A DNA stretch of 64,000 bases, taken from Acidithiobacillus sp. HP-2 (GTDB lineage Bacteria > Pseudomonadota > Gammaproteobacteria > Acidithiobacillales > Acidithiobacillaceae). The notes below the pieces were generated by a model, which had not been told where the DNA came from, did no database searches, and worked only from the letters and a program-made list of their open reading frames with translations. Shown here one piece after another: positions 1-64,000 of this stretch (position 1 is its first letter; the number at the start of each line of letters is the position of its first letter). The DNA is taken from assembly GCF_015100155.1 (NCBI RefSeq), contig NZ_JACKZA010000001.1:62001-126000 (forward strand). The letters are read 5' to 3'. Both the position numbers and the translations under genes were made by a program.

Positions 1-120
1 CACCATGGCGCAGCAGGATGATTTCAGCCGGTGTGGCAGAAGCAACGAGGGGCAGGCAGACGCCCCCTGAAGCAGCAATCAGCATGGTGATAATAAGATA
101 ATAAGCTTGCGGTTGTTCAT
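1..120 (-). CDS. Exported histidine phosphatase-like protein, 5' end only, out of frame with its best start
   Basis: Only the N-terminus lies in the window; the gene continues past base 1. The frame ending at base 1 reads a hydrophobic signal-peptide-like stretch closing in ASA, then an EIILLRHG motif typical of the histidine phosphatase (phosphoglycerate mutase-like) superfamily, where RHG carries the phospho-accepting His. The only in-frame ATG is at 83-85. A better start, ATG at 118-120 with GGAG seven bases upstream and a basic MNNRK beginning, is out of frame because of an 8-bp tandem duplication at 90-105. Removing one unit joins the two parts into a normal signal peptide. It follows the permease gene by 42 bases and may be its operon's last gene. 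The family call rests on few residues. Confidence 0.5.
90..105. repeat. Tandem 8-bp duplication (ATAATAAG x2)
   Basis: Two adjacent perfect copies of ATAATAAG at 90-97 and 98-105, inside the presumed signal-peptide codons of the minus-strand phosphatase-like gene. Eight bases is not a multiple of three, so copy number sets the reading frame. One copy would connect the SD-supported ATG at 118-120 with the downstream frame. Confidence 0.9.
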
Positions 121-162
121 GTCTGGACTCCAGTACGAGTAATGGTGGCAACACGATAAAAT

Positions 163-1779
163 TTAACGGCGCAGCAACAGTCCCCGGGCTACTCCCAGGA
201 TGAGTGCCGAACTGAGCACGCCAATGACCGACATGGCCATGCCATCACCAATGACGCCTTGCCGGAAATTGGCATAAATGTAAGTGGAAATCACCTGTAC
301 TCCCGCAGGCTGCAGCATCAACGAGGCCACCAGTTCGCGCATGGACAGGGCAAATACAACAGTCGCTCCCCCAATCAGCATGGGCCAGGCGATGGGAATA
401 TGCACTTTCAGGAAAGTTCGCAGGGGCCCACTACCATGTACCCGGCTGGCGTTATCCAAAAGCGGCGGTATTTGCGCCAGCCCGGCGCGGGCATAGCGCA
501 TGGCAAAAGGAAAGGTGGTGGTGGCATAGGCAACGCCGAGAATGGCGGTAGTGCCGAAGACGGGCAGGTGGTTCCATGGCGCATTCCAGAAAAGGATCAT
601 GCCTACGGCCAGAACAACGCCGGGTATGGCCATGGGCAGGGTAGCCAGCAAATCCAGAAAAGCAGCAAAACGACCACCACGGCGGACAATATTGGCCGTC
701 AGCAGGGCGGCCACCATGGTACCAAAAGCCACCAGGGCGGCGAGTTCCAGGCTGGTTTCAAGGGCTCCGAACGCACTGGATTGATGCGAGAGAATATGAT
801 GGTAGTGATGCCAGGTGAAATTGCTGAATTTCAGTCCTGCCGTAATGGCTTTCTCAAAAGACACCGCCAGCACCGCCCCGATGGGTAACAACATGGCAAT
901 CAAAACAAAAGCGGCTAGAGGAAGCATTGACCACCAGCGGCTCGGGTAGCGAAGCTGGTGGATTTGTCCACGATTTTCGTTGGCCAGGGGACGATAAAAA
1001 AACCAGGCGACAATGCCCAGGGTACACAATACCAGGCCGATGGCGGAGGCGCGTGGCAAATTGACGGGCCAGACATTGGTGGCGGCCTCAATGCTGGTGC
1101 TGAGCACCGTGACTCCGGCATAGCCACTCAGCAAGGCAGGTACACCAAATTCTGCTGAAGTATCCAGGAAAACCAGTAAACCTGCAGCGGCCAATGCGGG
1201 CAAAACCAGGGGCAAAACGCCGACGCGAAAGGCCCGCCACAGTCCTGCCCCATGTACACGGGCTGCCTGAATCAGGCGAAAATCCCCATTTTGTAAGGCT
1301 GCACGCAGAATAATGTACACCAGCGGGGTGAGATGCAGGGCCATTACCGCAGCCATTCCCGCCAACGAGTACAAAAAATTTTCCAGGGGCGTTCCGAGAC
1401 CATGGATGAGTTGTTCAATGAGTCCTACCGGACCAACCAGCAAGGTCCAGGCCTCGGCAGTCAGGTAAGGTGGTATTAAAAAGGGGATAAGAATCAGCCC
1501 TTCCCAAAGCAGGCTGAATTTGGGCGGGGCGTAAAACATCAACAAGGCCAGCATCAGCCCGATGGGCAGCGCAAAAACCACCGCCAGAGCAGCCATGCCG
1601 GCGGTGCCCAGCAGGGCGTGGATAAAGTGCTGGTCTACTCCCAACTGCAGCAGAGCCATGCCATGATGATGGCTGGCGTCGGGCTGCAGCGCCTCGAAAA
1701 CGATGGTGGCCAGTGGTGCGAGAACCAGCAGGCCAAGGATGCCAAAAACCAGCAGCCGATTCAGGCCGCGTCCCATCAT
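163..1779 (-). CDS. fbpB: Iron(III)-type ABC transporter permease (FbpB family, double permease domain)
   Basis: Inner-membrane permease of a binding-protein-dependent importer. The 538-residue protein has about twelve hydrophobic segments arranged as two homologous halves. Each half carries an EAA-like loop: one around ARVHGAGLWRAFRVGVLPL and one around SRVHGSGPLRTFLKVHIPI. This fused double permease is the hallmark of FbpB/ThiP/PotB-type systems. The start ATG overlaps the TGA stop of the binding-protein gene (ATGA), so the two are translationally coupled. The order is ATPase, binding protein, permease. The substrate is not fixed by sequence: ferric iron is the usual assignment, but thiamine, phosphonate and related COG1178 systems look similar. 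Confidence 0.8.
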   Translation of the reverse strand: MMGRGLNRLLVFGILGLLVLAPLATIVFEALQPDASHHHGMALLQLGVDQHFIHALLGTAGMAALAVVFALPIGLMLALLMFYAPPKFSLLWEGLILIPFLIPPYLTAEAWTLLVGPVGLIEQLIHGLGTPLENFLYSLAGMAAVMALHLTPLVYIILRAALQNGDFRLIQAARVHGAGLWRAFRVGVLPLVLPALAAAGLLVFLDTSAEFGVPALLSGYAGVTVLSTSIEAATNVWPVNLPRASAIGLVLCTLGIVAWFFYRPLANENRGQIHQLRYPSRWWSMLPLAAFVLIAMLLPIGAVLAVSFEKAITAGLKFSNFTWHHYHHILSHQSSAFGALETSLELAALVAFGTMVAALLTANIVRRGGRFAAFLDLLATLPMAIPGVVLAVGMILFWNAPWNHLPVFGTTAILGVAYATTTFPFAMRYARAGLAQIPPLLDNASRVHGSGPLRTFLKVHIPIAWPMLIGGATVVFALSMRELVASLMLQPAGVQVISTYIYANFRQGVIGDGMAMSVIGVLSSALILGVARGLLLRR

Positions 1780-2765
1780 TGACCGAGAATGTCCTTGCGG
1801 AATTTGGCCAGCACGCTGGCGCGGGTTGCGGCGACCTGATCCCAGTTGACCTGCATGACCGGATAAGTACCGAGCTTGGCCAGAGCAGGTTTGGCGGCAA
1901 CGCCATTCAGGGAAGGATAGAGATTATATTTGGCGACGAGTTTTTGTCCGGCAGGGGACATGGTGAAATTGACAAACTGTTCGGCCAGCTTTTTATCCGG
2001 CGCCGACTGCATGATCATGATGGGGCGGGGAATCAGCATGGTGCCTTCTTTCGGGTAAATCAGCTGAATGGAGTTGCCCTGTACCTTGGCCTGCACGGCG
2101 GCATGCCCAACGCACTCCACCATCCCACTGCGTTCACCGGAAAGTACCGGCATCAGTGCGGTATGATTAGTCCCCGGCCAGACGGTGCCATTGGCTTTCA
2201 GGTCGGAAAAATATTGCCAGGCCTTGTTGCCGTATTTATCCACAAAGGCAATGACAAAATCCGAAGCCGTGCCCGAGAGCAGCGGGTTGGGCGCGGTGAG
2301 GTGATTTTTCCAGACGGGAGCGGTCAGATCAAACCAGCTGGTAGGCATGCTCGCGCCCTTGGGCAAGGCTTTGGTGTTCATGACCATGGAAACCGTATCG
2401 GCACCATAGGGCAGGAAAGGTCCTTTGAGCTGCATGGCCGGGAAAAGATTTTTGTCGATGCTTTCAGGTTGATAGTCATACACCATCTTGTCTTTGGCGA
2501 GTTCCAGGCCGGCTGTCCAGTCGGCGACCATGACCACATCGGCATGCGGATGGTCCGCTTCGGCGGCCAGGCGGGCCATGACTTTTCCGGTACTGGATGT
2601 CCACACGGCGACGTGATCACCGGTTTTTTTGCTGAATGCGCGCGCCAGGGCCTTGGCCAAAGAAGCCGGGGCAGCACTGTACAGCGTCAATGTGGCGGCA
2701 GAAGCAGTGCCTGCAAATGCCAGACTCATGATGGCCAAGGTAACTTGTTTGACTACGGGTTTCAT
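1776..2765 (-). CDS. fbpA: Periplasmic substrate-binding protein of FbpABC-type importer
   Basis: Soluble periplasmic binding protein for the adjacent permease and ATPase. The start chosen is MKPVVKQ at 2763-2765, which has AGGAGA eight bases upstream and gives a clean signal peptide ending near TASA-A; a longer open frame extends upstream to 2807 but lacks these signals. The mature part begins LTLYSAAP, as in the COG1840 family of iron(III)/phosphonate/thiamine binding proteins. I do not see the paired C-terminal tyrosines typical of classical ferric-binding proteins, so iron is a family-level guess. Its ATG overlaps the ATPase stop (ATGA) and its stop overlaps the permease start, so all three genes form one operon. 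Confidence 0.75.
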   Translation of the reverse strand: MKPVVKQVTLAIMSLAFAGTASAATLTLYSAAPASLAKALARAFSKKTGDHVAVWTSSTGKVMARLAAEADHPHADVVMVADWTAGLELAKDKMVYDYQPESIDKNLFPAMQLKGPFLPYGADTVSMVMNTKALPKGASMPTSWFDLTAPVWKNHLTAPNPLLSGTASDFVIAFVDKYGNKAWQYFSDLKANGTVWPGTNHTALMPVLSGERSGMVECVGHAAVQAKVQGNSIQLIYPKEGTMLIPRPIMIMQSAPDKKLAEQFVNFTMSPAGQKLVAKYNLYPSLNGVAAKPALAKLGTYPVMQVNWDQVAATRASVLAKFRKDILGQ

Positions 2766-3898
2766 GAGGTTTTCTCCTGAGTTGCGGAAGTTTCGGCAGG
2801 AATGCACCAGCCGTGATTCGGGTGAATTTGCCAGTGGCGCGGACCCAGACTGCTCTGCTGGGAGTAGCTCAATAATTCGTGCTGGCCGAAAGCCTGCAAA
2901 TGCACCAGATAGCGACCATCACTCCAGTGGGAATGAATGGCTTCGCCAGCAAATGCGGCTTCCGGGCTGTCGCAGTCAATGTCTCCCGGGCGCAGCAGCA
3001 AAAGGCCAGGCTTGCCTTCACGCAGCGTATCGGCCCCGGGTACCCATAATTTCTGGCCATTTGCCAACGCGACTTCAGCTTTGCCGCCCTGATATTGATT
3101 AATCTTTACGGGCAGGCTCCGGACGGAGCCGCTGAGTCGAGCTACATTTTCACTGGCCGGGAAACGGAACAGTTTCTCCGGCTGATCCCATTGTTCCAGA
3201 CGACCGCTGTGGAGAACGCCGACATGTTGGCCCAGATAAAAGGCTTCGCCGGGATCATGGGTGACATGCAGGGCGGCAATGCCTTCTTCACGAAACAGGG
3301 TACGGAGAAAGTAGCGGATTTCTTCGCGAACCCCCTGATCTACGGCGGACAGGGGTTCATCCAGTAAGACCAGACGCGGACGGGCGATGATGGCGCGGGC
3401 TATGGCGACCCGCTGCCGTTGCCCGCCCGATAATTCATGGGGTTTGCGTTTTGCTGCAGTAGCAGGAATGTTCATTTTTTCCAGCAGCAGCATGGCCCGC
3501 TCGCGATCTACCGGAAGTCCCTGAGCGCGCAGGGGAAAAAGAACATTATCCAGTACCCGGAGGTGGGGCCAGAGCGCCGCATCCTGAAAAACCATACCAA
3601 TGCCGCGTTTTTCGGGAGAAATCTGCATGCCTCCGGCGGTGAATACATTTTGCCCGCGCAGGCGAATGCTGCCAGCCTGGGGCTTGATGAGTCCGGCAAT
3701 GGCCGCCAGCAAGGTGCTTTTACCTGATCCTGATTCACCCAGCAGGCAGGCGTAACGACCATCTTCAAGATCCATCCGGACGTTACTCAAGACTGTCTGG
3801 GCGCCAAAGCGCACATTCAGTCCCTGCACCGAAAGCGCCGGTTCGTTGGGCACCGCCGCGATTGCCGACCGGTTTTTTACCTGCAGTTCAGCAACCAT
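2762..3898 (-). CDS. fbpC: ABC transporter ATP-binding protein (FbpC type)
   Basis: Energises the importer encoded just downstream. Visible motifs: Walker A GESGSGKST at residues 54-62, Q-loop in GMVFQD near 102-106, signature LSGGQ at 156-160, Walker B LVLLDEP near 177-182, and the H-loop His in HVTHD near 214. The roughly 140 residues after the ATPase core match the length of a regulatory TOBE-type C-terminal domain. The 378-residue length is normal for FbpC/PotA-like proteins. It is the first gene of the fbp operon and its stop overlaps the binding-protein start. A 183-bp gap with an inverted repeat separates it from the upstream metal transporter gene. Confidence 0.88.
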   Translation of the reverse strand: MVAELQVKNRSAIAAVPNEPALSVQGLNVRFGAQTVLSNVRMDLEDGRYACLLGESGSGKSTLLAAIAGLIKPQAGSIRLRGQNVFTAGGMQISPEKRGIGMVFQDAALWPHLRVLDNVLFPLRAQGLPVDRERAMLLLEKMNIPATAAKRKPHELSGGQRQRVAIARAIIARPRLVLLDEPLSAVDQGVREEIRYFLRTLFREEGIAALHVTHDPGEAFYLGQHVGVLHSGRLEQWDQPEKLFRFPASENVARLSGSVRSLPVKINQYQGGKAEVALANGQKLWVPGADTLREGKPGLLLLRPGDIDCDSPEAAFAGEAIHSHWSDGRYLVHLQAFGQHELLSYSQQSSLGPRHWQIHPNHGWCIPAETSATQEKTS

Positions 3899-3969
3899 GG
3901 AGCGTTAGTAGACGTGTGGTATGTTTAATTACAAGGGTATTCATCACTGTACGGCTACAATCAGCTTGT

Positions 3970-4024
3970 TTCGAGGCATGACAATTATCTCCATCTGTTT
4001 ATGGAGCGTAGTGTACGCCTCGAA
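3970..4024. repeat. Nested inverted repeat upstream of fbpC
   Basis: Outer arms TTCGAGGC (3970-3977) and GCCTCGAA (4017-4024) enclose inner arms CTCCAT (3989-3994) and ATGGAG (4001-4006). It lies in the 183-bp gap between the metal transporter gene and fbpC, about 70 bases before the fbpC start. There is no T-run as in a simple terminator. It could be an operator or an mRNA leader structure; no known riboswitch class was recognised. Confidence 0.5.
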
Positions 4025-4081
4025 TGTGACAGTTTTATGACAACGGGTGGTAGGAAGAGGATTCTCCTGAACGCTGGTCGG

Positions 4082-5335
4082 TCAGAGGCCGGGAATGCTG
4101 GTCAAGCCACCATACACACCCAGCCCGGCGGAAAGAATGACCACAAAGAGGACCAGCCAAAGGTACGGGCCACGCAGGCGATGCTCGGCGGGAAGTGCTT
4201 TCATTGCCAGAGCGACCAGGAAACCAAGAACCAGGGGCAGCAGCAGGGCGTTCATGACTTCCACACCAATATCCAGACTGACCAGGTCGGGTATGCTGAT
4301 CACGGCCACGGCACCGGCGATGATGATGGCGGTATAGATTCCGTAAAACCAGGGGGCGTCTTTGGGATGGTGTTCGAGAGAGTGGCGGAATCCGGTGACT
4401 TCTCCCCAGCCCCAGGCTCCGGCCAGTGAGGCAACAATGGCCGCTACCATGCCGGCCCCCAGAATACCCATGGAAAACACCAGGCGCCCCCAGGTATCTC
4501 CCAGGTACGGGGTGATGGCCTCGGAGAGTTGATGGACGGTATTCAGGGGCGCGTTAGGATTGAGGCGGCCGATAGTGGCCGCTGTGGCAATCAGCACGGC
4601 GGCCATGATGGCCTGGGTGAGGACCGCACCAATGGCCGTATCCCAGCGGGCATGCCGATAATGTTCGGGATGAAGTCCTTTATCGGCAACAGCGGACTGC
4701 TGATAAAACACCATCCAGGGCATGATGACGGCGCCGATGTTGGCTGCTACCAGCATCATATAGTCCTGGTTAGTAATGGGTGCATGGGTCAGGCCGTGGA
4801 GAATATCCTGAATATTGGGATGAGAGGCCCAGGCAATCCCAAAAAAGACCAGTTCAAACAGGCCCATGATCAGGGCAATGCGCTCTACGCGCCGGTAGGA
4901 GCCGGTCCAGACGATGATCAACAGGGTGGCTGCGGCGAGAATGACACCCACGGCACGCGGCAGTCCATAAAGATGGCTGACTCCCGCTACGCCAGAAAAC
5001 TCGGTCAGCAGGGCGCCCGTAGTGGCGATGCTCAGTCCGGCTACTGACAAATAAGCCCAGCCGGTGCCGAAGGTTTCACGAATCAGTTCACCGTGCCCCT
5101 TGCCGGTGAAAATTCCCAGGCGTACGGTGAGTTCCTGCACGATGTAGAGAATTGGCATGAGAATAAATTGCAGCAGCAGCAGTTTGAAGCCCCACTGCGC
5201 GCCACTTTGGGCGGCGGTGATAATGCTGCCGACATCGGTATCGGCGAGCATGACGACCAGGCCGGGGCCAAGTACAATCAGAAAAACAGACCAGCGGGAG
5301 TGGGGCTGAGGCATTGTGGAGTTGTTTGCAGTCAT
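4082..5335 (-). CDS. NRAMP-family divalent metal transporter with non-canonical metal-site motifs
   Basis: Polytopic inner-membrane protein of 417 residues with about eleven hydrophobic segments, consistent with the NRAMP (MntH) fold. The first helix carries LADTDVGS where classical NRAMPs have DPGN. The sixth-helix equivalent carries MPWMVFYQQSA where MntH has MPHN. Both sites normally bind Mn2+/Fe2+, so metal preference may differ from MntH (manganese, iron, magnesium or another ion). The ATG at 5333-5335 has only a weak ribosome site. It lies upstream of the fbp operon on the same strand but is separated from it by 183 bp, so co-transcription is uncertain. Confidence 0.8.
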   Translation of the reverse strand: MTANNSTMPQPHSRWSVFLIVLGPGLVVMLADTDVGSIITAAQSGAQWGFKLLLLQFILMPILYIVQELTVRLGIFTGKGHGELIRETFGTGWAYLSVAGLSIATTGALLTEFSGVAGVSHLYGLPRAVGVILAAATLLIIVWTGSYRRVERIALIMGLFELVFFGIAWASHPNIQDILHGLTHAPITNQDYMMLVAANIGAVIMPWMVFYQQSAVADKGLHPEHYRHARWDTAIGAVLTQAIMAAVLIATAATIGRLNPNAPLNTVHQLSEAITPYLGDTWGRLVFSMGILGAGMVAAIVASLAGAWGWGEVTGFRHSLEHHPKDAPWFYGIYTAIIIAGAVAVISIPDLVSLDIGVEVMNALLLPLVLGFLVALAMKALPAEHRLRGPYLWLVLFVVILSAGLGVYGGLTSIPGL

Positions 5336-5398
5336 TGTTGAGAATAATCCGTATTTACGTTTTTGGTTTGCGAATGATTCCTGTTTAATAGAAAAATG

Positions 5399-6685
5399 TC
5401 AAGTCCTGAGAGACGCAATGACTGGAAATTGTAGCCTGACTACCAGCCCTCCCTCTGCAGCATTCTCAAAATGTATGGCCCCTCCGTGCAAGTCCATGAT
5501 GCGCTTGCAGATGCGTATTCCAATACCCGCACCATGGCCGGTTTGGCGCGGAAGTGTGCCCTGATTCATGGCCAGGAGATGCGCTGCAGAAACTCCGGAG
5601 CCGTAATCCCGCAGTTGTATTTCCGTGTGCCCGGGATGACTGAGAACCCGAATCTGCAGGCTGCCGTCGCCGTAACGGCGCGTATTGTCGAAAATAATCC
5701 GAAACACCCGCTCCAGCGCCAGGGGGCGACATCGAAAAGAATTTGCACTATCACCAGAATGATTTTCCGCAACGCTGATGTCCAGCCCATAGCGTTCCCT
5801 GGCAATTTCCTGCATTTCCTCCAGCCAGTCCCGCACGTTGACGGTTATGGCTTTTTCCTGATCCCCGCTGCGGACGAGAGTCAGAAACTTGTCTATGGTT
5901 TCGTCCATCTCGTTAACATCCACACACATGGCGGATTTTTGTTCCAGAAAATCTGAATCGGGCAAGTGCAGGGTCAAAAGCAGTCGGGACAGCGGCGTCC
6001 GGAGTTCGTGGGAAATGCCCGTGAGCAGCAGGGTGCGCTCTTCATGAAGACGATGCAGATCATTGGCCATACCGGTAATGGCCTGAGTCAGGTGCTGTAC
6101 TTCCAGGGGACCACCGATGGGCTGCAGGGTGTCGGGGGTGTCACCAAGGCCAATGCGTGGAGCTTCGGCGGCCAGGCGGGCCAGGGGGCGGTTAATCTGG
6201 CGGACAATCAGCCAGGCTCCCAGCAAGGTCACCAGCGCAATGACTCCAAGACGCATGAACATGAATCCCTGCCCACCAAAGTTCATCGGCGATACCGGCA
6301 TACCGAGCCAGGGCTGGTGAGGACCGCCGCGTATCCACATCCAGGTAGTAGTCCCCTCATCCAAACCTACGCGGAGTCTGGCCCCGGGTACCTGCTGCTG
6401 GACATAGTGAGCGGTCTTGTCCATGAAGTACTTATCTGGAATTTTGCCCGGTTTGGCACTGGCAGGTCGCCATTGCAGGTTTCCGTTGGGGGCATATTGT
6501 GCCCCGCTACTGATCAGTGCGTGGTCGGTTTGCAGCAGAAACTCGGCAAAGCGTTCGGCGGCTGGATTCATCACATACTGATGAAAAAGAACGTAAACAG
6601 CGGCTTGGGTGCCAAGCAGCAGCAGGCCGAGTAGCAGCAGGGTCCGCCCCAGTGTACTGCGGGGCCAATATGTACGGATGTTCAG
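5399..6685 (-). CDS. EnvZ-like sensor histidine kinase, probable CTG start
   Basis: Membrane sensor kinase paired with the OmpR-like regulator just upstream. The first ATG (6572-6574) would delete the first membrane helix. The frame stays open further upstream and encodes NIRTYWPRSTLGRTLLLLG and a hydrophobic helix. No ATG, GTG or TTG lies before that helix, so CTG at 6683-6685, overlapping the regulator's TGA, is the likely start (428 residues). Then come a periplasmic loop, a second helix, a HAMP linker (RQINRPLARLAAEAPRIG), the H-box ISHELRTPLSR (His near 226), an N-box (IIFDNTRRYGDG), and G-boxes DYGSG and GHGAGIGI. The catalytic core looks intact. Confidence 0.85.
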   Translation of the reverse strand: MNIRTYWPRSTLGRTLLLLGLLLLGTQAAVYVLFHQYVMNPAAERFAEFLLQTDHALISSGAQYAPNGNLQWRPASAKPGKIPDKYFMDKTAHYVQQQVPGARLRVGLDEGTTTWMWIRGGPHQPWLGMPVSPMNFGGQGFMFMRLGVIALVTLLGAWLIVRQINRPLARLAAEAPRIGLGDTPDTLQPIGGPLEVQHLTQAITGMANDLHRLHEERTLLLTGISHELRTPLSRLLLTLHLPDSDFLEQKSAMCVDVNEMDETIDKFLTLVRSGDQEKAITVNVRDWLEEMQEIARERYGLDISVAENHSGDSANSFRCRPLALERVFRIIFDNTRRYGDGSLQIRVLSHPGHTEIQLRDYGSGVSAAHLLAMNQGTLPRQTGHGAGIGIRICKRIMDLHGGAIHFENAAEGGLVVRLQFPVIASLRT

Positions 6686-7386
6686 GGTTCGGCCACGAAG
6701 AGGTAGCCGTGTCCCCAGACCGTACGAATGTGCCGGGGGCGACCGGGGCCTTTGTCGAGCAGGCGGCGGAGCCGCGATATCTGCATATCGATACTGCGGT
6801 CATCGGCTTCCAGCTGACGGCCACGCGTCAACCACATCAGTTTTTCACGCGTCAGTGCCTGTCCTTCATGCTGAATGAGGGTGGCCAGGGTCAAAAATTC
6901 GGCGCTGGTCAGGGAGAGGAGCTGGTCATGAAGATGAATTTCCTGGCGACCCATGTCCACCCGAAAGGGACCCTTTTCAAAGCTGGCGGTGACCCCTGAG
7001 GTTCTGGGAACACTGCCCCGGACCCGGCGCAAAATGGCCTGGATACGGGCAACCAGCTCACGGGGATGAAAGGGTTTGGCCAGATAATCGTCGGCACCCA
7101 TTTCCAGGCCTAAAATCCGGTCGACTTCGTCACCCCGAGCGGTGAGCATCAGAATCGGCACGTCGTGCTGCTGGCGCAGGCGTCGGCATATCTGCAGGCC
7201 ATCTTCATGGGGAAGACCCAGGTCGAGAATAATGAGATCTACCGGGTTTTCTGCAAGGCTGGCTTCAATCTGGCGACCATCACCCATGCCCTGAACCATA
7301 AAACCATAGCCCTTAAGATGCGATTCCACCAGGCTGCGCAGTCGCAAGTCATCATCTATCACTAAAATTCGCGCTTTGTTTTCCAT
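6682..7386 (-). CDS. OmpR-family response regulator
   Basis: Cytoplasmic DNA-binding regulator phosphorylated by the adjacent kinase. The start chosen is MENKARILVIDDD at 7384-7386; a longer open frame upstream lacks homology to the receiver domain. The 234-residue protein has an acidic pocket (DDD at 11-13), a phospho-acceptor Asp near 55 in LIILDLGLP, and a conserved Lys in YLAKPF near 104. The C-terminal winged helix has LTSAEF, TREKLM and RLRRLLD elements ending RTVWGHGYLF. It is divergent from the RND efflux genes. OmpR-like repeats in the shared 175-bp promoter region suggest it controls itself, the pump, or both. Confidence 0.92.
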   Translation of the reverse strand: MENKARILVIDDDLRLRSLVESHLKGYGFMVQGMGDGRQIEASLAENPVDLIILDLGLPHEDGLQICRRLRQQHDVPILMLTARGDEVDRILGLEMGADDYLAKPFHPRELVARIQAILRRVRGSVPRTSGVTASFEKGPFRVDMGRQEIHLHDQLLSLTSAEFLTLATLIQHEGQALTREKLMWLTRGRQLEADDRSIDMQISRLRRLLDKGPGRPRHIRTVWGHGYLFVAEP

Positions 7387-7428
7387 GCATTGTACTGTAC
7401 TCCCCGGATGCGGATAGACCAAACGTAA

Positions 7429-7506
7429 ATGTAACAAGCAGGGTACTCCGGAAATAAACAGACACTTTGTTACATATTGGAGCGGTGTCTGCGCACGATT
7501 GTTACA
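7429..7506. promoter_or_regulatory. OmpR-like boxes in the divergent promoter region
   Basis: TGTAACAA at 7430-7437 and its inverse TTGTTACA at 7467-7474 form an inverted repeat extended to nine bases (7429-7437 with 7467-7475). A third TTGTTACA lies at 7499-7506, 32 bp (about three helix turns) after the second. The second copy sits in CACTTTGTTACATATTGG, which resembles sequences bound by OmpR at ompF in E. coli. It lies between the OmpR-like regulator gene and the RND pump operon. Confidence 0.6.
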
Positions 7507-7561
7507 GGCCACCCCGTTATGCTTTTCCTGAACTTCCATTGGACCTGAACAAGGATAATGT

Positions 7562-9115
7562 ATGGCACAGGAAAATGCGGCGGCCCGGCGCTGGCCGGGA
7601 TCCCGAATACGCAGGCGGGGCATCGCCATATTGTTGGGCTCGGGTTTGATGATCGGTCTGTCGGGTTGTGCGGTGGGCCCCCATTGGTCCGTACCGAAGA
7701 TGCGTACGCCGCCATCTTATAATGCCCATCCCGCTGCTTTGCCGGCAGACCAGCAAAAAGTCCAGTGGACGCGGCAGCAGGCGCGTTCCTGGTGGTTGTT
7801 GTTTCACTCAAAACCGCTCAATAACTATATCCGGCAGGCCATGCAGGCTAATCCGGATTTGCAGGCAGCCCATGCGGCTTTGGCAAGGCAGCAGGCGCTG
7901 ATGGTGGCTGCGCAGGGGGGGTTGGCTCCGCAGGTTTCGGCAAACGCGGGAATCAGTCGCGCGCGGGCCTTGCGGACAGGTGCCGACGGCGGACAAAGTT
8001 ACCGTATTCCGGGCAATCTCTACAGCCTTTTTCTGGGCACCATTGACGTCAGCTATAACCCGGATGTGTTTGGCCGGCAGAAAGATCTGGTCCATGCAGC
8101 CCGGGCACAGGCGGCGGTGACCAAGGCCAATCTGCATCAGAGTGAAGTGTTTCTCGCCGCAGACGTCAGTCGGGCTGTCATCAGTGGTGCAGCCGCTCGC
8201 GCCCAGTTGCATTCAGCCCGGCAGATTGCCACAGCTGATGCTCATTTGCTGAAACTGTTGCAGCAGGAATATAAGCTGGGTGATCAGAATCTGCAGAATG
8301 TAGAACAGCAGGCGGCCATGACGGCCGCTGCGCGTGCCCGCATTGCCCCTCTTGCGGCAGATCTGGCGGCGGCCCGCCACGCCCTGGCGGCGTTGCTGGG
8401 GCAAACGCCAAATGTGGCCCTCAGCATTCCAGCTCTGCAAAGCCTGCATTTACCAGCCCGCTTGCCCACGACCATTCCCTCGGCACTGGCTGAAAATCGT
8501 CCGGATATCCAGGCGGCCACAGCGGAGATCAAGGTTGCTGCTGCCCAGGCGGATGTGGCGACAGCCAATTTATATCCCCAATTCAACATTTCTGCGGAGA
8601 TTGGCAAGGCAGCCATGACCGGTGGCCTGTTTTTCAACCCGGTTTCCACCCTCTGGTCACTGGGCGCTGGCTTGGCAGCGCCAATTTATAATGGTGGCAG
8701 CCTGCATGCAGAGCGGCGTGCGGCGTTGGATCAGTATCAGGTAGCCAGTGACCAGTATCGCAGCACGGTATTGAATGCCTTTAAACAGGTGGCCGATGCC
8801 TTGCGCACCCTGCAGGGTGCTGATACGGCTTACATTCAGCAAAAACAGGCACAGCAAGCTTCTGCCAGGGCCCTGCACCTGGCCGAGGCCCGATATCGGG
8901 ATGGTGCTACGGACTATGCCACCGTATTGAATGCCGAAATTGCCTATCAACAGGATTCGGTCGCCGCTATTCAAGGCCGCAGTCAGCGCTATCTGGATAG
9001 CGTCGCGCTGTTTGTGGCGCTGGGTGATGGCTGGCAACCGGATCAACCAGCACCCAAAGCGCATTCTGTGCCCTCTGAAACCCCCATGGTAAACACTGCA
9101 GGAGCCCCCGCATGA
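7562..9115 (+). CDS. RND efflux outer-membrane lipoprotein (NodT/OprM family)
   Basis: Outer-membrane channel of a tripartite efflux pump. The 517-residue protein begins with a basic region and a lipoprotein signal ending LSGC, with the lipidated Cys near residue 36. This is followed by WSVPKMRTPPSY, typical of NodT-family factors. Two repeated alpha-helical/beta-strand halves follow, with signatures such as DVSYNPDVFGRQKDLVHAARAQ and SLGAGLAAPIYNGGSL. AAGGA lies about six bases before the ATG. It is the first gene of the pump operon and overlaps the adaptor gene by four bases. Substrates cannot be deduced; drugs, solvents or organic acids are possible. Confidence 0.9.
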   Translation: MAQENAAARRWPGSRIRRRGIAILLGSGLMIGLSGCAVGPHWSVPKMRTPPSYNAHPAALPADQQKVQWTRQQARSWWLLFHSKPLNNYIRQAMQANPDLQAAHAALARQQALMVAAQGGLAPQVSANAGISRARALRTGADGGQSYRIPGNLYSLFLGTIDVSYNPDVFGRQKDLVHAARAQAAVTKANLHQSEVFLAADVSRAVISGAAARAQLHSARQIATADAHLLKLLQQEYKLGDQNLQNVEQQAAMTAAARARIAPLAADLAAARHALAALLGQTPNVALSIPALQSLHLPARLPTTIPSALAENRPDIQAATAEIKVAAAQADVATANLYPQFNISAEIGKAAMTGGLFFNPVSTLWSLGAGLAAPIYNGGSLHAERRAALDQYQVASDQYRSTVLNAFKQVADALRTLQGADTAYIQQKQAQQASARALHLAEARYRDGATDYATVLNAEIAYQQDSVAAIQGRSQRYLDSVALFVALGDGWQPDQPAPKAHSVPSETPMVNTAGAPA

Positions 9116-10194
9116 AAAAGGCGTTTCTTCTCTTAGGATTGGTTGTTGTGCTGCTTTTTGGAGCCGTGTATGGCTGGTATGCATGGCGGCAGCAACGCCT
9201 GCATACCCAATTGCTTGCTGCTGCCAATCCGGCGGTGACGGTTTCTGCTGTAAAAGTCAAAACCCGCAATATAGCGGGTGAATTGACCGCCGTTGGCGAG
9301 GTGGTGGCGCAGCAGGGCGCCGCCCTTGGCCCGCAAGTCGGTGGGGTTATTCAGAAACTGTATTTTCACTCGGGACAAACGGTGCGCAAGGGGCAGTTGC
9401 TCCTCGCCCTGGATCCGGGTGCCTTGCCGGGGCAGTTGCAGGCAGCTCAGGCTCATGCCCGGCTGGCTTTGGTGGATTATCGACGCGCCCAAAAGGTTTA
9501 TGCCATTCACGGTATATCTACCGCCGCACTGGACAAGGCGCAATACGATGCCGAGGCCGCTCAGGGAGAAGTTTCAGCATTGCAGGAGTCGCTGGCCGAC
9601 ACTCAACTCCGCGCGCCATTTTCGGGAGTGCTCAGTCTGCGCACCGTCAATACCGGTGAATTTATTCATGCGGGAACGGCTGTGGTGCATCTGGAAAATC
9701 TGCAGCATTTGTATGTTGATTTCACTGTTCCGCAACGCGATGCCCAGACCCTGCACAAAGGTGCGCCGGTGCAGGTGGATATTCACGATGGCGACGCAGT
9801 TCGGCACTACAGCGCTTCTGTACAGGCGATTTCCAGTCATGTGCATGCGGATAATCGCGCCCTCAGTGTGAGAGCCTTGCTCCAGGCAGAACCGGGGTTG
9901 AAGCCGGGTATGTTTGTGCGTGTGGTTCTGGAGAAAGAGGCACCCAAAGCAGCGCTGGTGATTCCTACTGTTGCGGTGAGTTTCAATACCTATGGTGATT
10001 TTGTTTATGTGCTGAGTCCCGGGCCGGACCATCGGCTGATCGCCCGCGAACAAAAAGTGCTCACCGGCATGCAGAAGGGCCAGGATACGGTGATTCGTTC
10101 CGGACTGAAGGTCGGGGATACGGTGGTCACAGCCGGGCAGGTGAAGCTGCACAGTGGCGACTCCGTGCAGATCAATAACGCTGTGCATCTATAG
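9112..10194 (+). CDS. RND efflux periplasmic adaptor (membrane fusion protein)
   Basis: Bridges the inner-membrane pump and the outer-membrane channel. The 360-residue protein has a single N-terminal hydrophobic helix (residues about 5-22). Then come the biotinyl-lipoyl half motifs (GPQVGGVIQKLYFHSGQTV and LRAPFSGVLSLRTVNTGE), flanking a short alpha-hairpin (about 100-160), followed by beta-barrel and membrane-proximal domains. The helix is not followed by a lipobox, so it is probably membrane-anchored or has an uncleaved signal. It is translationally coupled to the channel gene by ATGA overlap and lies 14 bases before the transporter gene. Confidence 0.9.
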   Translation: MKKAFLLLGLVVVLLFGAVYGWYAWRQQRLHTQLLAAANPAVTVSAVKVKTRNIAGELTAVGEVVAQQGAALGPQVGGVIQKLYFHSGQTVRKGQLLLALDPGALPGQLQAAQAHARLALVDYRRAQKVYAIHGISTAALDKAQYDAEAAQGEVSALQESLADTQLRAPFSGVLSLRTVNTGEFIHAGTAVVHLENLQHLYVDFTVPQRDAQTLHKGAPVQVDIHDGDAVRHYSASVQAISSHVHADNRALSVRALLQAEPGLKPGMFVRVVLEKEAPKAALVIPTVAVSFNTYGDFVYVLSPGPDHRLIAREQKVLTGMQKGQDTVIRSGLKVGDTVVTAGQVKLHSGDSVQINNAVHL

Positions 10195-10208
10195 GGACGA
10201 AGACCAAC

Positions 10209-13200
10209 ATGCATTTTACCGAACCATTTATCCGTCGCCCGATTTTGGCCATTTCCCTGAGCCTGGTCCTGTTTTTCTTTGGCCTGCGCTCCCTAGGGCT
10301 GATGCCCATCACCGAATATCCGCCTACTGATAGTTCGATGATCACGGTCACTACCCACTATTTCGGGGCCACCCCCAAAACCGTCAACGCCTTCATCACT
10401 GCTCCTCTGGAAAAGGCCGTGGGTCAGGCCCCGGGCATAAACTATATGACGGCGGTCAGTGAAGACGGTATTTCCATTTTGACCCTGTATATGCGGATGG
10501 GGGAAAACCCCAATGCCGCCCTGTCGCAGGTGCAAAGCAAGGTCAATACGGTCCTGAATCAGTTGCCCAAGGGGGTCATGCAACCGGTGGTTCAGGAAAT
10601 GTCTGGTTCAGGAGCTTATCTGATGCTGTTGAGTTATCACGGTAAGGGCTTTAATCAGCAGCAGATAACCGATTATCTGACCCGCGTTGTGCAGCCCGCC
10701 ATTCAATCGGTTCCGGGCGTGGGTCTGACTGCCATTCTGCCTCCGGGTACCGGGCCTAACGGTAATACTTACGCCATGCGGGTCTGGCTGAATCCGCAGG
10801 AAATGGCGGTATTGGGAGTGACCCCGGCGCAGGTCAGTGATGCGCTCAAGAAAAATGACTTTGTCGCGGCGGTAGGGCGGTTGCGCGGCGAATATACGGC
10901 AGTATCCCTCAGTGCCAATACCGCCCTGCATAGTGCGGCAGAATTCCGCAATCTGGTAGTGGCGACGGTGCACGGCGTACCCATCCATCTGGAGCAGGTC
11001 GCCAAGGTCTCTTTGGGCGCTCAGACTTATGATTCATCCGTCATGGTGGATGGACAGCCGGCTGTCAATATCGGTATTCAGCAGGCCCCCGGCAGTAACG
11101 CCCTGCAGGTCGCCCAGAGTATTCACAAAGTCATGACCCAGTTGAAGACGACCATGCCTCCGGGAATGCAGGGGTACACCATTTATAACGGGGCCCAGTT
11201 TGTCAAAAGCTCCCTGCAGGAAGTGGAAATCAATATTGGCCTGGCACTGCTGGTGGTCATCCTGGTCATCTATTTGTTCATGGGTTCCTGGCGCGCGCTG
11301 ATTGTGCCGGCACTGGCGATTCCTGTGGCCATGGTGGGAGCCCTCACCATCCTGCATGCTCTGGGATATACCCTCAATTTGCTGACCCTGTTGGCGATGG
11401 TGCTGGCTATTGGTCTGGTGGTGGACGACGCGATTATTGTGGTGGAAAACGTTCATCGTCATATTGAACATGGGGCAACCCCTTTACATGCGGCACTGCT
11501 CAGTGCCAGGGAACTGGCCAGCCCGATTCTGGTGATGGCCACGACACTGGTGGCCGTATTTGCCCCCATGGCCTTTATTGGCGGTTTGGTGGGCCACTTA
11601 TTCAGCGAATTTGCTTTTACCATTGTGGCCACGGTGCTGTTGTCCATGATTGCCGCCCTGACCCTGGCGCCCATGCTGGCTTCCCGGGTTCTGAAAGCGG
11701 GACAGGAGGGCCGGGTCGCCCATTTGGTGGATCATGTATTCGGACGCCTGAAGGCCTTTTACGGACGCCTTCTTTTCGCCAGCTTGCGGGTTTGGCCGGC
11801 CACCGTGGCTTTGGCCCTGGTATTGACGGGAGGCATCTATTTTCTTTTCAGCATCAGCCAGAGTGAGCTGGCACCGCCGGCGAATCAGGGCATTGTTTAT
11901 GTGAACGGCGTTGCCCAGCCCACGGCGACGCTGGAATACATGAATGCTTATGATCACTATCTGACGGATACGGTTTTCGACAAAATTGCCAGCCGCAGTC
12001 ATAGTTTTGCGGTCAACGGGGTGGGTATTGGCGGCATGCTGTTAAATAATGAAGTGATGGCGGGTGTGGTTCTGAAGCCCGAGCGCGGCACGGTGACCAC
12101 GCAACAGGTCAAAGCCAAGGTGCAGAAGCTGGCCGAGCAGGTACCCGGTATGAAACTGTCCGCTTTTGGCTTGCCGCCACTCCCCGGGGCAGCGGTCGGC
12201 TTGCCGGTGCAGTTCGTATTGACCAGTACGGGAGGCTCCTATCATCAACTGGATGGCATTTCTGCCAAGCTGGTTCAGGAAGCCAAAGCCAGCGGCCTTT
12301 TTTCTTTTGTCTGCAAAAATCTGAAGTACAACAACCAGATTCAGCAGGTGGTCATTAATCGGCAAATGGCTGCATCGTTTGGACTCAGCATGGCCGATAT
12401 CGGACAAAATCTGGAGACGCTATTGGGTGGCAACTACGTCAACTACTTCGATATGGACGGTTTGAGCTATCGGGTAGTGCCACAAGTACCACCTGCGTTG
12501 CGGGCCAACCCCGATTTTCTCAAGGCCTATACCATCAAAACGCCTTCCGGCGCCGAGATTCCTCTGTCCACTTTTGTGTCCCTGAAGTCGGAATCGGCAC
12601 CGACTTTTTTACCGCAGTTTCAGCAGTTGCCGGCGGTATTTATTCAGGCCAACCCAGCCCCTGGCGTGTCATTGGGACAAGCGCTGCAGTTTTTGCAATC
12701 TCATGCGCAAAAAATTCTTCCCGGTGGGGATCAGATCCATTATGCCGGCGTATCCCGCCAGTATGTGCATCAGGGTAATGCGCTGGCGGTCACTTTTGCA
12801 TTTGCCCTGCTGATGGTGCTGCTCCTGCTCGCGGCGCAGTTCAACAGCTTCCGGGATGCTCTGGTGGTGCTCACGGCTGTTCCGGTGGCGCTGTTTGGGG
12901 CGTTGTTGCCTATCAGTCTCGGCGCTTCCAGTGTCAATATTTACTCGGAAGTAGGGATGGTCATGCTGATTGGTCTGATTGCCAAGCAGGGAATTCTGAT
13001 TGTGCAGTTTGCCCGGGGCATGCAGGAAGAAAAGCAACTGGACAAACGCCATGCTGTCGTGGAAGCCGCCACTTTACGGCTACGTCCCATTTTGATGACG
13101 GTGGCAGCCATGATTGCCGGAGCCGTGCCCCTGCTTTTTGCCAGTGGTGGTAATGCCGATGCCCGATTCTCCATGGGTCTGGTCATTGTCAGTGGCCTGG

Positions 13201-13295
13201 GCTTTGGGTCCCTGGTGTCCCTGTTTGTGATTCCGGCCTTTTATGTGTGGTTTGGGCGATCGGTGCATCACCATGCGTTAAAGGCGGAGTCGTGA
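10209..13295 (+). CDS. RND-family inner-membrane efflux transporter (HAE1/AcrB-like)
   Basis: Proton-driven pump of 1028 residues, the usual length for AcrB/MexB/MexF-type transporters. It begins MHFTEPFIRRPILA, typical of the family. Twelve membrane helices and two large periplasmic loops are evident. The proton-relay residues are present: adjacent aspartates D406-D407 in VVDDAIIVVEN and a lysine near 926 in GLIAKQGIL. It completes the operon. The HAE1 class suggests hydrophobic or amphiphilic export rather than heavy-metal export (CusA-type methionine sites are not evident). Expression may be controlled by the neighbouring OmpR-like system. Confidence 0.92.
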   Translation: MHFTEPFIRRPILAISLSLVLFFFGLRSLGLMPITEYPPTDSSMITVTTHYFGATPKTVNAFITAPLEKAVGQAPGINYMTAVSEDGISILTLYMRMGENPNAALSQVQSKVNTVLNQLPKGVMQPVVQEMSGSGAYLMLLSYHGKGFNQQQITDYLTRVVQPAIQSVPGVGLTAILPPGTGPNGNTYAMRVWLNPQEMAVLGVTPAQVSDALKKNDFVAAVGRLRGEYTAVSLSANTALHSAAEFRNLVVATVHGVPIHLEQVAKVSLGAQTYDSSVMVDGQPAVNIGIQQAPGSNALQVAQSIHKVMTQLKTTMPPGMQGYTIYNGAQFVKSSLQEVEINIGLALLVVILVIYLFMGSWRALIVPALAIPVAMVGALTILHALGYTLNLLTLLAMVLAIGLVVDDAIIVVENVHRHIEHGATPLHAALLSARELASPILVMATTLVAVFAPMAFIGGLVGHLFSEFAFTIVATVLLSMIAALTLAPMLASRVLKAGQEGRVAHLVDHVFGRLKAFYGRLLFASLRVWPATVALALVLTGGIYFLFSISQSELAPPANQGIVYVNGVAQPTATLEYMNAYDHYLTDTVFDKIASRSHSFAVNGVGIGGMLLNNEVMAGVVLKPERGTVTTQQVKAKVQKLAEQVPGMKLSAFGLPPLPGAAVGLPVQFVLTSTGGSYHQLDGISAKLVQEAKASGLFSFVCKNLKYNNQIQQVVINRQMAASFGLSMADIGQNLETLLGGNYVNYFDMDGLSYRVVPQVPPALRANPDFLKAYTIKTPSGAEIPLSTFVSLKSESAPTFLPQFQQLPAVFIQANPAPGVSLGQALQFLQSHAQKILPGGDQIHYAGVSRQYVHQGNALAVTFAFALLMVLLLLAAQFNSFRDALVVLTAVPVALFGALLPISLGASSVNIYSEVGMVMLIGLIAKQGILIVQFARGMQEEKQLDKRHAVVEAATLRLRPILMTVAAMIAGAVPLLFASGGNADARFSMGLVIVSGLGFGSLVSLFVIPAFYVWFGRSVHHHALKAES

Positions 13296-13383
13296 GTCAT
13301 GTTGACCAACAAATACCTGCTTAACAAATCCCTCCAAAAGGTTTTTACTGGCGATTCCTCTCTCATTATCAAAGGAGCGCATT

Positions 13384-13986
13384 ATGCCTAAAGTTCTGGT
13401 TCTTTATCATAGTTTGTGGGGGCACATTGAAACAATGGCGGGCGCTGTTGCCGAAGGGGCAAGCTCTGTAGAAGGGGTCACTGTGGACATCAAGCGGGTG
13501 CCCGAAAGCATGTCGGCAGAAAAGCTGGCGGCGGTACATGCCAAAACCGGGCAGGCGGCCCCGGAGGCGCATCCTGATGATCTGGCGAATTACGATGCCA
13601 TTATATTTGGTACGCCGACGCGCTTCGGGAATATGAGCGGACAAATGCGCAACTTTCTGGACCGCACCGGAAACCTCTGGCAGGAAGGTAAACTGGTGGG
13701 AAAGGTCGGCAGTGTATTTGCCAGTACGGCAACCCAGCACGGTGGCCAGGAAACGACCATTACGTCCTTTCATACCTTTTTGTTTCATCAAGGGATGATT
13801 GTGGTAGGGGTGCCCTATAGTTGTCCGGAACTGACCAACATGGATGAAATCACGGGCGGAACACCCTACGGCGCCACAACGCTTTCCAAAGGCGATGGCA
13901 GTCGTCAGCCCAGCGCCAATGAGTTGGCGATTGCCCGGTTTCAGGGGCAGCACGTAGCGGCTATTACTCAAAAACTAAGCGACTAA
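13384..13986 (+). CDS. wrbA: WrbA-like NAD(P)H:quinone oxidoreductase
   Basis: Flavodoxin-like FMN enzyme that reduces quinones by two electrons, limiting redox cycling. The 200-residue length matches WrbA. An FMN phosphate-loop motif ([12 protein letters not shown]) lies near residues 8-19. [19 protein letters not shown] is a family signature, followed by QHGGQETT and the TPYGATT loop. AAGGAG stands about seven bases before the ATG. It follows the RND transporter gene by 88 bp on the same strand and could be read from the same transcript or its own promoter. A hairpin lies shortly after its stop. Confidence 0.93.
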
Positions 13987-13995
13987 TTTGCTGGT

Positions 13996-14026
13996 GGCGC
14001 ACGGTAAAAAATGTTTACTGTGCGTC
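13996..14026 (+). terminator. Hairpin downstream of wrbA
   Basis: An inverted repeat with arms about GCGCACGGTAAA (13997-14007) and TTTACTGTGCGT (14014-14025) begins ten bases after the wrbA stop. One mismatch or wobble lies in the stem and no T-tract follows, so it may act as a transcript 3'-end stabiliser rather than a classical terminator. Confidence 0.4.
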
Positions 14027-14079
14027 TTGTGGATCTGCGTATTGAACATGCGTTGTGATTTATTGTCAGTCAGCACAAG

Positions 14080-14456
14080 GTGGGAGATTTCGTTCAGATA
14101 AACGATACCATGGGAACCATCGAAGAAATCGGGTTGTTTTTTTACCGGTATCAACACCCCGAACAATGACCGGCTTTATCACGGCAATGCCAAAGTGCTG
14201 GACGGTACCATTGAAAACTATTCATCCAATGCCTATCGTCGTGTTGAACTCAAGTGTCAGTTGGCCAGCGATGTTGATCATGTGCATGCCAGCGAACTGC
14301 TGCGCCAGAATCTTGCAAAAATTCCCAATGTGCTCAGTGATCCTGCGCCACTGGTCGAAATTTTGAATTTACGGATATCAGCCCCAAATGGGCGGTTTTT
14401 CGTTACGGTTTGGCCAAACAGGTCTGGATCGATCAGCAGGGTACCCCAAAAGTCTG
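14080..14456 (+). pseudogene. Remnant of an MscS-family mechanosensitive channel
   Basis: Reading across frames recovers the C-terminal half of an MscS channel. KVGDFVQINDTMGTIEEIGLF is followed, after a shift in a run of seven T (14137-14143), by TGINTPNNDRLYHGNAKVLDG, TIENYSSNAYRRVELKCQL and IPNVLSDPAPLVEIL. A second shift near 14360 leads into NFTDISPKWAV and then a stop at 14454-14456. The beta domain and part of the alpha-beta domain are recognisable. The membrane helices are missing, and an MscS C-terminus is not completed. With two frameshifts and truncation at both ends this is a decayed gene. A strong hairpin and a transposable element lie just downstream. Confidence 0.8.
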
Positions 14457-14472
14457 ATTCAAGGTTTTTGTT

Positions 14473-14500
14473 CCCCCAATATCCCGCTGGGGGCATTTTT
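14473..14500 (+). terminator. Rho-independent terminator after the mscS remnant
   Basis: CCCCCA (14473-14478) pairs with TGGGGG (14488-14493) across a nine-base loop and is followed by CATTTTTT. It would end plus-strand transcripts from wrbA or the mscS remnant. Confidence 0.75.
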
Positions 14501-14550
14501 TATGGACAACTTTGATGGCGACGTTCCTGGCTGAACACGAAGCTATTTAT

Positions 14551-14749
14551 CCTAAAAACGGCAGTTGCTGTGGGTGCTTTTTGCTCCATTGTTCCTTGCC
14601 TGTTGTTCTAAGGCTCATCCTGCTGTCAGGAGAGAACTCGCCCTACGGGCTCAAACAGCTCTCCTGACGGGCGCTGGATTTCGCCAAGAACAACAACGGC
14701 TCAGAACAAAAGTCGCTGCAAAGCACCCACGGCAACTGCCGTTTTTAGG
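14551..14749. mobile_element. Miniature inverted-repeat transposable element, copy A (199 bp)
   Basis: Non-coding element with terminal inverted repeats of about 30 bp (left 14551-14580, right 14720-14749; one difference). They start CCTAAAAACGGCAGTTGC. It is flanked by the 5-bp direct repeat TTTAT at 14546-14550 and 14750-14754, as expected for a target duplication. Inside is another inverted repeat (GTCAGGAGAG with CTCTCCTGAC) topped by GCCC-TAC-GGGC, so the whole element can fold as one long hairpin. It is nearly identical internally to the copy at 31452-31647, which lies in opposite orientation. It ends five bases before the stop codon of the L,D-transpeptidase gene. Confidence 0.85.
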
Positions 14750-14754
14750 TTTAT

Positions 14755-15801
14755 TCAGCTGGCCTTGCTGGCCGCTATTTCTCGAATGATTTGTTTTCTC
14801 AACAGGGCTGCGCGGTCAAGTTTTGCTGGTTTCCTGTGGTAATGCCCCATGACCGAAACGATGTCCCCATAGTGTAACAGGGCGTAAACCTTGCGTGCGT
14901 TTTGGTAAGGTTCCTCCACGCAACCCGCACTTTGGGGCCAGCCGTAGCCTTTGCGCGGATAAAAGTGAATGGCGCGGCCATCGTAAAAGTAATTTACGAA
15001 ATGCACATTGGGCGCGGTATAGTGTTGCCAGCGGACATGATATCCATGATAAATACTTCGGTCTGAGGCAGGCAGTAAATGGTATTGCTGGGGGCTGACC
15101 GCAATAGGGAATTTACCGGTCATGGTAGTTTTGGCAAGGCGCTGATAAATTGGCCAGCTACCATCTGGGGTGGAGTGCATGACCCCGGTGTTGACGACTG
15201 TCCGGTAAATCCATTGTCCTTTTCCCTGGGGATTGGGTGGCACCTGCCAGATCTGCAAGTGCTCCGGGTGCGTGCTCTTGTCTACCTTAATCCATTGAAA
15301 TGGAAAACGATTTTTTGGGATTGGCGCGCGTAGGGCCGAGAGGACTTCCGGAGTGACCCGCCCGCGTGAAATGCCTCGGCGATTGAGCAAATGATCTGCG
15401 CGTTCAAACTGGATCAGGCCGCTACGAAAAGCGGGATTATAGGGAGAATATCCCCAGTTGTTGGAAATTTTTTGCAGGGCCCGGGGCACGGGAATATTCC
15501 ATGCGGCGACTGTATGCAGGCCCCCATAACGACCCATATACGTGCCATAAACCAGGTGTACGTATCCAGTAAGGGCGAGAATTTGCCAGACTTGTTGCCA
15601 ATCTTGCGGGTTTTGTGTGCCGGTACTGGTACTGGTACTGGTACTGGTACTGGAATCAAATGTGTTGGCGAAGGCTGAAGCATTTGCTGTTAATGCGCCT
15701 GTTACGCAGGCTGCAGTTAGAATGGCTCCTATTTTTGCAGAAAGAAACCGGGAACGTGATTTTTGATGGTGATGGCGTAGTTTCATACGGATATTCGACA
15801 C
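14755..15801 (-). CDS. L,D-transpeptidase (YkuD domain), exported
   Basis: Periplasmic peptidoglycan cross-linking enzyme or relative. The 348-residue frame opens with GTG (15799-15801); an ATG five codons later (15784-15786) is equally possible. A basic, His-rich N-terminus and a signal peptide ending near ANASA are followed by a Ser-Thr repeat encoded by five GGTACT/AGTACC hexamers. A putative peptidoglycan-binding-like region (NPAFRSGLIQFERADHLLNRRG, near 120-150) precedes the YkuD catalytic part. The motif HFYPRKGYGWPQSAGCVEEP contains the catalytic Cys (near 294). Its stop codon abuts the target duplication of the transposable element. Overall architecture resembles the YcbB type, but shorter. 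Confidence 0.85.
   Translation of the reverse strand: MSNIRMKLRHHHQKSRSRFLSAKIGAILTAACVTGALTANASAFANTFDSSTSTSTSTSTGTQNPQDWQQVWQILALTGYVHLVYGTYMGRYGGLHTVAAWNIPVPRALQKISNNWGYSPYNPAFRSGLIQFERADHLLNRRGISRGRVTPEVLSALRAPIPKNRFPFQWIKVDKSTHPEHLQIWQVPPNPQGKGQWIYRTVVNTGVMHSTPDGSWPIYQRLAKTTMTGKFPIAVSPQQYHLLPASDRSIYHGYHVRWQHYTAPNVHFVNYFYDGRAIHFYPRKGYGWPQSAGCVEEPYQNARKVYALLHYGDIVSVMGHYHRKPAKLDRAALLRKQIIREIAASKAS
15622..15651. repeat. Hexanucleotide microsatellite (GGTACT)x5
   Basis: Five perfect tandem GGTACT units lie within the L,D-transpeptidase gene. They encode alternating Ser and Thr just after the signal peptide. The unit is a multiple of three, so slippage would lengthen or shorten the linker without frameshift. 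Confidence 0.95.
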
Positions 15802-15813
15802 GTCTGGATGATT

Positions 15814-16083
15814 TTAGTTCTCTGGCTCAGGCTCATGCATGGTATTTTTGATGATTTTTAATAATTTTTGGCAACGATTGATTTCGGCATCCATAATGGC
15901 AATTTGATCGTCCACTTCCGTGCGTGTACAAATATTTATGGATTGCAGCACTTCGGCACATTGCTCTTCGACAATGTCCAGCCGTGTTTCCAGTATATTC
16001 AGAACATCAAGCAGTGTGGGATAATGATCTTTTTCGGATTTCCCACGGGTTCTTAAGGGCTTATGTTGAAACCGTTTAATCAA
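15814..16083 (-). CDS. Small unknown protein, coiled-coil-like (89 aa)
   Basis: Not recognised. It opens with TTG (16081-16083); the only in-frame alternatives before the upstream stop are non-standard codons. The protein is largely alpha-helical by composition, with heptad-like hydrophobics (LLDVLNILETRLDIVEEQCAEVLQSI) and no signal peptide or membrane segment. It contains two cysteines in that helical part (EEQCAEV and INICTR) and a third later (NRCQKLL). It lies 12 bases after the 83-residue gene on the same strand and resembles it: LDVLNILETRLDIVEEQCAEV aligns with LDIIENIESRYGRLADRLGEV. The pair may be ancient duplicates. It ends 12 bases before the L,D-transpeptidase start. Confidence 0.5.
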   Translation of the reverse strand: MIKRFQHKPLRTRGKSEKDHYPTLLDVLNILETRLDIVEEQCAEVLQSINICTRTEVDDQIAIMDAEINRCQKLLKIIKNTMHEPEPEN

Positions 16084-16095
16084 AATATGCTCATA

Positions 16096-16347
16096 TCATG
16101 ATAAATGAACCAGACCAATATCCTGTCTGCCAAGCACCAGTTTTTTGACCGAAGAAAAGTAGTGTTTGTAACGCATGATCTCGACAGAGAGCTCAAAACA
16201 TTGGTCTGCTATGGTTTCGACATTTTCCGACGGCATGGATTTGCGGACTTCGCCGAGGCGGTCTGCAAGCCGTCCATAACGGGACTCGATATTTTCAATA
16301 ATATCCAGCGCCGTACTTAAAGAGTTTTCATCATATATCGTAGACAT
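16096..16347 (-). CDS. Small unknown protein, helical (83 aa)
   Basis: Not recognised. ATG at 16345-16347 with GGGGT upstream as a modest ribosome site. The predicted product is helical and cytoplasmic, with charged heptads (LDIIENIESRYGRLADRLGEVRKSM) and a single Cys in IADQCFELSVEIMRY. It resembles the next gene's product in the first half. It starts only about 16 bases beyond the T-run of the cydAB terminator, leaving no room for a separate conventional promoter. Expression would need read-through or a promoter overlapping the terminator. Confidence 0.55.
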   Translation of the reverse strand: MSTIYDENSLSTALDIIENIESRYGRLADRLGEVRKSMPSENVETIADQCFELSVEIMRYKHYFSSVKKLVLGRQDIGLVHLS

Positions 16348-16362
16348 TTTTTACCCCGTTTT

Positions 16363-16406
16363 AAAAAAGGCGATGTTCTGTTTCAGAAAATATTCAGAAC
16401 ATCGCC
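16363..16406 (-). terminator. Rho-independent terminator of cydAB
   Basis: On the minus strand GGCGATGTTCTG (16395-16406 as its complement) pairs perfectly over 12 bp with CAGAACATCGCC (16369-16380) around a 14-base loop. It is followed by TTTTTT (16363-16368). It begins ten bases after the cydB stop. Confidence 0.92.
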
Positions 16407-16415
16407 CATACGCTT

Positions 16416-17519
16416 TTAGTGCGCTCCGTAGGCCATCTTTTTACTGAAGCGGCCACGGAATACCCAAATCTGATACCAGTTGTACATGATCATGATGGGG
16501 AAGAAGCCCGTCATGAACAGGGTGAATACGGCAATGGAATCTGCCGGATTGGCCGCCTGCACAATGGTCCAGGTATTAGGCACCACGTAGGGGAAAATGG
16601 TCGCCCACATGGCCGCCCACAACAGGGCCACCACGCCAATACCCCACATCATCGCGCTGAAGTCCTTACGTACGGAGTGATTGGTGGAGGACTTGAAGGC
16701 GAAAATGAGCACGATAATGAACCAGATCAACCAGATCCACCAATCCGAACCGGTCCACTTGGCAGCCGCCCAGGGGAAGATGGCATAAGACCAGATCAGC
16801 GTCACCACAATGGCGGCCAATGCCAGCAAAGAAACGATGTTTGTCCAGGCGCGGGCCCGTTCATGAATGGAATCACCGGGAATGAAGCGGGCACATAAAT
16901 ACAGCCCCCCGGCAAGACTGGCGGCGATAACGGCACCAACCCCCGTCCAGATGGAGAAAGGCGTCAAAAAGTCGAGGATCCCTCCCGAAAAATGCATGAC
17001 AGGAGTGGTGTAATCCTGGGCAAAAACGCCATGGGCGGCGAGGCCAGACTGCATGGCCAATCCCGATTTCATGGGAAAACCCTGGAGGGTAGCACCCAAT
17101 GAAACACCGGCAAAAAAGGTCGCAAATAAACTGCCGACAGCAAACGCCCAACCCCAGAACCGTTTGCTTTTCTTGGCATGAATGTGAAATTCGAAGGCCA
17201 CTGCCCGGGCAATAATGCCCCAGAGCGCAAACATCAGTGGAATCATCAGATAATTGAAAGCCGAACCGTAAACCAGTGGAAAGGCGCCGAAAAGCACGCC
17301 ACCTGCCACGACCAGCCAGCTTTCATTACCGTCCCACATGCCGGCCATGGAGGCCATAATGGCGCCGCGTTCTTCTTCGTCCTTGGAAAACACAGCGAAA
17401 ATGCCAGCGCCCAGGTCCGTACCGTCCGTGGCGATGTACAGGAAAAAAGCGAGTGAAAGGAGCAGCCACCACCAGGTCGTCAATGTCCCGGCGATGCGTC
17501 CTATTGATAAAAGATCCAT
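16416..17519 (-). CDS. cydB: Cytochrome bd-type quinol oxidase subunit II
   Basis: Membrane subunit stabilising the haem-bearing CydA. The 367-residue protein has about nine hydrophobic segments. It opens with a tryptophan-rich helix followed by LYIATDGTDLGAGI, the family signature near residues 28-41, then GMWDGNESWLVVAGG near 60-74. GGAG stands eight bases before the ATG. It lies 71 bp after cydA on the same strand, separated by a strong hairpin, and is followed by a terminator, so the operon is cydA-cydB. No small CydX-like gene was found between or after them. Confidence 0.93.
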   Translation of the reverse strand: MDLLSIGRIAGTLTTWWWLLLSLAFFLYIATDGTDLGAGIFAVFSKDEEERGAIMASMAGMWDGNESWLVVAGGVLFGAFPLVYGSAFNYLMIPLMFALWGIIARAVAFEFHIHAKKSKRFWGWAFAVGSLFATFFAGVSLGATLQGFPMKSGLAMQSGLAAHGVFAQDYTTPVMHFSGGILDFLTPFSIWTGVGAVIAASLAGGLYLCARFIPGDSIHERARAWTNIVSLLALAAIVVTLIWSYAIFPWAAAKWTGSDWWIWLIWFIIVLIFAFKSSTNHSVRKDFSAMMWGIGVVALLWAAMWATIFPYVVPNTWTIVQAANPADSIAVFTLFMTGFFPIMIMYNWYQIWVFRGRFSKKMAYGAH

Positions 17520-17540
17520 AAATGACTCCAGTAGCTTGTG

Positions 17541-17559
17541 CGGGGAGCTCTGCTCCCCG
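17541..17559 (-). other. Intercistronic hairpin between cydA and cydB
   Basis: CGGGGAGC (17541-17548) and GCTCCCCG (17552-17559) form a perfect 8-bp stem with a three-base loop. No T-tract follows on the minus strand, so it more likely stabilises mRNA or tunes the cydA:cydB ratio than terminates transcription. Confidence 0.65.
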
Positions 17560-17590
17560 TCATGATTTTGAAAACGTCAGAAAGCGCTGA

Positions 17591-19057
17591 TCAGCGATCC
17601 GAACGCAACATGGGCTTGCTGGCGAAGGTCGGCGTCACATGACCGCCACCGGCTTTAACATCTGCAGCATCCGCATGATCATGATCAAACAGCGTGCTGG
17701 AGTCTGGAATTCCATCCACCCCTTTCTTGATGACGCGCGTAAAGAAGTACCAGGAACCTGCCCACACGGTGAGTTCGAAAATGATGTAACCCACCCACCA
17801 GATGATTTCCATGGCGACAGGCATATGGCTGGTTCCCTGATAGGTCCGCATCAGGCCGTTAACCACCCAGGGTTGCCGTCCCACTTCACGGGTCCACCAA
17901 CCACACCAGATGGCCAGGTAAGGCAGGAATGCAGAGAACACCAGAGCCCGCAGAAACCAGGGGCGCTTACGCAATTCTGTAGCATTGAGCTTGCCACGCA
18001 GGCGCAACCAGTTACCCCAGATGGCGATAAAGAAGAGGAAGAAGCCGATGGCTACCATGACCCGGAAAGAGTAGAAAGGTACCCAGACATCGGGGCGATC
18101 TTTGGCCGGGAAGCTGTCCATGCCCGTAACCTTACCATTCAGGGTATGGGTTTCGAGCAGGCTCAGTACATGCGGAATGGTAATCGCAAACACATTACCG
18201 TCATTTTTGGCGTTGGGAATGGCAATCAGATGCCAGCCGGTATTCACTTTGCCATCGGGCAAATAGGTGTGATAGTGGCCTTCCATAGCCGCCAATGAAG
18301 TCGGCTGGGTATGGGCGACTACACGACCAATACTGTCACCAATGAAAATCTGCAAAGGCGTAACAATGATCAAGGCCAACAGTGCTGGTTTAAGCAGCTT
18401 GGTGAAAAGGTCAGCGTTACGGTTTTTCAAAATGAAAAATCCGCTGAGTCCAACCAGTACAAATAATGCCAATTCCACAGTGGCCACCCACATGTGAGGA
18501 AAGCCCCACTGGAAATTGTCATTGAGAATGGCATTCCACCAGTTGGTCACCTGGAACAGTCCATCTTTCAGGACAACGCCATCAGGCGTCTGCATCCAGG
18601 AGTTGGCTACCAGAATCCACATGGCCGACAAGGAAGAAGACAACCCGACGTTGAAAGTGGCAAACAAATGCATGCCCTTGCTGATCTTGCCCCAGCCAAA
18701 CACCATCAGGCCGATGAAACCGGCCTCATACATAAAGGCGGTAATGGTTTCAAAGCCAAGGATGTTGCCGAAGAAGGGGCCGACGGCCTGAGAGAAAGGA
18801 CCATAAAGAATACCAAAGGCCATTTCCATGGTGACGCCGGTGGCGACACCTGCGCCAAAATTGATGATGAAGATTTTTTCTACAAAGCGGTTGAGTTTGT
18901 ACCAACGCTCATTGCCAGTACGTAGCCAGGCGACTTCCATGATGAAGAGCAGCCAGGACATGCCGATCGTCATAGGCGTCCAGAGAATGTGCATGGAAGT
19001 AATCCAGGCAAAATCCAGACGGCTGAGCAAGATCGGGAGAGAGTTTTCGATGATCAT
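17591..19057 (-). CDS. cydA: Cytochrome bd-type quinol oxidase subunit I (short Q-loop, CIO-like)
   Basis: Haem-carrying subunit that oxidises quinol and reduces O2 to water. The start chosen is MIIENSLPIL at 19055-19057, because E. coli CydA-type proteins begin just before SRLxFA; the open frame runs 20 codons further without homology. Key residues: His near 23 in SMHILWTP (haem b595 ligand position), a conserved His in GFPHMWVATVEL (b558), and GRQPW in the quinol-binding loop. The 488-residue length and GRQPW motif indicate the short Q-loop of cyanide-insensitive oxidases. The divergent gene at 19310 shares its promoter region. Likely important at low oxygen or under sulfur/iron stress (inference). 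Confidence 0.93.
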   Translation of the reverse strand: MIIENSLPILLSRLDFAWITSMHILWTPMTIGMSWLLFIMEVAWLRTGNERWYKLNRFVEKIFIINFGAGVATGVTMEMAFGILYGPFSQAVGPFFGNILGFETITAFMYEAGFIGLMVFGWGKISKGMHLFATFNVGLSSSLSAMWILVANSWMQTPDGVVLKDGLFQVTNWWNAILNDNFQWGFPHMWVATVELALFVLVGLSGFFILKNRNADLFTKLLKPALLALIIVTPLQIFIGDSIGRVVAHTQPTSLAAMEGHYHTYLPDGKVNTGWHLIAIPNAKNDGNVFAITIPHVLSLLETHTLNGKVTGMDSFPAKDRPDVWVPFYSFRVMVAIGFFLFFIAIWGNWLRLRGKLNATELRKRPWFLRALVFSAFLPYLAIWCGWWTREVGRQPWVVNGLMRTYQGTSHMPVAMEIIWWVGYIIFELTVWAGSWYFFTRVIKKGVDGIPDSSTLFDHDHADAADVKAGGGHVTPTFASKPMLRSDR

Positions 19058-19309
19058 AACTTCCACCCCATAAATTTTGTGAATAAGACAAACTTTGTTG
19101 CACCGACACTCTTGCAAGGCTTATGCCAATATTACTAATTACTGTAATGCTTTGAATTCTGTTCGACTGGTCGGATGTTTGCATCATTTGCGGTTGATAT
19201 GCACCGCCATAAAGTGGTTTAAAACCACCAGTGGTGAAAATTAAATACAACAAAAAAGTGTTATTATTTTTTTATATTATCTATTTCGTTTATCAGGAGG
19301 CGCTGATAA
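19058..19309. promoter_or_regulatory. Divergent promoter region of cydA and the DUF455 gene
   Basis: A 252-bp AT-rich region. It contains a palindrome GTGGTTT-A-AAACCAC at 19214-19228 and the TTTATCAG/CTGATAAA palindrome described separately. I could not assign -35/-10 elements with confidence, nor a known FNR or ArcA site. Confidence 0.4.
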
Positions 19310-19310
19310 A
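19289..19310 (+). promoter_or_regulatory. Palindrome enclosing the ribosome-binding site of the DUF455 gene
   Basis: TTTATCAG (19289-19296) and CTGATAAA (19303-19310) are perfect 8-bp inverted repeats. The loop GAGGCG holds part of the strong AGGAGG ribosome site, and the last A of the right arm is the first base of the ATG. It could be an RNA hairpin limiting start access, or a repressor operator. Confidence 0.6.
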
Positions 19311-20251
19311 TGGCTTTCCACAGAATCAGGCAGCGCATGTGTTATATTCTGTGTTTTGAATGGTCCGGAAACAGGTGCGTTGACATGATGCATGTCACTG
19401 AAGAAAAGCAGCATCGGGATTTTGCTACAGAGGTGTTGAGCGCGCTGTTAGCCACAGACCCAAACGAAAAAGTGACACAGGTTCGGGCACTGCACTGTAC
19501 GGGTGCAGTGCAGGTGGTACTGTTGCCTTGTCCCGGTATCCCGGGGCGACCTGCCCGTCCTGAGCTGGTCGCGCCCAAAAAACTACCCAGACGCCGGGCG
19601 CTGAGCACCCAGGCCGGTCGTTTTGCCCTGCTCCATGCCTTGGCTCACATTGAATTTAATGCCATTAACCTGGCTTTGGATGCGCTTTGCCGTTTTGTCG
19701 GTCTGCCCGTAGCCTATTACCAGGACTGGCTGCAGGTTGCCCAGGAAGAGGCGGAACATTTTGTTCTGCTGCGCGGGCTGCTCCAGGCTATGGGTGGTGA
19801 TTATGGTGATTTACCTGCCCATGATGGTCTCTGGGAAATGGCTATGGATACAGCGACTGATCCTCTGGAGCGTATGGCGCTGGTACCGCGTGTTCTCGAG
19901 GCGCGAGGTCTGGATGTGACTCCGGCTATCCGCGAGCGATTGCAGGAGGCAGGAGATTGCGCCGCCGCCGCTGTGCTGGAACGTATTGAAAGCGATGAGC
20001 GTGGTCATGTAGCCATTGGGAGTCGCTGGTTCCGTTATTTGTGCAAACAACGTGGATTGGATGCAGAACAGGCTTTTCGCCAGTTGCTGCAGGAACGCTA
20101 CCGGGGCCGTATTCAGGGGCCGTTGGCCCTGGAAGCGCGGCGCGCCGGAGGTTTTTCCGAACAGGAGTTGCTGTGGTTACAAGAATGTGTCGCCCAGAAT
20201 CAGCGCCCGGTGATGGGTTCTGCGGCGGAGGAGAAATCGGCGCATGTCTGA
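19310..20251 (+). CDS. DUF455 family ferritin-like protein
   Basis: A 313-residue protein of the DUF455 (COG2833) family, whose fold is ferritin-like; the substrate is unknown. Visible putative metal-site elements in order: [16 protein letters not shown] (His/Glu, near 108-123), [15 protein letters not shown] (Glu-x-x-His, near 143-157) and [15 protein letters not shown] (Glu/His, near 228-242), as in a di-iron four-helix bundle. The start chosen has a strong AGGAGG nine bases upstream. An internal MMHVTEEK about 25 codons later is an alternative, closer to typical N-termini. The last eight bases overlap tsaD. A role in tRNA modification by association with tsaD is only a guess. Confidence 0.75.
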
Positions 20252-21263
20252 ATCGGCCACCACCCGTATTCTGGGTATTGAAAGCTCCTGTGATGAGACC
20301 GGCCTGGCTCTGTATGACACCCTCCAGGGTTTGCTGGGTGAAGTCCTGTTCAGCCAGATTGATCTGCATGCGCCTTACGGCGGGGTGGTTCCAGAGCTGG
20401 CCTCCCGGGATCATGTGCGCCGGCTACCGCTGCTGCTGGAACAACTCATGCTGCAAACCGGGGGGCAACGCCCCGATGCCGTAGCCGTCACGGCGGGGCC
20501 GGGATTGATTGGCGCCTTGCTGGTGGGCGTGAATTTTGCGAGGGCGCTGGCCTTTGCCTGGGATATTCCGGTTATTCCCGTTCATCATCTGGAAGGGCAC
20601 CTGCTTGCCCCCCTGCTCAATGGCGTGGTGCCCTTTCCTGCGGTGGCTTTATTGGTTTCCGGTGGGCATACCATGCTTATTGAAGTGCGGGGGCTGGGTG
20701 ATTATGTTTTGCTGGGTGAGACCCTGGATGACGCAGCTGGTGAGGCTTTCGATAAAGCCGCTAAAATGCTGGGACTAGGTTATCCAGGAGGGCCGGCTCT
20801 GGCAGCTCTGGCGGAAGGTGGTGACCCCGAGGCATTTCGTTTGCCAAGACCTCTTTTGGATCGTCCTGGCATGGACTTCAGCTTCAGCGGGTTGAAAACA
20901 GCCTTTCGTCTGGCCTCCATGAAAGTCCCTGAAGAGGATATGACCCAGAGAAAAAATCTGGCTGCCAGTTTTCAGCAGGCGGTGGTCGACACCCTGTTTC
21001 GGAAATGCCAGCGCGCCTTGCAACACACCGGTCTGAAGCGTTTGATTGTGGCGGGCGGGGTGGGAGCCAATCGTGCCTTGCGCAATGCTTTGCAAAGCCT
21101 GGCTGCAGAGGGCGTAGAATTATGTATCGCCGATTTGGCCCATTGTACGGATAATGCCGCAATGATTGCCCTGGCTGGCGCCCTGCATCCCGAAATGGCC
21201 CAGTCTGCCAGTGCCGATTTCCCGGTACGGGCGCGTTGGTCGCTGGTCAAGGAGGAAGCATGA
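20244..21263 (+). CDS. tsaD: tRNA threonylcarbamoyladenosine transferase subunit TsaD
   Basis: Transfers threonylcarbamoyl to A37 of ANN-decoding tRNAs, working with TsaB and TsaE. The 339-residue length is standard. It begins [17 protein letters not shown], the family N-terminus. [14 protein letters not shown] follows, then the metal-binding HHLEGH near residue 113. The ASKHA nucleotide-site segments [12 protein letters not shown] and [10 protein letters not shown] and the C-terminal [12 protein letters not shown] with its conserved Asp are present. It overlaps the DUF455 gene by eight bases and is translationally coupled to the next gene by ATGA overlap. Confidence 0.96.
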
Positions 21264-21790
21264 CGGGTGAATCTTTTTCTCTGGATACGGTGGTTGAAGA
21301 ACGGGCCGCCGTCGATCCGGATTTTCAGCAAGGTCTGGACTGGCAGCAGACCGGTCATCCCGAAGAAGCGGCAGAAGCCTTCAGGCGTTCATTGGACGCG
21401 GATCCTGGCAGCGCATTGATCTGGACGTTTTATGCCTGGGCACTGGCGGCATCGGGGGACAGTCATGGCGCAATTGCCGCCTGCCGACGGGCCATCGCCT
21501 GTGACGCCGAGTGGGGACAGGCCTGGAATGATCTTGGCGAATACCTCATGGATACCGGACGGGAAAATGAAGCTCTTTTTGTGATTCGGCGGGCGCTGAA
21601 ATCCCGGCATTTTGATGCGCCGCATCTGGCGCAAATGAATCTGGCGCGCTATTACCTGCATCAGGGCAGCATGCGCCGTGCCCTGGCCGCTGCTCAGGAA
21701 GCGCAGCATTTGGCGCCTGGATTTCGTCCTGCCGAAAAGCTGGCGCAATGGATAGACGAACGCATGCAGGAATGGAATATCCGCGATTAG
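21260..21790 (+). CDS. TPR-repeat protein
   Basis: Cytoplasmic protein of 176 residues built mainly of tetratricopeptide repeats: [64 protein letters not shown], and two further units. The start ATG overlaps the tsaD stop (ATGA) with GGAGGA just upstream; an earlier in-frame ATG exists inside tsaD but lacks support. No signal peptide is seen. Its partner is unknown. Its last four bases overlap the convergent plsY gene. Confidence 0.75.
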
Positions 21791-22383
21791 GATTTTTTGA
21801 AGGGCGTTTCGCGGCCATCGAGCAGGCGCTGAATATTACTGCGATGCCGCCAGAGGATCAGGATGACCAGCACGATAATCAGGGCATGCAGGCTGCTGCT
21901 GGCAGACAAAGCAAAAACAAGGGGGATCGAGCTGGTGGCGGCCAGCAGCGCGGCGAGGGAGGACACCCGCATGACGGCAAAAACCACTATCCATACACCC
22001 AGCACCGATAATCCCAGTAACGGCATCAGCGCCAGCAGGGTACCCATGGCCGTAGCCACTCCCTTACCCCCCCGAAATCCAAAATAAACGGGATACAAAT
22101 GGCCGAGAAAGGTCGCCAGTGCGACGGCGGCCAGGATCCAGCCTTCCGCACCCAGCCATCGGGCGACCACAACGGGAATGACGCCTTTGATCAGATCGCC
22201 ACAAAGCGTCAGGGCTGCGGCCTTTTTGCCGCCGATGCGCAGAATGTTGGTTGCCCCCGGATTCCCGGATCCGGATTGCCGGGGATCACCCAGGCCCATG
22301 GCGCGACCTACCAGAATGGCGGTCGCGACAGAGCCGATCAGGTAGGCACCCACAATGAAAACAATATCAATAATGACAGACAT
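21787..22383 (-). CDS. plsY: Glycerol-3-phosphate acyltransferase PlsY
   Basis: Inner-membrane enzyme that transfers an acyl group from acyl-phosphate to glycerol-3-phosphate, the first step of phospholipid synthesis. The 198-residue protein has about five hydrophobic segments. Family motifs are GSVATAILVGRAMGLGDPRQSGSGNPGATN (near 17-46), a Lys/Asp-containing GDLIKGVIPV, and GHLYPVYFGFRGGKGVATAMG, which are the acyl-phosphate and glycerol-phosphate sites. It is divergent from folB with a 66-bp shared promoter region and converges on the TPR gene with a four-base overlap. Confidence 0.95.
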   Translation of the reverse strand: MSVIIDIVFIVGAYLIGSVATAILVGRAMGLGDPRQSGSGNPGATNILRIGGKKAAALTLCGDLIKGVIPVVVARWLGAEGWILAAVALATFLGHLYPVYFGFRGGKGVATAMGTLLALMPLLGLSVLGVWIVVFAVMRVSSLAALLAATSSIPLVFALSASSSLHALIIVLVILILWRHRSNIQRLLDGRETPFKKS

Positions 22384-22408
22384 GCAGTGCGTTGGCCCGG
22401 AAAAGCGC

Positions 22409-22445
22409 TATTATAGGCCCAGACGCGACGCCTTGTCGCATTTTT
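22409..22445 (+). promoter_or_regulatory. Putative promoter -10 and leader hairpin of folB
   Basis: TATTATA at 22409-22415 could be a -10 element. Ten bases on, GCGAC (22425-22429) and GTCGC (22435-22439) form a stem followed by ATTTTT, ending just before the folB start. This looks like a small terminator or attenuator in the leader. Confidence 0.35.
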
Positions 22446-22449
22446 CGGG

Positions 22450-22809
22450 ATGCCTATGGATATTCTTTTTGTGCGGGAGCTGAAAGTAGATACCCGCATC
22501 GGTATTTATGACTGGGAACGGCAGGTCAAGCAGACCGTTTTGATTGATCTGGAAATTGCCGCCGACACCCATGCTGCCGCCCAATCGGACAAGGTGGAGC
22601 AAACCATCAATTATCAGACGGTCTGTCAACGCCTGGTCAGTCACATCAGTGCTTCTGAAGTGGAGCTGGTGGAAACACTGGCCGAGCAGATTGCCGATAT
22701 TATCCGGGGTGAATTCGCTGCACGTTGGGTACAGGTGACGGTGCACAAACCGGCGGCGGTGCGGGGCACCCGTGATGTAGGGGTACGCATAGAAAGGGGC
22801 AAGGATTAA
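22450..22809 (+). CDS. folB: Dihydroneopterin aldolase FolB
   Basis: Cleaves 7,8-dihydroneopterin to 6-hydroxymethyl-dihydropterin and glycolaldehyde in folate synthesis. The 119-residue length is normal. Motifs: [22 protein letters not shown] with the conserved Glu-x-x-Gln/Lys region, a TINYQTV segment, [13 protein letters not shown], and the C-terminal HKPAAVRG carrying the catalytic Lys. Either ATG 22450 or 22456 could be used; the second has GGGAT in front. It overlaps convergent rimO by four bases. A pteridine-reductase-like gene lies 2 kb away on the other strand. Confidence 0.93.
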
Positions 22810-24149
22810 CCCAGGCTGAAACAGTCTGCGTACAGGTCGTGGTCGTCCGCCCGGGTGATCTGCACGGCCAGGCGATCACCGACCTTGAGGCCGCCCGCAT
22901 TACTCAGGTGGACCACACCGTCTATTTCCGGCGCATCGCTGACCGAGCGGGCTATGGCCCGGCCCCCGCGTTCCAGGGCATCTACCAGCACCTCACGACG
23001 CTGACCCACATGGCGCTGGAGCCGTGCACGGCTGATGCCTTCCTGCACCCGCATGAATTCGCCGCGACGTTCTTCCCTGACTGCTTCCGGAACGGCACCG
23101 GGCAAGGCGTTGGCGGGTGCGCCTTCGACCGGAGAGTAGGCAAAACAGCCCACCCGGTCCAGTTCGGCAACGCGCAGAAAATCCAGCAGTTCTGAAAATT
23201 CGGCTTCGGTTTCACCGGGAAAACCGACAATAAAAGTGCTGCGGATGGTCAAATCGGGCACCTGTTGCCGCCAATGGGCAATGCGCTCCAGCGTTTTTTC
23301 GGCAGCAGCAGGGCGGCGCATGGCCTTGAGAATCCGGGGGCTACCATGCTGCAGGGGCGCATCCAGATAAGGCAGGATTTTTCCCTCTGCCATGAGCGGC
23401 AGCAATTCATCAATATGGGGGTAGGGGTACACATAGTGCAAACGCACCCAGACACCCAACTCTCCCAGTGCCGCACAAAGATCGGTGATCCGGGTTTTGA
23501 TGGGGCGCCCATCGTGAAAGGCCGTGCGATATTTGCGGTCGACGCCGTAAGCTCCGGTGTCCTGGGAAATCACCAGCAATTCCTGGACGCCTCCAGAAAC
23601 CAGGGCTTCGGCTTCCCGCAAAATATCACCGGGTTCGCGACTGACCAGTTTGCCACGCATGCTGGGAATAATGCAGAAACTGCAGGACTGATTGCAGCCT
23701 TCGGAAATTTTCAGGTAAGCGTAGTGCGCCGGAGTCAGGCGCAGACCCTGGGGAGGAACCAGATCGGTATAGGGGTCATGGAGGGGCGGTAGCGCGCTGT
23801 GAATGGCCTCCAGTACCGCGCCAGACTGCTGTGGACCCGTAACGGCCAGCACCCTGGGGTGCACATTGCGGATAAAGTCCCCGTTATCCTTGGCCCCCAG
23901 ACAACCGGTGACGACCACCTTGCCATTTTCATCGAGGGCTTCGCCAATGGCTTCCAGCGATTCTGTCACCGCTGCGTCAATAAAACCGCAGGTGTTGACT
24001 ACCACCACATCGGCGTCGGCGTAATCGCCTACCAGCAGGTAGCCCTCAGCCCGCAACTGGGTAAGGATACGCTCGCTGTCCACGGTGGCTTTGGGGCAGC
24101 CCAGGCTGACGAAGCCGACTTTCGGGGTTTTGCCGGGATGCTTATTCAA
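22806..24149 (-). CDS. rimO: Ribosomal protein S12 methylthiotransferase RimO
   Basis: Radical-SAM enzyme that methylthiolates an aspartate of ribosomal protein S12. The 447-residue protein has the N-terminal methylthiotransferase domain with cluster cysteines C18, C54 and C83. The radical-SAM motif CNQSCSFC is at C152, C156 and C159, and a TRAM-like C-terminal domain follows (from about 380). [15 protein letters not shown] and NTCGFIDAA are RimO-specific compared with MiaB. Its ATG overlaps the stop of the upstream NifU-like gene, which could help supply Fe-S clusters (inference). It converges on folB. Confidence 0.96.
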
Positions 24150-24523
24150 AAGGTGTTACTCACGCTGACCACTCCGGGGACGGCGCCGACAATGCGTTCC
24201 ACCACCTGTTTGAGATCTATGACCGCGTTCGGACAACCCGCGCAGGCGCCCTTCATGCGCACCCGGACATCGCGCTGGACAATATCCACCAGCTCAATAT
24301 CGCCACCATCGCGCATGAGAATGCGGCGCACGGTGTGCACGGCTTCGGCGACCGCCTCGGGGTCGGGCAGGGGGTCATCCGGACCATAACGCTTCTGACG
24401 GTCCAGTCCACGGGCGGCCATGGCCTGGGCATGGGCAATTTTGGCTGCGGCCAGCGGGTCCTGCTCTTCCAGAGCATCCAGTTCTTCTTCGCTGTAAAAG
24501 CGGATGGGGGCTTTGCTATTCAT
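24146..24523 (-). CDS. NifU C-terminal-domain Fe-S scaffold-like protein
   Basis: Small 125-residue protein whose second half is a NifU C-terminal domain: [17 protein letters not shown] near 63-79, then [22 protein letters not shown] with the CxxC pair that holds a transferable Fe-S cluster. The N-terminal 50 residues ([23 protein letters not shown]) are charged and helical and not part of the classical domain. The start MNSKAPIRF at 24521-24523 is preferred to an upstream extension that runs into the neighbouring gene. It is translationally coupled to rimO, a double-cluster enzyme, so a dedicated Fe-S supply role is plausible. Confidence 0.85.
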
Positions 24524-24527
24524 GGAA

Positions 24528-25268
24528 TCAATATAACATGCGCCCGCCATCGACGACGAGGTTATGGCCGGTGGTATATTGGGCGTCAAAAAGCAGATAA
24601 GCCACCGCCGAGGCAATATCCTGAGGATTCCCTATCCGCTTCAGGGCGTTGCGCTCCAGCAGTGCCTGTTTATCTCCATCCGGAGGGTCATGATTTTCTG
24701 CCCAGAGCACTACGCCGGGAGAAACACTGTTGACGCGAATATCCGGACCGAGTTCTTTGGCCAGGGAGCGGGTCAGCGCCAGTAGACCCGCTTTAGTGAC
24801 GCTATAAGGCAAATAAGAGCGCAGGGGAATCTCGCCATGAATGTCACCGATGTTGACTACGGCTCCGTGACTGCGGCGTAAATGGGGGGCTGCTGCCTGG
24901 GTCAGGAACAGGGGCGCACGCAAATGAATGGCCTCCATTCGCTGCCAGTCCTCAGGCGTGATGTGCGCAAAAGGGCTGGACTGATAAATGGAGGCGTTAT
25001 TGACGAGACCATCCAGGCGGCCGAAATGCGCCACGCTGGCAGCAATGAGCTGGGCGGGGAAATCCACGGCGGCCAGATCCCCGGCGATCAGCAAACATTC
25101 TGTACGGTATTGATGGCGCAGTTCGGCGGCCAGGGCTTCGGCATCACTGCGGGATCGCCTATAATGCAGGACCAACCGGCCGCCTTCGGCGGCCAGTTGC
25201 CGGGCGATGGCGGCCCCCACCCTGCGGGCGGCGCCAGTGATCAGAACAACTTTTTCGGTAGCTTTCAA
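24528..25268 (-). CDS. Short-chain dehydrogenase, pteridine reductase (FolM)-like
   Basis: Classical SDR of 246 residues. The cofactor loop reads TGAARRVGAAIA (near 11-22). The Arg-rich TGxxRRxG form is typical of pteridine reductases and FolM, which use NADPH to reduce dihydropterins. NNAS lies near 92, and the catalytic Tyr/Lys is in YSVTK (near 156-160). The C-terminus VVDGGRMLY is family-like. Proximity to folB supports a folate/pterin role (dihydrofolate or dihydromonapterin reduction), but a general SDR cannot be excluded. It starts ten bases from the divergent midA-like gene and is followed by the NifU-like gene after four bases. Confidence 0.75.
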   Translation of the reverse strand: MKATEKVVLITGAARRVGAAIARQLAAEGGRLVLHYRRSRSDAEALAAELRHQYRTECLLIAGDLAAVDFPAQLIAASVAHFGRLDGLVNNASIYQSSPFAHITPEDWQRMEAIHLRAPLFLTQAAAPHLRRSHGAVVNIGDIHGEIPLRSYLPYSVTKAGLLALTRSLAKELGPDIRVNSVSPGVVLWAENHDPPDGDKQALLERNALKRIGNPQDIASAVAYLLFDAQYTTGHNLVVDGGRMLY

Positions 25269-25277
25269 GAGGATTCC

Positions 25278-26420
25278 ATGCGCGCAGAGCGTCCCGATTT
25301 TTTAACCCATTCCCAGGGAGGGCGCAAGGCCAGCCTGCCGGTTCCGGATGCTGCTGCGCAAGCCCATTCGGCGCTTTTGCTGGAGCGGATTCGTGCCGAA
25401 ATTCAGGCGGCAGGGGGTGTCATTTCCTTTCGCCGCTACATGGAGATGGCGCTGTATACCCCCGGCTTGGGATATTACATGGCGGGGCAAAACCGCCTGG
25501 GTGCCGACGGCGATTTTATGACCGCCCCGGAGATGGGTTCGGTACTGGGCAGGGTGTTGGCACGGGTGCTGGCCCTGTTGCTACAAACGGATGCGCATAA
25601 TGACGGTATGCTTGAATTTGGCGCAGGCCGTGGTTTTCTGGCGCAACAAATTCAGCAATGCCTGCCGATGATTCCTTATACGGTGCTGGAACTCAGTCCC
25701 GATCTGCAGGCCCAGCAACGGGCAATGCTTCCCTCAGTCAATCATGTGCAGCAGCTACCCGCGCACTGGCGCGGCGTCATGCTGGCCAATGAGGTGCTGG
25801 ATGCCATGCCGGTAGTGGTTGTCGAAACAGATGATCAGGGCGTGTTGCGGGAGCGTGCGGTGCGCTGGAATGGAGAAGGGCTGGAATGGGCCTGGATGCC
25901 GGAGCCTTATGGCATTGAGGCACTCGACCCCGGTCTGCTGCCGCTGATGGCGCAGTGGCCTGAACATTACCGTACTGAATTACACCCTCTGGCCACCGCC
26001 TGGTTACGGGAAGTGGCGGACTCCCTGCAGTCCGGGGCGTTGATACTGATTGATTACGGCCATGAGGCGGGAGAGTATTATCATCCTCAACGTCAGTCGG
26101 GCAGTTTGCGCGCCTATTATCGCCAGCACTGGCTGGATGATCCTTTTTATTGGCCGGGATTATGTGATCTGACGGCCCATGTGAATTTCAGCGCGTTACT
26201 GCATGCTGCGCCAACGCTTGGTCTGGAAGTGGATTTTTACGGAAATCTCGCCCGTTTTCTGGTGGAGCATGGTCTTGCCGAAGTGTATGTAGAGATGGCC
26301 GCCGGGCAGGAGGTCGCAGCCCTTTTCGCATTGAATAATGAAATCAAACGCCTGACCCTCCCTCAGGAAATGGGCGAAAGCTTCAAGGTGTTGATTCTGA
26401 AAAAGAGAGAAAAAATATGA
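25278..26420 (+). CDS. MidA-like SAM-dependent methyltransferase (DUF185 family)
   Basis: A 380-residue protein of the DUF185/MidA (NDUFAF7) family, which in mitochondria methylates an arginine in a complex I subunit; bacterial substrates are not settled. The start at 25278 has AGAGGA upstream; the open frame extends far upstream through the divergent SDR gene and is not used. Motifs: FRRYMEMALYTPGLGYYM near 52-69, GDFMTAPEMG, the SAM site LEFGAGRGFLAQQI, and MLANEVLDAMPV. The C-terminal half has GALILIDYGHEAGEYYHPQR. It is coupled to the next gene by ATGA overlap. Confidence 0.9.
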   Translation: MRAERPDFLTHSQGGRKASLPVPDAAAQAHSALLLERIRAEIQAAGGVISFRRYMEMALYTPGLGYYMAGQNRLGADGDFMTAPEMGSVLGRVLARVLALLLQTDAHNDGMLEFGAGRGFLAQQIQQCLPMIPYTVLELSPDLQAQQRAMLPSVNHVQQLPAHWRGVMLANEVLDAMPVVVVETDDQGVLRERAVRWNGEGLEWAWMPEPYGIEALDPGLLPLMAQWPEHYRTELHPLATAWLREVADSLQSGALILIDYGHEAGEYYHPQRQSGSLRAYYRQHWLDDPFYWPGLCDLTAHVNFSALLHAAPTLGLEVDFYGNLARFLVEHGLAEVYVEMAAGQEVAALFALNNEIKRLTLPQEMGESFKVLILKKREKI

Positions 26421-26767
26421 CGATAACCATTTATGGTATTCGCAATTGCGATACGATGAAAAAAGCTTTTGCCTGGTTGAACGCGCAGGGTTGGTCTTAT
26501 AATTTTCATGATTATAAAAAAGCCGGAGTGGCCCTGACAGACCTGCAGCATTGGGCGACGCTGTGGGGCTGGGAAGCGCTGATGAATCGCAAGGGGACGA
26601 CCTGGCGGCGTTTGCCCGAAGCCGCGCGTGACTGCCAGGATGCAGACACGGCTTTTGCCTTGTTGATGGCGCAGCCCAGTCTGATCCGTCGCCCCATTCT
26701 CATCAGCGGTGATCAGGGCGTGCTGGGCTTTGATCCGGAACGTTGGCTTCAGATCACCCGAGAGTAA
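26417..26767 (+). CDS. ArsC/Spx-family protein (YffB-like)
   Basis: Small 116-residue thioredoxin-fold protein. The motif YGIRNCDTMKKAFAWLN near residues 6-22 with a single Cys followed by DTMKKA is typical of YffB/Spx-like members of the arsenate-reductase family. Later NRKGTTWRRLP and LIRRPILISGD match the family core. Length and motif fit YffB better than true ArsC, so arsenate reduction is not claimed. It overlaps the methyltransferase gene by four bases and the convergent hemN by 19 bases. Confidence 0.85.
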   Translation: MTITIYGIRNCDTMKKAFAWLNAQGWSYNFHDYKKAGVALTDLQHWATLWGWEALMNRKGTTWRRLPEAARDCQDADTAFALLMAQPSLIRRPILISGDQGVLGFDPERWLQITRE

Positions 26768-28140
26768 CGGACCGACTTTTGTGGCAGGTAAGCATCAAAA
26801 ACCATACAGACATGACGGATCAGGAGGCGGCCTTGGGGAGTTACCTGCAGCTTTTCTGCATCCATCTGAATCAGCCCGTCCTCTTCCAGTTGCTTCAGGG
26901 CGGGCAGGCAATCGTTAAAATGGGTTTTGAAATGGATGCCGTATTGCTGCTGTAGTGCCGCAAAATCCAGGCGAAAATCGCAGGTCAGCCGGTTGATGAT
27001 ATGCCGGCGCAGCAGGTCTTCTTCATTCAGGCGTATGCCCTTTTCCACGGGAAGATGACCATGATCCAGCAGCTCTCCCCAGGTATCCAGATCCTTGATA
27101 TTCTGGCTGTAATTGGGGCCGACCATGGCAATGGCACTCATGCCGAAGGCGAGCAGGTCACTTCCCGCATGGGTGGAATAACCCTGGAAATTACGATAGA
27201 GGCTTCCTTCCCTTTGGGCCAGGGTCAGTTCGTCTTCTGGTAAGGCGAAATGATCCATGCCGATATACACATATCCGGCTTGCTGCAGTGTTGAGATACT
27301 TTCCGCCAGAATGCGCAGCTTGTTTTCGGGAGAGGGAATATCCGTTTCCAGGATGCGCCGCTGCGGCGGAAAGCGTTCGGGGAGATGGGCGTAATTGAAT
27401 ACCGATAATCGATTGGGGCGGAGGGTAATCACTGCTTCCAGGGTGCGGGCAAAACTTTCCGGAGTTTGTAACGGCAATCCATAAATCAAATCCAGACTGA
27501 TGGAGCGAAAACCCAGGGACCTTGCCCCGGCCATCACTTCAGCCAACAGTTCCAGACTTTGTTCCCGATTTACGGCTTTTTGCACGGCAATATCCAGATC
27601 CTGCACGCCAATACTGATGCGATTAAAGCCGGATTCCCGGAGGCGCTTGAGGGTGCCCGGTTCCAGAGCGCGGGGATCGATTTCAATACCATATTCTCCC
27701 CGATCATCGGGCAGGAACTGAAAATGCCGATGAATACTGTTCAGCAGAGTGGTCAGATCATTCTGACGCAAAAAGGTGGGAGTACCACCGCCAAAATGCA
27801 GTTGCTCTACCGGACGGCTGGCATCCAGATGATTGAGATACAACGCCATTTCTTTTTCCAGCCGCGCGACATAAGGACTGCCCCATTCGTGATGACGGGT
27901 GACTACCTTGGTGCAGGCGCAATAAAAACAGAGGTGTTCACAAAAGGGAATGTGAAAATACAGGGACAGTGGCCTGGCTTGATGGTTGGACGCCTGCAGT
28001 GCCCTGATCAGATCGGTCTCGTCAAAATCTGTGCGGAAGTGCGGCGCTGTTGGATAAGAGGTATAGCGCGGCCCCGCCTGATCGTAGCGCCGGATGAGAT
28101 CGGGATCGACAATCACGCTTTGTTCGGGATCAGTATGCAC
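26749..28140 (-). CDS. hemN: Oxygen-independent coproporphyrinogen III dehydrogenase
   Basis: Radical-SAM enzyme converting coproporphyrinogen III to protoporphyrinogen IX without O2. The 463-residue protein begins with the family segment YDQAGPRYTSYPTAPHF. The cluster motif CEHLCFYCAC supplies C67, C71 and C74, with C76 following, matching true HemN rather than HemW. GGGTPTFL, ISIGVQDLD and DLIYGLPLQTPESF follow. The C-terminal RLTCDFRLDF region is also HemN-like. It lies 37 bp after the metR-like gene on the same strand. It supplies haem, for example for the bd oxidase, when oxygen is low (inference). Confidence 0.95.
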   Translation of the reverse strand: MHTDPEQSVIVDPDLIRRYDQAGPRYTSYPTAPHFRTDFDETDLIRALQASNHQARPLSLYFHIPFCEHLCFYCACTKVVTRHHEWGSPYVARLEKEMALYLNHLDASRPVEQLHFGGGTPTFLRQNDLTTLLNSIHRHFQFLPDDRGEYGIEIDPRALEPGTLKRLRESGFNRISIGVQDLDIAVQKAVNREQSLELLAEVMAGARSLGFRSISLDLIYGLPLQTPESFARTLEAVITLRPNRLSVFNYAHLPERFPPQRRILETDIPSPENKLRILAESISTLQQAGYVYIGMDHFALPEDELTLAQREGSLYRNFQGYSTHAGSDLLAFGMSAIAMVGPNYSQNIKDLDTWGELLDHGHLPVEKGIRLNEEDLLRRHIINRLTCDFRLDFAALQQQYGIHFKTHFNDCLPALKQLEEDGLIQMDAEKLQVTPQGRLLIRHVCMVFDAYLPQKSVRYSRVI

Positions 28141-28177
28141 GGGACGCCCTCTTTTTCAGACAGGGAATTTACTCAGA

Positions 28178-29110
28178 TCATACGCCCTGAATATCTTTTA
28201 CTCCAAGCAGATTTGCAGCCACACTGGCCCGGATTTCCTCCAGAAAGGCGCGCATGTGCTCTTGTTCCGACTGCTCAGCCGTGGTGGCTGCCTGCAAAGT
28301 CTGCCAAAGACCTTGAGGACCCAGTGGCAGGGCGCGCACATAACCCTTTTCACCGTAGCTCCCCACCGCCCAGGAAGGGAGAGCGGCTATACCCTGACCC
28401 GAGGCCACCAGTTGCAGGATGATGACCGTCAGTTCGGCATGCCGCCGGCGCCAGGGCTGGATGCCAGCGGGCTGCAGAAACTCCCGGAACAAATCCAGAC
28501 GTCGGTCTTCCACCGGATAGGTGATGAGGGTTTCTTCCAGAAAGTCGGCGGGCTCCAGATAAGGCTTGCTGGCCAGGGCGTGGCGAGGATTGACCAGAGC
28601 GACCACTTCGTAGGCAAACAGGGGATGCAGGGTGATATCTGCGGCCATGGCATCTGGGGCGGTCAGTACGGTCAGGTCAGCCTGATGACTTTGCAGGAGG
28701 GGCAGAGGGTCCTGTTGAAAACCGGACACCAGGTCCATCTCAACGTCCGGCCAGTTTTCCCGGAAATGATCCATGGCGGGGGTCAGCCAGTCAAAACAGG
28801 TATGACATTCCACGGCAATACGCAGGCGTCCACTGTTGCCCAGCGCCCGACGTTTAAGTTCTTCCTGCAACTGCCGCACGCGGGGCAGGACTTCCCGCGC
28901 TGCCGCCAGCAATTCTTCACCGGCAGGGCTGAGGCGCAACTGGCTGCCCCGTTCGCGGTCCAGAATGTTGACACCAAATTCCGCTTCCAGACCACGGAGC
29001 TGATGGGACAGGGCGGACTGGGTCAGATGCAGGCGTTGGGCTGCGGCAGCCAGACTGCCAAACTGGGCGACAGCTTCGATGGTGCGCAGGTGGCGAATTT
29101 CAATGGGCAT
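28178..29110 (-). CDS. metR: LysR-family regulator, MetR-like
   Basis: DNA-binding regulator of 310 residues. The N-terminal winged helix reads MPIEIRHLRTIEAVAQFGSL followed by AAAAQRLHLTQSALSHQLRGLE. The effector domain begins LRIAVECHTCFDWLTPAMDHF, then VEMDLVSGFQQDPLPLL and GIAALPSWAV, which match MetR (homocysteine-responsive activator of methionine genes) closely along the length. No met gene lies beside it here; the next gene downstream is hemN, so the pairing is unusual. A degenerate copy of the transposable repeat lies upstream. Confidence 0.8.
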   Translation of the reverse strand: MPIEIRHLRTIEAVAQFGSLAAAAQRLHLTQSALSHQLRGLEAEFGVNILDRERGSQLRLSPAGEELLAAAREVLPRVRQLQEELKRRALGNSGRLRIAVECHTCFDWLTPAMDHFRENWPDVEMDLVSGFQQDPLPLLQSHQADLTVLTAPDAMAADITLHPLFAYEVVALVNPRHALASKPYLEPADFLEETLITYPVEDRRLDLFREFLQPAGIQPWRRRHAELTVIILQLVASGQGIAALPSWAVGSYGEKGYVRALPLGPQGLWQTLQAATTAEQSEQEHMRAFLEEIRASVAANLLGVKDIQGV

Positions 29111-29180
29111 GGCAGGCTCGATTCAGGCTGTTTCCAGATCGCATTGTCCCACGATCATCGCGTCCTGCAACATGCTTTAA

Positions 29181-29243
29181 TCCTCAAAATGGCAGTCGGC
29201 GCGGACCAAAGTCGTTGCAAAGCTTCCAGGCCGACTGCCGTTT
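29181..29243. repeat. Internally deleted copy C of the inverted-repeat element
   Basis: TCCTCAAAATGGCAGTCGGC (29181-29200) is the left arm and GCCGACTGCC (29230-29239) followed by GTTTTA the right. The middle (AAAGTCGTTGCAAAGC) matches the right half of copies A and B. The arms differ from those in A and B but still match each other. No target duplication is evident. It sits between metR and the porin promoter. Confidence 0.65.
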
Positions 29244-29306
29244 TATGATGATGGATACCCCTTTCAACCCGTTTCTGCCATAATCGTTATATCCATATAG
29301 AAATAA

Positions 29307-29361
29307 CGTCACAAAAAGTTCATAAAACTGTCATCATCTTGTCATATAGCCTCGTTATTAT
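29307..29361 (+). promoter_or_regulatory. Tandem PHO-box promoter of the porin
   Basis: Four hexamers lie at exact 11-bp steps: CGTCAC (29307), GTTCAT (29318), TGTCAT (29329) and TGTCAT (29340). The last two, CTGTCATCATCTTGTCAT, match the PhoB box (CTGTCAT direct repeats with a 4-bp spacer). A -10-like TATTAT follows at 29356-29361 after a ten-base spacer, the arrangement of PhoB-dependent promoters in which the box replaces the -35. Confidence 0.82.
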
Positions 29362-29401
29362 GCCCACAGTGTTGCAAAGAACCCTAAATCGAGGAGGTCA
29401 C

Positions 29402-30754
29402 ATGTTGAAGAAAAACCGCGTTGTCATTGCACTGTTTGCGGCCCTGAGTGGCTTTGCTGCTATCGCCCATGCCGACACCAGTTCCACAGAAAATACCCTG
29501 GCTGACTTTTTTATGCACAGCAAGGTGGATGGACAAATTCGTTCTTACTATTTTGATCGGTTCTTTGGAAAGAATGCCACAAATCTCAGCGCCTTCTCGC
29601 TGGGTGGCTACATTAACGTGCATACGCCTTCTGCAGCGGGTTTCAGCGCTGATGTAGGTTTTTACACGGCTAATAGTCTGGGTGCCAATCGGGTTAATCC
29701 CGATGCTACCTTGATGGGTACCGCAGACTCCACAAATGCCTTGGGTCAGGCTTATCTGCAGTACGCCATTCCCGATGTGGTGATGATTCGGGCGGGTAAC
29801 CAGGAAGTTAACACCCCTTTTGTGAATGGCTCCGACTCCCGTGCGATTCCGGCCACCTACCAGGGCATTTTTGCGCAAGTGACGCCTTACTGTGGCTGGA
29901 ACATTTATGGTATGCGGATGTTCCGCTGGAAGAGTCGCACCTCAGGTGATTATTACCGCGATAACCTGTATTACAACACTGGTTTCGACGGTGACCCCAT
30001 TTATGGTGGCGCGGCTGACCTGCCCGCAGGTACGCCAGCTTCCAATGGCCTTTTGGCGTTTGGTACGAGTTACAAGAGGTACGGTATCAATGCCCAGGCC
30101 TGGTATTACAACTTCTATAACTTTACTAACATGTTCTACGGCGATGCCAGTTACACTTTGAAGACGGGCATGGGGCTGGACCCGTTTCTTGGTGGTCAAG
30201 TAGTACGCGAGTGGGATGCCAACAGTCGTTTGAATAGCAGCAATTCCGGTGTCGGCGCAATCGATCACTTCCAGGGCAACGGGGTCAACAGCACTGCCTG
30301 GGGTGTGGAAGGTGGCGTCAAATATAATCTGGATAACGCCATTCTCGGCAAAGGGGCACTGACAGCCGCTTACAATGAAATTGAATATCATCCTGGAGCC
30401 ATCGGTGGTGGGGCCATTGTTTCGCCCTATACCGTCGGTTATGCAACGGATCCCCTCTATACCACGTCCATGATTCGTGGTCTGGTGGAAATGGGTCCCG
30501 GTCATGGTTTTAAAATTGGTCTGAGCCAGCATTTCCTTAACAACAGCTTTTTGTTCCAGACGGCTTATGCCCAGTACCATCTCCAGGCGGCAGGTTATGC
30601 CAACGATATCTACGGTGATCTGACTTACTTCCCCAAGGGTTTCCTCAAAGGTCTGTCCATTCGTGATCGGGTAGAAGTCGCTCATGGTGGCGGACTTCCG
30701 AATAACACCGGCTATTTCATCTACAACCGCGTGATGTTGACCTACGCATTCTAA
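29402..30754 (+). CDS. OprD-type outer-membrane porin, probably phosphate-starvation induced
   Basis: Outer-membrane channel of 450 residues. The start MLKKNRVVIAL has GAGGAGG just upstream; 21 upstream codons are in frame but improbable. The signal peptide ends near AIAHA-D. The mature protein starts ADFFMHSKVDGQIRSYYFDR, typical of OprD-like porins of this group. It then alternates short strands rich in Tyr and Trp, ending in aromatic YNRVMLTYAF with a terminal Phe for barrel assembly. The promoter carries tandem PHO boxes, so phosphate or phosphorylated-compound uptake is the likely role. It is followed 32 bp later by an OmpA-like lipoprotein gene. Confidence 0.8.
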   Translation: MLKKNRVVIALFAALSGFAAIAHADTSSTENTLADFFMHSKVDGQIRSYYFDRFFGKNATNLSAFSLGGYINVHTPSAAGFSADVGFYTANSLGANRVNPDATLMGTADSTNALGQAYLQYAIPDVVMIRAGNQEVNTPFVNGSDSRAIPATYQGIFAQVTPYCGWNIYGMRMFRWKSRTSGDYYRDNLYYNTGFDGDPIYGGAADLPAGTPASNGLLAFGTSYKRYGINAQAWYYNFYNFTNMFYGDASYTLKTGMGLDPFLGGQVVREWDANSRLNSSNSGVGAIDHFQGNGVNSTAWGVEGGVKYNLDNAILGKGALTAAYNEIEYHPGAIGGGAIVSPYTVGYATDPLYTTSMIRGLVEMGPGHGFKIGLSQHFLNNSFLFQTAYAQYHLQAAGYANDIYGDLTYFPKGFLKGLSIRDRVEVAHGGGLPNNTGYFIYNRVMLTYAF

Positions 30755-30786
30755 GCGGACGCATACTGCGAAACTCAGGGAGAACA

Positions 30787-31335
30787 ATGATGATTGCCAA
30801 AAAACATGTATTGCTCGCGGTAATGTTGATGGCGGCGGCTGGTTGTGCGGAAGCCCCCTTTCAGGGCTGTCCTGCCAACAAGGCGCCGGTAGCGGCGCCG
30901 GTGCCCGCTCCGGCTCCAGCCCCCGTTCCTGTTCCGGCGCCCATTGCGCCAGTGCAGCGTACGGTCCTGCAGAGCAAACCCATTACCATCACGGGTATCA
31001 ACTTCAAGCTGAATTCTTCCAAACTCATGGGCCATGACATCCAGGTTCTGGACCAGGTCGCGGATTTTGCCCGGAAGCACAGCAGCGCGGTACTGGATGT
31101 CAATGGTTACTGCAGTAAGGTAGGCAGCTATGCCTACAACCAGCGTCTTTCAGAACAGCGCGCTGACAGTGTTGCTCAGTATCTGGAAGCGCACGGCGTG
31201 TCCCGTTCACGGATGGTGCTGAAGGGCCATTCCTACAATGATCCGGTCGCCAGCAATGCAACGCCGCAGGGTCGTTTTGCCAACCAGCGGGTAGAAATCA
31301 ATTCGACCATTCAGGTGGAAAAAACCGTCAACTAA
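30787..31335 (+). CDS. OmpA-like peptidoglycan-associated lipoprotein
   Basis: A 182-residue envelope protein. The signal peptide ends LMAAAGC, a lipobox with the acylated Cys near residue 20. An Ala-Pro-rich linker (about 33-56) follows, then an OmpA C-terminal domain: GINFKLNSSKLMGHDIQVLDQVADFARKH, the peptidoglycan-binding NQRLSEQRADSVAQYLEAHGV with its Asp and Arg, and GRFANQRVEI. It anchors the outer membrane to peptidoglycan. It is probably co-transcribed with the porin and ended by the terminator at 31408-31430. Confidence 0.88.
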   Translation: MMIAKKHVLLAVMLMAAAGCAEAPFQGCPANKAPVAAPVPAPAPAPVPVPAPIAPVQRTVLQSKPITITGINFKLNSSKLMGHDIQVLDQVADFARKHSSAVLDVNGYCSKVGSYAYNQRLSEQRADSVAQYLEAHGVSRSRMVLKGHSYNDPVASNATPQGRFANQRVEINSTIQVEKTVN

Positions 31336-31407
31336 CGGTCAAGATATCGCCTGATAATGTAAAGATTTTACCTCTGCAATGCTCATGGCATTGCTCCTCC
31401 TCTCCTC

Positions 31408-31430
31408 GCCCCGCTCTGCGGGGCTTTTTT
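31408..31430 (+). terminator. Rho-independent terminator of the porin/OmpA operon
   Basis: GCCCCGC (31408-31414) pairs with GCGGGGC (31418-31424) around TCT and is followed by TTTTTT. Confidence 0.95.
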
Positions 31431-31451
31431 ATTACGGGGATTTCGGATTAT

Positions 31452-31647
31452 CCCAAAAACGGCAGTTGCTATGAGTGCTTTGCAGCGACTTTTGTTCTGA
31501 GCCGTTGTTGTTCTTGGCGAAATCCTGCGCCCGTCAGGAGAGCTGTTTGAGCCCGAAGGGCGAGTTCTCTCCTGACAGCAGGATGAGCCTTAGAACAACA
31601 GGCGAGGAACAACGGAGCAAAAAGCACTCATAGCAACTGCCGTTAGG
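31452..31647. mobile_element. Miniature inverted-repeat transposable element, copy B (196 bp)
   Basis: Same element as 14551-14749 in opposite orientation. Arms CCCAAAAACGGCAGTTGC and its inverse bound the element, with the right end shortened by a few T/A bases. It is flanked by the 5-bp duplication ATTAT at 31447-31451 and 31648-31652. The internal 10-bp inverted repeat GTCAGGAGAG/CTCTCCTGAC and apex GCCC-TTC-GGGC are kept. The right duplication contains the stop codon of the heptosyltransferase gene. No coding capacity. Confidence 0.85.
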
Positions 31648-31648
31648 A

Positions 31649-32752
31649 TTATCGAGAGGAGAGCTGCTGGAGAACCTGTTCGGGAAGCAGATCTTCCATG
31701 CAGCGGTGGTGCTTGAGAGGGCATTCTCTTTTGCCGCAGGGGCTGCAGGAAAGTCCCAGACGCAGGGCCACGGCGCCGGGTGACAAGGGCGGAGTCATTT
31801 GCAGGGGGGTTGATCCATACAGGGCTATGACCCGGCTGCCGACAGCCCCGGCAATATGCATCAGACCCGAGTCATTACTGACGGTGATTTCTGTCAGTGA
31901 GAGCAGGTCGATGGCTTCTGTGAGGCTGGTACGCCCACCCAGATCAAGCACTGTCGGGACAGCTTGCGCGATGGTCTGGGTGATTTCGGCGTCTTTCGGA
32001 CTGCCGAAAAGCCACACTGGTCGTCCGGCCTGAGTCAGTTGCCGGGCCAGACTGACCCAGTGACGTACAGGCCAGCGTTTGGCCGGGCCATATTCTGCCC
32101 CGGGTGCGAGTGCCACCAGTCCTGCACCGGGATTTTGGATATTCAGACGTTGCAGCGTGATGGCAAGCGCACCGTGATCCACCGTCAGACGCGGTGCGGG
32201 TAAATGCTTGGGTTGCGGCAAACGTCGTGGTAACCCCAGGGCCACAAAACGATCTACCGTACGTGGCAGGCGTTTTTTATCCAGGTGGTGGCGGTCATTG
32301 AGCAGCATTTTTCGGGCACTGCCGCCAAAGCCACTGCGGTTGGGAATCTGGGCCCAGTAAGGAACCAGTGCCGATTTCAGGCTGTTGGGCAAACAGATAG
32401 ACCAGTCGTAATCTTCTTTCTGGAGGGTTTCGGCTATACGGCGGCGTTCTTTCCAGCCCAGTTTGCCGTGGGGAATATCCAGAGGAATGCCGCGCCGCAC
32501 TTCTGCCATGCGCGAAGCAACCGGCAGGCTGGCCGGCGGGGCTAGGACATCAATCTGCAGTTTGGGCCAGCGCCGGCGCATGACCTGCAATAATACTTGC
32601 GCCATGACCATGTCGCCTACCCAGGCAGGACCCACCAGCAGAAGGCGGGCCGGATCATAAGCCCGGGCCAGGCGGGTATTATGGGCGGCAAACGCATCTT
32701 CTTCGGCGTAAGGCGGTTCGATGGTTTCCGGTAAAGCCTCTGACATGTTCAT
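31649..32752 (-). CDS. ADP-heptose:LPS heptosyltransferase (WaaF-like, GT9)
   Basis: Adds heptose to the inner core of lipopolysaccharide on the cytoplasmic face of the inner membrane. The start ATG at 32750-32752 overlaps the stop of the RMD1 gene (ATGA); a later ATG at 32744-32746 is also possible, giving about 367 residues. GT9 features: LLVGPAWVGDMVMAQ near the N-terminus, LPNSLKSALVPYWAQIPNRSGF, VALAPGAEYGPAKRWP, and VSNDSGLMHIAGAVGSRVIALYGSTPL. The C-terminus contains a CSPCGKRECPLKHHRCM cysteine/His cluster common in WaaF proteins. Its stop lies within the target duplication of element copy B. It is last in a five-gene operon. Confidence 0.87.
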   Translation of the reverse strand: MNMSEALPETIEPPYAEEDAFAAHNTRLARAYDPARLLLVGPAWVGDMVMAQVLLQVMRRRWPKLQIDVLAPPASLPVASRMAEVRRGIPLDIPHGKLGWKERRRIAETLQKEDYDWSICLPNSLKSALVPYWAQIPNRSGFGGSARKMLLNDRHHLDKKRLPRTVDRFVALGLPRRLPQPKHLPAPRLTVDHGALAITLQRLNIQNPGAGLVALAPGAEYGPAKRWPVRHWVSLARQLTQAGRPVWLFGSPKDAEITQTIAQAVPTVLDLGGRTSLTEAIDLLSLTEITVSNDSGLMHIAGAVGSRVIALYGSTPLQMTPPLSPGAVALRLGLSCSPCGKRECPLKHHRCMEDLLPEQVLQQLSSR

Positions 32753-33513
32753 TTGCCCAGAAGCATGATCAGCGCTTCCGCCGTAATCAGGATGATGATG
32801 ATCCATTCCAGAACTGTCTCACGATTATGGCGACTGGCAACAATCATGATTTCCAGTCCTTCATGAATGGCATCGAGTTTTTCATCCAGCGCCCGGAAAC
32901 GGCTGGTGAGTTCCAGATCGGCGGAAAGCTCCCGGGAGAGTATTTCCAGCCCTGGCGTTTCCCAGACAATGTCCGGATTATCCAGCACCGCAAGACGCGA
33001 CAGGATTTCGGTGCGGGTCGCCGAGGTGGAGGCCAGAAAACGCAGATGACTGCCCCGGCGTCCCGGAAGACGACCGGTACGGGTGACCTCGGAGAGTAAA
33101 TTCAAGGTGGTTTCCAGGAGGGTTTCGACGGCTTCTTCGTGGAGTTCGAGGGCGAGGCTTTGGGCCAGGCGCAGGGCCACCAGGAGGATGCGCTCTTCAT
33201 CCAGATGCTTGAGGGTTACGCCATCCCGGCCGACGGCATCCCGCTCACCGGTTTTGATGAATAACTCTTCGACTTTCGGATTGCTGATGGCGGTAAACTG
33301 GGCCTGGATGCTGGCAATAATCCGCGCCTGCAGGGCCGGCCCCGCCCCAAAAAAACAAAGTACCCCGGAACGAAACATGGCCACCCAGGCATCCCCGTCG
33401 CGGAGCAGGCGGTGGGCGGGATTGTTATCTACCAGATCCATGTCGAAGGTTTCGTCCCAGTTTTTCAGGGCAATATGGCGTACGGGTTGAATGGCGTGAA
33501 GAATACTACTCAT
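32749..33513 (-). CDS. RMD1/DUF155 family protein with C-terminal membrane anchor
   Basis: A 254-residue member of the DUF155 (RMD1/YdiB-like) family; eukaryotic relatives act in mitochondria, while bacterial function is unknown. Visible are AMFRSGVLCFFGAG near 45-58, LDEERILLVALRLAQSLALELHE near 103-125, and RLAVLDNPDIVWETPGLEILSRELSADLELTSRF. A single hydrophobic helix (WIIIILITAEALIMLLG) closes the protein, so it is probably tail-anchored in the inner membrane. It lies between glcD and the heptosyltransferase gene, overlapping the latter. Confidence 0.85.
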   Translation of the reverse strand: MSSILHAIQPVRHIALKNWDETFDMDLVDNNPAHRLLRDGDAWVAMFRSGVLCFFGAGPALQARIIASIQAQFTAISNPKVEELFIKTGERDAVGRDGVTLKHLDEERILLVALRLAQSLALELHEEAVETLLETTLNLLSEVTRTGRLPGRRGSHLRFLASTSATRTEILSRLAVLDNPDIVWETPGLEILSRELSADLELTSRFRALDEKLDAIHEGLEIMIVASRHNRETVLEWIIIILITAEALIMLLGK

Positions 33514-33517
33514 GCAT

Positions 33518-34903
33518 TTATCCTTCGGGGAGTAATTTGCCAGGATTCAAAATGCCCTCTGGATCAAACAGTTTTTTGATGGCACGCTGAATGCTGAGAT
33601 TTTCGGGGCTGAGTTCCAGCGGTAAAAATTCCCGTTTGGTAGAGCCGATGCCGTGCTCGCCGGAAAGCGTGCCGCCCAGGCGGAGGACCGTCTGAAAGAG
33701 TTTTTGCAGACCCTGACGGGCATGGCGCATTTCCTCATGGTTTTCGGGGTGCACCAGAAAATTGACATGAAGATTGCCGTTACCGGCATGGCCAAAGCTG
33801 ACAATGTGCAGGGACTGTTCCCGGGCAATGGCTTCAATGGCTTCCAGTAAATCGCGCAGACGACTGATCGGGACGACCACATCTTCGTTGATTTTCAGTG
33901 GGGCCATGGCTTTGGTGGCTGGAGACAGGGATTTGCGCGCCGCCCAGAGTGCTGCCGTGGCCTGGGCATCTGTGGCCTCCAGGATTTCCAGATTACCGTC
34001 TCCAGCAAGGGTCTGGCGCACGGCTTCCAACTGGGCGGGGATGGTTTCGCTTTCGCCGTCGACTTCGACCATCAACAGCGCCTGACTGGCAGCGGGCAGG
34101 TCTGTTGCGGCGCCCATACTGCGTACGGCAGCCAGGGCATGAGGGTCCATGAGTTCCAGGGCGCTGGGTGTATGTCTTTGTGCCATGACCCGCTGGACCG
34201 CCGCGCAGGCGCTGGCGGTATTGGCATAGGCAGCGCGAAGCGTGGCTTTGTCCATGGGCAGGGGCAGCAGGCGCAGGGTGACTTCGGTAATCAACGCCAG
34301 CGTACCCTCACTCCCTACCAGCAGACGGGTCAGATCATAACCGACCACGCCTTTGCTGGTACGCACTCCACAGCAGAGCGTTTCCCCGCAGCCGGTGACG
34401 GCGCGCAAACCGAGTACATAATCCCGGGTCACCCCGTATTTGACAGCATGCGGCCCCCCGGCATTCATGGCGAGATTGCCACCAATCCGGCAGTAGGGAC
34501 TGCTGCCCGGATCGGGAGGATAAAAAAGCCCGTCCTGGACAACATGGTCATTGATGGCGGCGGTAATCATGCCTGCTTCTACTGTGATGGTCCGGTCTGC
34601 CGGGCTGTAATCACAAACTTCCTGCATGCATTCAAAACTTATGACGGCGCTGCCGGGTACCGGTTGCGCGCCGCCGACGTTGCCCGACCCGGCCCCTCTG
34701 GGGATCAGCGGCAAATGATGGCGACGGGCGATGTGGACGATGGCCTGCACTTCTTCATGACTCCGGGGAAAAAGCACCAGGGCCGGCAGACAGCTTCCGG
34801 GGGTATCATCACGACTGTAAATGGACAGGGTATCGCTGTCATCCCGAACTCTCTCGCTGTCGAGAGCCGCACGCAGGGCCGGGAGAATGACGGCAATGCT
34901 CAT
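33518..34903 (-). CDS. FAD-linked oxidase, glycolate oxidase GlcD / D-lactate dehydrogenase-like
   Basis: A 461-residue flavoprotein oxidising a 2-hydroxyacid (glycolate or D-lactate are the family substrates). The N-terminal FAD-binding PCMH domain shows [18 protein letters not shown] near 64-81, [27 protein letters not shown] and [17 protein letters not shown]. The C-terminal cap has [31 protein letters not shown] and the conserved [15 protein letters not shown] near 412-426. No glcE or glcF gene is adjacent. Its start overlaps the stop of the gmhA-hldE fusion gene (ATGA), an odd partner for LPS genes. Confidence 0.88.
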
Positions 34904-35985
34904 GGCCGGGAATTCCGGATTTTCTGTAACAGGGCGGTGGTGCTGCGTTCGTGCCGGAAAGGAATGCTGAGCACGCGACCGCCGCGCGCCTGGACCTCGC
35001 GGGCACCGACGATATTTTCCACCGGCCAGTCGCCGCCCTTGATCAGGACGTCAGGCTGCAGTTTTTCGATGAGTTGCAAAGGGGTGTCTTCATCAAAAGG
35101 GGTGACGAAATCCACGGACTGCAGGGCCGCGAGTACCGCCATCCGATCGTCTTCCGGATTGATCGGGCGATCAGCGCCCTTGCCCAGTCGACGCACGGAG
35201 GCATCGCTGTTCACGGCGACAACCAGACAGGCGCCTTCCGCGCGGGCTTCGGCGAGATACTGGACATGGCCACGATGCAGGACATCAAAAACCCCATTGG
35301 TGAACACCAGTGGACGACGATAATCGCAGGCCTGCCTGAGCTGCTCATGGTCGTGCAGAATCCGTCCGGAAAATGACGCGACGCTATGGGGCGGAATTGG
35401 ATTTTCGGCAAAGGCTGCGTCCACATCGCTGCAAAGGGCATGAATGATGACCAGATGGACTTCCTGGATGCGCGCCGTACTGGTTTCGGGGACGCGCAGC
35501 TCAATATCCGCCGCCCCCAGCAGGCCGGTAAGTTGTCCGCCATCCTTGCCGGTCATGGCCAAGGTCCACATGCCCCGAGCCTGGGCCGCACGAATGGCCT
35601 GCAGGACATTTTCGGAATTGCCGGAGGTACTGAAAGCCACCAGACAATCGCCGGGTCGGCCCAGGGCCTCCACCTGACGGGCGAATACTTGCGTGTAGGC
35701 AGAATCATTGGCAATGGCGGTCAAGACGCTGCTATCCGTGCTGAGGGCAACGGCGGGAAGGGCCATGCGATTACTTTCAAAGCGGTTGACCAGTTCGGAG
35801 GCCAGATGCTGGGCATCTCCCGATGAACCACCGTTGCCGCAACATAAAACCTGGCCGCCGTTCTGCAGTGTGGCTATCAGTCTTGCACTGGCGTCGGCGA
35901 AAGGTGCGGCGAGACTCTGTGCAGCATGTTCCTTGGTGGCGATGCTGGCGCGCAAGGCGGTATTTATCCGGTCAGGCATGGTCAT
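34900..35985 (-). CDS. Fused sedoheptulose-7-phosphate isomerase and heptose-1-phosphate adenylyltransferase
   Basis: A 361-residue two-domain enzyme of ADP-heptose synthesis for LPS. The N-terminal SIS domain (about 1-190) carries the GmhA signature [20 protein letters not shown] and [10 protein letters not shown]. The C-terminal domain (about 225-361) is the HldE/RfaE nucleotidyltransferase part: [17 protein letters not shown] with the HxGH-type [16 protein letters not shown] and [12 protein letters not shown]. The sugar kinase domain normally fused to this transferase is absent, as is GmhB, so they must be encoded elsewhere. The start ATG at 35983-35985 overlaps the yraN stop; an upstream extension lies inside yraN and is rejected. 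Confidence 0.9.
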
Positions 35986-36347
35986 GGGCTGGGTACTCTG
36001 AAAGCATCGCGAATCCACTCCGGCGCTGCGTCACCGTCAATGGCAATCACGTCAAACCGGCAAGGACGCAGACCATGCCGGGGATTGCGCAACAAAAAAT
36101 ATTCGGCAGTGCGAATCAAACGCTGCTGTTTCCGATGGTTGACGCTGGCGGCGGCAGAGCCTTGCCGATTATGGGTGCGCTGGCGCACTTCCACGAACAC
36201 CAGCGCCTCATTATCCAGTACGATCAGGTCGATTTCCCCGGAACGGCAACGAAAATTGCGCAACAGCAATTTTAGTCCGGCCCTCAGCAGCAAAGCCAAA
36301 GCGCGATCCTCACCCTGCTGACCGAAGTTCTGGCGCGGCGAAGGCAT
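35982..36347 (-). CDS. yraN: UPF0102 (YraN) nuclease-fold protein
   Basis: A 121-residue protein of the UPF0102 family, which has an endonuclease-like fold but an undefined role. The core motif [26 protein letters not shown] carries the Glu/Asp...Glu-x-(Lys/Arg) arrangement of PD-(D/E)xK enzymes, here with Arg in the final position. The N-terminus [16 protein letters not shown] is also typical. It starts eight bases after the lpoA stop and overlaps the following fusion gene, as often seen in the conserved rsmI-lpoA-yraN-gmhA neighbourhood of proteobacteria. Confidence 0.92.
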
Positions 36348-36355
36348 GCGTTAAT

Positions 36356-38197
36356 TTAGCTGCCGGGTTTGGGAATGGCTGGCAAAGGCACAATAGCGCC
36401 ATTCTCTACTTCCATCCATTCCATGTCACGCACGATGCGGCCTCCTTTACCAAAATGTAAGGTTCCGGTGGCACCTTTGAGAGGCTGACTGAATTGTCTG
36501 GCGAGGATTTTTTCGGCAAGCTGGTAGGCATCCATACCAAAAGCGGCCATCCGCCACTGCGCATCACTGGCATTGGGCAGGCTCGTATGGAGGAGCGCGG
36601 CGGCCTGCGGTTTGGTCGTAGCCGGTTGAATAATCCAGGGCATATCCACGGACTCAATTCCGGAGAGATTTTGCGCATCGCTCGGGAGGGTGGCTCCATG
36701 TAAAAGTGCCGGACTGAAAATCGGGATATTACTGTTGATGGAACGGATGGCTGTGACTGCGGCGTTGGCATTTTTGCTGTCTGCGACCAGGAAAACAAAA
36801 TCATGCCTTGAGATGGTCCCGCTGAGCAGTTGCTGCGCCTGACCATTAAGAGAATGACCAGGCAGATAGGTGGCGACTCCTGAGACGCTGCCACCCAGTT
36901 TTTTCCAGGTATCGATAAAATCGGCCTGAATGGCAGCGCCACTGGAATCCTGCGGATACAACACATAAACCCGTCGATAGCCTGCTGCATAGCCCTGATT
37001 GGCAATCTGACGCGCCGCAACATCCCGACTCAGACTGAAAGTATATAACCCCGGTTGTTGTACCCCGGCATCGGAACCCAGAGCAATAACCGGAGGATCT
37101 GAAGGTTTGCGTACACTGGCCACGGCATTGATGTCCTGCGGTAATAATGGCCCGACAAATATCTGGCAACCTTCCTTGACTCCGCGCTCAAAAAGCACAG
37201 CAGTATAACTGGGATTTCCGGTACTTTGCAGCAGCTTGACGGCCGGCCCGGATGCCAGCTGTTCCGCCGTTTCCATGCCAGCACTGAGGGCCTGGGAAAG
37301 TCCCGCATAACTACCGGTGGAGGGGAGCAGTGCACAAATACTGCCCTCCTGACTGCTGGTAGTGTCTGCGACGTTCAGTTCGTCATGGCTGGTAAAATTG
37401 ATGGGCGGGTGGCCAGGATGCGCGGCCATCCAGGCATTGATAGCGGCTTTGCGTTGATCCGGATCAGGATTATGGCGACTGATCAGGGCAATGGCGAGCC
37501 ATTCCTGTACCAAAGGATTACCACTGCGTCCCTGCCAGTTTTGAATGCGTGCCGAGGAAACAGAGTCCAGAAGAGCATGAATACGCTTATGGTTTTTGTG
37601 GATGGCAGCGCTGCTGAGCAGGCTGTCCCGTTCTATCAGAAAATTCAGGGCAGTCAGTTCATGCCCTTCCTGGGTGTATAAGGTGGCAAGGGTTCCCATG
37701 GCCTCGGCCCGCACGTTCTGAGGCGTGCTGGCGATGGTCAGCAGTTCTTCCAGATTGCCTTTGGCCCTGGGTGTCTGTCCCTGATCCATCAATCCCTGGG
37801 CGCGTACCCACAAGGCTTGTCCCCGTAAACCGTTATCGTCATGTTCCAGGCGTAGGACTTCATCGGCGAGAAGTACCGCTACCGGAGCCCTGTTGCCCTG
37901 CAGGGAGGCTTGTGCAGCCTTCAGCAAATACTGGAGTTGTGTCTTGCCCTGAACGGCCGCCGCCGCCTTGATGTAGTCTTTGGCGGCTTCCAGGTCATGC
38001 CCCTCTGCGAGTAACGCATCTGCTTGCCGGGCACTTGCCGCTTCAGGAGAGTTTGCCGCAGTGGCTACAGGAGCCGGAGCAGTACTGAGCACGGGCGCCG
38101 GCTTATGTGGCATACTCGCGCAGGCGCTCAAGGCGGCGGCGACAGCCAGTGTGGCGGTCAAACGTGGCAAATGGAATAAACTGGTCGGCAGTTTCAT
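36356..38197 (-). CDS. lpoA: Penicillin-binding protein activator LpoA-like lipoprotein
   Basis: Outer-membrane lipoprotein thought to activate PBP1A. The start MKLPTSLFH at 38195-38197 yields a lipoprotein signal ending LSAC (Cys near 26); a longer open frame upstream overlaps rsmI and is not used. About 613 residues: an Ala/Pro linker, a helical TPR-like N-terminal half (about 50-270), then a periplasmic-binding-protein-like half with ICALLPSTGSYAGLSQALSAGME, FVGPLLPQDINAV and RVYVLYPQDSSGAAIQ. It is divergent from rsmI with 34 bp between starts, a conserved arrangement. Confidence 0.9.
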   Translation of the reverse strand: MKLPTSLFHLPRLTATLAVAAALSACASMPHKPAPVLSTAPAPVATAANSPEAASARQADALLAEGHDLEAAKDYIKAAAAVQGKTQLQYLLKAAQASLQGNRAPVAVLLADEVLRLEHDDNGLRGQALWVRAQGLMDQGQTPRAKGNLEELLTIASTPQNVRAEAMGTLATLYTQEGHELTALNFLIERDSLLSSAAIHKNHKRIHALLDSVSSARIQNWQGRSGNPLVQEWLAIALISRHNPDPDQRKAAINAWMAAHPGHPPINFTSHDELNVADTTSSQEGSICALLPSTGSYAGLSQALSAGMETAEQLASGPAVKLLQSTGNPSYTAVLFERGVKEGCQIFVGPLLPQDINAVASVRKPSDPPVIALGSDAGVQQPGLYTFSLSRDVAARQIANQGYAAGYRRVYVLYPQDSSGAAIQADFIDTWKKLGGSVSGVATYLPGHSLNGQAQQLLSGTISRHDFVFLVADSKNANAAVTAIRSINSNIPIFSPALLHGATLPSDAQNLSGIESVDMPWIIQPATTKPQAAALLHTSLPNASDAQWRMAAFGMDAYQLAEKILARQFSQPLKGATGTLHFGKGGRIVRDMEWMEVENGAIVPLPAIPKPGS

Positions 38198-38231
38198 GAG
38201 CAGAGTGTATGGAGAATGGAGCAGTGGTTCA

Positions 38232-39089
38232 ATGACTGAAATGCATTCCGGGCTGTTGACGATTATCGCCACCCCCATCGGCAATCTGGAGGATCTTTCG
38301 CCACGGGCCGGGCAGGCCATTGCGGGTGCCAGCCTGATCCTGGTGGAAGATCGCCGTCATGCCCAGCGCTTGTTCCAGCATCTTGGTGTACAGCCCAAAA
38401 CCATGGCCCTGCACGAACATAACGAGCGGGCACTGGCCCCGCAAATTGCCCAGCGCATAGCCGCCGGTGAGCAGATTGCCCTGCTTTCTGATGCCGGGAT
38501 GCCGTTAATTTCCGATCCTGGTTTTCCATTACTGGCGTTGCTGCGCGAACAGCAGTTACCGGTCACCATTATCCCCGGGCCCAATGCCGCTGTGGCCGCG
38601 TTGTCTTTGTCTGGCTTGCCGAGTGATCGCTTCAGTTTTGAAGGATTCTTACCCGCCAAAGCGGGCGCCCGTCGGGCGCGTCTTGCGGTGTTGCAGTCGG
38701 AACCACGGACCATGATTTTTTATGAGGCCCCCCATCGCATTGTGGCAACAATAACGGACATGGCGGAACTTTGGGGTCTGAATCGGCCTGCAGCGCTTTG
38801 CCGGGAGCTGACCAAAATCTATGAGGAATGTATCCGGGACTCTCTGGGCGGGCTGCTGGAGCAACTGTCTCAGCACCCCGATAAGGTGCGTGGCGAAATG
38901 ACTTTGATACTCGGCGGGGCGCCTGAACAAGACCCGGGTGAACAGGAAGCGGATCGCTGGCTCGCCCCTTTGCTCGAGGAGTTGCCACTGACCCAGGCGG
39001 TGCGAATTGCTGAAGCGCAAAGCGGAATGGCCCACCGTCTTTTATATCGTCGCGCCCTGGCCTTGACTTCCGGGCGTGAGCCCGCTTAA
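38232..39089 (+). CDS. rsmI: 16S rRNA (cytidine-1402 2'-O) methyltransferase RsmI
   Basis: SAM-dependent methylation of C1402 in the ribosomal decoding centre. The start MTEMHSGLL at 38232 gives 285 residues, the normal length; the longer upstream frame runs antisense through lpoA. Tetrapyrrole-methylase-fold motifs: LTIIATPIGNLEDLSPRA near 9-26, LVEDRRHAQRL, LLSDAGMPLISDPGF, and VTIIPGPNAAVAALSLSGLPSDRFSFEGFLP. It is closely followed by tRNA-Phe, probably on the same transcript. Confidence 0.95.
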   Translation: MTEMHSGLLTIIATPIGNLEDLSPRAGQAIAGASLILVEDRRHAQRLFQHLGVQPKTMALHEHNERALAPQIAQRIAAGEQIALLSDAGMPLISDPGFPLLALLREQQLPVTIIPGPNAAVAALSLSGLPSDRFSFEGFLPAKAGARRARLAVLQSEPRTMIFYEAPHRIVATITDMAELWGLNRPAALCRELTKIYEECIRDSLGGLLEQLSQHPDKVRGEMTLILGGAPEQDPGEQEADRWLAPLLEELPLTQAVRIAEAQSGMAHRLLYRRALALTSGREPA

Positions 39090-39102
39090 ATACGCGCTCT
39101 TG

Positions 39103-39178
<76 letters not shown>

Positions 39179-39288
39179 TATAAAACAAAAACTTATCGAT
39201 GTTTGCCCAAGTCATGGAACTTGGACATTCGCCCGGTATCGCGCATTCCCCCTCTTGGGTCGTGGGCCGGGAGGTCAAGCGGGAAATT

Positions 39289-39579
39289 TTAAATCTGAAT
39301 GATGGTATCGCTATAAAGCGCCACAGGCGCGTCATGGGTCATTAATCGCATCGGCTCCACGAGTGCTTGCGCCACCAGAATTCGGTCAAAAGGATCCTGG
39401 TGGTGCATGGGCAAATCTTCCACTGCAACCGCGTGCTCTGCCTCCACCGAAAGAAGTCGATAGTCCGACGCCTCAAAAAATCGCAACGCTTCTTGGCTGG
39501 ATACGGGCATCTCTCCTCGACCTAAAGCGTGCTTGATCGCAATTTCCCAGATACTCGCCCTCGGACAGGTGCTCCCAGC
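39289..39579 (-). pseudogene. VapC-type PIN-domain toxin remnant, 5' truncated
   Basis: The frame reads ASIWEIAIKHALGRGEMPVSS...VEDLPMHHQDPFDRILVAQALVEPMRLMTHD, which matches the middle and end of VapC PIN-domain ribonucleases (WEIAIK and DPFDRxLxAQA motifs). The first 40 or so residues, including the DTH motif with the first catalytic Asp, are missing: an in-frame stop lies at 39580-39582 and no start precedes it. An internal ATG (39508-39510) could yield 73 residues but not an active enzyme. No VapB antitoxin gene was seen nearby. Confidence 0.75.
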
Positions 39580-39823
39580 TTAATGCACGGGTAAAATTCT
39601 CATTTATGAAAGCTGCGGCCCGGCTCGCTATTGCTGGTATACCTCAAGACGCTATTAACGTCTTTTCATAACCCTCCTTTACATGTCCAAAATCCCATAA
39701 TTATTCGCATCTGAAAATTTCTCGAAACATCGATTTAACAATATATTATGAATATTCTGTGAAGGATTTTTTCATGCTGTTTTGATGTTGTATTTGCTTA
39801 AAAGAAATTGCCGATGAGAATCT

Positions 39824-39841
39824 TGTAACGTGTATGTAACG
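39824..39841. promoter_or_regulatory. TGTAACG direct repeat at 11-bp spacing
   Basis: TGTAACG at 39824-39830 and again at 39835-39841, spaced one helix turn apart, as in binding sites of OmpR/PhoB-type regulators. It lies about 230 bp upstream of the exopolysaccharide operon. The repeat shares the TGTAAC core of the boxes near 7430, but with different flanks. Confidence 0.5.
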
Positions 39842-39968
39842 ATCGCTAACCTGCTGATGTAAAAACTATCTTATGCAAGATTTTTCTAATGTGTATGATA
39901 TCTGAAACAGTGAGCCCACGGTGAGTTCAGGAACAGTCTAGAAATCAACAGAAAACATTTTGGCATGA

Positions 39969-39990
39969 TTTCTGCTAGAAATAGCAGAAA
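39969..39990 (+). other. Perfect 9-bp hairpin with GAAA loop in the bcs leader region
   Basis: TTTCTGCTA (39969-39977), GAAA (39978-39981), TAGCAGAAA (39982-39990). A GNRA-type tetraloop makes a stable RNA hairpin. It lies about 80 bases before the first operon gene, so probably in the 5' leader or at the promoter. A related but unpaired sequence (CTAGAAATCAACAGAAAA) occurs at about 39938-39955. Confidence 0.6.
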
Positions 39991-40071
39991 ATATATTTAT
40001 TCCGCATGATCGCTTAAATTTTATCGCTGCTGGCAGGTATGATCACGCCATACAATTAAAAGGATAAAAAT

Positions 40072-41208
40072 ATGCTACAAGAATTCAGGGATTCGAATAT
40101 CGCAAAATTGCGGCAGCTTCAGGAATATTTTCATGCCAAGAAAATCCTCATAACCGGTGGTTTCGGTTTTGTTGGTGGTCATGTTGCGCGTCGGTTGCTG
40201 CAATGCGGCGCAGAGGTGACAGTGCTTGATATTGATACTTCCACTGATCGTCTGTCCATGATCAATTGTCCCCGCCTGGGTCTTCGGGAGCAACTCAATG
40301 TTGTTGAGGCCGATGTCACTGATAAGAAAAGTATGTGTGAAATCATTGATCAATATCGTTTCCACTATATTTTCCATTTTGCTGCATATGCGTCGGTTAT
40401 CGAAAAGGCATTGCACGCCCCATATGACACGATAATGGCCAACACCATGGGCTGGATCAATGTGTTGGAGGCTTGTCGGCTCTCTGCGCACAAGCCGAAC
40501 ATGATTTTTCTCTCATCAACCGATAAGGTTTACGGTGAAATGGATGGCGATTCTTACTTCGAACATTTGACACCGTTGCGTGGAATCGGAGTATATGACT
40601 CTGCAAAACTGGCGGCCGACGTGTTTTCGCGAACCTATCATGAAGCATTTCAATTACCGACTGTGACGTTACGAATGTGTAATATTTTTGGTCCCTATGA
40701 TTTCAACTCTGAATATCGGCTGTTACCAAAGGCTATGCAAAGTATTTTTGGTAATCCTGAACCAATGGCACCGGAGTTGTATTTCGATGCCATTGAACAT
40801 CAGCGTGATTATCTGTATGTCGATGAACTGGTCAATGCCATTATTCTGCTGGCTCATAGTAATGTGTGTCGGGGAGAAGTTTACAACTTGGCTGGAGGGA
40901 CCTACATGAGTACACCGGCCATGCTGCGGACCATTGTTGAACTGGCTGCAGGGGTTGAGGAGGCAGTGGATCAGCAGCGTGCCCAAGCCATCCTGGATAA
41001 TGGTATTGCCGTTAAGGTAAAAGCGAACGCCTCCACTATCCATGCCATTACCAAGCAGCATCTGAATGGTGAAAAGCTTGTCAAGGACACTGCCTTTCAG
41101 CCAGCCCATGAATTTCTTGATAGCCTGACCAAAACGATTCGTTTCTACCGGGAACATTATCAGCTTGCGAAGGAAGGAGAGAATCATGTCCATCTTTTGG
41201 CAGGGTAA
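40072..41208 (+). CDS. NAD-dependent epimerase/dehydratase (extended SDR), first gene of the bcs operon
   Basis: A 378-residue extended SDR acting on a nucleotide sugar. The Rossmann glycine motif is ITGGFGFVGGHVARRL near 27-42, preceded by a charged N-terminal extension. IFHFAAYASVIEKAL, the Ser in LSSTDKVYGE (as in LSSxxVYG) and the catalytic pair in YDSAK (near 180-184) follow, then RMCNIFGPYDFN. Overall style resembles CDP-glucose 4,6-dehydratase and UDP-sugar epimerases, but substrate cannot be fixed. AGGAT stands about eight bases before the ATG. It overlaps the next gene by 23 bases and heads a six-gene operon. Confidence 0.8.
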   Translation: MLQEFRDSNIAKLRQLQEYFHAKKILITGGFGFVGGHVARRLLQCGAEVTVLDIDTSTDRLSMINCPRLGLREQLNVVEADVTDKKSMCEIIDQYRFHYIFHFAAYASVIEKALHAPYDTIMANTMGWINVLEACRLSAHKPNMIFLSSTDKVYGEMDGDSYFEHLTPLRGIGVYDSAKLAADVFSRTYHEAFQLPTVTLRMCNIFGPYDFNSEYRLLPKAMQSIFGNPEPMAPELYFDAIEHQRDYLYVDELVNAIILLAHSNVCRGEVYNLAGGTYMSTPAMLRTIVELAAGVEEAVDQQRAQAILDNGIAVKVKANASTIHAITKQHLNGEKLVKDTAFQPAHEFLDSLTKTIRFYREHYQLAKEGENHVHLLAG

Positions 41209-42181
41209 GAATTGTCTGGTTACTGGCGGTGCAGGCTTTGGCGGAGGGCACCTGTGTGAGCGTTTGCTCCAGCTCGGTGCACGTGTTTTTGTGTTGGATC
41301 GGGTATTTCCGAAGTGGTCATATTTGCAGATCCAAGGTCTTGATAGACACTTGCAGGTCTGGGTAGGCGATATTCGTGACAGCGATTTTCTACGTTTGAA
41401 TTTATCCCGTTTTGCTATTGATACGATTTTTCATCTTGCTGCCCAGCCCATCGTACCATCCAGTAATGTCGTGCCAATGGAAACCCTCAGCGTGAATGCC
41501 ATGGGTACGTATACCCTGCTTGAGGCCATGCGTCGGAGCGATACAGTGGAACGGATGGTGTTTGCCTCCAGCGGCGCCTATTACGGCATGACCACCGATG
41601 ATCGGGCTCTGCAAGAGTCCGACCCGCCCCTTGAAGCCAGCAACATTTACGCTGCATCGAAGGTTGCGAGTGACTGTGTGGCCCGGACCTATGCCAAAGT
41701 CTATGATTTACAAATTGGCGTGTGTAGATTCATGAATACCTACGGACCAGGGGATACCAATTTTAGTCGTCTTGTTCCTCGCGCGATTTTCAATCTGCTC
41801 GAAGGCCGAGGTTACGATTTTGGTGCTCGTGATGATGGTAGCTCACGTCTTGATTTTCTTCACGTTGGTGATATGGCTGATGCGTATCTAAGGCTTGGAG
41901 AGTCTCTACAAAATCATTCGGGAAAGGCCTTCAATTTCGGTACGGGAACCGCAACCTCCATTACTGAAGTTGCGGAACGGCTGAGCATTCTCTTTGATGG
42001 CGAGCGGCGGACGCCGCTGTTTCACGGGGCTCCACGGGACAAAGCGGCGATAAAGTACCTTGAAATTGAGCGCGCACGTGTGGACTTGGGATGGAGGCCG
42101 ATGACTCTTCCAGAAGATGGCCTTTGCAGTACTTTGCATTGGTATGCCGAGAATTGGGAGACTTTGCGTCATGCCTTTTAA
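41186..42181 (+). CDS. NAD-dependent epimerase/dehydratase (extended SDR), second gene of the bcs operon
   Basis: A 331-residue extended SDR. The start MSIFWQGKNCL at 41186 has AAGGAGAG upstream. FWQGKNCLVTGGAGFGGGHLCERL resembles the N-terminus of CDP-glucose 4,6-dehydratases (FWxGKxVxVTGxTGFxG). Then come FHLAAQPIV, the Ser in VFASSGAYYGM, YAASK as catalytic Tyr/Lys (near 152-156) and RFMNTYGPGDTNFSRLVPRAI. Product could be a 4-keto-6-deoxy or epimerised sugar nucleotide. It overlaps the genes on both sides. It is related to, but clearly not a copy of, the preceding SDR. Confidence 0.8.
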   Translation: MSIFWQGKNCLVTGGAGFGGGHLCERLLQLGARVFVLDRVFPKWSYLQIQGLDRHLQVWVGDIRDSDFLRLNLSRFAIDTIFHLAAQPIVPSSNVVPMETLSVNAMGTYTLLEAMRRSDTVERMVFASSGAYYGMTTDDRALQESDPPLEASNIYAASKVASDCVARTYAKVYDLQIGVCRFMNTYGPGDTNFSRLVPRAIFNLLEGRGYDFGARDDGSSRLDFLHVGDMADAYLRLGESLQNHSGKAFNFGTGTATSITEVAERLSILFDGERRTPLFHGAPRDKAAIKYLEIERARVDLGWRPMTLPEDGLCSTLHWYAENWETLRHAF

Positions 42182-44453
42182 GCAAGGCAAATGGTTGGAA
42201 GCGCTGCTGCTCGGGTTGGCGGTTTCAGGATTTGTGGCCTCGATATTTTTGGCTTTTGTCTTGGCGTTGTTGCCAGTCAGTAATCAGGCTCAGGCCTTGG
42301 TGAGCGTGGTTCTGGTCGGTATCCTGATGATGCAGCTTTTTCTGCTCAAACGTCTGGTCTTGCCGCAGTTGCTTGTGGATTCCTTTCGGGTCACCAATAT
42401 TGTCATAGCTATTTATCTGATATTTAGATATTTGGTTTGGCGGGTGGAATTCACCATCGGGGGGTATGGCTTCGCCAGCGACTTTTTTGGCACCTTGCTG
42501 TTTCTGGCAGAGCTTTATGCTGCGGGTTACGCCATTCTGGGATTCTTTGTGACATTCACTCCGAGGCATCGCCAACCTGTCCCCTTGCCATTGGATGCTG
42601 ACTCGTGGCCAGTAGTGGATGTATTGGTCCCAACTTACAACGAACCCACAGAAATTCTCAGGGTTACTCTGTTGGGTGCTTTGCAGATTGATTATCCCAA
42701 AGAAAAGTTTTGCGTACACCTGTTGGATGATGGAGGTACAGATGACCGTTGTGCCAACCCGAAAATTGCGGAGGTCTCCCAGACGCGACGTCGTGACTTG
42801 CAGTCGCTTTGTGAGGCGGTCGGTGCTATTTATCACACGCGGCAACACAATGATCATGCCAAGGCTGGAAACGTCAATGCGGCATTGCCCTCTCTTAATG
42901 GCGACCTGATTGTTATTCTGGATGCCGATCATGTACCCACGCGCGATTTCCTGAAAAATACTGCGGGATTCTTTCTGGCTGATCCCGGGTGTGCGATGGT
43001 GCAAACCCCACACAGCTTCATTAATCCGGATCCGGTAGAAAAGAATCTGAACATTTTTCATGATTCTCCGGCGGAGGCTGAGCTCTTCCAACGTTATATC
43101 CAGGCAGGTCTGGATTCATGGGATGCCAGTTTTTTTGTCGGATCAGCGGCAGTTATTCGTCGTTCCCTGTTACAGGAAATAGGGGGAATACAGACGGAGA
43201 CCTTGACCGAGGATGTTGAAACCGCAATGAAATTGCATTCTCTGGGGTATCGAAGTGTATTTTTGGATCGTTCGCAGGTTCTCGGTTTGCAACCCGAGAC
43301 AGTTACCAGTCTCATTAGTCAGCGGGTACGCTGGGCTCAGGGAGCTATCCAGATTCTGCAAATGAAGAACCCCCTGTTTGCCAAGGGCCTCAGCATTGCA
43401 CAACGGTTAACCTATATTACCAGTTTTTCGTACTGGCTTTTTCCGTATGCCCGCATGATCAACATGTTGGCGCCATCCATGTTTTTGCTCTTTGGTGTCA
43501 TGATATATAACGCGACCATTGAGCAATACCTGATCTATGGTGCTCCCTATTTTTTGGCGACCTGGATCTATTCGGATTTTGTCTATGGACAGGTGCGCTG
43601 GCCACTGACATCAGATGTATATGAGATGGTGCAAACGCCGTTGGCGGCGATCATGTTATTCAGCACCCTGCTTAGACCAGGGAAAAGACCCTTCAATGTG
43701 ACCCCCAAGGGTGAGCAGCTGGATCACGATTTTATTTCTTCAGCGGCCAAGGTACAGAGTGTTTTTTTTGGGATCATCCTGCTGTCTCTGGTCATTGGTA
43801 TTTGGCGTTGGTATGTGCATCCCGGTGAGCGACCACAGTTGGTTTTTACCTTGCTCTGGGAGTTGCTTAACTTCATCATTATTACTGCAACCATGGTCGT
43901 CATGTTGGAACGTCGCCAAAGTCGAGAGAGTTATCGGGTACCGGCACCCGCAGGAATGAAAGTCGATCTGGAACTGCTCAATGGCAGTGTATTGCGATTA
44001 CCAGCGCTGGATCTTTCGATGGGTGGCGTGGGTTTTTCACGTAATGCATGGCCGGCTGGTGCCGGCCAGTTAGCCAGCGTTATCAGGGCAGTACATCTCG
44101 TAGATGAAGAGCGCTCCATACGAAGTGATGCAATTCCCGTTAAGTCCATAGATGGGATTGGTGATCGTTTTGGGGTCCGGTTTGCGTATGTGGATCAGCA
44201 ACAACTCCAGATTGTGGTTAGGTTTTTGTATGGTCACAGTAATCAGGTGACTGCCTTGTTGGCTGCGCGTCGTCGTCGACTCGGCTTCCTGGCTGCCTAT
44301 GCCTATTTTCTGGTCAAGACTGGAGCTGGCCTTTGGTATTGGGGACGGTTTCTTTACCAACGTGGGCGAGAATCATACCTGCTGTGGAATTTGCGTCAGC
44401 GCCGACGTTACGACATGGGTAAAGCGGTGCGCAGATCAAGGCGCTATTTATGA
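42171..44453 (+). CDS. bcsA: Cellulose synthase catalytic subunit BcsA-like with PilZ domain
   Basis: Inner-membrane processive glycosyltransferase family 2 that polymerises and exports a beta-glucan. The start MPFKQGKWLE at 42171 gives 760 residues. Motifs: DVLVPTYNEP, DDGGTD (186-191), DAD (251-253), FFVGSA (321-326; the usual second-position Cys after FF is Val), TED (346-348), QRVRW (384-388), and the gating-loop FNVTPKG near 508-514. A C-terminal PilZ domain has RRQSR (581-585) and DLSMGG (614-619), the c-di-GMP-binding RxxxR and DxSxxG elements, so activity is probably c-di-GMP dependent. About eight membrane helices. Its stop overlaps the bcsB start. Confidence 0.93.
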   Translation: MPFKQGKWLEALLLGLAVSGFVASIFLAFVLALLPVSNQAQALVSVVLVGILMMQLFLLKRLVLPQLLVDSFRVTNIVIAIYLIFRYLVWRVEFTIGGYGFASDFFGTLLFLAELYAAGYAILGFFVTFTPRHRQPVPLPLDADSWPVVDVLVPTYNEPTEILRVTLLGALQIDYPKEKFCVHLLDDGGTDDRCANPKIAEVSQTRRRDLQSLCEAVGAIYHTRQHNDHAKAGNVNAALPSLNGDLIVILDADHVPTRDFLKNTAGFFLADPGCAMVQTPHSFINPDPVEKNLNIFHDSPAEAELFQRYIQAGLDSWDASFFVGSAAVIRRSLLQEIGGIQTETLTEDVETAMKLHSLGYRSVFLDRSQVLGLQPETVTSLISQRVRWAQGAIQILQMKNPLFAKGLSIAQRLTYITSFSYWLFPYARMINMLAPSMFLLFGVMIYNATIEQYLIYGAPYFLATWIYSDFVYGQVRWPLTSDVYEMVQTPLAAIMLFSTLLRPGKRPFNVTPKGEQLDHDFISSAAKVQSVFFGIILLSLVIGIWRWYVHPGERPQLVFTLLWELLNFIIITATMVVMLERRQSRESYRVPAPAGMKVDLELLNGSVLRLPALDLSMGGVGFSRNAWPAGAGQLASVIRAVHLVDEERSIRSDAIPVKSIDGIGDRFGVRFAYVDQQQLQIVVRFLYGHSNQVTALLAARRRRLGFLAAYAYFLVKTGAGLWYWGRFLYQRGRESYLLWNLRQRRRYDMGKAVRRSRRYL

Positions 44454-46525
44454 TGCAGATTGTCTGGTCCAGGATTAAGTGGGGCGGTTTTCCTTGCTTG
44501 GGTTTCCTGCTTGCTCTTGGAACCCTGTTTTTGCTTGAGACTGGCCAGTGTTGGGCCTCAGTGGAACAAAAATCCCTGGCGCAGTTGATGGAAAGCAAGC
44601 GGTTTATCAGTCTTAACGGTAATCAGCCCAAGCTCCAGGCCACTTGGCAAATTCCTGTGCAGGAACAGGCAGTCCACTCAACGCTGGCATTACACTATTT
44701 TGTTGGGCCAAGCACTGCGCCAGGAACAGAGCTGGTTATTGCGCTCAATGGTAAGGATGTGGGAGCCGTTCGGGAAAATCCAGATTATCCGCAGGGCGAA
44801 CTGACTGTTTTGCTGGAACCCGGTGAGCTCGGAGGAGGTAATCAGATTCTCTCCATCGCCTTGCGCTCACCAAAAGGTATTATCGGAGATTCCGTCAAGG
44901 GATGGACGCAGATTGACGCGTATGAATCGCAGCTGCAGTTTCGATTGCAGCCAAAACCCTGGAGAACAATCCAGTTCAATGATCTCCAGACTCTTTTTCA
45001 AAGAGATCAGAATGCATCAATCCCATTGCCCGTAGTATTCCTGGGGCGAATATCTCCCATTCTTATTCAGGCCGCGCAACAGGCGGTAGCTGGTATTGCA
45101 ATGCGCACGGACAAAACCGTCGCGGTACGGGTGTTCCCAAATATTGCGCAGGCAACAGCACGGTCCGCACCCCTGATTCTTTTACTTGGGGCCCAGACTG
45201 CTGAAGGGACGAGCAAAGTTTCCGGGTCCGATGCGAGAGTACTGCTGAGACCCGTGGATGATTCGCGAACAGCATTGGTGTTGTCCTTCACGGGTCGTAA
45301 CGATGATGCGGTGTTGCGGGCGGCACAGGCCTTTGCGCAGAACCGAGGAGACCTTCCACTGGGTGACAACTGGCAGATCGGATTGATGGATACAAAAACG
45401 GCAGGGCGCCCAAACTTGTGGCGAGGGCAGCCGGTTCTCCGGCCCGGTGGTGTAGCGAAGGTTGGACGCGTAGAACAGATTGATGCCTCCCTTGTGGGGG
45501 GGGCATTGAGTCTTCTTCATTTCTCCTTTTGGATGCCTGGTGGCCAATTCGCAGATCGTCAGAAGCAAATGACCCTGGATCTGAATCTGGCAGTTGATCC
45601 TGGCAGGCACTCTGGGCAGAGACCGTTGGTGATTGTTCGGGCAAATGGCAACTGGATTTCTCAGTGGAAGCTTGGAACCGGAGTGGGTCATTATACGACC
45701 ACCGTTCCGTTTTCCGCCCTGGTGGCTGGAGTCAATCGACTCAGTCTGGATGTGCATGGCGCCCATGTGAAAATCTTACCGGGATCGACCATGCGCCTTC
45801 CGAAAACCCACCAGTATGCTCATCTGCCCAATCTACAGCTACTGGCAAGAACGGCTTTTCCTCTGGTCCGCGACGGCAATGCCAAAAGTCTGCGTATGAT
45901 CTATCTGAACTCTACGTCAGAAATGTTATCTGCGGGATTAACTTTATTTGCCAAACTAGCTCAGGTCAGCCGCAGTACTTTGCCGGCAGCGGTCGTTTTC
46001 ATGGGGCATCCATTGCCAGGTGGAGGCAGTCAGGTGATTCTTGGTACGCCAGCGGATTTGAAACCAGCAGGGCAAATCAATGTGCCAGTTCAGTTCGTAC
46101 ACGGCGCTCTTCGTTGGCAAAGCCCTGGTTCCGGGAGTCAATGGACCAGCAGCCAAAATCCTTCGGCCCGGGCGTATCTGCTGGAAACTCCAGCGGGTAA
46201 AGGTTCGGAGTACTGGAATCTGTGGTTCTTGATACCATCAGCAGAGTCGGCTGAATCTGCGGCAGACCTGCTCGTCCAGAAGGATAACTGGTCCTCATTG
46301 ATCGGAGACTTTGCCTGGTTGGATGCTCATGACCATTATCACTCGGTAATGTTGGGCAAACAGCAGATTTATGGCAATCATCAAAATTCGTGGTACTGGA
46401 TTTACCTTTTTTCGTTACGGCCCATCTGGTGGGTGATCGTAGTGCTGACAATCCTTTTCCTGGGCAGCATTTCGGCAGGATGGCTGTCTCAACACCGTCG
46501 CAAACAGTGGGGGGCTCATGGATAA
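44450..46525 (+). CDS. bcsB: Cellulose synthase periplasmic subunit BcsB-like
   Basis: Partner of BcsA that guides the polymer through the periplasm. The 691-residue protein has a signal peptide (ending near CWASV), a long beta-rich carbohydrate-binding/flavodoxin-like region, for example YFVGPSTAPGTELVIALNG and LVGGALSLLHFSFWMPGGQF, and a C-terminal membrane anchor WYWIYLFSLRPIWWVIVV with positively charged tail. The order and the anchor match BcsB. It starts inside the bcsA stop (ATGA) and overlaps the bcsC-like gene by eight bases. Confidence 0.85.
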   Translation: MMQIVWSRIKWGGFPCLGFLLALGTLFLLETGQCWASVEQKSLAQLMESKRFISLNGNQPKLQATWQIPVQEQAVHSTLALHYFVGPSTAPGTELVIALNGKDVGAVRENPDYPQGELTVLLEPGELGGGNQILSIALRSPKGIIGDSVKGWTQIDAYESQLQFRLQPKPWRTIQFNDLQTLFQRDQNASIPLPVVFLGRISPILIQAAQQAVAGIAMRTDKTVAVRVFPNIAQATARSAPLILLLGAQTAEGTSKVSGSDARVLLRPVDDSRTALVLSFTGRNDDAVLRAAQAFAQNRGDLPLGDNWQIGLMDTKTAGRPNLWRGQPVLRPGGVAKVGRVEQIDASLVGGALSLLHFSFWMPGGQFADRQKQMTLDLNLAVDPGRHSGQRPLVIVRANGNWISQWKLGTGVGHYTTTVPFSALVAGVNRLSLDVHGAHVKILPGSTMRLPKTHQYAHLPNLQLLARTAFPLVRDGNAKSLRMIYLNSTSEMLSAGLTLFAKLAQVSRSTLPAAVVFMGHPLPGGGSQVILGTPADLKPAGQINVPVQFVHGALRWQSPGSGSQWTSSQNPSARAYLLETPAGKGSEYWNLWFLIPSAESAESAADLLVQKDNWSSLIGDFAWLDAHDHYHSVMLGKQQIYGNHQNSWYWIYLFSLRPIWWVIVVLTILFLGSISAGWLSQHRRKQWGAHG

Positions 46526-49340
46526 TCCTTTCCGGACCTTTGGGCGACTTCTGATGTTGCTCGGCTGTTTGGCTGCCGTGCTGTTCTTGCCGGTACGTTC
46601 TGCTCTTGCAAGTGTCTTGGGGCAGGAACATTCCAGTTCAATGCTTGAACAGATAACCGGTTCCAAAGGAATGTCCGGTAAAACCCTCAATTCAGCAACA
46701 TCAGCGATCTGGAGGGCTATCAACGCTCGGGACCTGGATTCTGCCAGAAAGCTCATTGCCCAGACACGAAACAGATTTCAAGGCTGGCGGCCCAGTGCCA
46801 ATATGCGCTTTGTTTTGGCAGAGCAGGAAGTTTGGCAGAGTCTTCGCGACCGTCCTTTACCAGTAGCCAGGGGTCAGATTCATGTTTTTGCGGACCAGTA
46901 TCAGCATGGTTCCTTCGCCAGCGACGCGGCAAAATCACTTCAAAAGATGCGTTCAGTATTGATAGACAGAGAGCTTTGGCGGGCTCAGCAAAATGGGGAA
47001 ACACCAACACAAATTCAGACCCGGATTCGTATAGCCCAGAAGGATTTACCAGACTACCATGCTCCCGCAGCCCTGCTGACGCGCTTGTCTACTGAATTGA
47101 CCGCACAATCAATACCAGAGCTTGCCAAGAAGCGGCAATGGACGACGATTTTGGCCATGTCCCGGCGTCTTCCGGCTATGTTTTCGTCTCCTTATCTGGA
47201 AAATCAGCAGTGGTTGGCCCAAGCCGAAGCCCACCAAGGTAGTCTGCTCATGGCCGGACGTTACTATTATCGGCAGATTCACCTTGCCAACAACTACAAA
47301 GAAGCTTTCTCGGAGCTCAAAGATGCTGCGGAAGTCATGCCAAGTTCGGTAGTGCAGATTTTACTTGAGGTCGTAGAAAAGCGTTATCCAGATCAACTTC
47401 CCTCCCTGCAAAAATGGCATCTGGACGTCTTGTTGGGCGATGCTGCCCGACGTCATTCTGTTGGTCAGAACGAGCGTGCATGGTTAGATCTGCAACCGCA
47501 TTTGACTGCTATCGAGGCCCGACATCAGGCGCAAGATGCCCGTCTGATTGCGGCGATTTTGGGCGCGTTGGGAAGACCCGGGGAGTCCCTGCACTGGTGG
47601 TTTATGGCGGCACAGTGGTCCAAGAAAAGTGCCGATTGGCAGACGGTAGGCAGCATTGCCATGGCTGATGGAGATCTGGATCTTACAGCACAAAGCCTGG
47701 CTCATCTCTCCCCGGCGGCTAACAGTGCCAAGCCGATTTTCGCGTGGTATTACCAGCAGAGAGGGCTACAGGCCTACGAACAGAAGGATTACGCAAAAAC
47801 ACTGGACGACCTCGCTCTTAGTCAGAAAAGCAAGGCTCTCCCGCCAGGTCTAAAGAGCATTGAGGCTTGGTCCCTGCTGCATCTCAAACAATATGTAGCT
47901 GCCAGCAGAGGTTTTTCCTCCTTGTACGAGAAAAACCCTGATCGTGCCAACGCCGGCGGGATTGTCACTGCAGATTTTTCTGCCAAAAAGCTTTCCCATG
48001 CTTACGATTTGGCCCGTAAGCGCAGCGGGGTATTGACTACCCTCCTTCCTATGGAAAGCATGACCCGGAATGTATCCTGGATCAACGAAATTCCATGGCG
48101 CCTAGCTGCTGATGGTCATATAGCGCTGCCAGAAAAACGATCTAGTTATCTGGCTATTGCCGCAACGGATATCTGGCGTGGGGGTTCTGGGGTTGATGGC
48201 AACAATTTCAATGCGTTGGTCCCCAGTTTTTTTGGACAATGGGGTTTCAATTGGCATTTGGCGGGCTTCGCCCAGCTTTCCGTCCCCTCGGTGCGGGCTA
48301 ATTCGGCTTCGTTGAATGCTTCTGTCCGTAATGACCAAGGGGCCATGTTAAGTTCCGGGGCGCTATCTGGAAGGAATTGGATGGCCCCTGGTTTGCTCCT
48401 GGGCCTTGATGATGTTCGCTCAGGCCAAAGCTGGCGTGTGGCATTGGGTTGGACCTCTCCCTCCAGTCTCGGCGGTGGTACAGCTCAGGGGGCAGCGCAG
48501 TATCGCTGGGATTTAGGGAAGTCCAAATCCTACCTGCAACTGGACGCTTTGCGGCAGGCTGTGCAGCAGACCTGGATTTCTTATCAGGGTGTGAACGCGC
48601 AGATAACTCTATCTGACCCATCAAGCGGGCAACTAACCCATACGTTGGATTACCAGTGGGGTGCCGCTATGCACAATGAGCTGGGTGGAAGCCTGTATTG
48701 GACAGGCTCTGAACCCAATTCCTGGGATTATCTGGTCAGTAGTCATTTTGATCTCATCACGGGACGTAATTTGCGCAACAATCCAGGCTGGACAGCGTAC
48801 TTATCGGCAATGAAGCCCGTACTCAGCAACGCCCACTGGTGGGCGGCCATAGGCCCGGCAGCGTATGGTGAGGGTTACGCCCATAATCAGAATTTTTCCA
48901 GTCCCGGTTATGGGGACTATTACAGTCCCAGTTGGTTGCTACAACCTCAACTGGCCATGGCGCTCAGTCACTGGTGGTCCAATGGGAAGCTCTCGGTAGC
49001 TGCTTCTCTGGGCTATCAGTGGGCGCGGACGGCGGCCGCCCCATTTATAGCTGCTCCCAACTTGCGCTCCCAATTGTCATCACTACAAGATGGCCTGGAT
49101 TTGACCAATGCCAGTTACACGGCTGCCCAGACGAGCAATGTTTCCGGCGCACTCAATGTCCTGTTCACCCAGCAGCTTTCTCAGCATTGGTTTGTCGATG
49201 GGGCAGCCAGTTATCAGGCCAATCCTGCCTTTTCTCAGGTGCAGTTCGGCCTGGATCTCCGCTGTGTGTTATCAGGTAATCATCTGCCCGACCTGGCCTC
49301 AGCCCGACTCATGGCGAGTCCCGGACGAGTACTGCCATGA
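46518..49340 (+). CDS. bcsC: Cellulose synthase outer-membrane subunit BcsC-like (TPR + beta-barrel)
   Basis: A 940-residue exported protein. The signal peptide ends near SALAS. A long helical repeat region (about 50-500) with TPR-like units such as GRYYYRQIHLANNYKEAFSEL and QRGLQAYEQKDYAKTLDDLAL fits the periplasmic scaffold. The last ~350 residues look like a beta-barrel with alternating aromatic strands (WAAIGPAAYGEGYAHNQNFSSPGYGDYYSP), consistent with the BcsC outer-membrane pore. It is shorter than E. coli BcsC (about 1150), mainly in the repeats. It overlaps the genes on either side. Confidence 0.82.
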   Translation: MDNPFRTFGRLLMLLGCLAAVLFLPVRSALASVLGQEHSSSMLEQITGSKGMSGKTLNSATSAIWRAINARDLDSARKLIAQTRNRFQGWRPSANMRFVLAEQEVWQSLRDRPLPVARGQIHVFADQYQHGSFASDAAKSLQKMRSVLIDRELWRAQQNGETPTQIQTRIRIAQKDLPDYHAPAALLTRLSTELTAQSIPELAKKRQWTTILAMSRRLPAMFSSPYLENQQWLAQAEAHQGSLLMAGRYYYRQIHLANNYKEAFSELKDAAEVMPSSVVQILLEVVEKRYPDQLPSLQKWHLDVLLGDAARRHSVGQNERAWLDLQPHLTAIEARHQAQDARLIAAILGALGRPGESLHWWFMAAQWSKKSADWQTVGSIAMADGDLDLTAQSLAHLSPAANSAKPIFAWYYQQRGLQAYEQKDYAKTLDDLALSQKSKALPPGLKSIEAWSLLHLKQYVAASRGFSSLYEKNPDRANAGGIVTADFSAKKLSHAYDLARKRSGVLTTLLPMESMTRNVSWINEIPWRLAADGHIALPEKRSSYLAIAATDIWRGGSGVDGNNFNALVPSFFGQWGFNWHLAGFAQLSVPSVRANSASLNASVRNDQGAMLSSGALSGRNWMAPGLLLGLDDVRSGQSWRVALGWTSPSSLGGGTAQGAAQYRWDLGKSKSYLQLDALRQAVQQTWISYQGVNAQITLSDPSSGQLTHTLDYQWGAAMHNELGGSLYWTGSEPNSWDYLVSSHFDLITGRNLRNNPGWTAYLSAMKPVLSNAHWWAAIGPAAYGEGYAHNQNFSSPGYGDYYSPSWLLQPQLAMALSHWWSNGKLSVAASLGYQWARTAAAPFIAAPNLRSQLSSLQDGLDLTNASYTAAQTSNVSGALNVLFTQQLSQHWFVDGAASYQANPAFSQVQFGLDLRCVLSGNHLPDLASARLMASPGRVLP

Positions 49341-50491
49341 GGCGATGGTGGCGACAAGCGTGCCGACTGCTGGGGCTGATAGTGCTCTTGATGAGCCCCC
49401 TCAGCGCTGCGGCTGTGGTGCCAGGCGCCTGGTTGCAGTTCTGGAGCGCTTATCAGCAGCATTTCATTGATCCTCAGGGCCGGGTCATAGATTGGGTCGA
49501 GGGTGGCATCACCACCTCAGAGGGGCAGTCTTATGCCTTGTTTTTTGCCTTGGTGAGTAATGAGCCCCAGACATTTGCCCGCATCCTGAGTTGGACTCAG
49601 ATAAACCTGGCCCAAGGAAATTTGGCACAGAATCTGCCCATTTGGCGCTGGGGCAAACAGGACGACGGCCAATGGGGTCCCCTCAGCGGTAATCACGCCG
49701 CCGATTCTGACTTGTGGATTGCTTATGACCTCCTGCAGGCAGGGCGTCTATGGAATAATGAACACTACACCCAAATGGGAAGGTCTTTGGCTCAGCGGAT
49801 TGCCGCCCAAGAGATTTTGCCCATGAAGGGGGCTGGACCCATGCTCATTCCCGGAGAAAAATATTTCCGTTTCGGTGTTTCTTTGGTGATCAATCCCAGT
49901 TACTTGCCCCCATTTCTGTTGGCCAGCCTTGCCGAAGCCCTCCCTGATGGACCCTGGCGGGAGATGTCTAAATACCTGCCGAGAGTTATCGCCAAGACAT
50001 CTCCCCATGGTTTTTCGCCTGACTGGATTAGCTATAGTCCTGATCGAGGCTACTTCCCAGCTCCCCAAGGCGTGGAAGGAAGTTACAATGCGATCAGAGT
50101 CTATCTTTGGGCAGGAATGACGAACCCGGATACGCCGGGTGCTAAAGCAGTACTCGATTCCCTCTGGGGAATGGCTTTATACATGAAGACACATGATCTG
50201 CCACCGCTACAAGAGAATTATCAATCGGGGCTGGTACAGGGTACGGGACCCAGCGGTTTTTCGGCAGCACTTCTCCCTTTTCTGGTACAGTATAAGATGC
50301 CGGAGGCGGCGAAAGTGCAGCTAGCCCGCCTCGAAGCCGAGCGTAGCCCCGCCACGGGACTTTATGGTTATCCACCTGTTCATTACTATAATCAGAATCT
50401 GGCGTTGTTCGGATTGGGTTGGTACAACGGAGCATTTCGCTTCGGTCCCCACGGTAACCTTCGACCTTCCTGGGATACAGGAAGCCGGTGA
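49337..50491 (+). CDS. bcsZ: Periplasmic endoglucanase BcsZ-like (GH8)
   Basis: Trims beta-1,4-glucan during cellulose export. A 384-residue protein with a signal peptide (ending near AAAV). The GH8 core includes VEGGITTSEGQSYALFFALVSN, with the catalytic Glu in SEGQSYA near residue 58, then WRWGKQDDGQWGPLSGNHAADSDLWIAYDLL, whose Asp residues form the second catalytic site. PSYLPPF and DWISYSPDRGYFPAPQG are also family elements. Its start overlaps the stop of the bcsC-like gene. Its presence strongly supports a beta-1,4-glucan backbone. It is the last gene of the operon. Confidence 0.92.
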   Translation: MRRWWRQACRLLGLIVLLMSPLSAAAVVPGAWLQFWSAYQQHFIDPQGRVIDWVEGGITTSEGQSYALFFALVSNEPQTFARILSWTQINLAQGNLAQNLPIWRWGKQDDGQWGPLSGNHAADSDLWIAYDLLQAGRLWNNEHYTQMGRSLAQRIAAQEILPMKGAGPMLIPGEKYFRFGVSLVINPSYLPPFLLASLAEALPDGPWREMSKYLPRVIAKTSPHGFSPDWISYSPDRGYFPAPQGVEGSYNAIRVYLWAGMTNPDTPGAKAVLDSLWGMALYMKTHDLPPLQENYQSGLVQGTGPSGFSAALLPFLVQYKMPEAAKVQLARLEAERSPATGLYGYPPVHYYNQNLALFGLGWYNGAFRFGPHGNLRPSWDTGSR

Positions 50492-50526
50492 CTGAACTTT
50501 GTCATGATGTTGAATTGAGCAAAAAC

Positions 50527-50601
50527 TGATCTGATAGTACGCCAGAACTCAGCAGCACCAGCGATATATTCTGGTACTCCTGCTTCAGGATGATCTGATA
50601 G
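50527..50601. repeat. Direct repeat and hairpin downstream of bcsZ
   Basis: TGATCTGATAG occurs at 50527-50537 and 50591-50601. Between them, AGTACGCCAGAA (50536-50547) can pair with TTCTGGTACT (50569-50578) with one bulge. The right repeat lies in the last codons of the convergent DUF4239 gene. It may be a shared terminator or an insertion scar; neither is proven. Confidence 0.4.
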
Positions 50602-51370
50602 CGCTTGTCTGCATCCCCTGCAGGGTTTCGACCAGTAAGTGATCCGCCGAGTCGACACGGATGAAGCCGAGGCGTGGATATTCCAGATCACGAATCACGA
50701 AAATGGTGATGGTCAGCGCGGCGGAAAAAATGATGACCTGTAGCCAGGGAATGCGCTGGTGGTCGGTCATGCCATAGCCTGCCAGCAGGGCAGAAATCCA
50801 GGACAGTGCGAAAAGCAGAATTTCTATGACTATTGGTGGATGATTTCGGGTGGCTGCAAGGCGGGTGGTGGTAATATCAAACATGGCATTCAGTGCACGG
50901 CTGACCAGGCTTAATATGGCTGTGTTGCCGGTGTGTTGGGCCGCACGGGTCGCTTCTGTCCAGATTTGTTGCTGTAATTGAATACTACGCTGATAGGCGT
51001 CCAGAGCTGCAGGGGTGTTGGTACCAATGTGCTGATATGTTTCCAGTCGGGTTTGCAGGTATTGTTGCATTTTTTTGCGCAGGGCCATCTGCTGTGTTGC
51101 TGGCAATAAATCCAGCCGCAGATAGGCGGTGCCGACCGCATTGGCTTCTTCGGTAATCAGATCGCGGCGGTGTTCAAAGCGTTCGGCGGCACCGGAAAAG
51201 GAAAACGCCAACAGTAATCCCAAAAGTCCGAATACGGCCCCGTTCAGTGCCCCAGAACCGCCGTCAGCCCGACTGCGTTTGCCGATCTTGAAGCCTACAA
51301 AAACGCATAAAATCAAGCCAATAAACAATACCGCAGAGTACGCCCAGGGATTAAGCAATGGCGGATTCAT
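50585..51370 (-). CDS. DUF4239 membrane protein
   Basis: A 261-residue protein of unknown function (bestrophin-like DUF4239 family). The start MNPPLLNPWAYS at 51368-51370 has AAGGA upstream; the 19-codon extension is not supported. A first hydrophobic helix (about 10-28) is followed by a second (about 46-63, GAVFGLLGLLLAFSFSGAAERFEHRRDLITEEANAVGTAYLRLDLL). A soluble helical segment and two more helices near the C-terminus follow. The family motif ERFxxRRxLIxxEANAIGTAYLR is well preserved. It is divergent from galE. Confidence 0.82.
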   Translation of the reverse strand: MNPPLLNPWAYSAVLFIGLILCVFVGFKIGKRSRADGGSGALNGAVFGLLGLLLAFSFSGAAERFEHRRDLITEEANAVGTAYLRLDLLPATQQMALRKKMQQYLQTRLETYQHIGTNTPAALDAYQRSIQLQQQIWTEATRAAQHTGNTAILSLVSRALNAMFDITTTRLAATRNHPPIVIEILLFALSWISALLAGYGMTDHQRIPWLQVIIFSAALTITIFVIRDLEYPRLGFIRVDSADHLLVETLQGMQTSAIRSS

Positions 51371-51526
51371 AAAGTCCTTTGGAAGCGCATGGAGAGGCCT
51401 GATTAACTTGGGAACAGTTTGCCCCATGCTGTGCTTTTTCGCTAGAATCCAGACAGCAAAAATGAACAGTTGGTCCGAAAGGTTACTTGTTCAGTAAACG
51501 CATTATCTGACCGAGGCAGACAATTC

Positions 51527-52492
51527 ATGAAAATTCTGGTAGTGGGTGGTGCGGGTTATATTGGCAGCCATATGGTAAAACGTTTGCTTCAGGGCGGGGC
51601 GGAGGTGGTGACACTGGACAATCTTTCCGGTGGTTATCGTGATGCAATTTGTGGTGGCGCATTTGTTTATGGAGATATTGCGGATACCCGTTTGCTGAAT
51701 CGGATTTTCTCAACGCATTCATTTGATGCAGTCATGCACTTTGCTTCTTATATTCAGGTGGGAGAATCCGTACAGGAGCCTTCCAAATATTATCAGAACA
51801 ACGTCAGCAATACGCTGAATCTTCTGGATGTGATGGTTGCATTTGATGTCAAAAAATTTATTTTTTCCTCTACAGCAGCGATTTTTGGTGAACCTCAATA
51901 TACCCCTATTGATGAAAATCATCCCAAAGATCCCATCAATCCCTATGGACGGAGCAAGTGGATGGTGGAGCAGGCGCTGTCTGACTATGATCGCGCTTAT
52001 GGCCTCAAATCTGCCTGTTTGCGCTACTTCAATGCGGCAGGGGCAGATCCCGATGGAGCAATGGGTGAGCGTCATGATCCGGAGACGCATCTGATTCCGC
52101 TGGTATTACAGGCAGCTTCCGGGCGACGGGCCCAGATCCGTGTGTTCGGGCGTGATTATGAGACACCCGATGGGACCTGTATTCGTGACTATATTCATGT
52201 GACTGACCTGGCTGAAGCACATTGGCTTGCACTGGAACATCTTCTCGCCGGAGGCGATGGTTGCGCTTTTAATCTTGGGAATGGTAATGGTTTTTCGGTA
52301 CAGGAAGTCATTGATATCGCCCGCAAGGTGACGGGCAAAACCATTAGATGTGAGGATGAGCCCAGACGGGCAGGAGATCCCGCCCGCCTGGTAGCCGACT
52401 CACGCAAAATCCGTGAACAGTTGGGGTGGCAGCCCCGCTATGCGGATCTGGCCACCATCATCGCCGATGCCTGGCGCTGGGAGATCCGCTAA
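51527..52492 (+). CDS. galE: UDP-glucose 4-epimerase
   Basis: Interconverts UDP-glucose and UDP-galactose. The start MKILVVGGAGYIGSHM at 51527 gives 321 residues, preceded by GAGG; a longer frame upstream is unsupported. Motifs: VVGGAGYIGSH (5-15), VMHFASYIQVGESVQEP, FSSTAAIFGEP with catalytic Ser/Thr, NPYGRSKWMVEQ with Tyr/Lys, RYFNAAGADPDG, and RDYIHVTDLAEAH. It could supply sugars for LPS or exopolysaccharide, the two nearby pathways. It is separate from the bcs operon, with the DUF4239 gene between them on the other strand. Confidence 0.93.
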   Translation: MKILVVGGAGYIGSHMVKRLLQGGAEVVTLDNLSGGYRDAICGGAFVYGDIADTRLLNRIFSTHSFDAVMHFASYIQVGESVQEPSKYYQNNVSNTLNLLDVMVAFDVKKFIFSSTAAIFGEPQYTPIDENHPKDPINPYGRSKWMVEQALSDYDRAYGLKSACLRYFNAAGADPDGAMGERHDPETHLIPLVLQAASGRRAQIRVFGRDYETPDGTCIRDYIHVTDLAEAHWLALEHLLAGGDGCAFNLGNGNGFSVQEVIDIARKVTGKTIRCEDEPRRAGDPARLVADSRKIREQLGWQPRYADLATIIADAWRWEIR

Positions 52493-52514
52493 GGGGTCGT
52501 TCCGCGCAAGGCAA

Positions 52515-53363
52515 TCAGGCAGAAGGGATGCAGCCCCGGGCGCCGACACTGCCCTCCAGTTTCTGGATGAACTCCGGCGTGCGGTGCACGTCCATTCCGT
52601 GCTTCATCTGCATTACCAGCCCTTTTGGCGTTTTAGTGCAGTATAACAGGGCGGGGGTGGCGGTTTCTCCGGTTTGATGTAAGAGTTGGGTATTGGCCTT
52701 GACCGCTGCCTCGTCTACCGCAGGAATATGACTCAGGGGTTTGGTGCTGCCTTCTTCGGTATGCAAATCAAAACCTTTTTCGTTGTTGGCCCAGGCTTCG
52801 GCAGGATTTTTTGCTGCGAGAATGGTTGCCGCCTTGGCCGGGCTGGAAGGCTTGAGGAAGCCGACAGGAACCACTTTTACCCGGACTTTGCCTTCGGCTA
52901 CCGGTTGTTGCAGCGCTTCCCAGAGCAGATGACAGAAAATACAGTTGGGATCCATGAATACGACCATCAGCGGTCCCGAATGTCCTATGGTAAAACCCGG
53001 TGCTGCCAGGGCTGCAGACGCAATTTTTTCGGCAGGTACTTTGGCGGGTTGAGGCAGATACTGGTCTGCATAATGTCCGGTGATGTTTTCCTGCCGGGCA
53101 TTGACTACCGGGCCCAATAACAGATATTTGTCGGCCAGCATCCATAATATGCCCTGCTGGTGCTGGTCAGTTTCAACGACAATACCCGTCAGGCTGTGGA
53201 CGGGACCGGGAAAGACTTTAGTGACATGGATTTTATTATGGAAATTTTGCTGGACCAGGTGTTCCGCCGGTTTCAGATTGGAGGTGGTGACGCTGGCGCA
53301 GCCTGCAAGCAAGAAGCCTCCTGTGAGTAATGTCAGGTTGCGGAACTGTCTGTTTAACGTCAT
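52515..53363 (-). CDS. DsbG/DsbC-like thiol:disulfide interchange lipoprotein
   Basis: A 282-residue exported protein with a lipoprotein signal ending LLAGC (Cys near 22). The C-terminal half is thioredoxin-like: LMVVFMDPNCIFCHLLWEAL with the redox pair C-x-x-C (CIFC, near 140-143) and the cis-Pro TATPAL near 239-244. The N-terminal half may be the dimerisation domain of DsbG/DsbC. The unusual feature is lipidation, as DsbG is normally soluble. It is convergent with galE, 22 bases apart. It may work with the nearby methionine sulfoxide reductases in envelope redox repair, but that is inference. Confidence 0.82.
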   Translation of the reverse strand: MTLNRQFRNLTLLTGGFLLAGCASVTTSNLKPAEHLVQQNFHNKIHVTKVFPGPVHSLTGIVVETDQHQQGILWMLADKYLLLGPVVNARQENITGHYADQYLPQPAKVPAEKIASAALAAPGFTIGHSGPLMVVFMDPNCIFCHLLWEALQQPVAEGKVRVKVVPVGFLKPSSPAKAATILAAKNPAEAWANNEKGFDLHTEEGSTKPLSHIPAVDEAAVKANTQLLHQTGETATPALLYCTKTPKGLVMQMKHGMDVHRTPEFIQKLEGSVGARGCIPSA

Positions 53364-53517
53364 TTCGTATCATCCTCAGGCTGATTTGTTGAACACAATG
53401 TCTCCATCCTAGCAAATACCCTGATCTGTCGCATCCCGATCCGTCAGAACCGATCATTCAGCGCTGCTAGGCCGGAATGGGTTGTTGCAGGGTATGGAAT
53501 GGTTGCCGGAGACCGGA

Positions 53518-54099
53518 TCAAAATAAAAAAATGGCGCTTATCCACAGACCAATGCCTCCGGCAGCACTGATCCCCGCTACCGCAAACAACCATTTACGTC
53601 GGGTCAGCGCAGTAATTGATGCCAATGAAATGGCAATTTGCAGAAAAATCATGGCAATTTCCAGATCATTATGGGGACGGTTGAGATGCGCCGACTCACG
53701 GTTGGCCGCTTCAGATTTTTGCTCCATTTCCGTGGCACTTTGCTGAATGCTGACTTTCTGGTGTTCATATTTTGCAATTTTTTCTTTAAAGTCGCCGGAT
53801 TTGTTCGGGGCAAGAATAATGGCCAGCTCCATCATGTGCAGCTTGGTGCTGACGGCCTGATAGTAATTCCACTGGTCAGCAGCCTTGGCTTTTTCCAGGA
53901 CGGCTTCGTTTTTTTGGAGCAGTACCTCATTCATCAGGTGCGTTCCCTGATAACTGACAATGGCGCCAAAGGCCGCGAGAATGGCGGTAAATATGGCGAC
54001 CCACTGACTGAGACTGTGATGCTCTCCGCCATGACCTTCGGCAGCATGATGAACCATTTCTTCGTGGGGTGGGTGGCTATGCAGTCCATGTCCGCTCAT
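53518..54099 (-). CDS. DUF4337 membrane protein
   Basis: A 193-residue protein of unknown function in the DUF4337 family. His-rich N-terminus (MSGHGLHSHPPHEEMVHHAAEGHGGEHH), a first hydrophobic helix (VAIFTAILAAFGAIVSY), then the family segment EAVLEKAKAADQWNYYQAVSTK, a coiled-coil-like stretch, and two C-terminal helices (ALTRRKWLFAVAGISAAGGIGLW). The His cluster might bind metal; no proof. It is divergent from msrA. Confidence 0.8.
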   Translation of the reverse strand: MSGHGLHSHPPHEEMVHHAAEGHGGEHHSLSQWVAIFTAILAAFGAIVSYQGTHLMNEVLLQKNEAVLEKAKAADQWNYYQAVSTKLHMMELAIILAPNKSGDFKEKIAKYEHQKVSIQQSATEMEQKSEAANRESAHLNRPHNDLEIAMIFLQIAISLASITALTRRKWLFAVAGISAAGGIGLWISAIFLF

Positions 54100-54207
54100 G
54101 ACGTCTCCAGCTTGGTCAATCGTTGATTTGCGGCTATGCTCATGAGATTGCCGGTTTAGGTCAAGTGCTTTGTGGTCTTTCCCGAATACGAATCCAGGAG
54201 GTTAGTG

Positions 54208-54801
54208 ATGGTCATGCAAATACCAGCTCCCCAGGGAGAGCAACCAGACGCCACTACGCCCGGAATGGCCGTACTTGCAGGTGGTTGTTTCTGGTGTACC
54301 GAAGCTGTTTATCTTGCTCTGGAAGGCGTCACCCGGGTGGTTTCGGGATATACCGGAGGAGCCCGGGAAACAGCCAATTATCGGGCGGTCTGTAGTGGTA
54401 CAAGCGGTCATGCCGAGGCGGTGCAGATTCATTTTGATCCGGCGCGCCTGTCATTCGGCCGTCTGTTGCAGGTCTTTTTCGCCGTGGCCCATGATCCCAC
54501 CCAACGCAATCGTCAGGGGAATGATGTGGGGACACAATACCGCTCGGCTATTTTTGCCGTAAATGCTGCCCAACGGCAGATAGCTGACAATTATATTGCA
54601 GAACTCAATGCGACGGGAATGTTCGGACAACCCATAGTGACTGAAGTATCCCTTCTGGAGAACTTTTATCCTGCGGAGGACTATCATCAGGATTACGCCC
54701 GCCGTAATCCTGATCAACCTTATATCTGCGCGGTTGCTTTGCCCAAGGTGGAAAAATTACGGCATACTTTTCCACAGTATTTACACACCAAGGAGTCTTA
54801 G
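54208..54801 (+). CDS. msrA: Peptide-methionine (S)-S-oxide reductase
   Basis: Repairs the S form of methionine sulfoxide. The start at 54208 has AGGAGG upstream and gives 197 residues; a 12-codon extension is unlikely. The active-site motif AGGCFWCTEAVY lies near 25-36, followed by GVTRVVSGYTGGARETANYRAV, TSGHAEAVQIHFDP and ENFYPAEDYHQDY. No signal peptide is visible, so it should be cytoplasmic. It is followed immediately by msrB, so both stereoisomers are handled by one operon. Confidence 0.95.
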   Translation: MVMQIPAPQGEQPDATTPGMAVLAGGCFWCTEAVYLALEGVTRVVSGYTGGARETANYRAVCSGTSGHAEAVQIHFDPARLSFGRLLQVFFAVAHDPTQRNRQGNDVGTQYRSAIFAVNAAQRQIADNYIAELNATGMFGQPIVTEVSLLENFYPAEDYHQDYARRNPDQPYICAVALPKVEKLRHTFPQYLHTKES

Positions 54802-54804
54802 GAA

Positions 54805-55233
54805 ATGCCTACTTCATCTGCAGGATATGACTTGACCCCCATTGATGCCAACACCCGTGCCGAAATGGCCAAAGATTTGCCCGCAGAAGTGCGTCATGTG
54901 TTATTTGAGCACGGTACGGAACCGCCGTTTTGTGGAGGTTTGCTTCATGAAAAAGAGGCCGGTGACTACGTGTGCGCTCTTTGTAGTCTGCCCCTGTTCC
55001 GCTCAGCCAACAAATTTGAGTCAGGAACCGGCTGGCCCAGCTTTTGGGAGCCTTTCGCCCCTGACCATATCCGCGAATTGACCGACACCAGCTATGGCAG
55101 GGTGCGTACGGAAATCCGTTGCGCCCGCTGCGACAGCCATCTGGGGCATGTGTTTCCGGATGGGCCTGAACCCACCGGCCTGCGCTATTGCCTGAATTCA
55201 GCGGCCCTAAGATTTGAACCAGAGGCAGGATGA
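54805..55233 (+). CDS. msrB: Peptide-methionine (R)-S-oxide reductase
   Basis: Repairs the R form of methionine sulfoxide. A 142-residue protein with both zinc CxxC pairs (CALC near 57-60 and CARC near 106-109), GTGWPSFWEP, GHVFPDGPEPTGLRYCLNSAALRF with the catalytic Cys near 129. The gene starts three bases after msrA. Its last codons and stop (55231-55233) lie inside a degenerate copy of the inverted-repeat element, so the C-terminal few residues may derive from that insertion. Confidence 0.95.
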   Translation: MPTSSAGYDLTPIDANTRAEMAKDLPAEVRHVLFEHGTEPPFCGGLLHEKEAGDYVCALCSLPLFRSANKFESGTGWPSFWEPFAPDHIRELTDTSYGRVRTEIRCARCDSHLGHVFPDGPEPTGLRYCLNSAALRFEPEAG

Positions 55234-55275
55234 GCCTGAGAACAACAAGCTTTCAGGCTAACTGCGGTTTTCAGG
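55222..55275. repeat. Degenerate copy D of the inverted-repeat element
   Basis: GAGGCAGGATGAGCCTGAG then AACAAC matches the inner part of copies A and B (GCAGGATGAGCCTTAGAACAAC). ACTGCGGTTTTCAGGAT resembles their right end. The middle is deleted. It covers the msrB stop codon and the stop side of the convergent GGDEF-EAL gene. Confidence 0.55.
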
Positions 55276-58200
55276 ATGAATGAGTGCCTGGTTTTTGGGA
55301 AGGCTGTCGTGCGTGGCCGCAAAATTGTCTGCCATTTTCTTTCTGAGTCGAGTGATTTCTTCAGGGCTATGTTCGCGAGAAATGCAGGCATGGTAGGCCT
55401 GATGGGCCTTTGCGAGTGCGGAGTTCGCGAGACCGTGGGTATCCAGATATTTTCCCAAACGGCAACGATGAGAATCATCCAGGCTGGGAAGCTGGCCAAG
55501 AATCGCGGGCGCAATCTGATATAAGCTGTCGAATTGCAAATGCGAGGCGTAAGCACCCAGCAGGGTTTTAGGCTGATTGTTTTGTGGCTGTGGCGTCCAG
55601 GCCTGAAGCCAGGGTAGCAGTGCTTGTTCGGGCATGGGCCGTGCAATGGCGTAGCCCTGAACGCAGTCCACCCCAAGAACAGCCAGAGCATCCAGCGTCT
55701 CCGGCGTTTCAGCCCCCTCGACCACATAACGCGAACCCATGGACAAGGCCAATGCGGCAACACTGCCAACGAAAATCAGATCGCCGGGTTGCTCGGGAAT
55801 TCCACGGACCAGACATTGGTCCAGTTTGACTTCATCAACGGCAATTTCTTTCAGGCGCAGCAGTGAGGCGTAGGCGCTACCCACATCATCCAGAGCAATA
55901 CGAACCCCCAACGAGCGAATGGTGGCGATTTTTTCCTGGGCCAGTTGCAGAGATAAAAAATCGCCATTTTCGAGAATCTCCAGGGTTAATTGTTCCGGTG
56001 CCAGAGCACTGTCGGCCAGAATGGCCTGCAATTCGGGCAGAAAATCATCCGCAAAGAGAGCGTCCGGAGGAATGTTGACGGCAACTTCGAGAGGAAATCC
56101 GGCAAGATGAAGCTGTTGTGCTGTTTGGGTGGCAGAACGCAGCATTCTGCTGGTGAGCATTTGCGCTGCCCTGCTGTCCAGATGGGGAATAAACGAGTCG
56201 GGAAGAATAATCTCAGTGCCTTGCCGCAGGCGGGCGAGGGCTTCAATGCCAATGATGCGACCCGTTGCCAGATGCAGAATCGGTTGGTAATAGGCAATCA
56301 GGCCCTCATCCTGCTGAAGCAGTGTTAAATACGGCAGATAGGTTTCTCCAGAAAATACTTCTTCTCCCTGAAAACTGGCCCAAAAGTGTTTGCGTTCCGT
56401 TTTATTGGCTTTGGCGGCATACAGCGCCTGATCAGCATGACGCAGCAGTATTTCGCTATCCCCTTCATCAAAGGGAAAAATGGTGATGCCCAGGCTTCCG
56501 CCGATTTTGACGGTGATATTGCCGGGAAGAACATAGGGCCTTTCCAGGGCTTCAGAAATCCGGACCATCAGCTTTTCTACATCTTCCATGTTCTGGATGT
56601 TTTCCAGAACCAGGGCAAATTCATCGCCCCCCACCCGGGCTACAAAATCTGTCTGCCGAAGTGCCTGACCCAGTCGGTCGGCGACTTTTTGCAATAATAC
56701 ATCGCCGGCGGCATGACCATGCTGGTCGTTGACGGGCTTGAAATCATCCAGATCAAGCATGCAGATGCCGAGTAATTTTTCTTCACGCTGGGCACGCTGG
56801 ATGGCCTCGGGAATTCTGTCCAGAAGGGCCACCCGATTGGGCAATCGGGTCAGCGCATCATGACGCGCCATCCAGCTCTGGGTGATGCGTTCCTGATCAA
56901 TGCGTTTTTTGAGATCCATTTCATCCAGGCCGTAACCAATCAGTTTGCCTACCCGGGCAAGCGCACCCAGGATTTCCTGGTCAAAAATGTTCTTTTCGCT
57001 GCTGGTCACACCCAGAATCGCCCAGATTTGTCCGTTACGCCGAATCGGGATGGTGGCGACACTGGCCCAGTTTTGTTGTTCCATCAGATTATGCTGAGCA
57101 CTGAAAGCGGGATCGTTGCGGTAATCATTGCGGTATTGCAGGCGCTCAGATTGCCAGGTATCCCGCAAGAGGCTGGGACGGTCTGAAAACAGCTGGATAC
57201 CCGGATTGCCGAGAATCCCGCTCCCGGTACCGGCACCAGCAAGGGCCCTGAAACAGCCAACCGGATCGGGCTTCATGACGTAAGCGGTTTTGAACAGGGT
57301 TCCTTCAATAATGTGTTGGCAGGTTTTGCGGAGCATCTCGGTTTCGGATCTGGCCCGGATCAGAATGTCGCCCTCGGCGAGAAAGGCCCGATAGAGACTA
57401 TTCAAGCGATCGATGCGTATTTGTTGTTGATGACGACCAATGGCGATGCCCAACATGATGGCAAGGTGTCGTATGAGGTTCTGGCGATTGGGGGCACGAA
57501 AAAACCCAGGAATCTTGCTGTACAGACCAATAGTGGCATAAGGCTTGCCGTTGACCTTGACGGGAATGGTTACATTGGAGCGCCAGCCATATCTTTGGGA
57601 GGGCTCTTGCCAGGGGGCTGTGATCGGATCACTTTGCCAGTCGTCGACATACACAATTTCGTCGCTGCGCCAGGCTTTTCCAGCGGGTCCCTGGCCGTAA
57701 GGACTATCGTCCAGACGAATCTCAACACTATCCAGGTATTCCTCCATTGCTTCACCGCTGACCTGATCGCGGAGCAGGTGAATGCCATCTTCAGAATGGC
57801 CGATCCATGCACCATCCAGCCCGGAAATGGTCATCAACTTGTTGATCATCTGCCGCACACTTTCTTCCGGAGTGACCTCGCTGATCAGCAATTGATCAAT
57901 GTCCTCAAGAATTTTGCGCTCTTCCAGGGCTACGGCTTCCATGCCTTGCAATTGGCGGGCAAGGTCCGTGGCGAGTCTTTGCAGCAGATATCCGCGTAAT
58001 TCCGGGGTGTCTTTAAAAAAGGGATTGAGCAGCTCCAGCAGGCTGTCACTGTAAAGGGCCATACTGTTGATCAGCCATTCACTTTGAATGCCCATTAAAG
58101 CGTGAATTTTACCGATTTCCTGTGATCGCAGCTCAAGGTCATTACCATCGTCCGGAAGAAGCAGCGACAGCGAGTGCTTGCATTGTTCCGTTTTCAGTCG

Positions 58201-58374
58201 AGAGACTCTTTCATTACCCAGACGCTGCAGTACAATCTCCAATTCGGGGTATTCCGCTACTTTTGCATAAAACCGCTCTACCGCCTGGGCAATGGCGGCC
58301 GTAAAATCGGCCTGCCGATTCTGAAGTAGCGAATTCAGTAGCGCACGGGATTTCATGGAGAATCGACTGGGCAT
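55258..58374 (-). CDS. Globin-coupled GAF-GAF-GGDEF-EAL c-di-GMP turnover protein
   Basis: A 1038-residue soluble regulator. The N-terminus (about 1-170) looks like a protoglobin-type sensor, with EIGKIHALMGIQSEW providing a candidate haem-ligand His at 91. Two GAF-like domains follow (about 175-320 and 335-495). A GGDEF domain (about 515-670) has GGDEF near 582-586 and an upstream RQTD inhibitory site. An EAL domain (about 680-930) has EAL near 711, a conserved Asp pair in LDDVGSAYAS, DEVKLD and VVEGAET. Synthase and phosphodiesterase sites both look complete. The last ~110 residues (YQIAPAILGQLPSLDDSHRCRLGKYL) are unassigned. AGGAAA precedes the ATG. It could tune BcsA via its PilZ domain. 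Confidence 0.85.
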   Translation of the reverse strand: MPSRFSMKSRALLNSLLQNRQADFTAAIAQAVERFYAKVAEYPELEIVLQRLGNERVSRLKTEQCKHSLSLLLPDDGNDLELRSQEIGKIHALMGIQSEWLINSMALYSDSLLELLNPFFKDTPELRGYLLQRLATDLARQLQGMEAVALEERKILEDIDQLLISEVTPEESVRQMINKLMTISGLDGAWIGHSEDGIHLLRDQVSGEAMEEYLDSVEIRLDDSPYGQGPAGKAWRSDEIVYVDDWQSDPITAPWQEPSQRYGWRSNVTIPVKVNGKPYATIGLYSKIPGFFRAPNRQNLIRHLAIMLGIAIGRHQQQIRIDRLNSLYRAFLAEGDILIRARSETEMLRKTCQHIIEGTLFKTAYVMKPDPVGCFRALAGAGTGSGILGNPGIQLFSDRPSLLRDTWQSERLQYRNDYRNDPAFSAQHNLMEQQNWASVATIPIRRNGQIWAILGVTSSEKNIFDQEILGALARVGKLIGYGLDEMDLKKRIDQERITQSWMARHDALTRLPNRVALLDRIPEAIQRAQREEKLLGICMLDLDDFKPVNDQHGHAAGDVLLQKVADRLGQALRQTDFVARVGGDEFALVLENIQNMEDVEKLMVRISEALERPYVLPGNITVKIGGSLGITIFPFDEGDSEILLRHADQALYAAKANKTERKHFWASFQGEEVFSGETYLPYLTLLQQDEGLIAYYQPILHLATGRIIGIEALARLRQGTEIILPDSFIPHLDSRAAQMLTSRMLRSATQTAQQLHLAGFPLEVAVNIPPDALFADDFLPELQAILADSALAPEQLTLEILENGDFLSLQLAQEKIATIRSLGVRIALDDVGSAYASLLRLKEIAVDEVKLDQCLVRGIPEQPGDLIFVGSVAALALSMGSRYVVEGAETPETLDALAVLGVDCVQGYAIARPMPEQALLPWLQAWTPQPQNNQPKTLLGAYASHLQFDSLYQIAPAILGQLPSLDDSHRCRLGKYLDTHGLANSALAKAHQAYHACISREHSPEEITRLRKKMADNFAATHDSLPKNQALIHPENRS

Positions 58375-58440
58375 GCTTTCCTGTGGGGTTTTTCTAAAGT
58401 GGGTAGTGGATCATGGGCAGTCTGGCGAATTTTATTTTTA

Positions 58441-60405
58441 TTAATTAGCTGAATTTTGCAAGGCTGCCAGCAGGCCGCTCATCCGCAGGGTTCTGCGGGT
58501 AATGGCTTGTTCCAGGCCAGTCTTCGTGGCAAACAAGCTGAATTTCTCGCGGGCCCGGGTAATGGCCGTATATAAAAGCTCCCGGCGGATCACTGCGCTA
58601 TCCTGCGGCGGCAGAATCAGGGCCGTGTGCTGGAACTCTGAACCCTGGGATTTGTGCACGGTCATGGCCCAGGCGCTTTCGCTGTATTTGAGGCGGCTGG
58701 GGAGAATGGCGCGGGGCACGGGGTCGTTGCCGGGGAAATACACCCGTAGCTTGCCTTCGGGATCGGGAAGAGCGATACCGATGTCCCCGTTGCTCAGCCC
58801 CAGCCGGGGATCATTGCGGGTAATCAGGGCGGGGCGTCCGGCATACCAGAGCCCCTGGGTTTTGAGGAGGCCGGTTTCCTGCAGATGGTCTTCAATGGCC
58901 TGGTTGATTCCGCTAACACCCCAGGGCCCCTGGCGCAGGGCGCAAAGCAGGCGGAACGCGCCATATTGTTCGAGAATTTGCTGTACCCAAAGGGCGTGTT
59001 CCTCGATGTTTTTGCTGCCAGCCCGGCGGATATTTTCCCAGAGTGGCCGGTAACCTGAGTGGCTGTCCGCCAGTTGCAGGATCTGCGCAATTTCCGGGGC
59101 CTCGTACCATTGGAGCACTGCTTCCTGGTGGAGTGTCTGGATAGCCAGGGATGTTTGTCCCTGTTGCACGGCGTCAGCAAGCGCTCCAATTCCGGCGTTA
59201 AAGCGATGACTGCGTTGCAGTCGCACCACTCCGCTGGCAAGTGGATTGGTAGATCGGCGGTCTGCCTCCAGCGTGCAGTCGCAAGTCTCCTCCAGCCATG
59301 TGCAGGTTGCACTGTCGTAGGACCCGGTATGATTGCAAAGATCGGCAAGTACCGCGCCTGCTTCGACGGAAGCCAGCTGGTCCTGATCTCCCAGCAAAAT
59401 CAGTTGGGCATGTTCGGGTAGGGCACGCAACAGGGCGGCCATCATTTCCTGATGAATCATGGAGGCTTCATCGACGATCAGCACATCCAGATCCAGGGGG
59501 TGCTGATGGTCATGGCGAAAGCGGCGGGTTCCGGGACGTGCGCCGAGCAGGCTGTGCAGGGTGCGTGCCGGACCGATGCGCGCAAAGGCGGTCGCCAGAT
59601 CCTGTTGGTCCAGCGGCGGCAATTGGGCAATGGCGTTGTGCAGGGATTCATTAATGCGCACGGCAGCCTTGCCGGTAGGTGCGGCGAGCACAATCCGCAG
59701 TGAACTACTGTTGTGCCGGGCCATGAGCAGGGCCATCAGGCGGGCTGCTGTGTAGGTTTTGCCCGTACCCGGGCCACCCGTGATGATGGTGAAGCGGCCA
59801 CGCATGGCCAGCGCACAGGCAATGTTCTGCCAGGGAAGATTTTCCTGCGAACCTGAAGTGTCAGCGGGGAAAAGTTGTGACAGCAGCGGTTTCAGTGTGT
59901 CTGCCGAGGCGGGATTGAGCGCCCTGCGACTGACCTGTTCTGTCAGTGTCCGGGCGATGCACTGGGCATCGCGCCAGTAGCGCCGCAGATACAGACAGCC
60001 CTGATCCAGTACCAGGGGTGTTTCGCTGTCGTCGCCCTGAAGTTTTGGGTGAGTGCGGTTGATGTGCTCCACCACCCGGCAAGTGCTGAGAATGTTGATC
60101 CATTGTTGCGGCTGGGACCATGCGGCGAGGATATGGCGAATTTCCGTGACCAGTTCTGATGGTCCGCTGAGAAAGCGGTCGGGCTCATGCAGAAAAAGGT
60201 CGAGCTGCAGACAGGTGTGTCCTTCGCCTTCCAGACGGGCGAGCAGTGCTGCCGCCAGCGGCAAGAGGGCCGGTGCCTGGGGTTCCAGACTGAGCAGAAA
60301 ACGCGCAAAACTCAGATCGAGAGCCCTCAACCATTGCGCTTCCGTCCAGTCTTGCAAAAGCTGCAGAATGGCTTCGGGATTGGTATGGCATATGGCCTGA
60401 CTCAT
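58441..60405 (-). CDS. recD: Exodeoxyribonuclease V alpha subunit RecD
   Basis: 5'-3' helicase subunit of RecBCD. A 654-residue protein with Walker A GGPGTGKTYTAARL near 213-226, VLAAPTGKAAVRINESLH, Walker B VLIVDEASMIHQEM, LLGDQDQLASVEAGAVL and the C-terminal WAMTVHKSQGSEF and YTAITRAREK motifs. The N-terminal ~170 residues match the RecD RecB-contacting region. Its ATG overlaps the recB stop (ATGA). Together with recB (and presumably recC beyond the window) it forms one operon. Confidence 0.95.
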   Translation of the reverse strand: MSQAICHTNPEAILQLLQDWTEAQWLRALDLSFARFLLSLEPQAPALLPLAAALLARLEGEGHTCLQLDLFLHEPDRFLSGPSELVTEIRHILAAWSQPQQWINILSTCRVVEHINRTHPKLQGDDSETPLVLDQGCLYLRRYWRDAQCIARTLTEQVSRRALNPASADTLKPLLSQLFPADTSGSQENLPWQNIACALAMRGRFTIITGGPGTGKTYTAARLMALLMARHNSSSLRIVLAAPTGKAAVRINESLHNAIAQLPPLDQQDLATAFARIGPARTLHSLLGARPGTRRFRHDHQHPLDLDVLIVDEASMIHQEMMAALLRALPEHAQLILLGDQDQLASVEAGAVLADLCNHTGSYDSATCTWLEETCDCTLEADRRSTNPLASGVVRLQRSHRFNAGIGALADAVQQGQTSLAIQTLHQEAVLQWYEAPEIAQILQLADSHSGYRPLWENIRRAGSKNIEEHALWVQQILEQYGAFRLLCALRQGPWGVSGINQAIEDHLQETGLLKTQGLWYAGRPALITRNDPRLGLSNGDIGIALPDPEGKLRVYFPGNDPVPRAILPSRLKYSESAWAMTVHKSQGSEFQHTALILPPQDSAVIRRELLYTAITRAREKFSLFATKTGLEQAITRRTLRMSGLLAALQNSAN

Positions 60406-63400
60406 GATGCGCGTTCTCCGGACGCAAACAACTGGTCCATGTCTTCAATCAGTGCCGGATTGGCGGGCAGATGAAGGATTCCGTGTTGCGGTCCTTCCAG
60501 TCCGCGCAGATAGAACAGGAGGGTTCCCCCCAAATGCACCTGCGGATCGTAATTCCCGCCCAGACGCTGCTGCAGTAAGCGGTGCAGGGCCAGTTGATAA
60601 AGACTGGCCTGCAGTTCATAACGATGTTGCAGGGTCTGCTGCTGCATGGCCTGTTCATGATAATCCTGATCCTCGCTGCCGAGGACATTGGATTTGTAAT
60701 CCATGACAAAATATTGACCGGTATCAGCAAACACCAGATCCATGAAGCCGCGCATCATACCGTGCAGAACGCGATCCGGCAGGCGCGGCCGCTGCATGCC
60801 GGGAAGCATCTGGTCGGTGCAGAGTTGGTCCAGTTTCCGGCTGCGCAGTGCGGCACCGGGAAACCAGAAAGCCATTTCACTCTGATAGTGCTGCAGGTTT
60901 TCTAGGCTCAGGCCGGATGCCGTGAGGGGCGTCCGGACGATGGCTTGCAGCCATTCCAGGGTGCCTTCTGCCCAGTCGGACAGACCCGCCTGTTCACAGG
61001 CCCGGGCGATACGTGAGGTGCTGCCCTTTTGCAAAACAGTGGCGAACCCTTGCCCCGCGAGCGCTTGCAGTTGGTCATGGAGGAAAGTTCCGGCACGCAT
61101 TCCCTGTGGGTATTGGTGCCAGCTGGCCCCTTGGCGGGCACGTCGTGCACTGGGCAGGGCAGATGAGGCCAGATCACGCACCAGCAGGGAAAAACTGCCT
61201 ACTCCCCAGGTTTTATCGAAGTGACCATGATAATCGGGAATCCGGCTTTGCGTATTGCTGGTGCTGGCGACCAAGGGGGTAACCGGGATTTCCGTAGACA
61301 GGGGGTGGATCTGGAGGTTTTCCCTGAGTGCGGCATTTTTCTGGAGGCGGTTGAGCAGCTCGGGCAAGGCCATATGGTGGTGCTGATGCCCCAATAAATA
61401 GGCGATGGCGCTGTGGTCAAAAATGGGCGATTTAGCGGTGCTGGGTGCCGCCAGTCCCAGGAAGAGGGCATATTCCGCACGGGTCAGCGCCACGTACAGC
61501 AGGCGTAAATCTTCCTGCAGGCGGGCGCGTTCCGTCGCCTCTGAGTCGCCCCGCTCCCAAATAATGCGCGCTGCGCCATCCCCTTCGACCTGAACCTGAT
61601 AATCCTCAGCCTTGTCTTTCCGGTAAGTGGCAATAAACGGCAGAAAAACCAGAGGGTATTGCAAGCCTTTGGCGGCGTGGATGGTGACGACCCGAATCAG
61701 CTCGGCATCACTTTCCAGGCGAAGAATGTGGGCATCACTCTGATCATGGCCAGCGGCGATGGCCTCGCGGAGAAAATGAATCAGCGCCTCAGGTCCTTCG
61801 CGGGTGGCGCTGGCGCTTTGCAGGAGTTCGCCAAGCTGAAGGAGATTGGTCAGGCGCCGTTCTCCATCAGGGTGGCGCAACAGCTTACGGGCTATGGCAA
61901 AGTGATGAATGCTGTGATGCAACATGGCCAAAACGCCCTGACGCCGCCATCTGCGTGACAAGTCCTGAAAATTGCCCCGTTGTTCTTCCCAGGCATTTTC
62001 ATCCCGATTGAAAGCATCCAGATCCTGATGGGACAAGTCGAGTAGCGGCAGGGCCAGAGCGACGCGCAGGCGTTGGGTGTTTTCCGGATCGGCAACGGCT
62101 TCCAGCCAGAGCAGCAGTTGCTGTGCTTCGGGGCTGTCATATACAGATTGTTTTTCCGCGAGGAAAACACTGCGTACGCGCCGCCGTTGCAGGGCTTCGC
62201 GGATACAGGCAGCCTCATGACGGTCACGCACGAGAATGGCGATGTCTCTCCCGCTTACCCGTCGTATTTGTTTAGCGTTTTCCTGGCGAAAACCGGTTTC
62301 AGGATCAGCGAGTATCTGGACAATGCATTCTGCTGCCTGTTCGGCGGCATGGTACAAATAATCCGCTTTGTTGAGAGATTCTGCAGCGGACCAGATGGTC
62401 AGGGCGGGCCCGGGTTGCCTGTCGAGTTGCCAGTAGGCGTTTTTGCCTTTGGCCTGGACGGGCCAGTAGGGCAAAGGATTGTCTGCACCCGCTTTGGCAT
62501 AGGCAAATGCGCCTTCGGATAGTTCTGCTTCGGCTTCGTCATAGAGCGCATTGAGCGCGGCTACCAGTGGCTTGCTGGAGCGGAAATTGGTGTCGAGCTG
62601 GTAGTGCCGGCCTGCAGTCAGGCGTCGTGCCTGCAGATAACTCAGGATGTCGGCGCCGCGAAAACGATAAATGGATTGCTTGGGATCACCAATGAGCAGC
62701 AGGAGGCGCTCGGGGGTGTTGCTTGCCGTGGCGTAAATGGCGTCGAAAATCCGGTATTGCAGGCTGGAGGTATCCTGAAATTCATCGACCATGGCCACCG
62801 GATACTGATTTTGCAGACGGCTTTTGAGTTGTTCGGCCCGGGCCGGATCACCCAGCGCGTCGGCGAGGCGACGTTGATAATCGTGAAAGCTGACCTGATG
62901 ATGCATGGCTTTGAGGGTTTCCAGGCGTTGCTGAATCCAGGCGGCAGCATGGCTTTGAATATCATGATGAATTTTTTGGAATTGCGCTTTGGGGGTCTCC
63001 AGTTCGTCAAGAACGGCTTCCAGTATCCGGGCCGAAGACGGTACTTCGATAGTTCGACCTTTGTTGCAGTTTTTCTGGAGGCTGCTGGCGCGGAGTAACT
63101 GACATTTCTCCAGATTGGCGGGCAGGATTTGTTCGGGGCTATCCAGCCAGTCCTGCAAGGCTTCGAAAACCGCTTCCATGGCTTCGGGTTTGTATTTTCC
63201 GCCATTGAGCGGGTTGTCTGCCTTCGGACCATTCAGAATCTGGAGGATGTAGCTACGCAAGTCTGCCTGCTGATCAGACCAACGTTGTTTTAACATTTTA
63301 ATCTGCTGTTGCAGCGCCGTTATGGATTGCGACAGCAGTGCCTGCAGAGGCCGGGAAGGCTGGCCAAAAGTCGCACCATTACCAAGCAACGGAACGATTT

Positions 63401-63995
63401 TACTCTGGACCTGATCGGGATCAGCAAACACCGCCAGCACCGGCTCCAGCAGGTGTTCCGGGAGTGGATATATTTCCTGCCGCCAGAAGTCGCGGATGGC
63501 ATCGGCGCGGAGATCATTGTCGTCCTGCAGCAGGCTTTCGCGCAGATCACTGCCGGTCAGAAAGGCGTGTTCGCGCAGGCTGCGTTGGCACCAGGCATCA
63601 ATGGTGAAAATGGCACTTTGGTCCATGGCATCGGCGGCCAGAGATAGTCGCCAGGCGGCATGCTGACGTGCGGCTGGCTCTGCATAGTCCTCTGACAAGG
63701 TCTGCAAAAATGGATCAGCTGGCTGCTGCTCCGGATCACGAAAATACGCGGCAGCCTCCTGCAGACGCTGGCGGATCCGTTCTTTCAGTTCCTGGGTCGC
63801 GGCCCGGGTGAAGGTCATCACCAGAATGTTTTCGGGGAGTAGCGGCATCAGCACGGGCTGACCGACCTGCCCATGACCGAGAATCAGGCGCAGGTACAAT
63901 GCCGCAATGGTCCAGGTTTTTCCGGTGCCAGCACTGGCTTCGATGAGACGACTGCCCCAGAGTGGCATCTCCAGAGGGTTTAGCGCCGTACTCAT
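60402..63995 (-). CDS. recB: Exodeoxyribonuclease V beta subunit RecB
   Basis: Helicase-nuclease subunit of RecBCD for double-strand break repair. A complete 1197-residue frame. The UvrD-like helicase has Walker A IEASAGTGKTWTIAALYLRL near 18-37, then AMVDEFQDTSSLQYRIF, GDPKQSIYRFRGAD, ELIRVVTIHAAKGLQYPLVFLPF, and LLYVALTRAEYAL. The C-terminal nuclease has GFMDLVFADTGQYFVMDYKSN with the Asp...Asp-x-Lys catalytic set. The start is five bases from the window edge; ATGA at the start suggests an overlap with the stop of an upstream gene (recC expected). Confidence 0.95.
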   Translation of the reverse strand: MSTALNPLEMPLWGSRLIEASAGTGKTWTIAALYLRLILGHGQVGQPVLMPLLPENILVMTFTRAATQELKERIRQRLQEAAAYFRDPEQQPADPFLQTLSEDYAEPAARQHAAWRLSLAADAMDQSAIFTIDAWCQRSLREHAFLTGSDLRESLLQDDNDLRADAIRDFWRQEIYPLPEHLLEPVLAVFADPDQVQSKIVPLLGNGATFGQPSRPLQALLSQSITALQQQIKMLKQRWSDQQADLRSYILQILNGPKADNPLNGGKYKPEAMEAVFEALQDWLDSPEQILPANLEKCQLLRASSLQKNCNKGRTIEVPSSARILEAVLDELETPKAQFQKIHHDIQSHAAAWIQQRLETLKAMHHQVSFHDYQRRLADALGDPARAEQLKSRLQNQYPVAMVDEFQDTSSLQYRIFDAIYATASNTPERLLLLIGDPKQSIYRFRGADILSYLQARRLTAGRHYQLDTNFRSSKPLVAALNALYDEAEAELSEGAFAYAKAGADNPLPYWPVQAKGKNAYWQLDRQPGPALTIWSAAESLNKADYLYHAAEQAAECIVQILADPETGFRQENAKQIRRVSGRDIAILVRDRHEAACIREALQRRRVRSVFLAEKQSVYDSPEAQQLLLWLEAVADPENTQRLRVALALPLLDLSHQDLDAFNRDENAWEEQRGNFQDLSRRWRRQGVLAMLHHSIHHFAIARKLLRHPDGERRLTNLLQLGELLQSASATREGPEALIHFLREAIAAGHDQSDAHILRLESDAELIRVVTIHAAKGLQYPLVFLPFIATYRKDKAEDYQVQVEGDGAARIIWERGDSEATERARLQEDLRLLYVALTRAEYALFLGLAAPSTAKSPIFDHSAIAYLLGHQHHHMALPELLNRLQKNAALRENLQIHPLSTEIPVTPLVASTSNTQSRIPDYHGHFDKTWGVGSFSLLVRDLASSALPSARRARQGASWHQYPQGMRAGTFLHDQLQALAGQGFATVLQKGSTSRIARACEQAGLSDWAEGTLEWLQAIVRTPLTASGLSLENLQHYQSEMAFWFPGAALRSRKLDQLCTDQMLPGMQRPRLPDRVLHGMMRGFMDLVFADTGQYFVMDYKSNVLGSEDQDYHEQAMQQQTLQHRYELQASLYQLALHRLLQQRLGGNYDPQVHLGGTLLFYLRGLEGPQHGILHLPANPALIEDMDQLFASGERAS

Positions 63996-64000
63996 GCGTG

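Follow-up and report, generated by a model that had tools for sequence, protein, structure and literature searches.

A PhoB-type promoter array before an OprD-type porin in Acidithiobacillus: a predicted phosphate-starvation porin

Several outer-membrane porins are regulated by PhoB, among them PhoE of Escherichia coli and OprP and OprO of Pseudomonas aeruginosa. In Pho-box promoters of the E. coli pstS/phoA type, TGTCA-type half-sites recur as direct repeats every 11 bp, the last one serving as the -35, and a -10 element follows about ten bases further on; this replacement of the -35 by PhoB is a mechanism known from E. coli. Known OprD/Occ channels carry amino acids or organic acids. In the habitats of acidithiobacilli, phosphate can become scarce through ferric iron. 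PhoB regulation has also been described for the porin KpnO of Klebsiella pneumoniae (PMC3405095), and the Acidithiobacillus ferrooxidans porin Omp40 is reported to rise on phosphate starvation (PMC8886135). For A. ferrooxidans, a personal communication quoted in one paper has the operons pstI and pstII induced under phosphate limitation, and a figure legend in the same paper marks PhoB-binding sites (PMC10322971).

Promoter layout and conservation

The window, that is, the whole stretch of 64,000 nucleotides that was analysed, comes from Acidithiobacillus sp. HP-2 and holds an OprD-type porin gene before which the original prediction had placed four PhoB half-sites at 11-bp steps, with a TATTAT -10 element ten bases on. 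Every letter and spacing was checked and is correct, the step between all four half-sites being exactly 11 bp (letters read at 29307-29345). The features at this locus, and the second exact Pho box of the window, are as follows.

4026..4042, minus strand: second exact Pho box in the window, preceding the ABC operon 3898-163
28178..29110, minus strand: divergent LysR-family regulator (Pfam), which the best explanation does not need
29307..29312, plus strand: PhoB half-site 1, CGTCAC (sequence; GTCA conserved in aligned columns)
29318..29323, plus strand: PhoB half-site 2, GTTCAT (TTCA kept in 24 array-bearing homologues)
29329..29334, plus strand: PhoB half-site 3, TGTCAT (sequence, column conservation)
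29340..29345, plus strand: PhoB half-site 4, TGTCAT, at the -35 place (sequence, column conservation)
29356..29361, plus strand: -10 element TATTAT, 10 nt past the array
29392..29397, plus strand: ribosome-binding site AGGAGG (by eye)
29402..30754, plus strand: OprD/Occ-type porin, 450 aa (Pfam OprD, 18-strand low-confidence model, Foldseek)
30787..31335, plus strand: OmpA-domain protein, probable lipoprotein (Pfam OmpA, 71.7 bits; lipobox-like AAGC by eye)
31408..31430, plus strand: intrinsic-terminator-like GC-rich stem and T run, behind ompA

The listed open reading frame of the porin opens at a TTG at 29339, inside the array, and the ATG at 29402, behind AGGAGG, is the likelier start. The array shares with E. 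coli pstS/phoA-type promoters its 11-bp direct repeats of TGTCA type, the use of the last half-site for the -35 and a -10 about ten bases later; it differs in having four half-sites, the second with a fixed TTCA, and in preceding an OprD-type porin. A sigma-70 consensus scan called no promoter at the array and -10 region, and an Rfam scan of 28900-31800 gave no match. In the reading that we prefer, to which we give a probability of roughly 0.85, a PhoB-activated Pho-regulon promoter drives a phosphate-starvation porin of OprD/Occ scaffold and, probably, an OmpA-type lipoprotein. Under phosphate shortage, dimers of phosphorylated PhoB would occupy two neighbouring pho boxes, whose four half-sites lie on one face of the helix; the last half-site would replace the missing -35, and PhoB would recruit RNA polymerase to the TATTAT -10.

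Conservation was assessed with an array score (four half-sites at 11-bp steps, maximum 24), on which the window array reaches 21. Scoring and tree building took in 57 porin-homologue rows, 56 of them with scorable upstream sequence; fragments and places below about 44% identity were omitted, except L003 and L004 of the window's own genome, and loci duplicating other contigs (e.g. L007, L048) were counted once. Two more loci of the own genome, L002 (also L124) and L005, were scored separately and gave 13 each; L113, with 45 nt upstream, went unscored, and L126 had 100 nt upstream. The 56 homologues divide into 27 at 20 or above, 4 at 17-18 and 25 at 15 or below, the array being absent from the last. 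Twenty-four window-type array-bearing homologues come from 24 genomes of Acidithiobacillaceae; since they were picked for bearing the array, the array itself is no independent count among them, and column conservation and the -10 are the independent observations. Among these 24, the mean majority-letter share comes to 0.93 for half-site columns and 0.80 for spacers; for the 40 bp upstream of the array it is 0.53, and for the 36 bp downstream 0.63. Agreement of the window with 12 deeper homologues is 0.92, 0.75, 0.33 and 0.50 for half-sites, spacers, the stretch before and the stretch after. TANNNT lies exactly 10 nt past the array in 24/24; none of the other offsets between 0 and 27 has it more than 5 times. 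Judged by these columns, the array and the -10 are both held while their surroundings drift, which agrees with the box conservation in relatives that had been proposed as a check.

That chance alone strung common words together into this array is scarcely credible. What speaks for chance is that two-half-site matches with up to three mismatches number 49 in the window where 50.3 are expected; with up to one mismatch they show a weak excess in the own genome (35 against 22 in the control). Because two-half-site boxes stand at background rate in the window, the evidence is carried by the four-site array and not by the half-site, and the case rests on that array, its conservation and its linkage rather than on two-half-site counts. 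Chance fails at the four-site level: none of 3300 Markov-1 sequences built from 55 upstream regions reached a score of 20 (best 19), and the array is conserved in homologues whose local identity is about 51-57% and whose flanks drift. Across 57 genomes, the exact pattern GTCAY-N6-TTCAY-N6-GTCAY-N6-GTCAY was matched 36 times, in 24 of them, and the reversed pattern not once. The genes behind these 36 arrays, assigned by position or from the translation of the next gene, are 23 window-type porins, 4 Porin_O_P genes, 7 TonB-dependent receptors (by Pfam on one, the same protein in five more and, for G010:C97, by box likeness alone), one carrier nearest to a phosphate:H+ symporter model (328 bits, below the model's cut-off) and, in the far genome G049, one PstS-family gene (262 bits, cut-off 207).

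A further candidate for control of the porin is the divergent LysR-type regulator, with the array in a secondary role. Of the 24 array-bearing loci, 21 were examined for the LysR gene; 18 have it on the same side and the other 3 stop at a contig end. A palindrome abuts the array. We consider main control by LysR very improbable, as the stretch upstream of the array has only 0.33 identity to the 12 deeper homologues, and in 7/15 loci examined a Porin_O_P gene stands between LysR and porin or is cut there by a contig end. The palindrome itself spans 24 nt at 29285-29308 (12-nt inverted repeat, 83% complementary, arms gapless), and abuts half-site 1. LysR might bind there, but the deeper homologues do not conserve this stretch.

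PhoB and the Pho boxes of the genome

The own assembly that was searched (3.2 Mb, 48 contigs) contains 21 PhoB-model matches, a single one of which lies above the cut-off (300.7 bits, cut-off 296.2). Open reading frames beside this phoB carry histidine-kinase, ABC-ATPase (read as PstB-like), PhoU and Ppx domains. The DNA-binding domain of the protein matches solved PhoB chains at E 1e-29, and its recognition helix, RTVDVHIRRLR, is identical. The genome has six exact TGTCAYN5TGTCAY sites. One precedes the porin studied here; the others lie in front of pstS (344 bits against a cut-off of 205), the window's ABC operon, a gene for a winged-helix regulator and two MFS carriers, of which one comes closest to a phosphate:H+ symporter but stays below that model's cut-off. 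A PPK2 gene (389 bits, cut-off 302) lies behind a one-mismatch box; the other one-mismatch boxes of the own genome have no such phosphate-gene neighbours. The PhoB-type promoter that had been predicted is thus supported by the conserved half-sites and -10, by a PhoB with the matching helix and by boxes before pstS, a symporter-like gene and PPK2. As a PhoB-type array precedes the porin in Acidithiobacillus and relatives, the porin is most likely made when phosphate is short.

Another OmpR/PhoB-type regulator might bind the array, for example the Pho-boxed winged-helix protein (L036), in which case the signal may be other than phosphate. The genome offers candidates, with its 21 PhoB-model matches of which one exceeds the cut-off, and PhoB-like regulators are reported to adjoin iron and phosphate genes in acidithiobacilli, for which an iron-phosphate circuit with such regulators was proposed (PMC2631029). 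We nevertheless hold this to be improbable, because the same sites precede pstS and the phosphate:H+ symporter-like gene and because the PhoB that passes the cut-off has the recognition helix of solved PhoB; we infer PhoB binding to the array and induction through it.

Boxes of this kind also mark receptor genes elsewhere in the genome. An exact four-half-site array precedes a TonB-dependent receptor gene (L166, G000:C45:208411-208448; L021, C45:207600), which is divergent from the boxed phosphate:H+ symporter-like carrier and is likewise boxed in at least five relatives; its product is predicted to be a PhoB-controlled TonB receptor. At L034/L036 (G000:C45:89540-89693), a second TonB-type receptor and the winged-helix regulator are divergent, with a Pho-type box each.

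Linkage of the porin paralogues also points to phosphate. A paralogue lies directly before pstS in four relatives, among which L115 and L116 have a perfect half-site pair before the porin, L108 has no box and L109 has one only before the PhoB-like gene in front. In six others (L118, L122, L126, L130, L131 and L136) a paralogue heads a Pho-boxed ABC operon resembling the window's 3898-163 operon; array scores for the five with enough upstream sequence are 17 (this one including a perfect pair), 20, 20, 18 and 21. In the tree of porin homologues this ABC-linked group is a single clade (support 100/99), and the window-type rows require two changes, with box-less rows and the pst-linked L108 and L109 falling among them. 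The window itself holds a porin relic at 3899-4042: of the former gene there remain its exact Pho box, the start codon and some 11 codons, followed by a deletion up to the ABC gene; L118 retains a whole OprD-type porin at the place of this relic.

Of 15 loci examined, five (L007, L009, L010, L012, L013) have a whole gene of the OprP/OprO type (Porin_O_P) arranged in tandem with the window-type porin; it is cut by the contig end in 2 (L008, L011) and absent from the fetched stretch in 8, and coordinates in G019 and G026 put a Porin_O_P gene beside the porin too. All five whole tandem genes have an upstream array scoring 21-22, three in the exact pattern (array and gene at L010:1823-3286, L009:1977-3440 and L007:1907-3370), and the gene at L010:2003-3286 matches Pfam Porin_O_P with 190 bits. 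The tandem gene is missing at the window's locus. Three Porin_O_P matches occur in the window's genome. With 26.2 bits (Pfam cut-off 20.9) the best of them falls well short of the tandem genes, which reach 144-193 bits where they are whole or nearly so, and a strong OprP is therefore missing from this genome. Of the six genes that exact Pho boxes precede there, no other than the window porin encodes a porin.

The porin, its neighbours and its probable substrate

The assignment of the window porin to the OprD type rests on a Pfam OprD match of 29.9 bits (cut-off 25), which six homologues tested pass too. Porin_O_P gave no match, Pfam at E up to 0.001 returning OprD alone, and NCBIfam gave no match up to E 1e-5. 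Porins of named Acidithiobacillus relatives are 89-94% identical. A predicted model, from an alignment of 12 sequences, has 18 strands at a mean pLDDT of 54, too poor for mapping the constriction; ranks 1-26 of a Foldseek search with this low-confidence model are all Occ/OprD-type channels. The protein has the Pfam OprD domain in common with channels such as OccAB2, OccD2, OpdQ and OpdO, which are its best Foldseek matches, but is only 11-16% identical to them in the matches listed.

The original prediction had extended the phosphate-starvation role to the OmpA lipoprotein. Co-regulation is plausible, as the porin-ompA gap is 32 nt with no terminator-like site on the plus strand between them, such a site following only behind ompA; against it, ompA stands behind the porin in 16/24 array-bearing loci and is missing in 8/24. 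From this layout, ompA is probably on the porin transcript, and the OmpA-type cell-wall-binding lipoprotein would probably tie the envelope to the cell wall. Directly past the ompA terminator, at 31458-31644, lies a small element with perfect 24-nt inverted ends; it is one of 30 places in the genome that match over about 130 bases or more, as a MITE-like family, another being 14557-14749 of the window.

Phosphate is the probable substrate of the porin, which would widen phosphate access across the outer membrane and so supply Pst, the carriers that resemble phosphate symporters and the ABC system behind the Pho box. The promoter could also be PhoB-controlled and the porin nonetheless import phosphonates, phosphate esters, metal-phosphate complexes or organic acids, or be a general pore. 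This we regard as unlikely, yet a real alternative: the fold class by Foldseek is that of the Occ channels, which are known for amino and organic acids. In addition, the ABC operon headed by one group of paralogues encodes an ATPase whose nearest models, each below its cut-off, are those of polyamine, sugar and 2-aminoethylphosphonate systems. A Pho-specific basic pattern is also absent apart from two residues. The charge comparison of Pho-linked with other porin rows (L108 and L109 counted as Pho-linked by neighbourhood; L003, L004, L113 and L135 excluded from the others) gave no sign of an anion channel, net charge being -5 to 11 against -1 to 15; K254 and R423 alone mark the Pho-linked rows and also occur in about a quarter of the 19 others. 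Against a non-phosphate substrate stand the paralogues that lie in front of pstS and the tandem arrangement with Porin_O_P, and we retain phosphate as the probable substrate.

More tentatively, a channel of OprD scaffold may have been taken over in Acidithiobacillaceae for service as a phosphate-starvation porin, one suited to pH 1-3 that supplements or replaces an OprP-type channel. At pH 1-3 phosphate would be present as H2PO4- and undissociated H3PO4, and a near-neutral channel would not need to attract anions.

Comparison with known phosphate porins

A porin family of biomining bacteria gains here a testable job and a testable switch, and the pair of OprD-type and OprP-type porins under one kind of control offers a direct way into outer-membrane phosphate passage at pH 1-3. 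Loss of a phosphate transporter has been tied to loss of iron oxidation (PMC10322971). A literature search found no report of an OprD-type porin under PhoB; most subscription papers lay outside the search, including the older proteomic work that reportedly exists on phosphate-starved A. ferrooxidans.

The reported rise of Omp40 under phosphate starvation raised the question whether the window porin is Omp40. Both are porins from the same bacterial family; they differ in that the likely Omp40 gene, identified by position in G014, has no phmmer similarity to the window porin. Nor does that gene have a convincing box (best pair 8/12, best array 16/24), and on both grounds the identity was rejected. 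The homologue of the window porin in G014 does carry the array. With PhoE, OprP/OprO and KpnO the window protein shares being an outer-membrane porin under PhoB, which in the window is a prediction; it differs from them in matching Pfam OprD and not Porin_O_P, the others belonging to other porin families. Pho-regulated porins are thus already known, and what the window would add, on the strength of its sequence and that of its relatives, is an OprD-type scaffold predicted to stand under a PhoB-type promoter.
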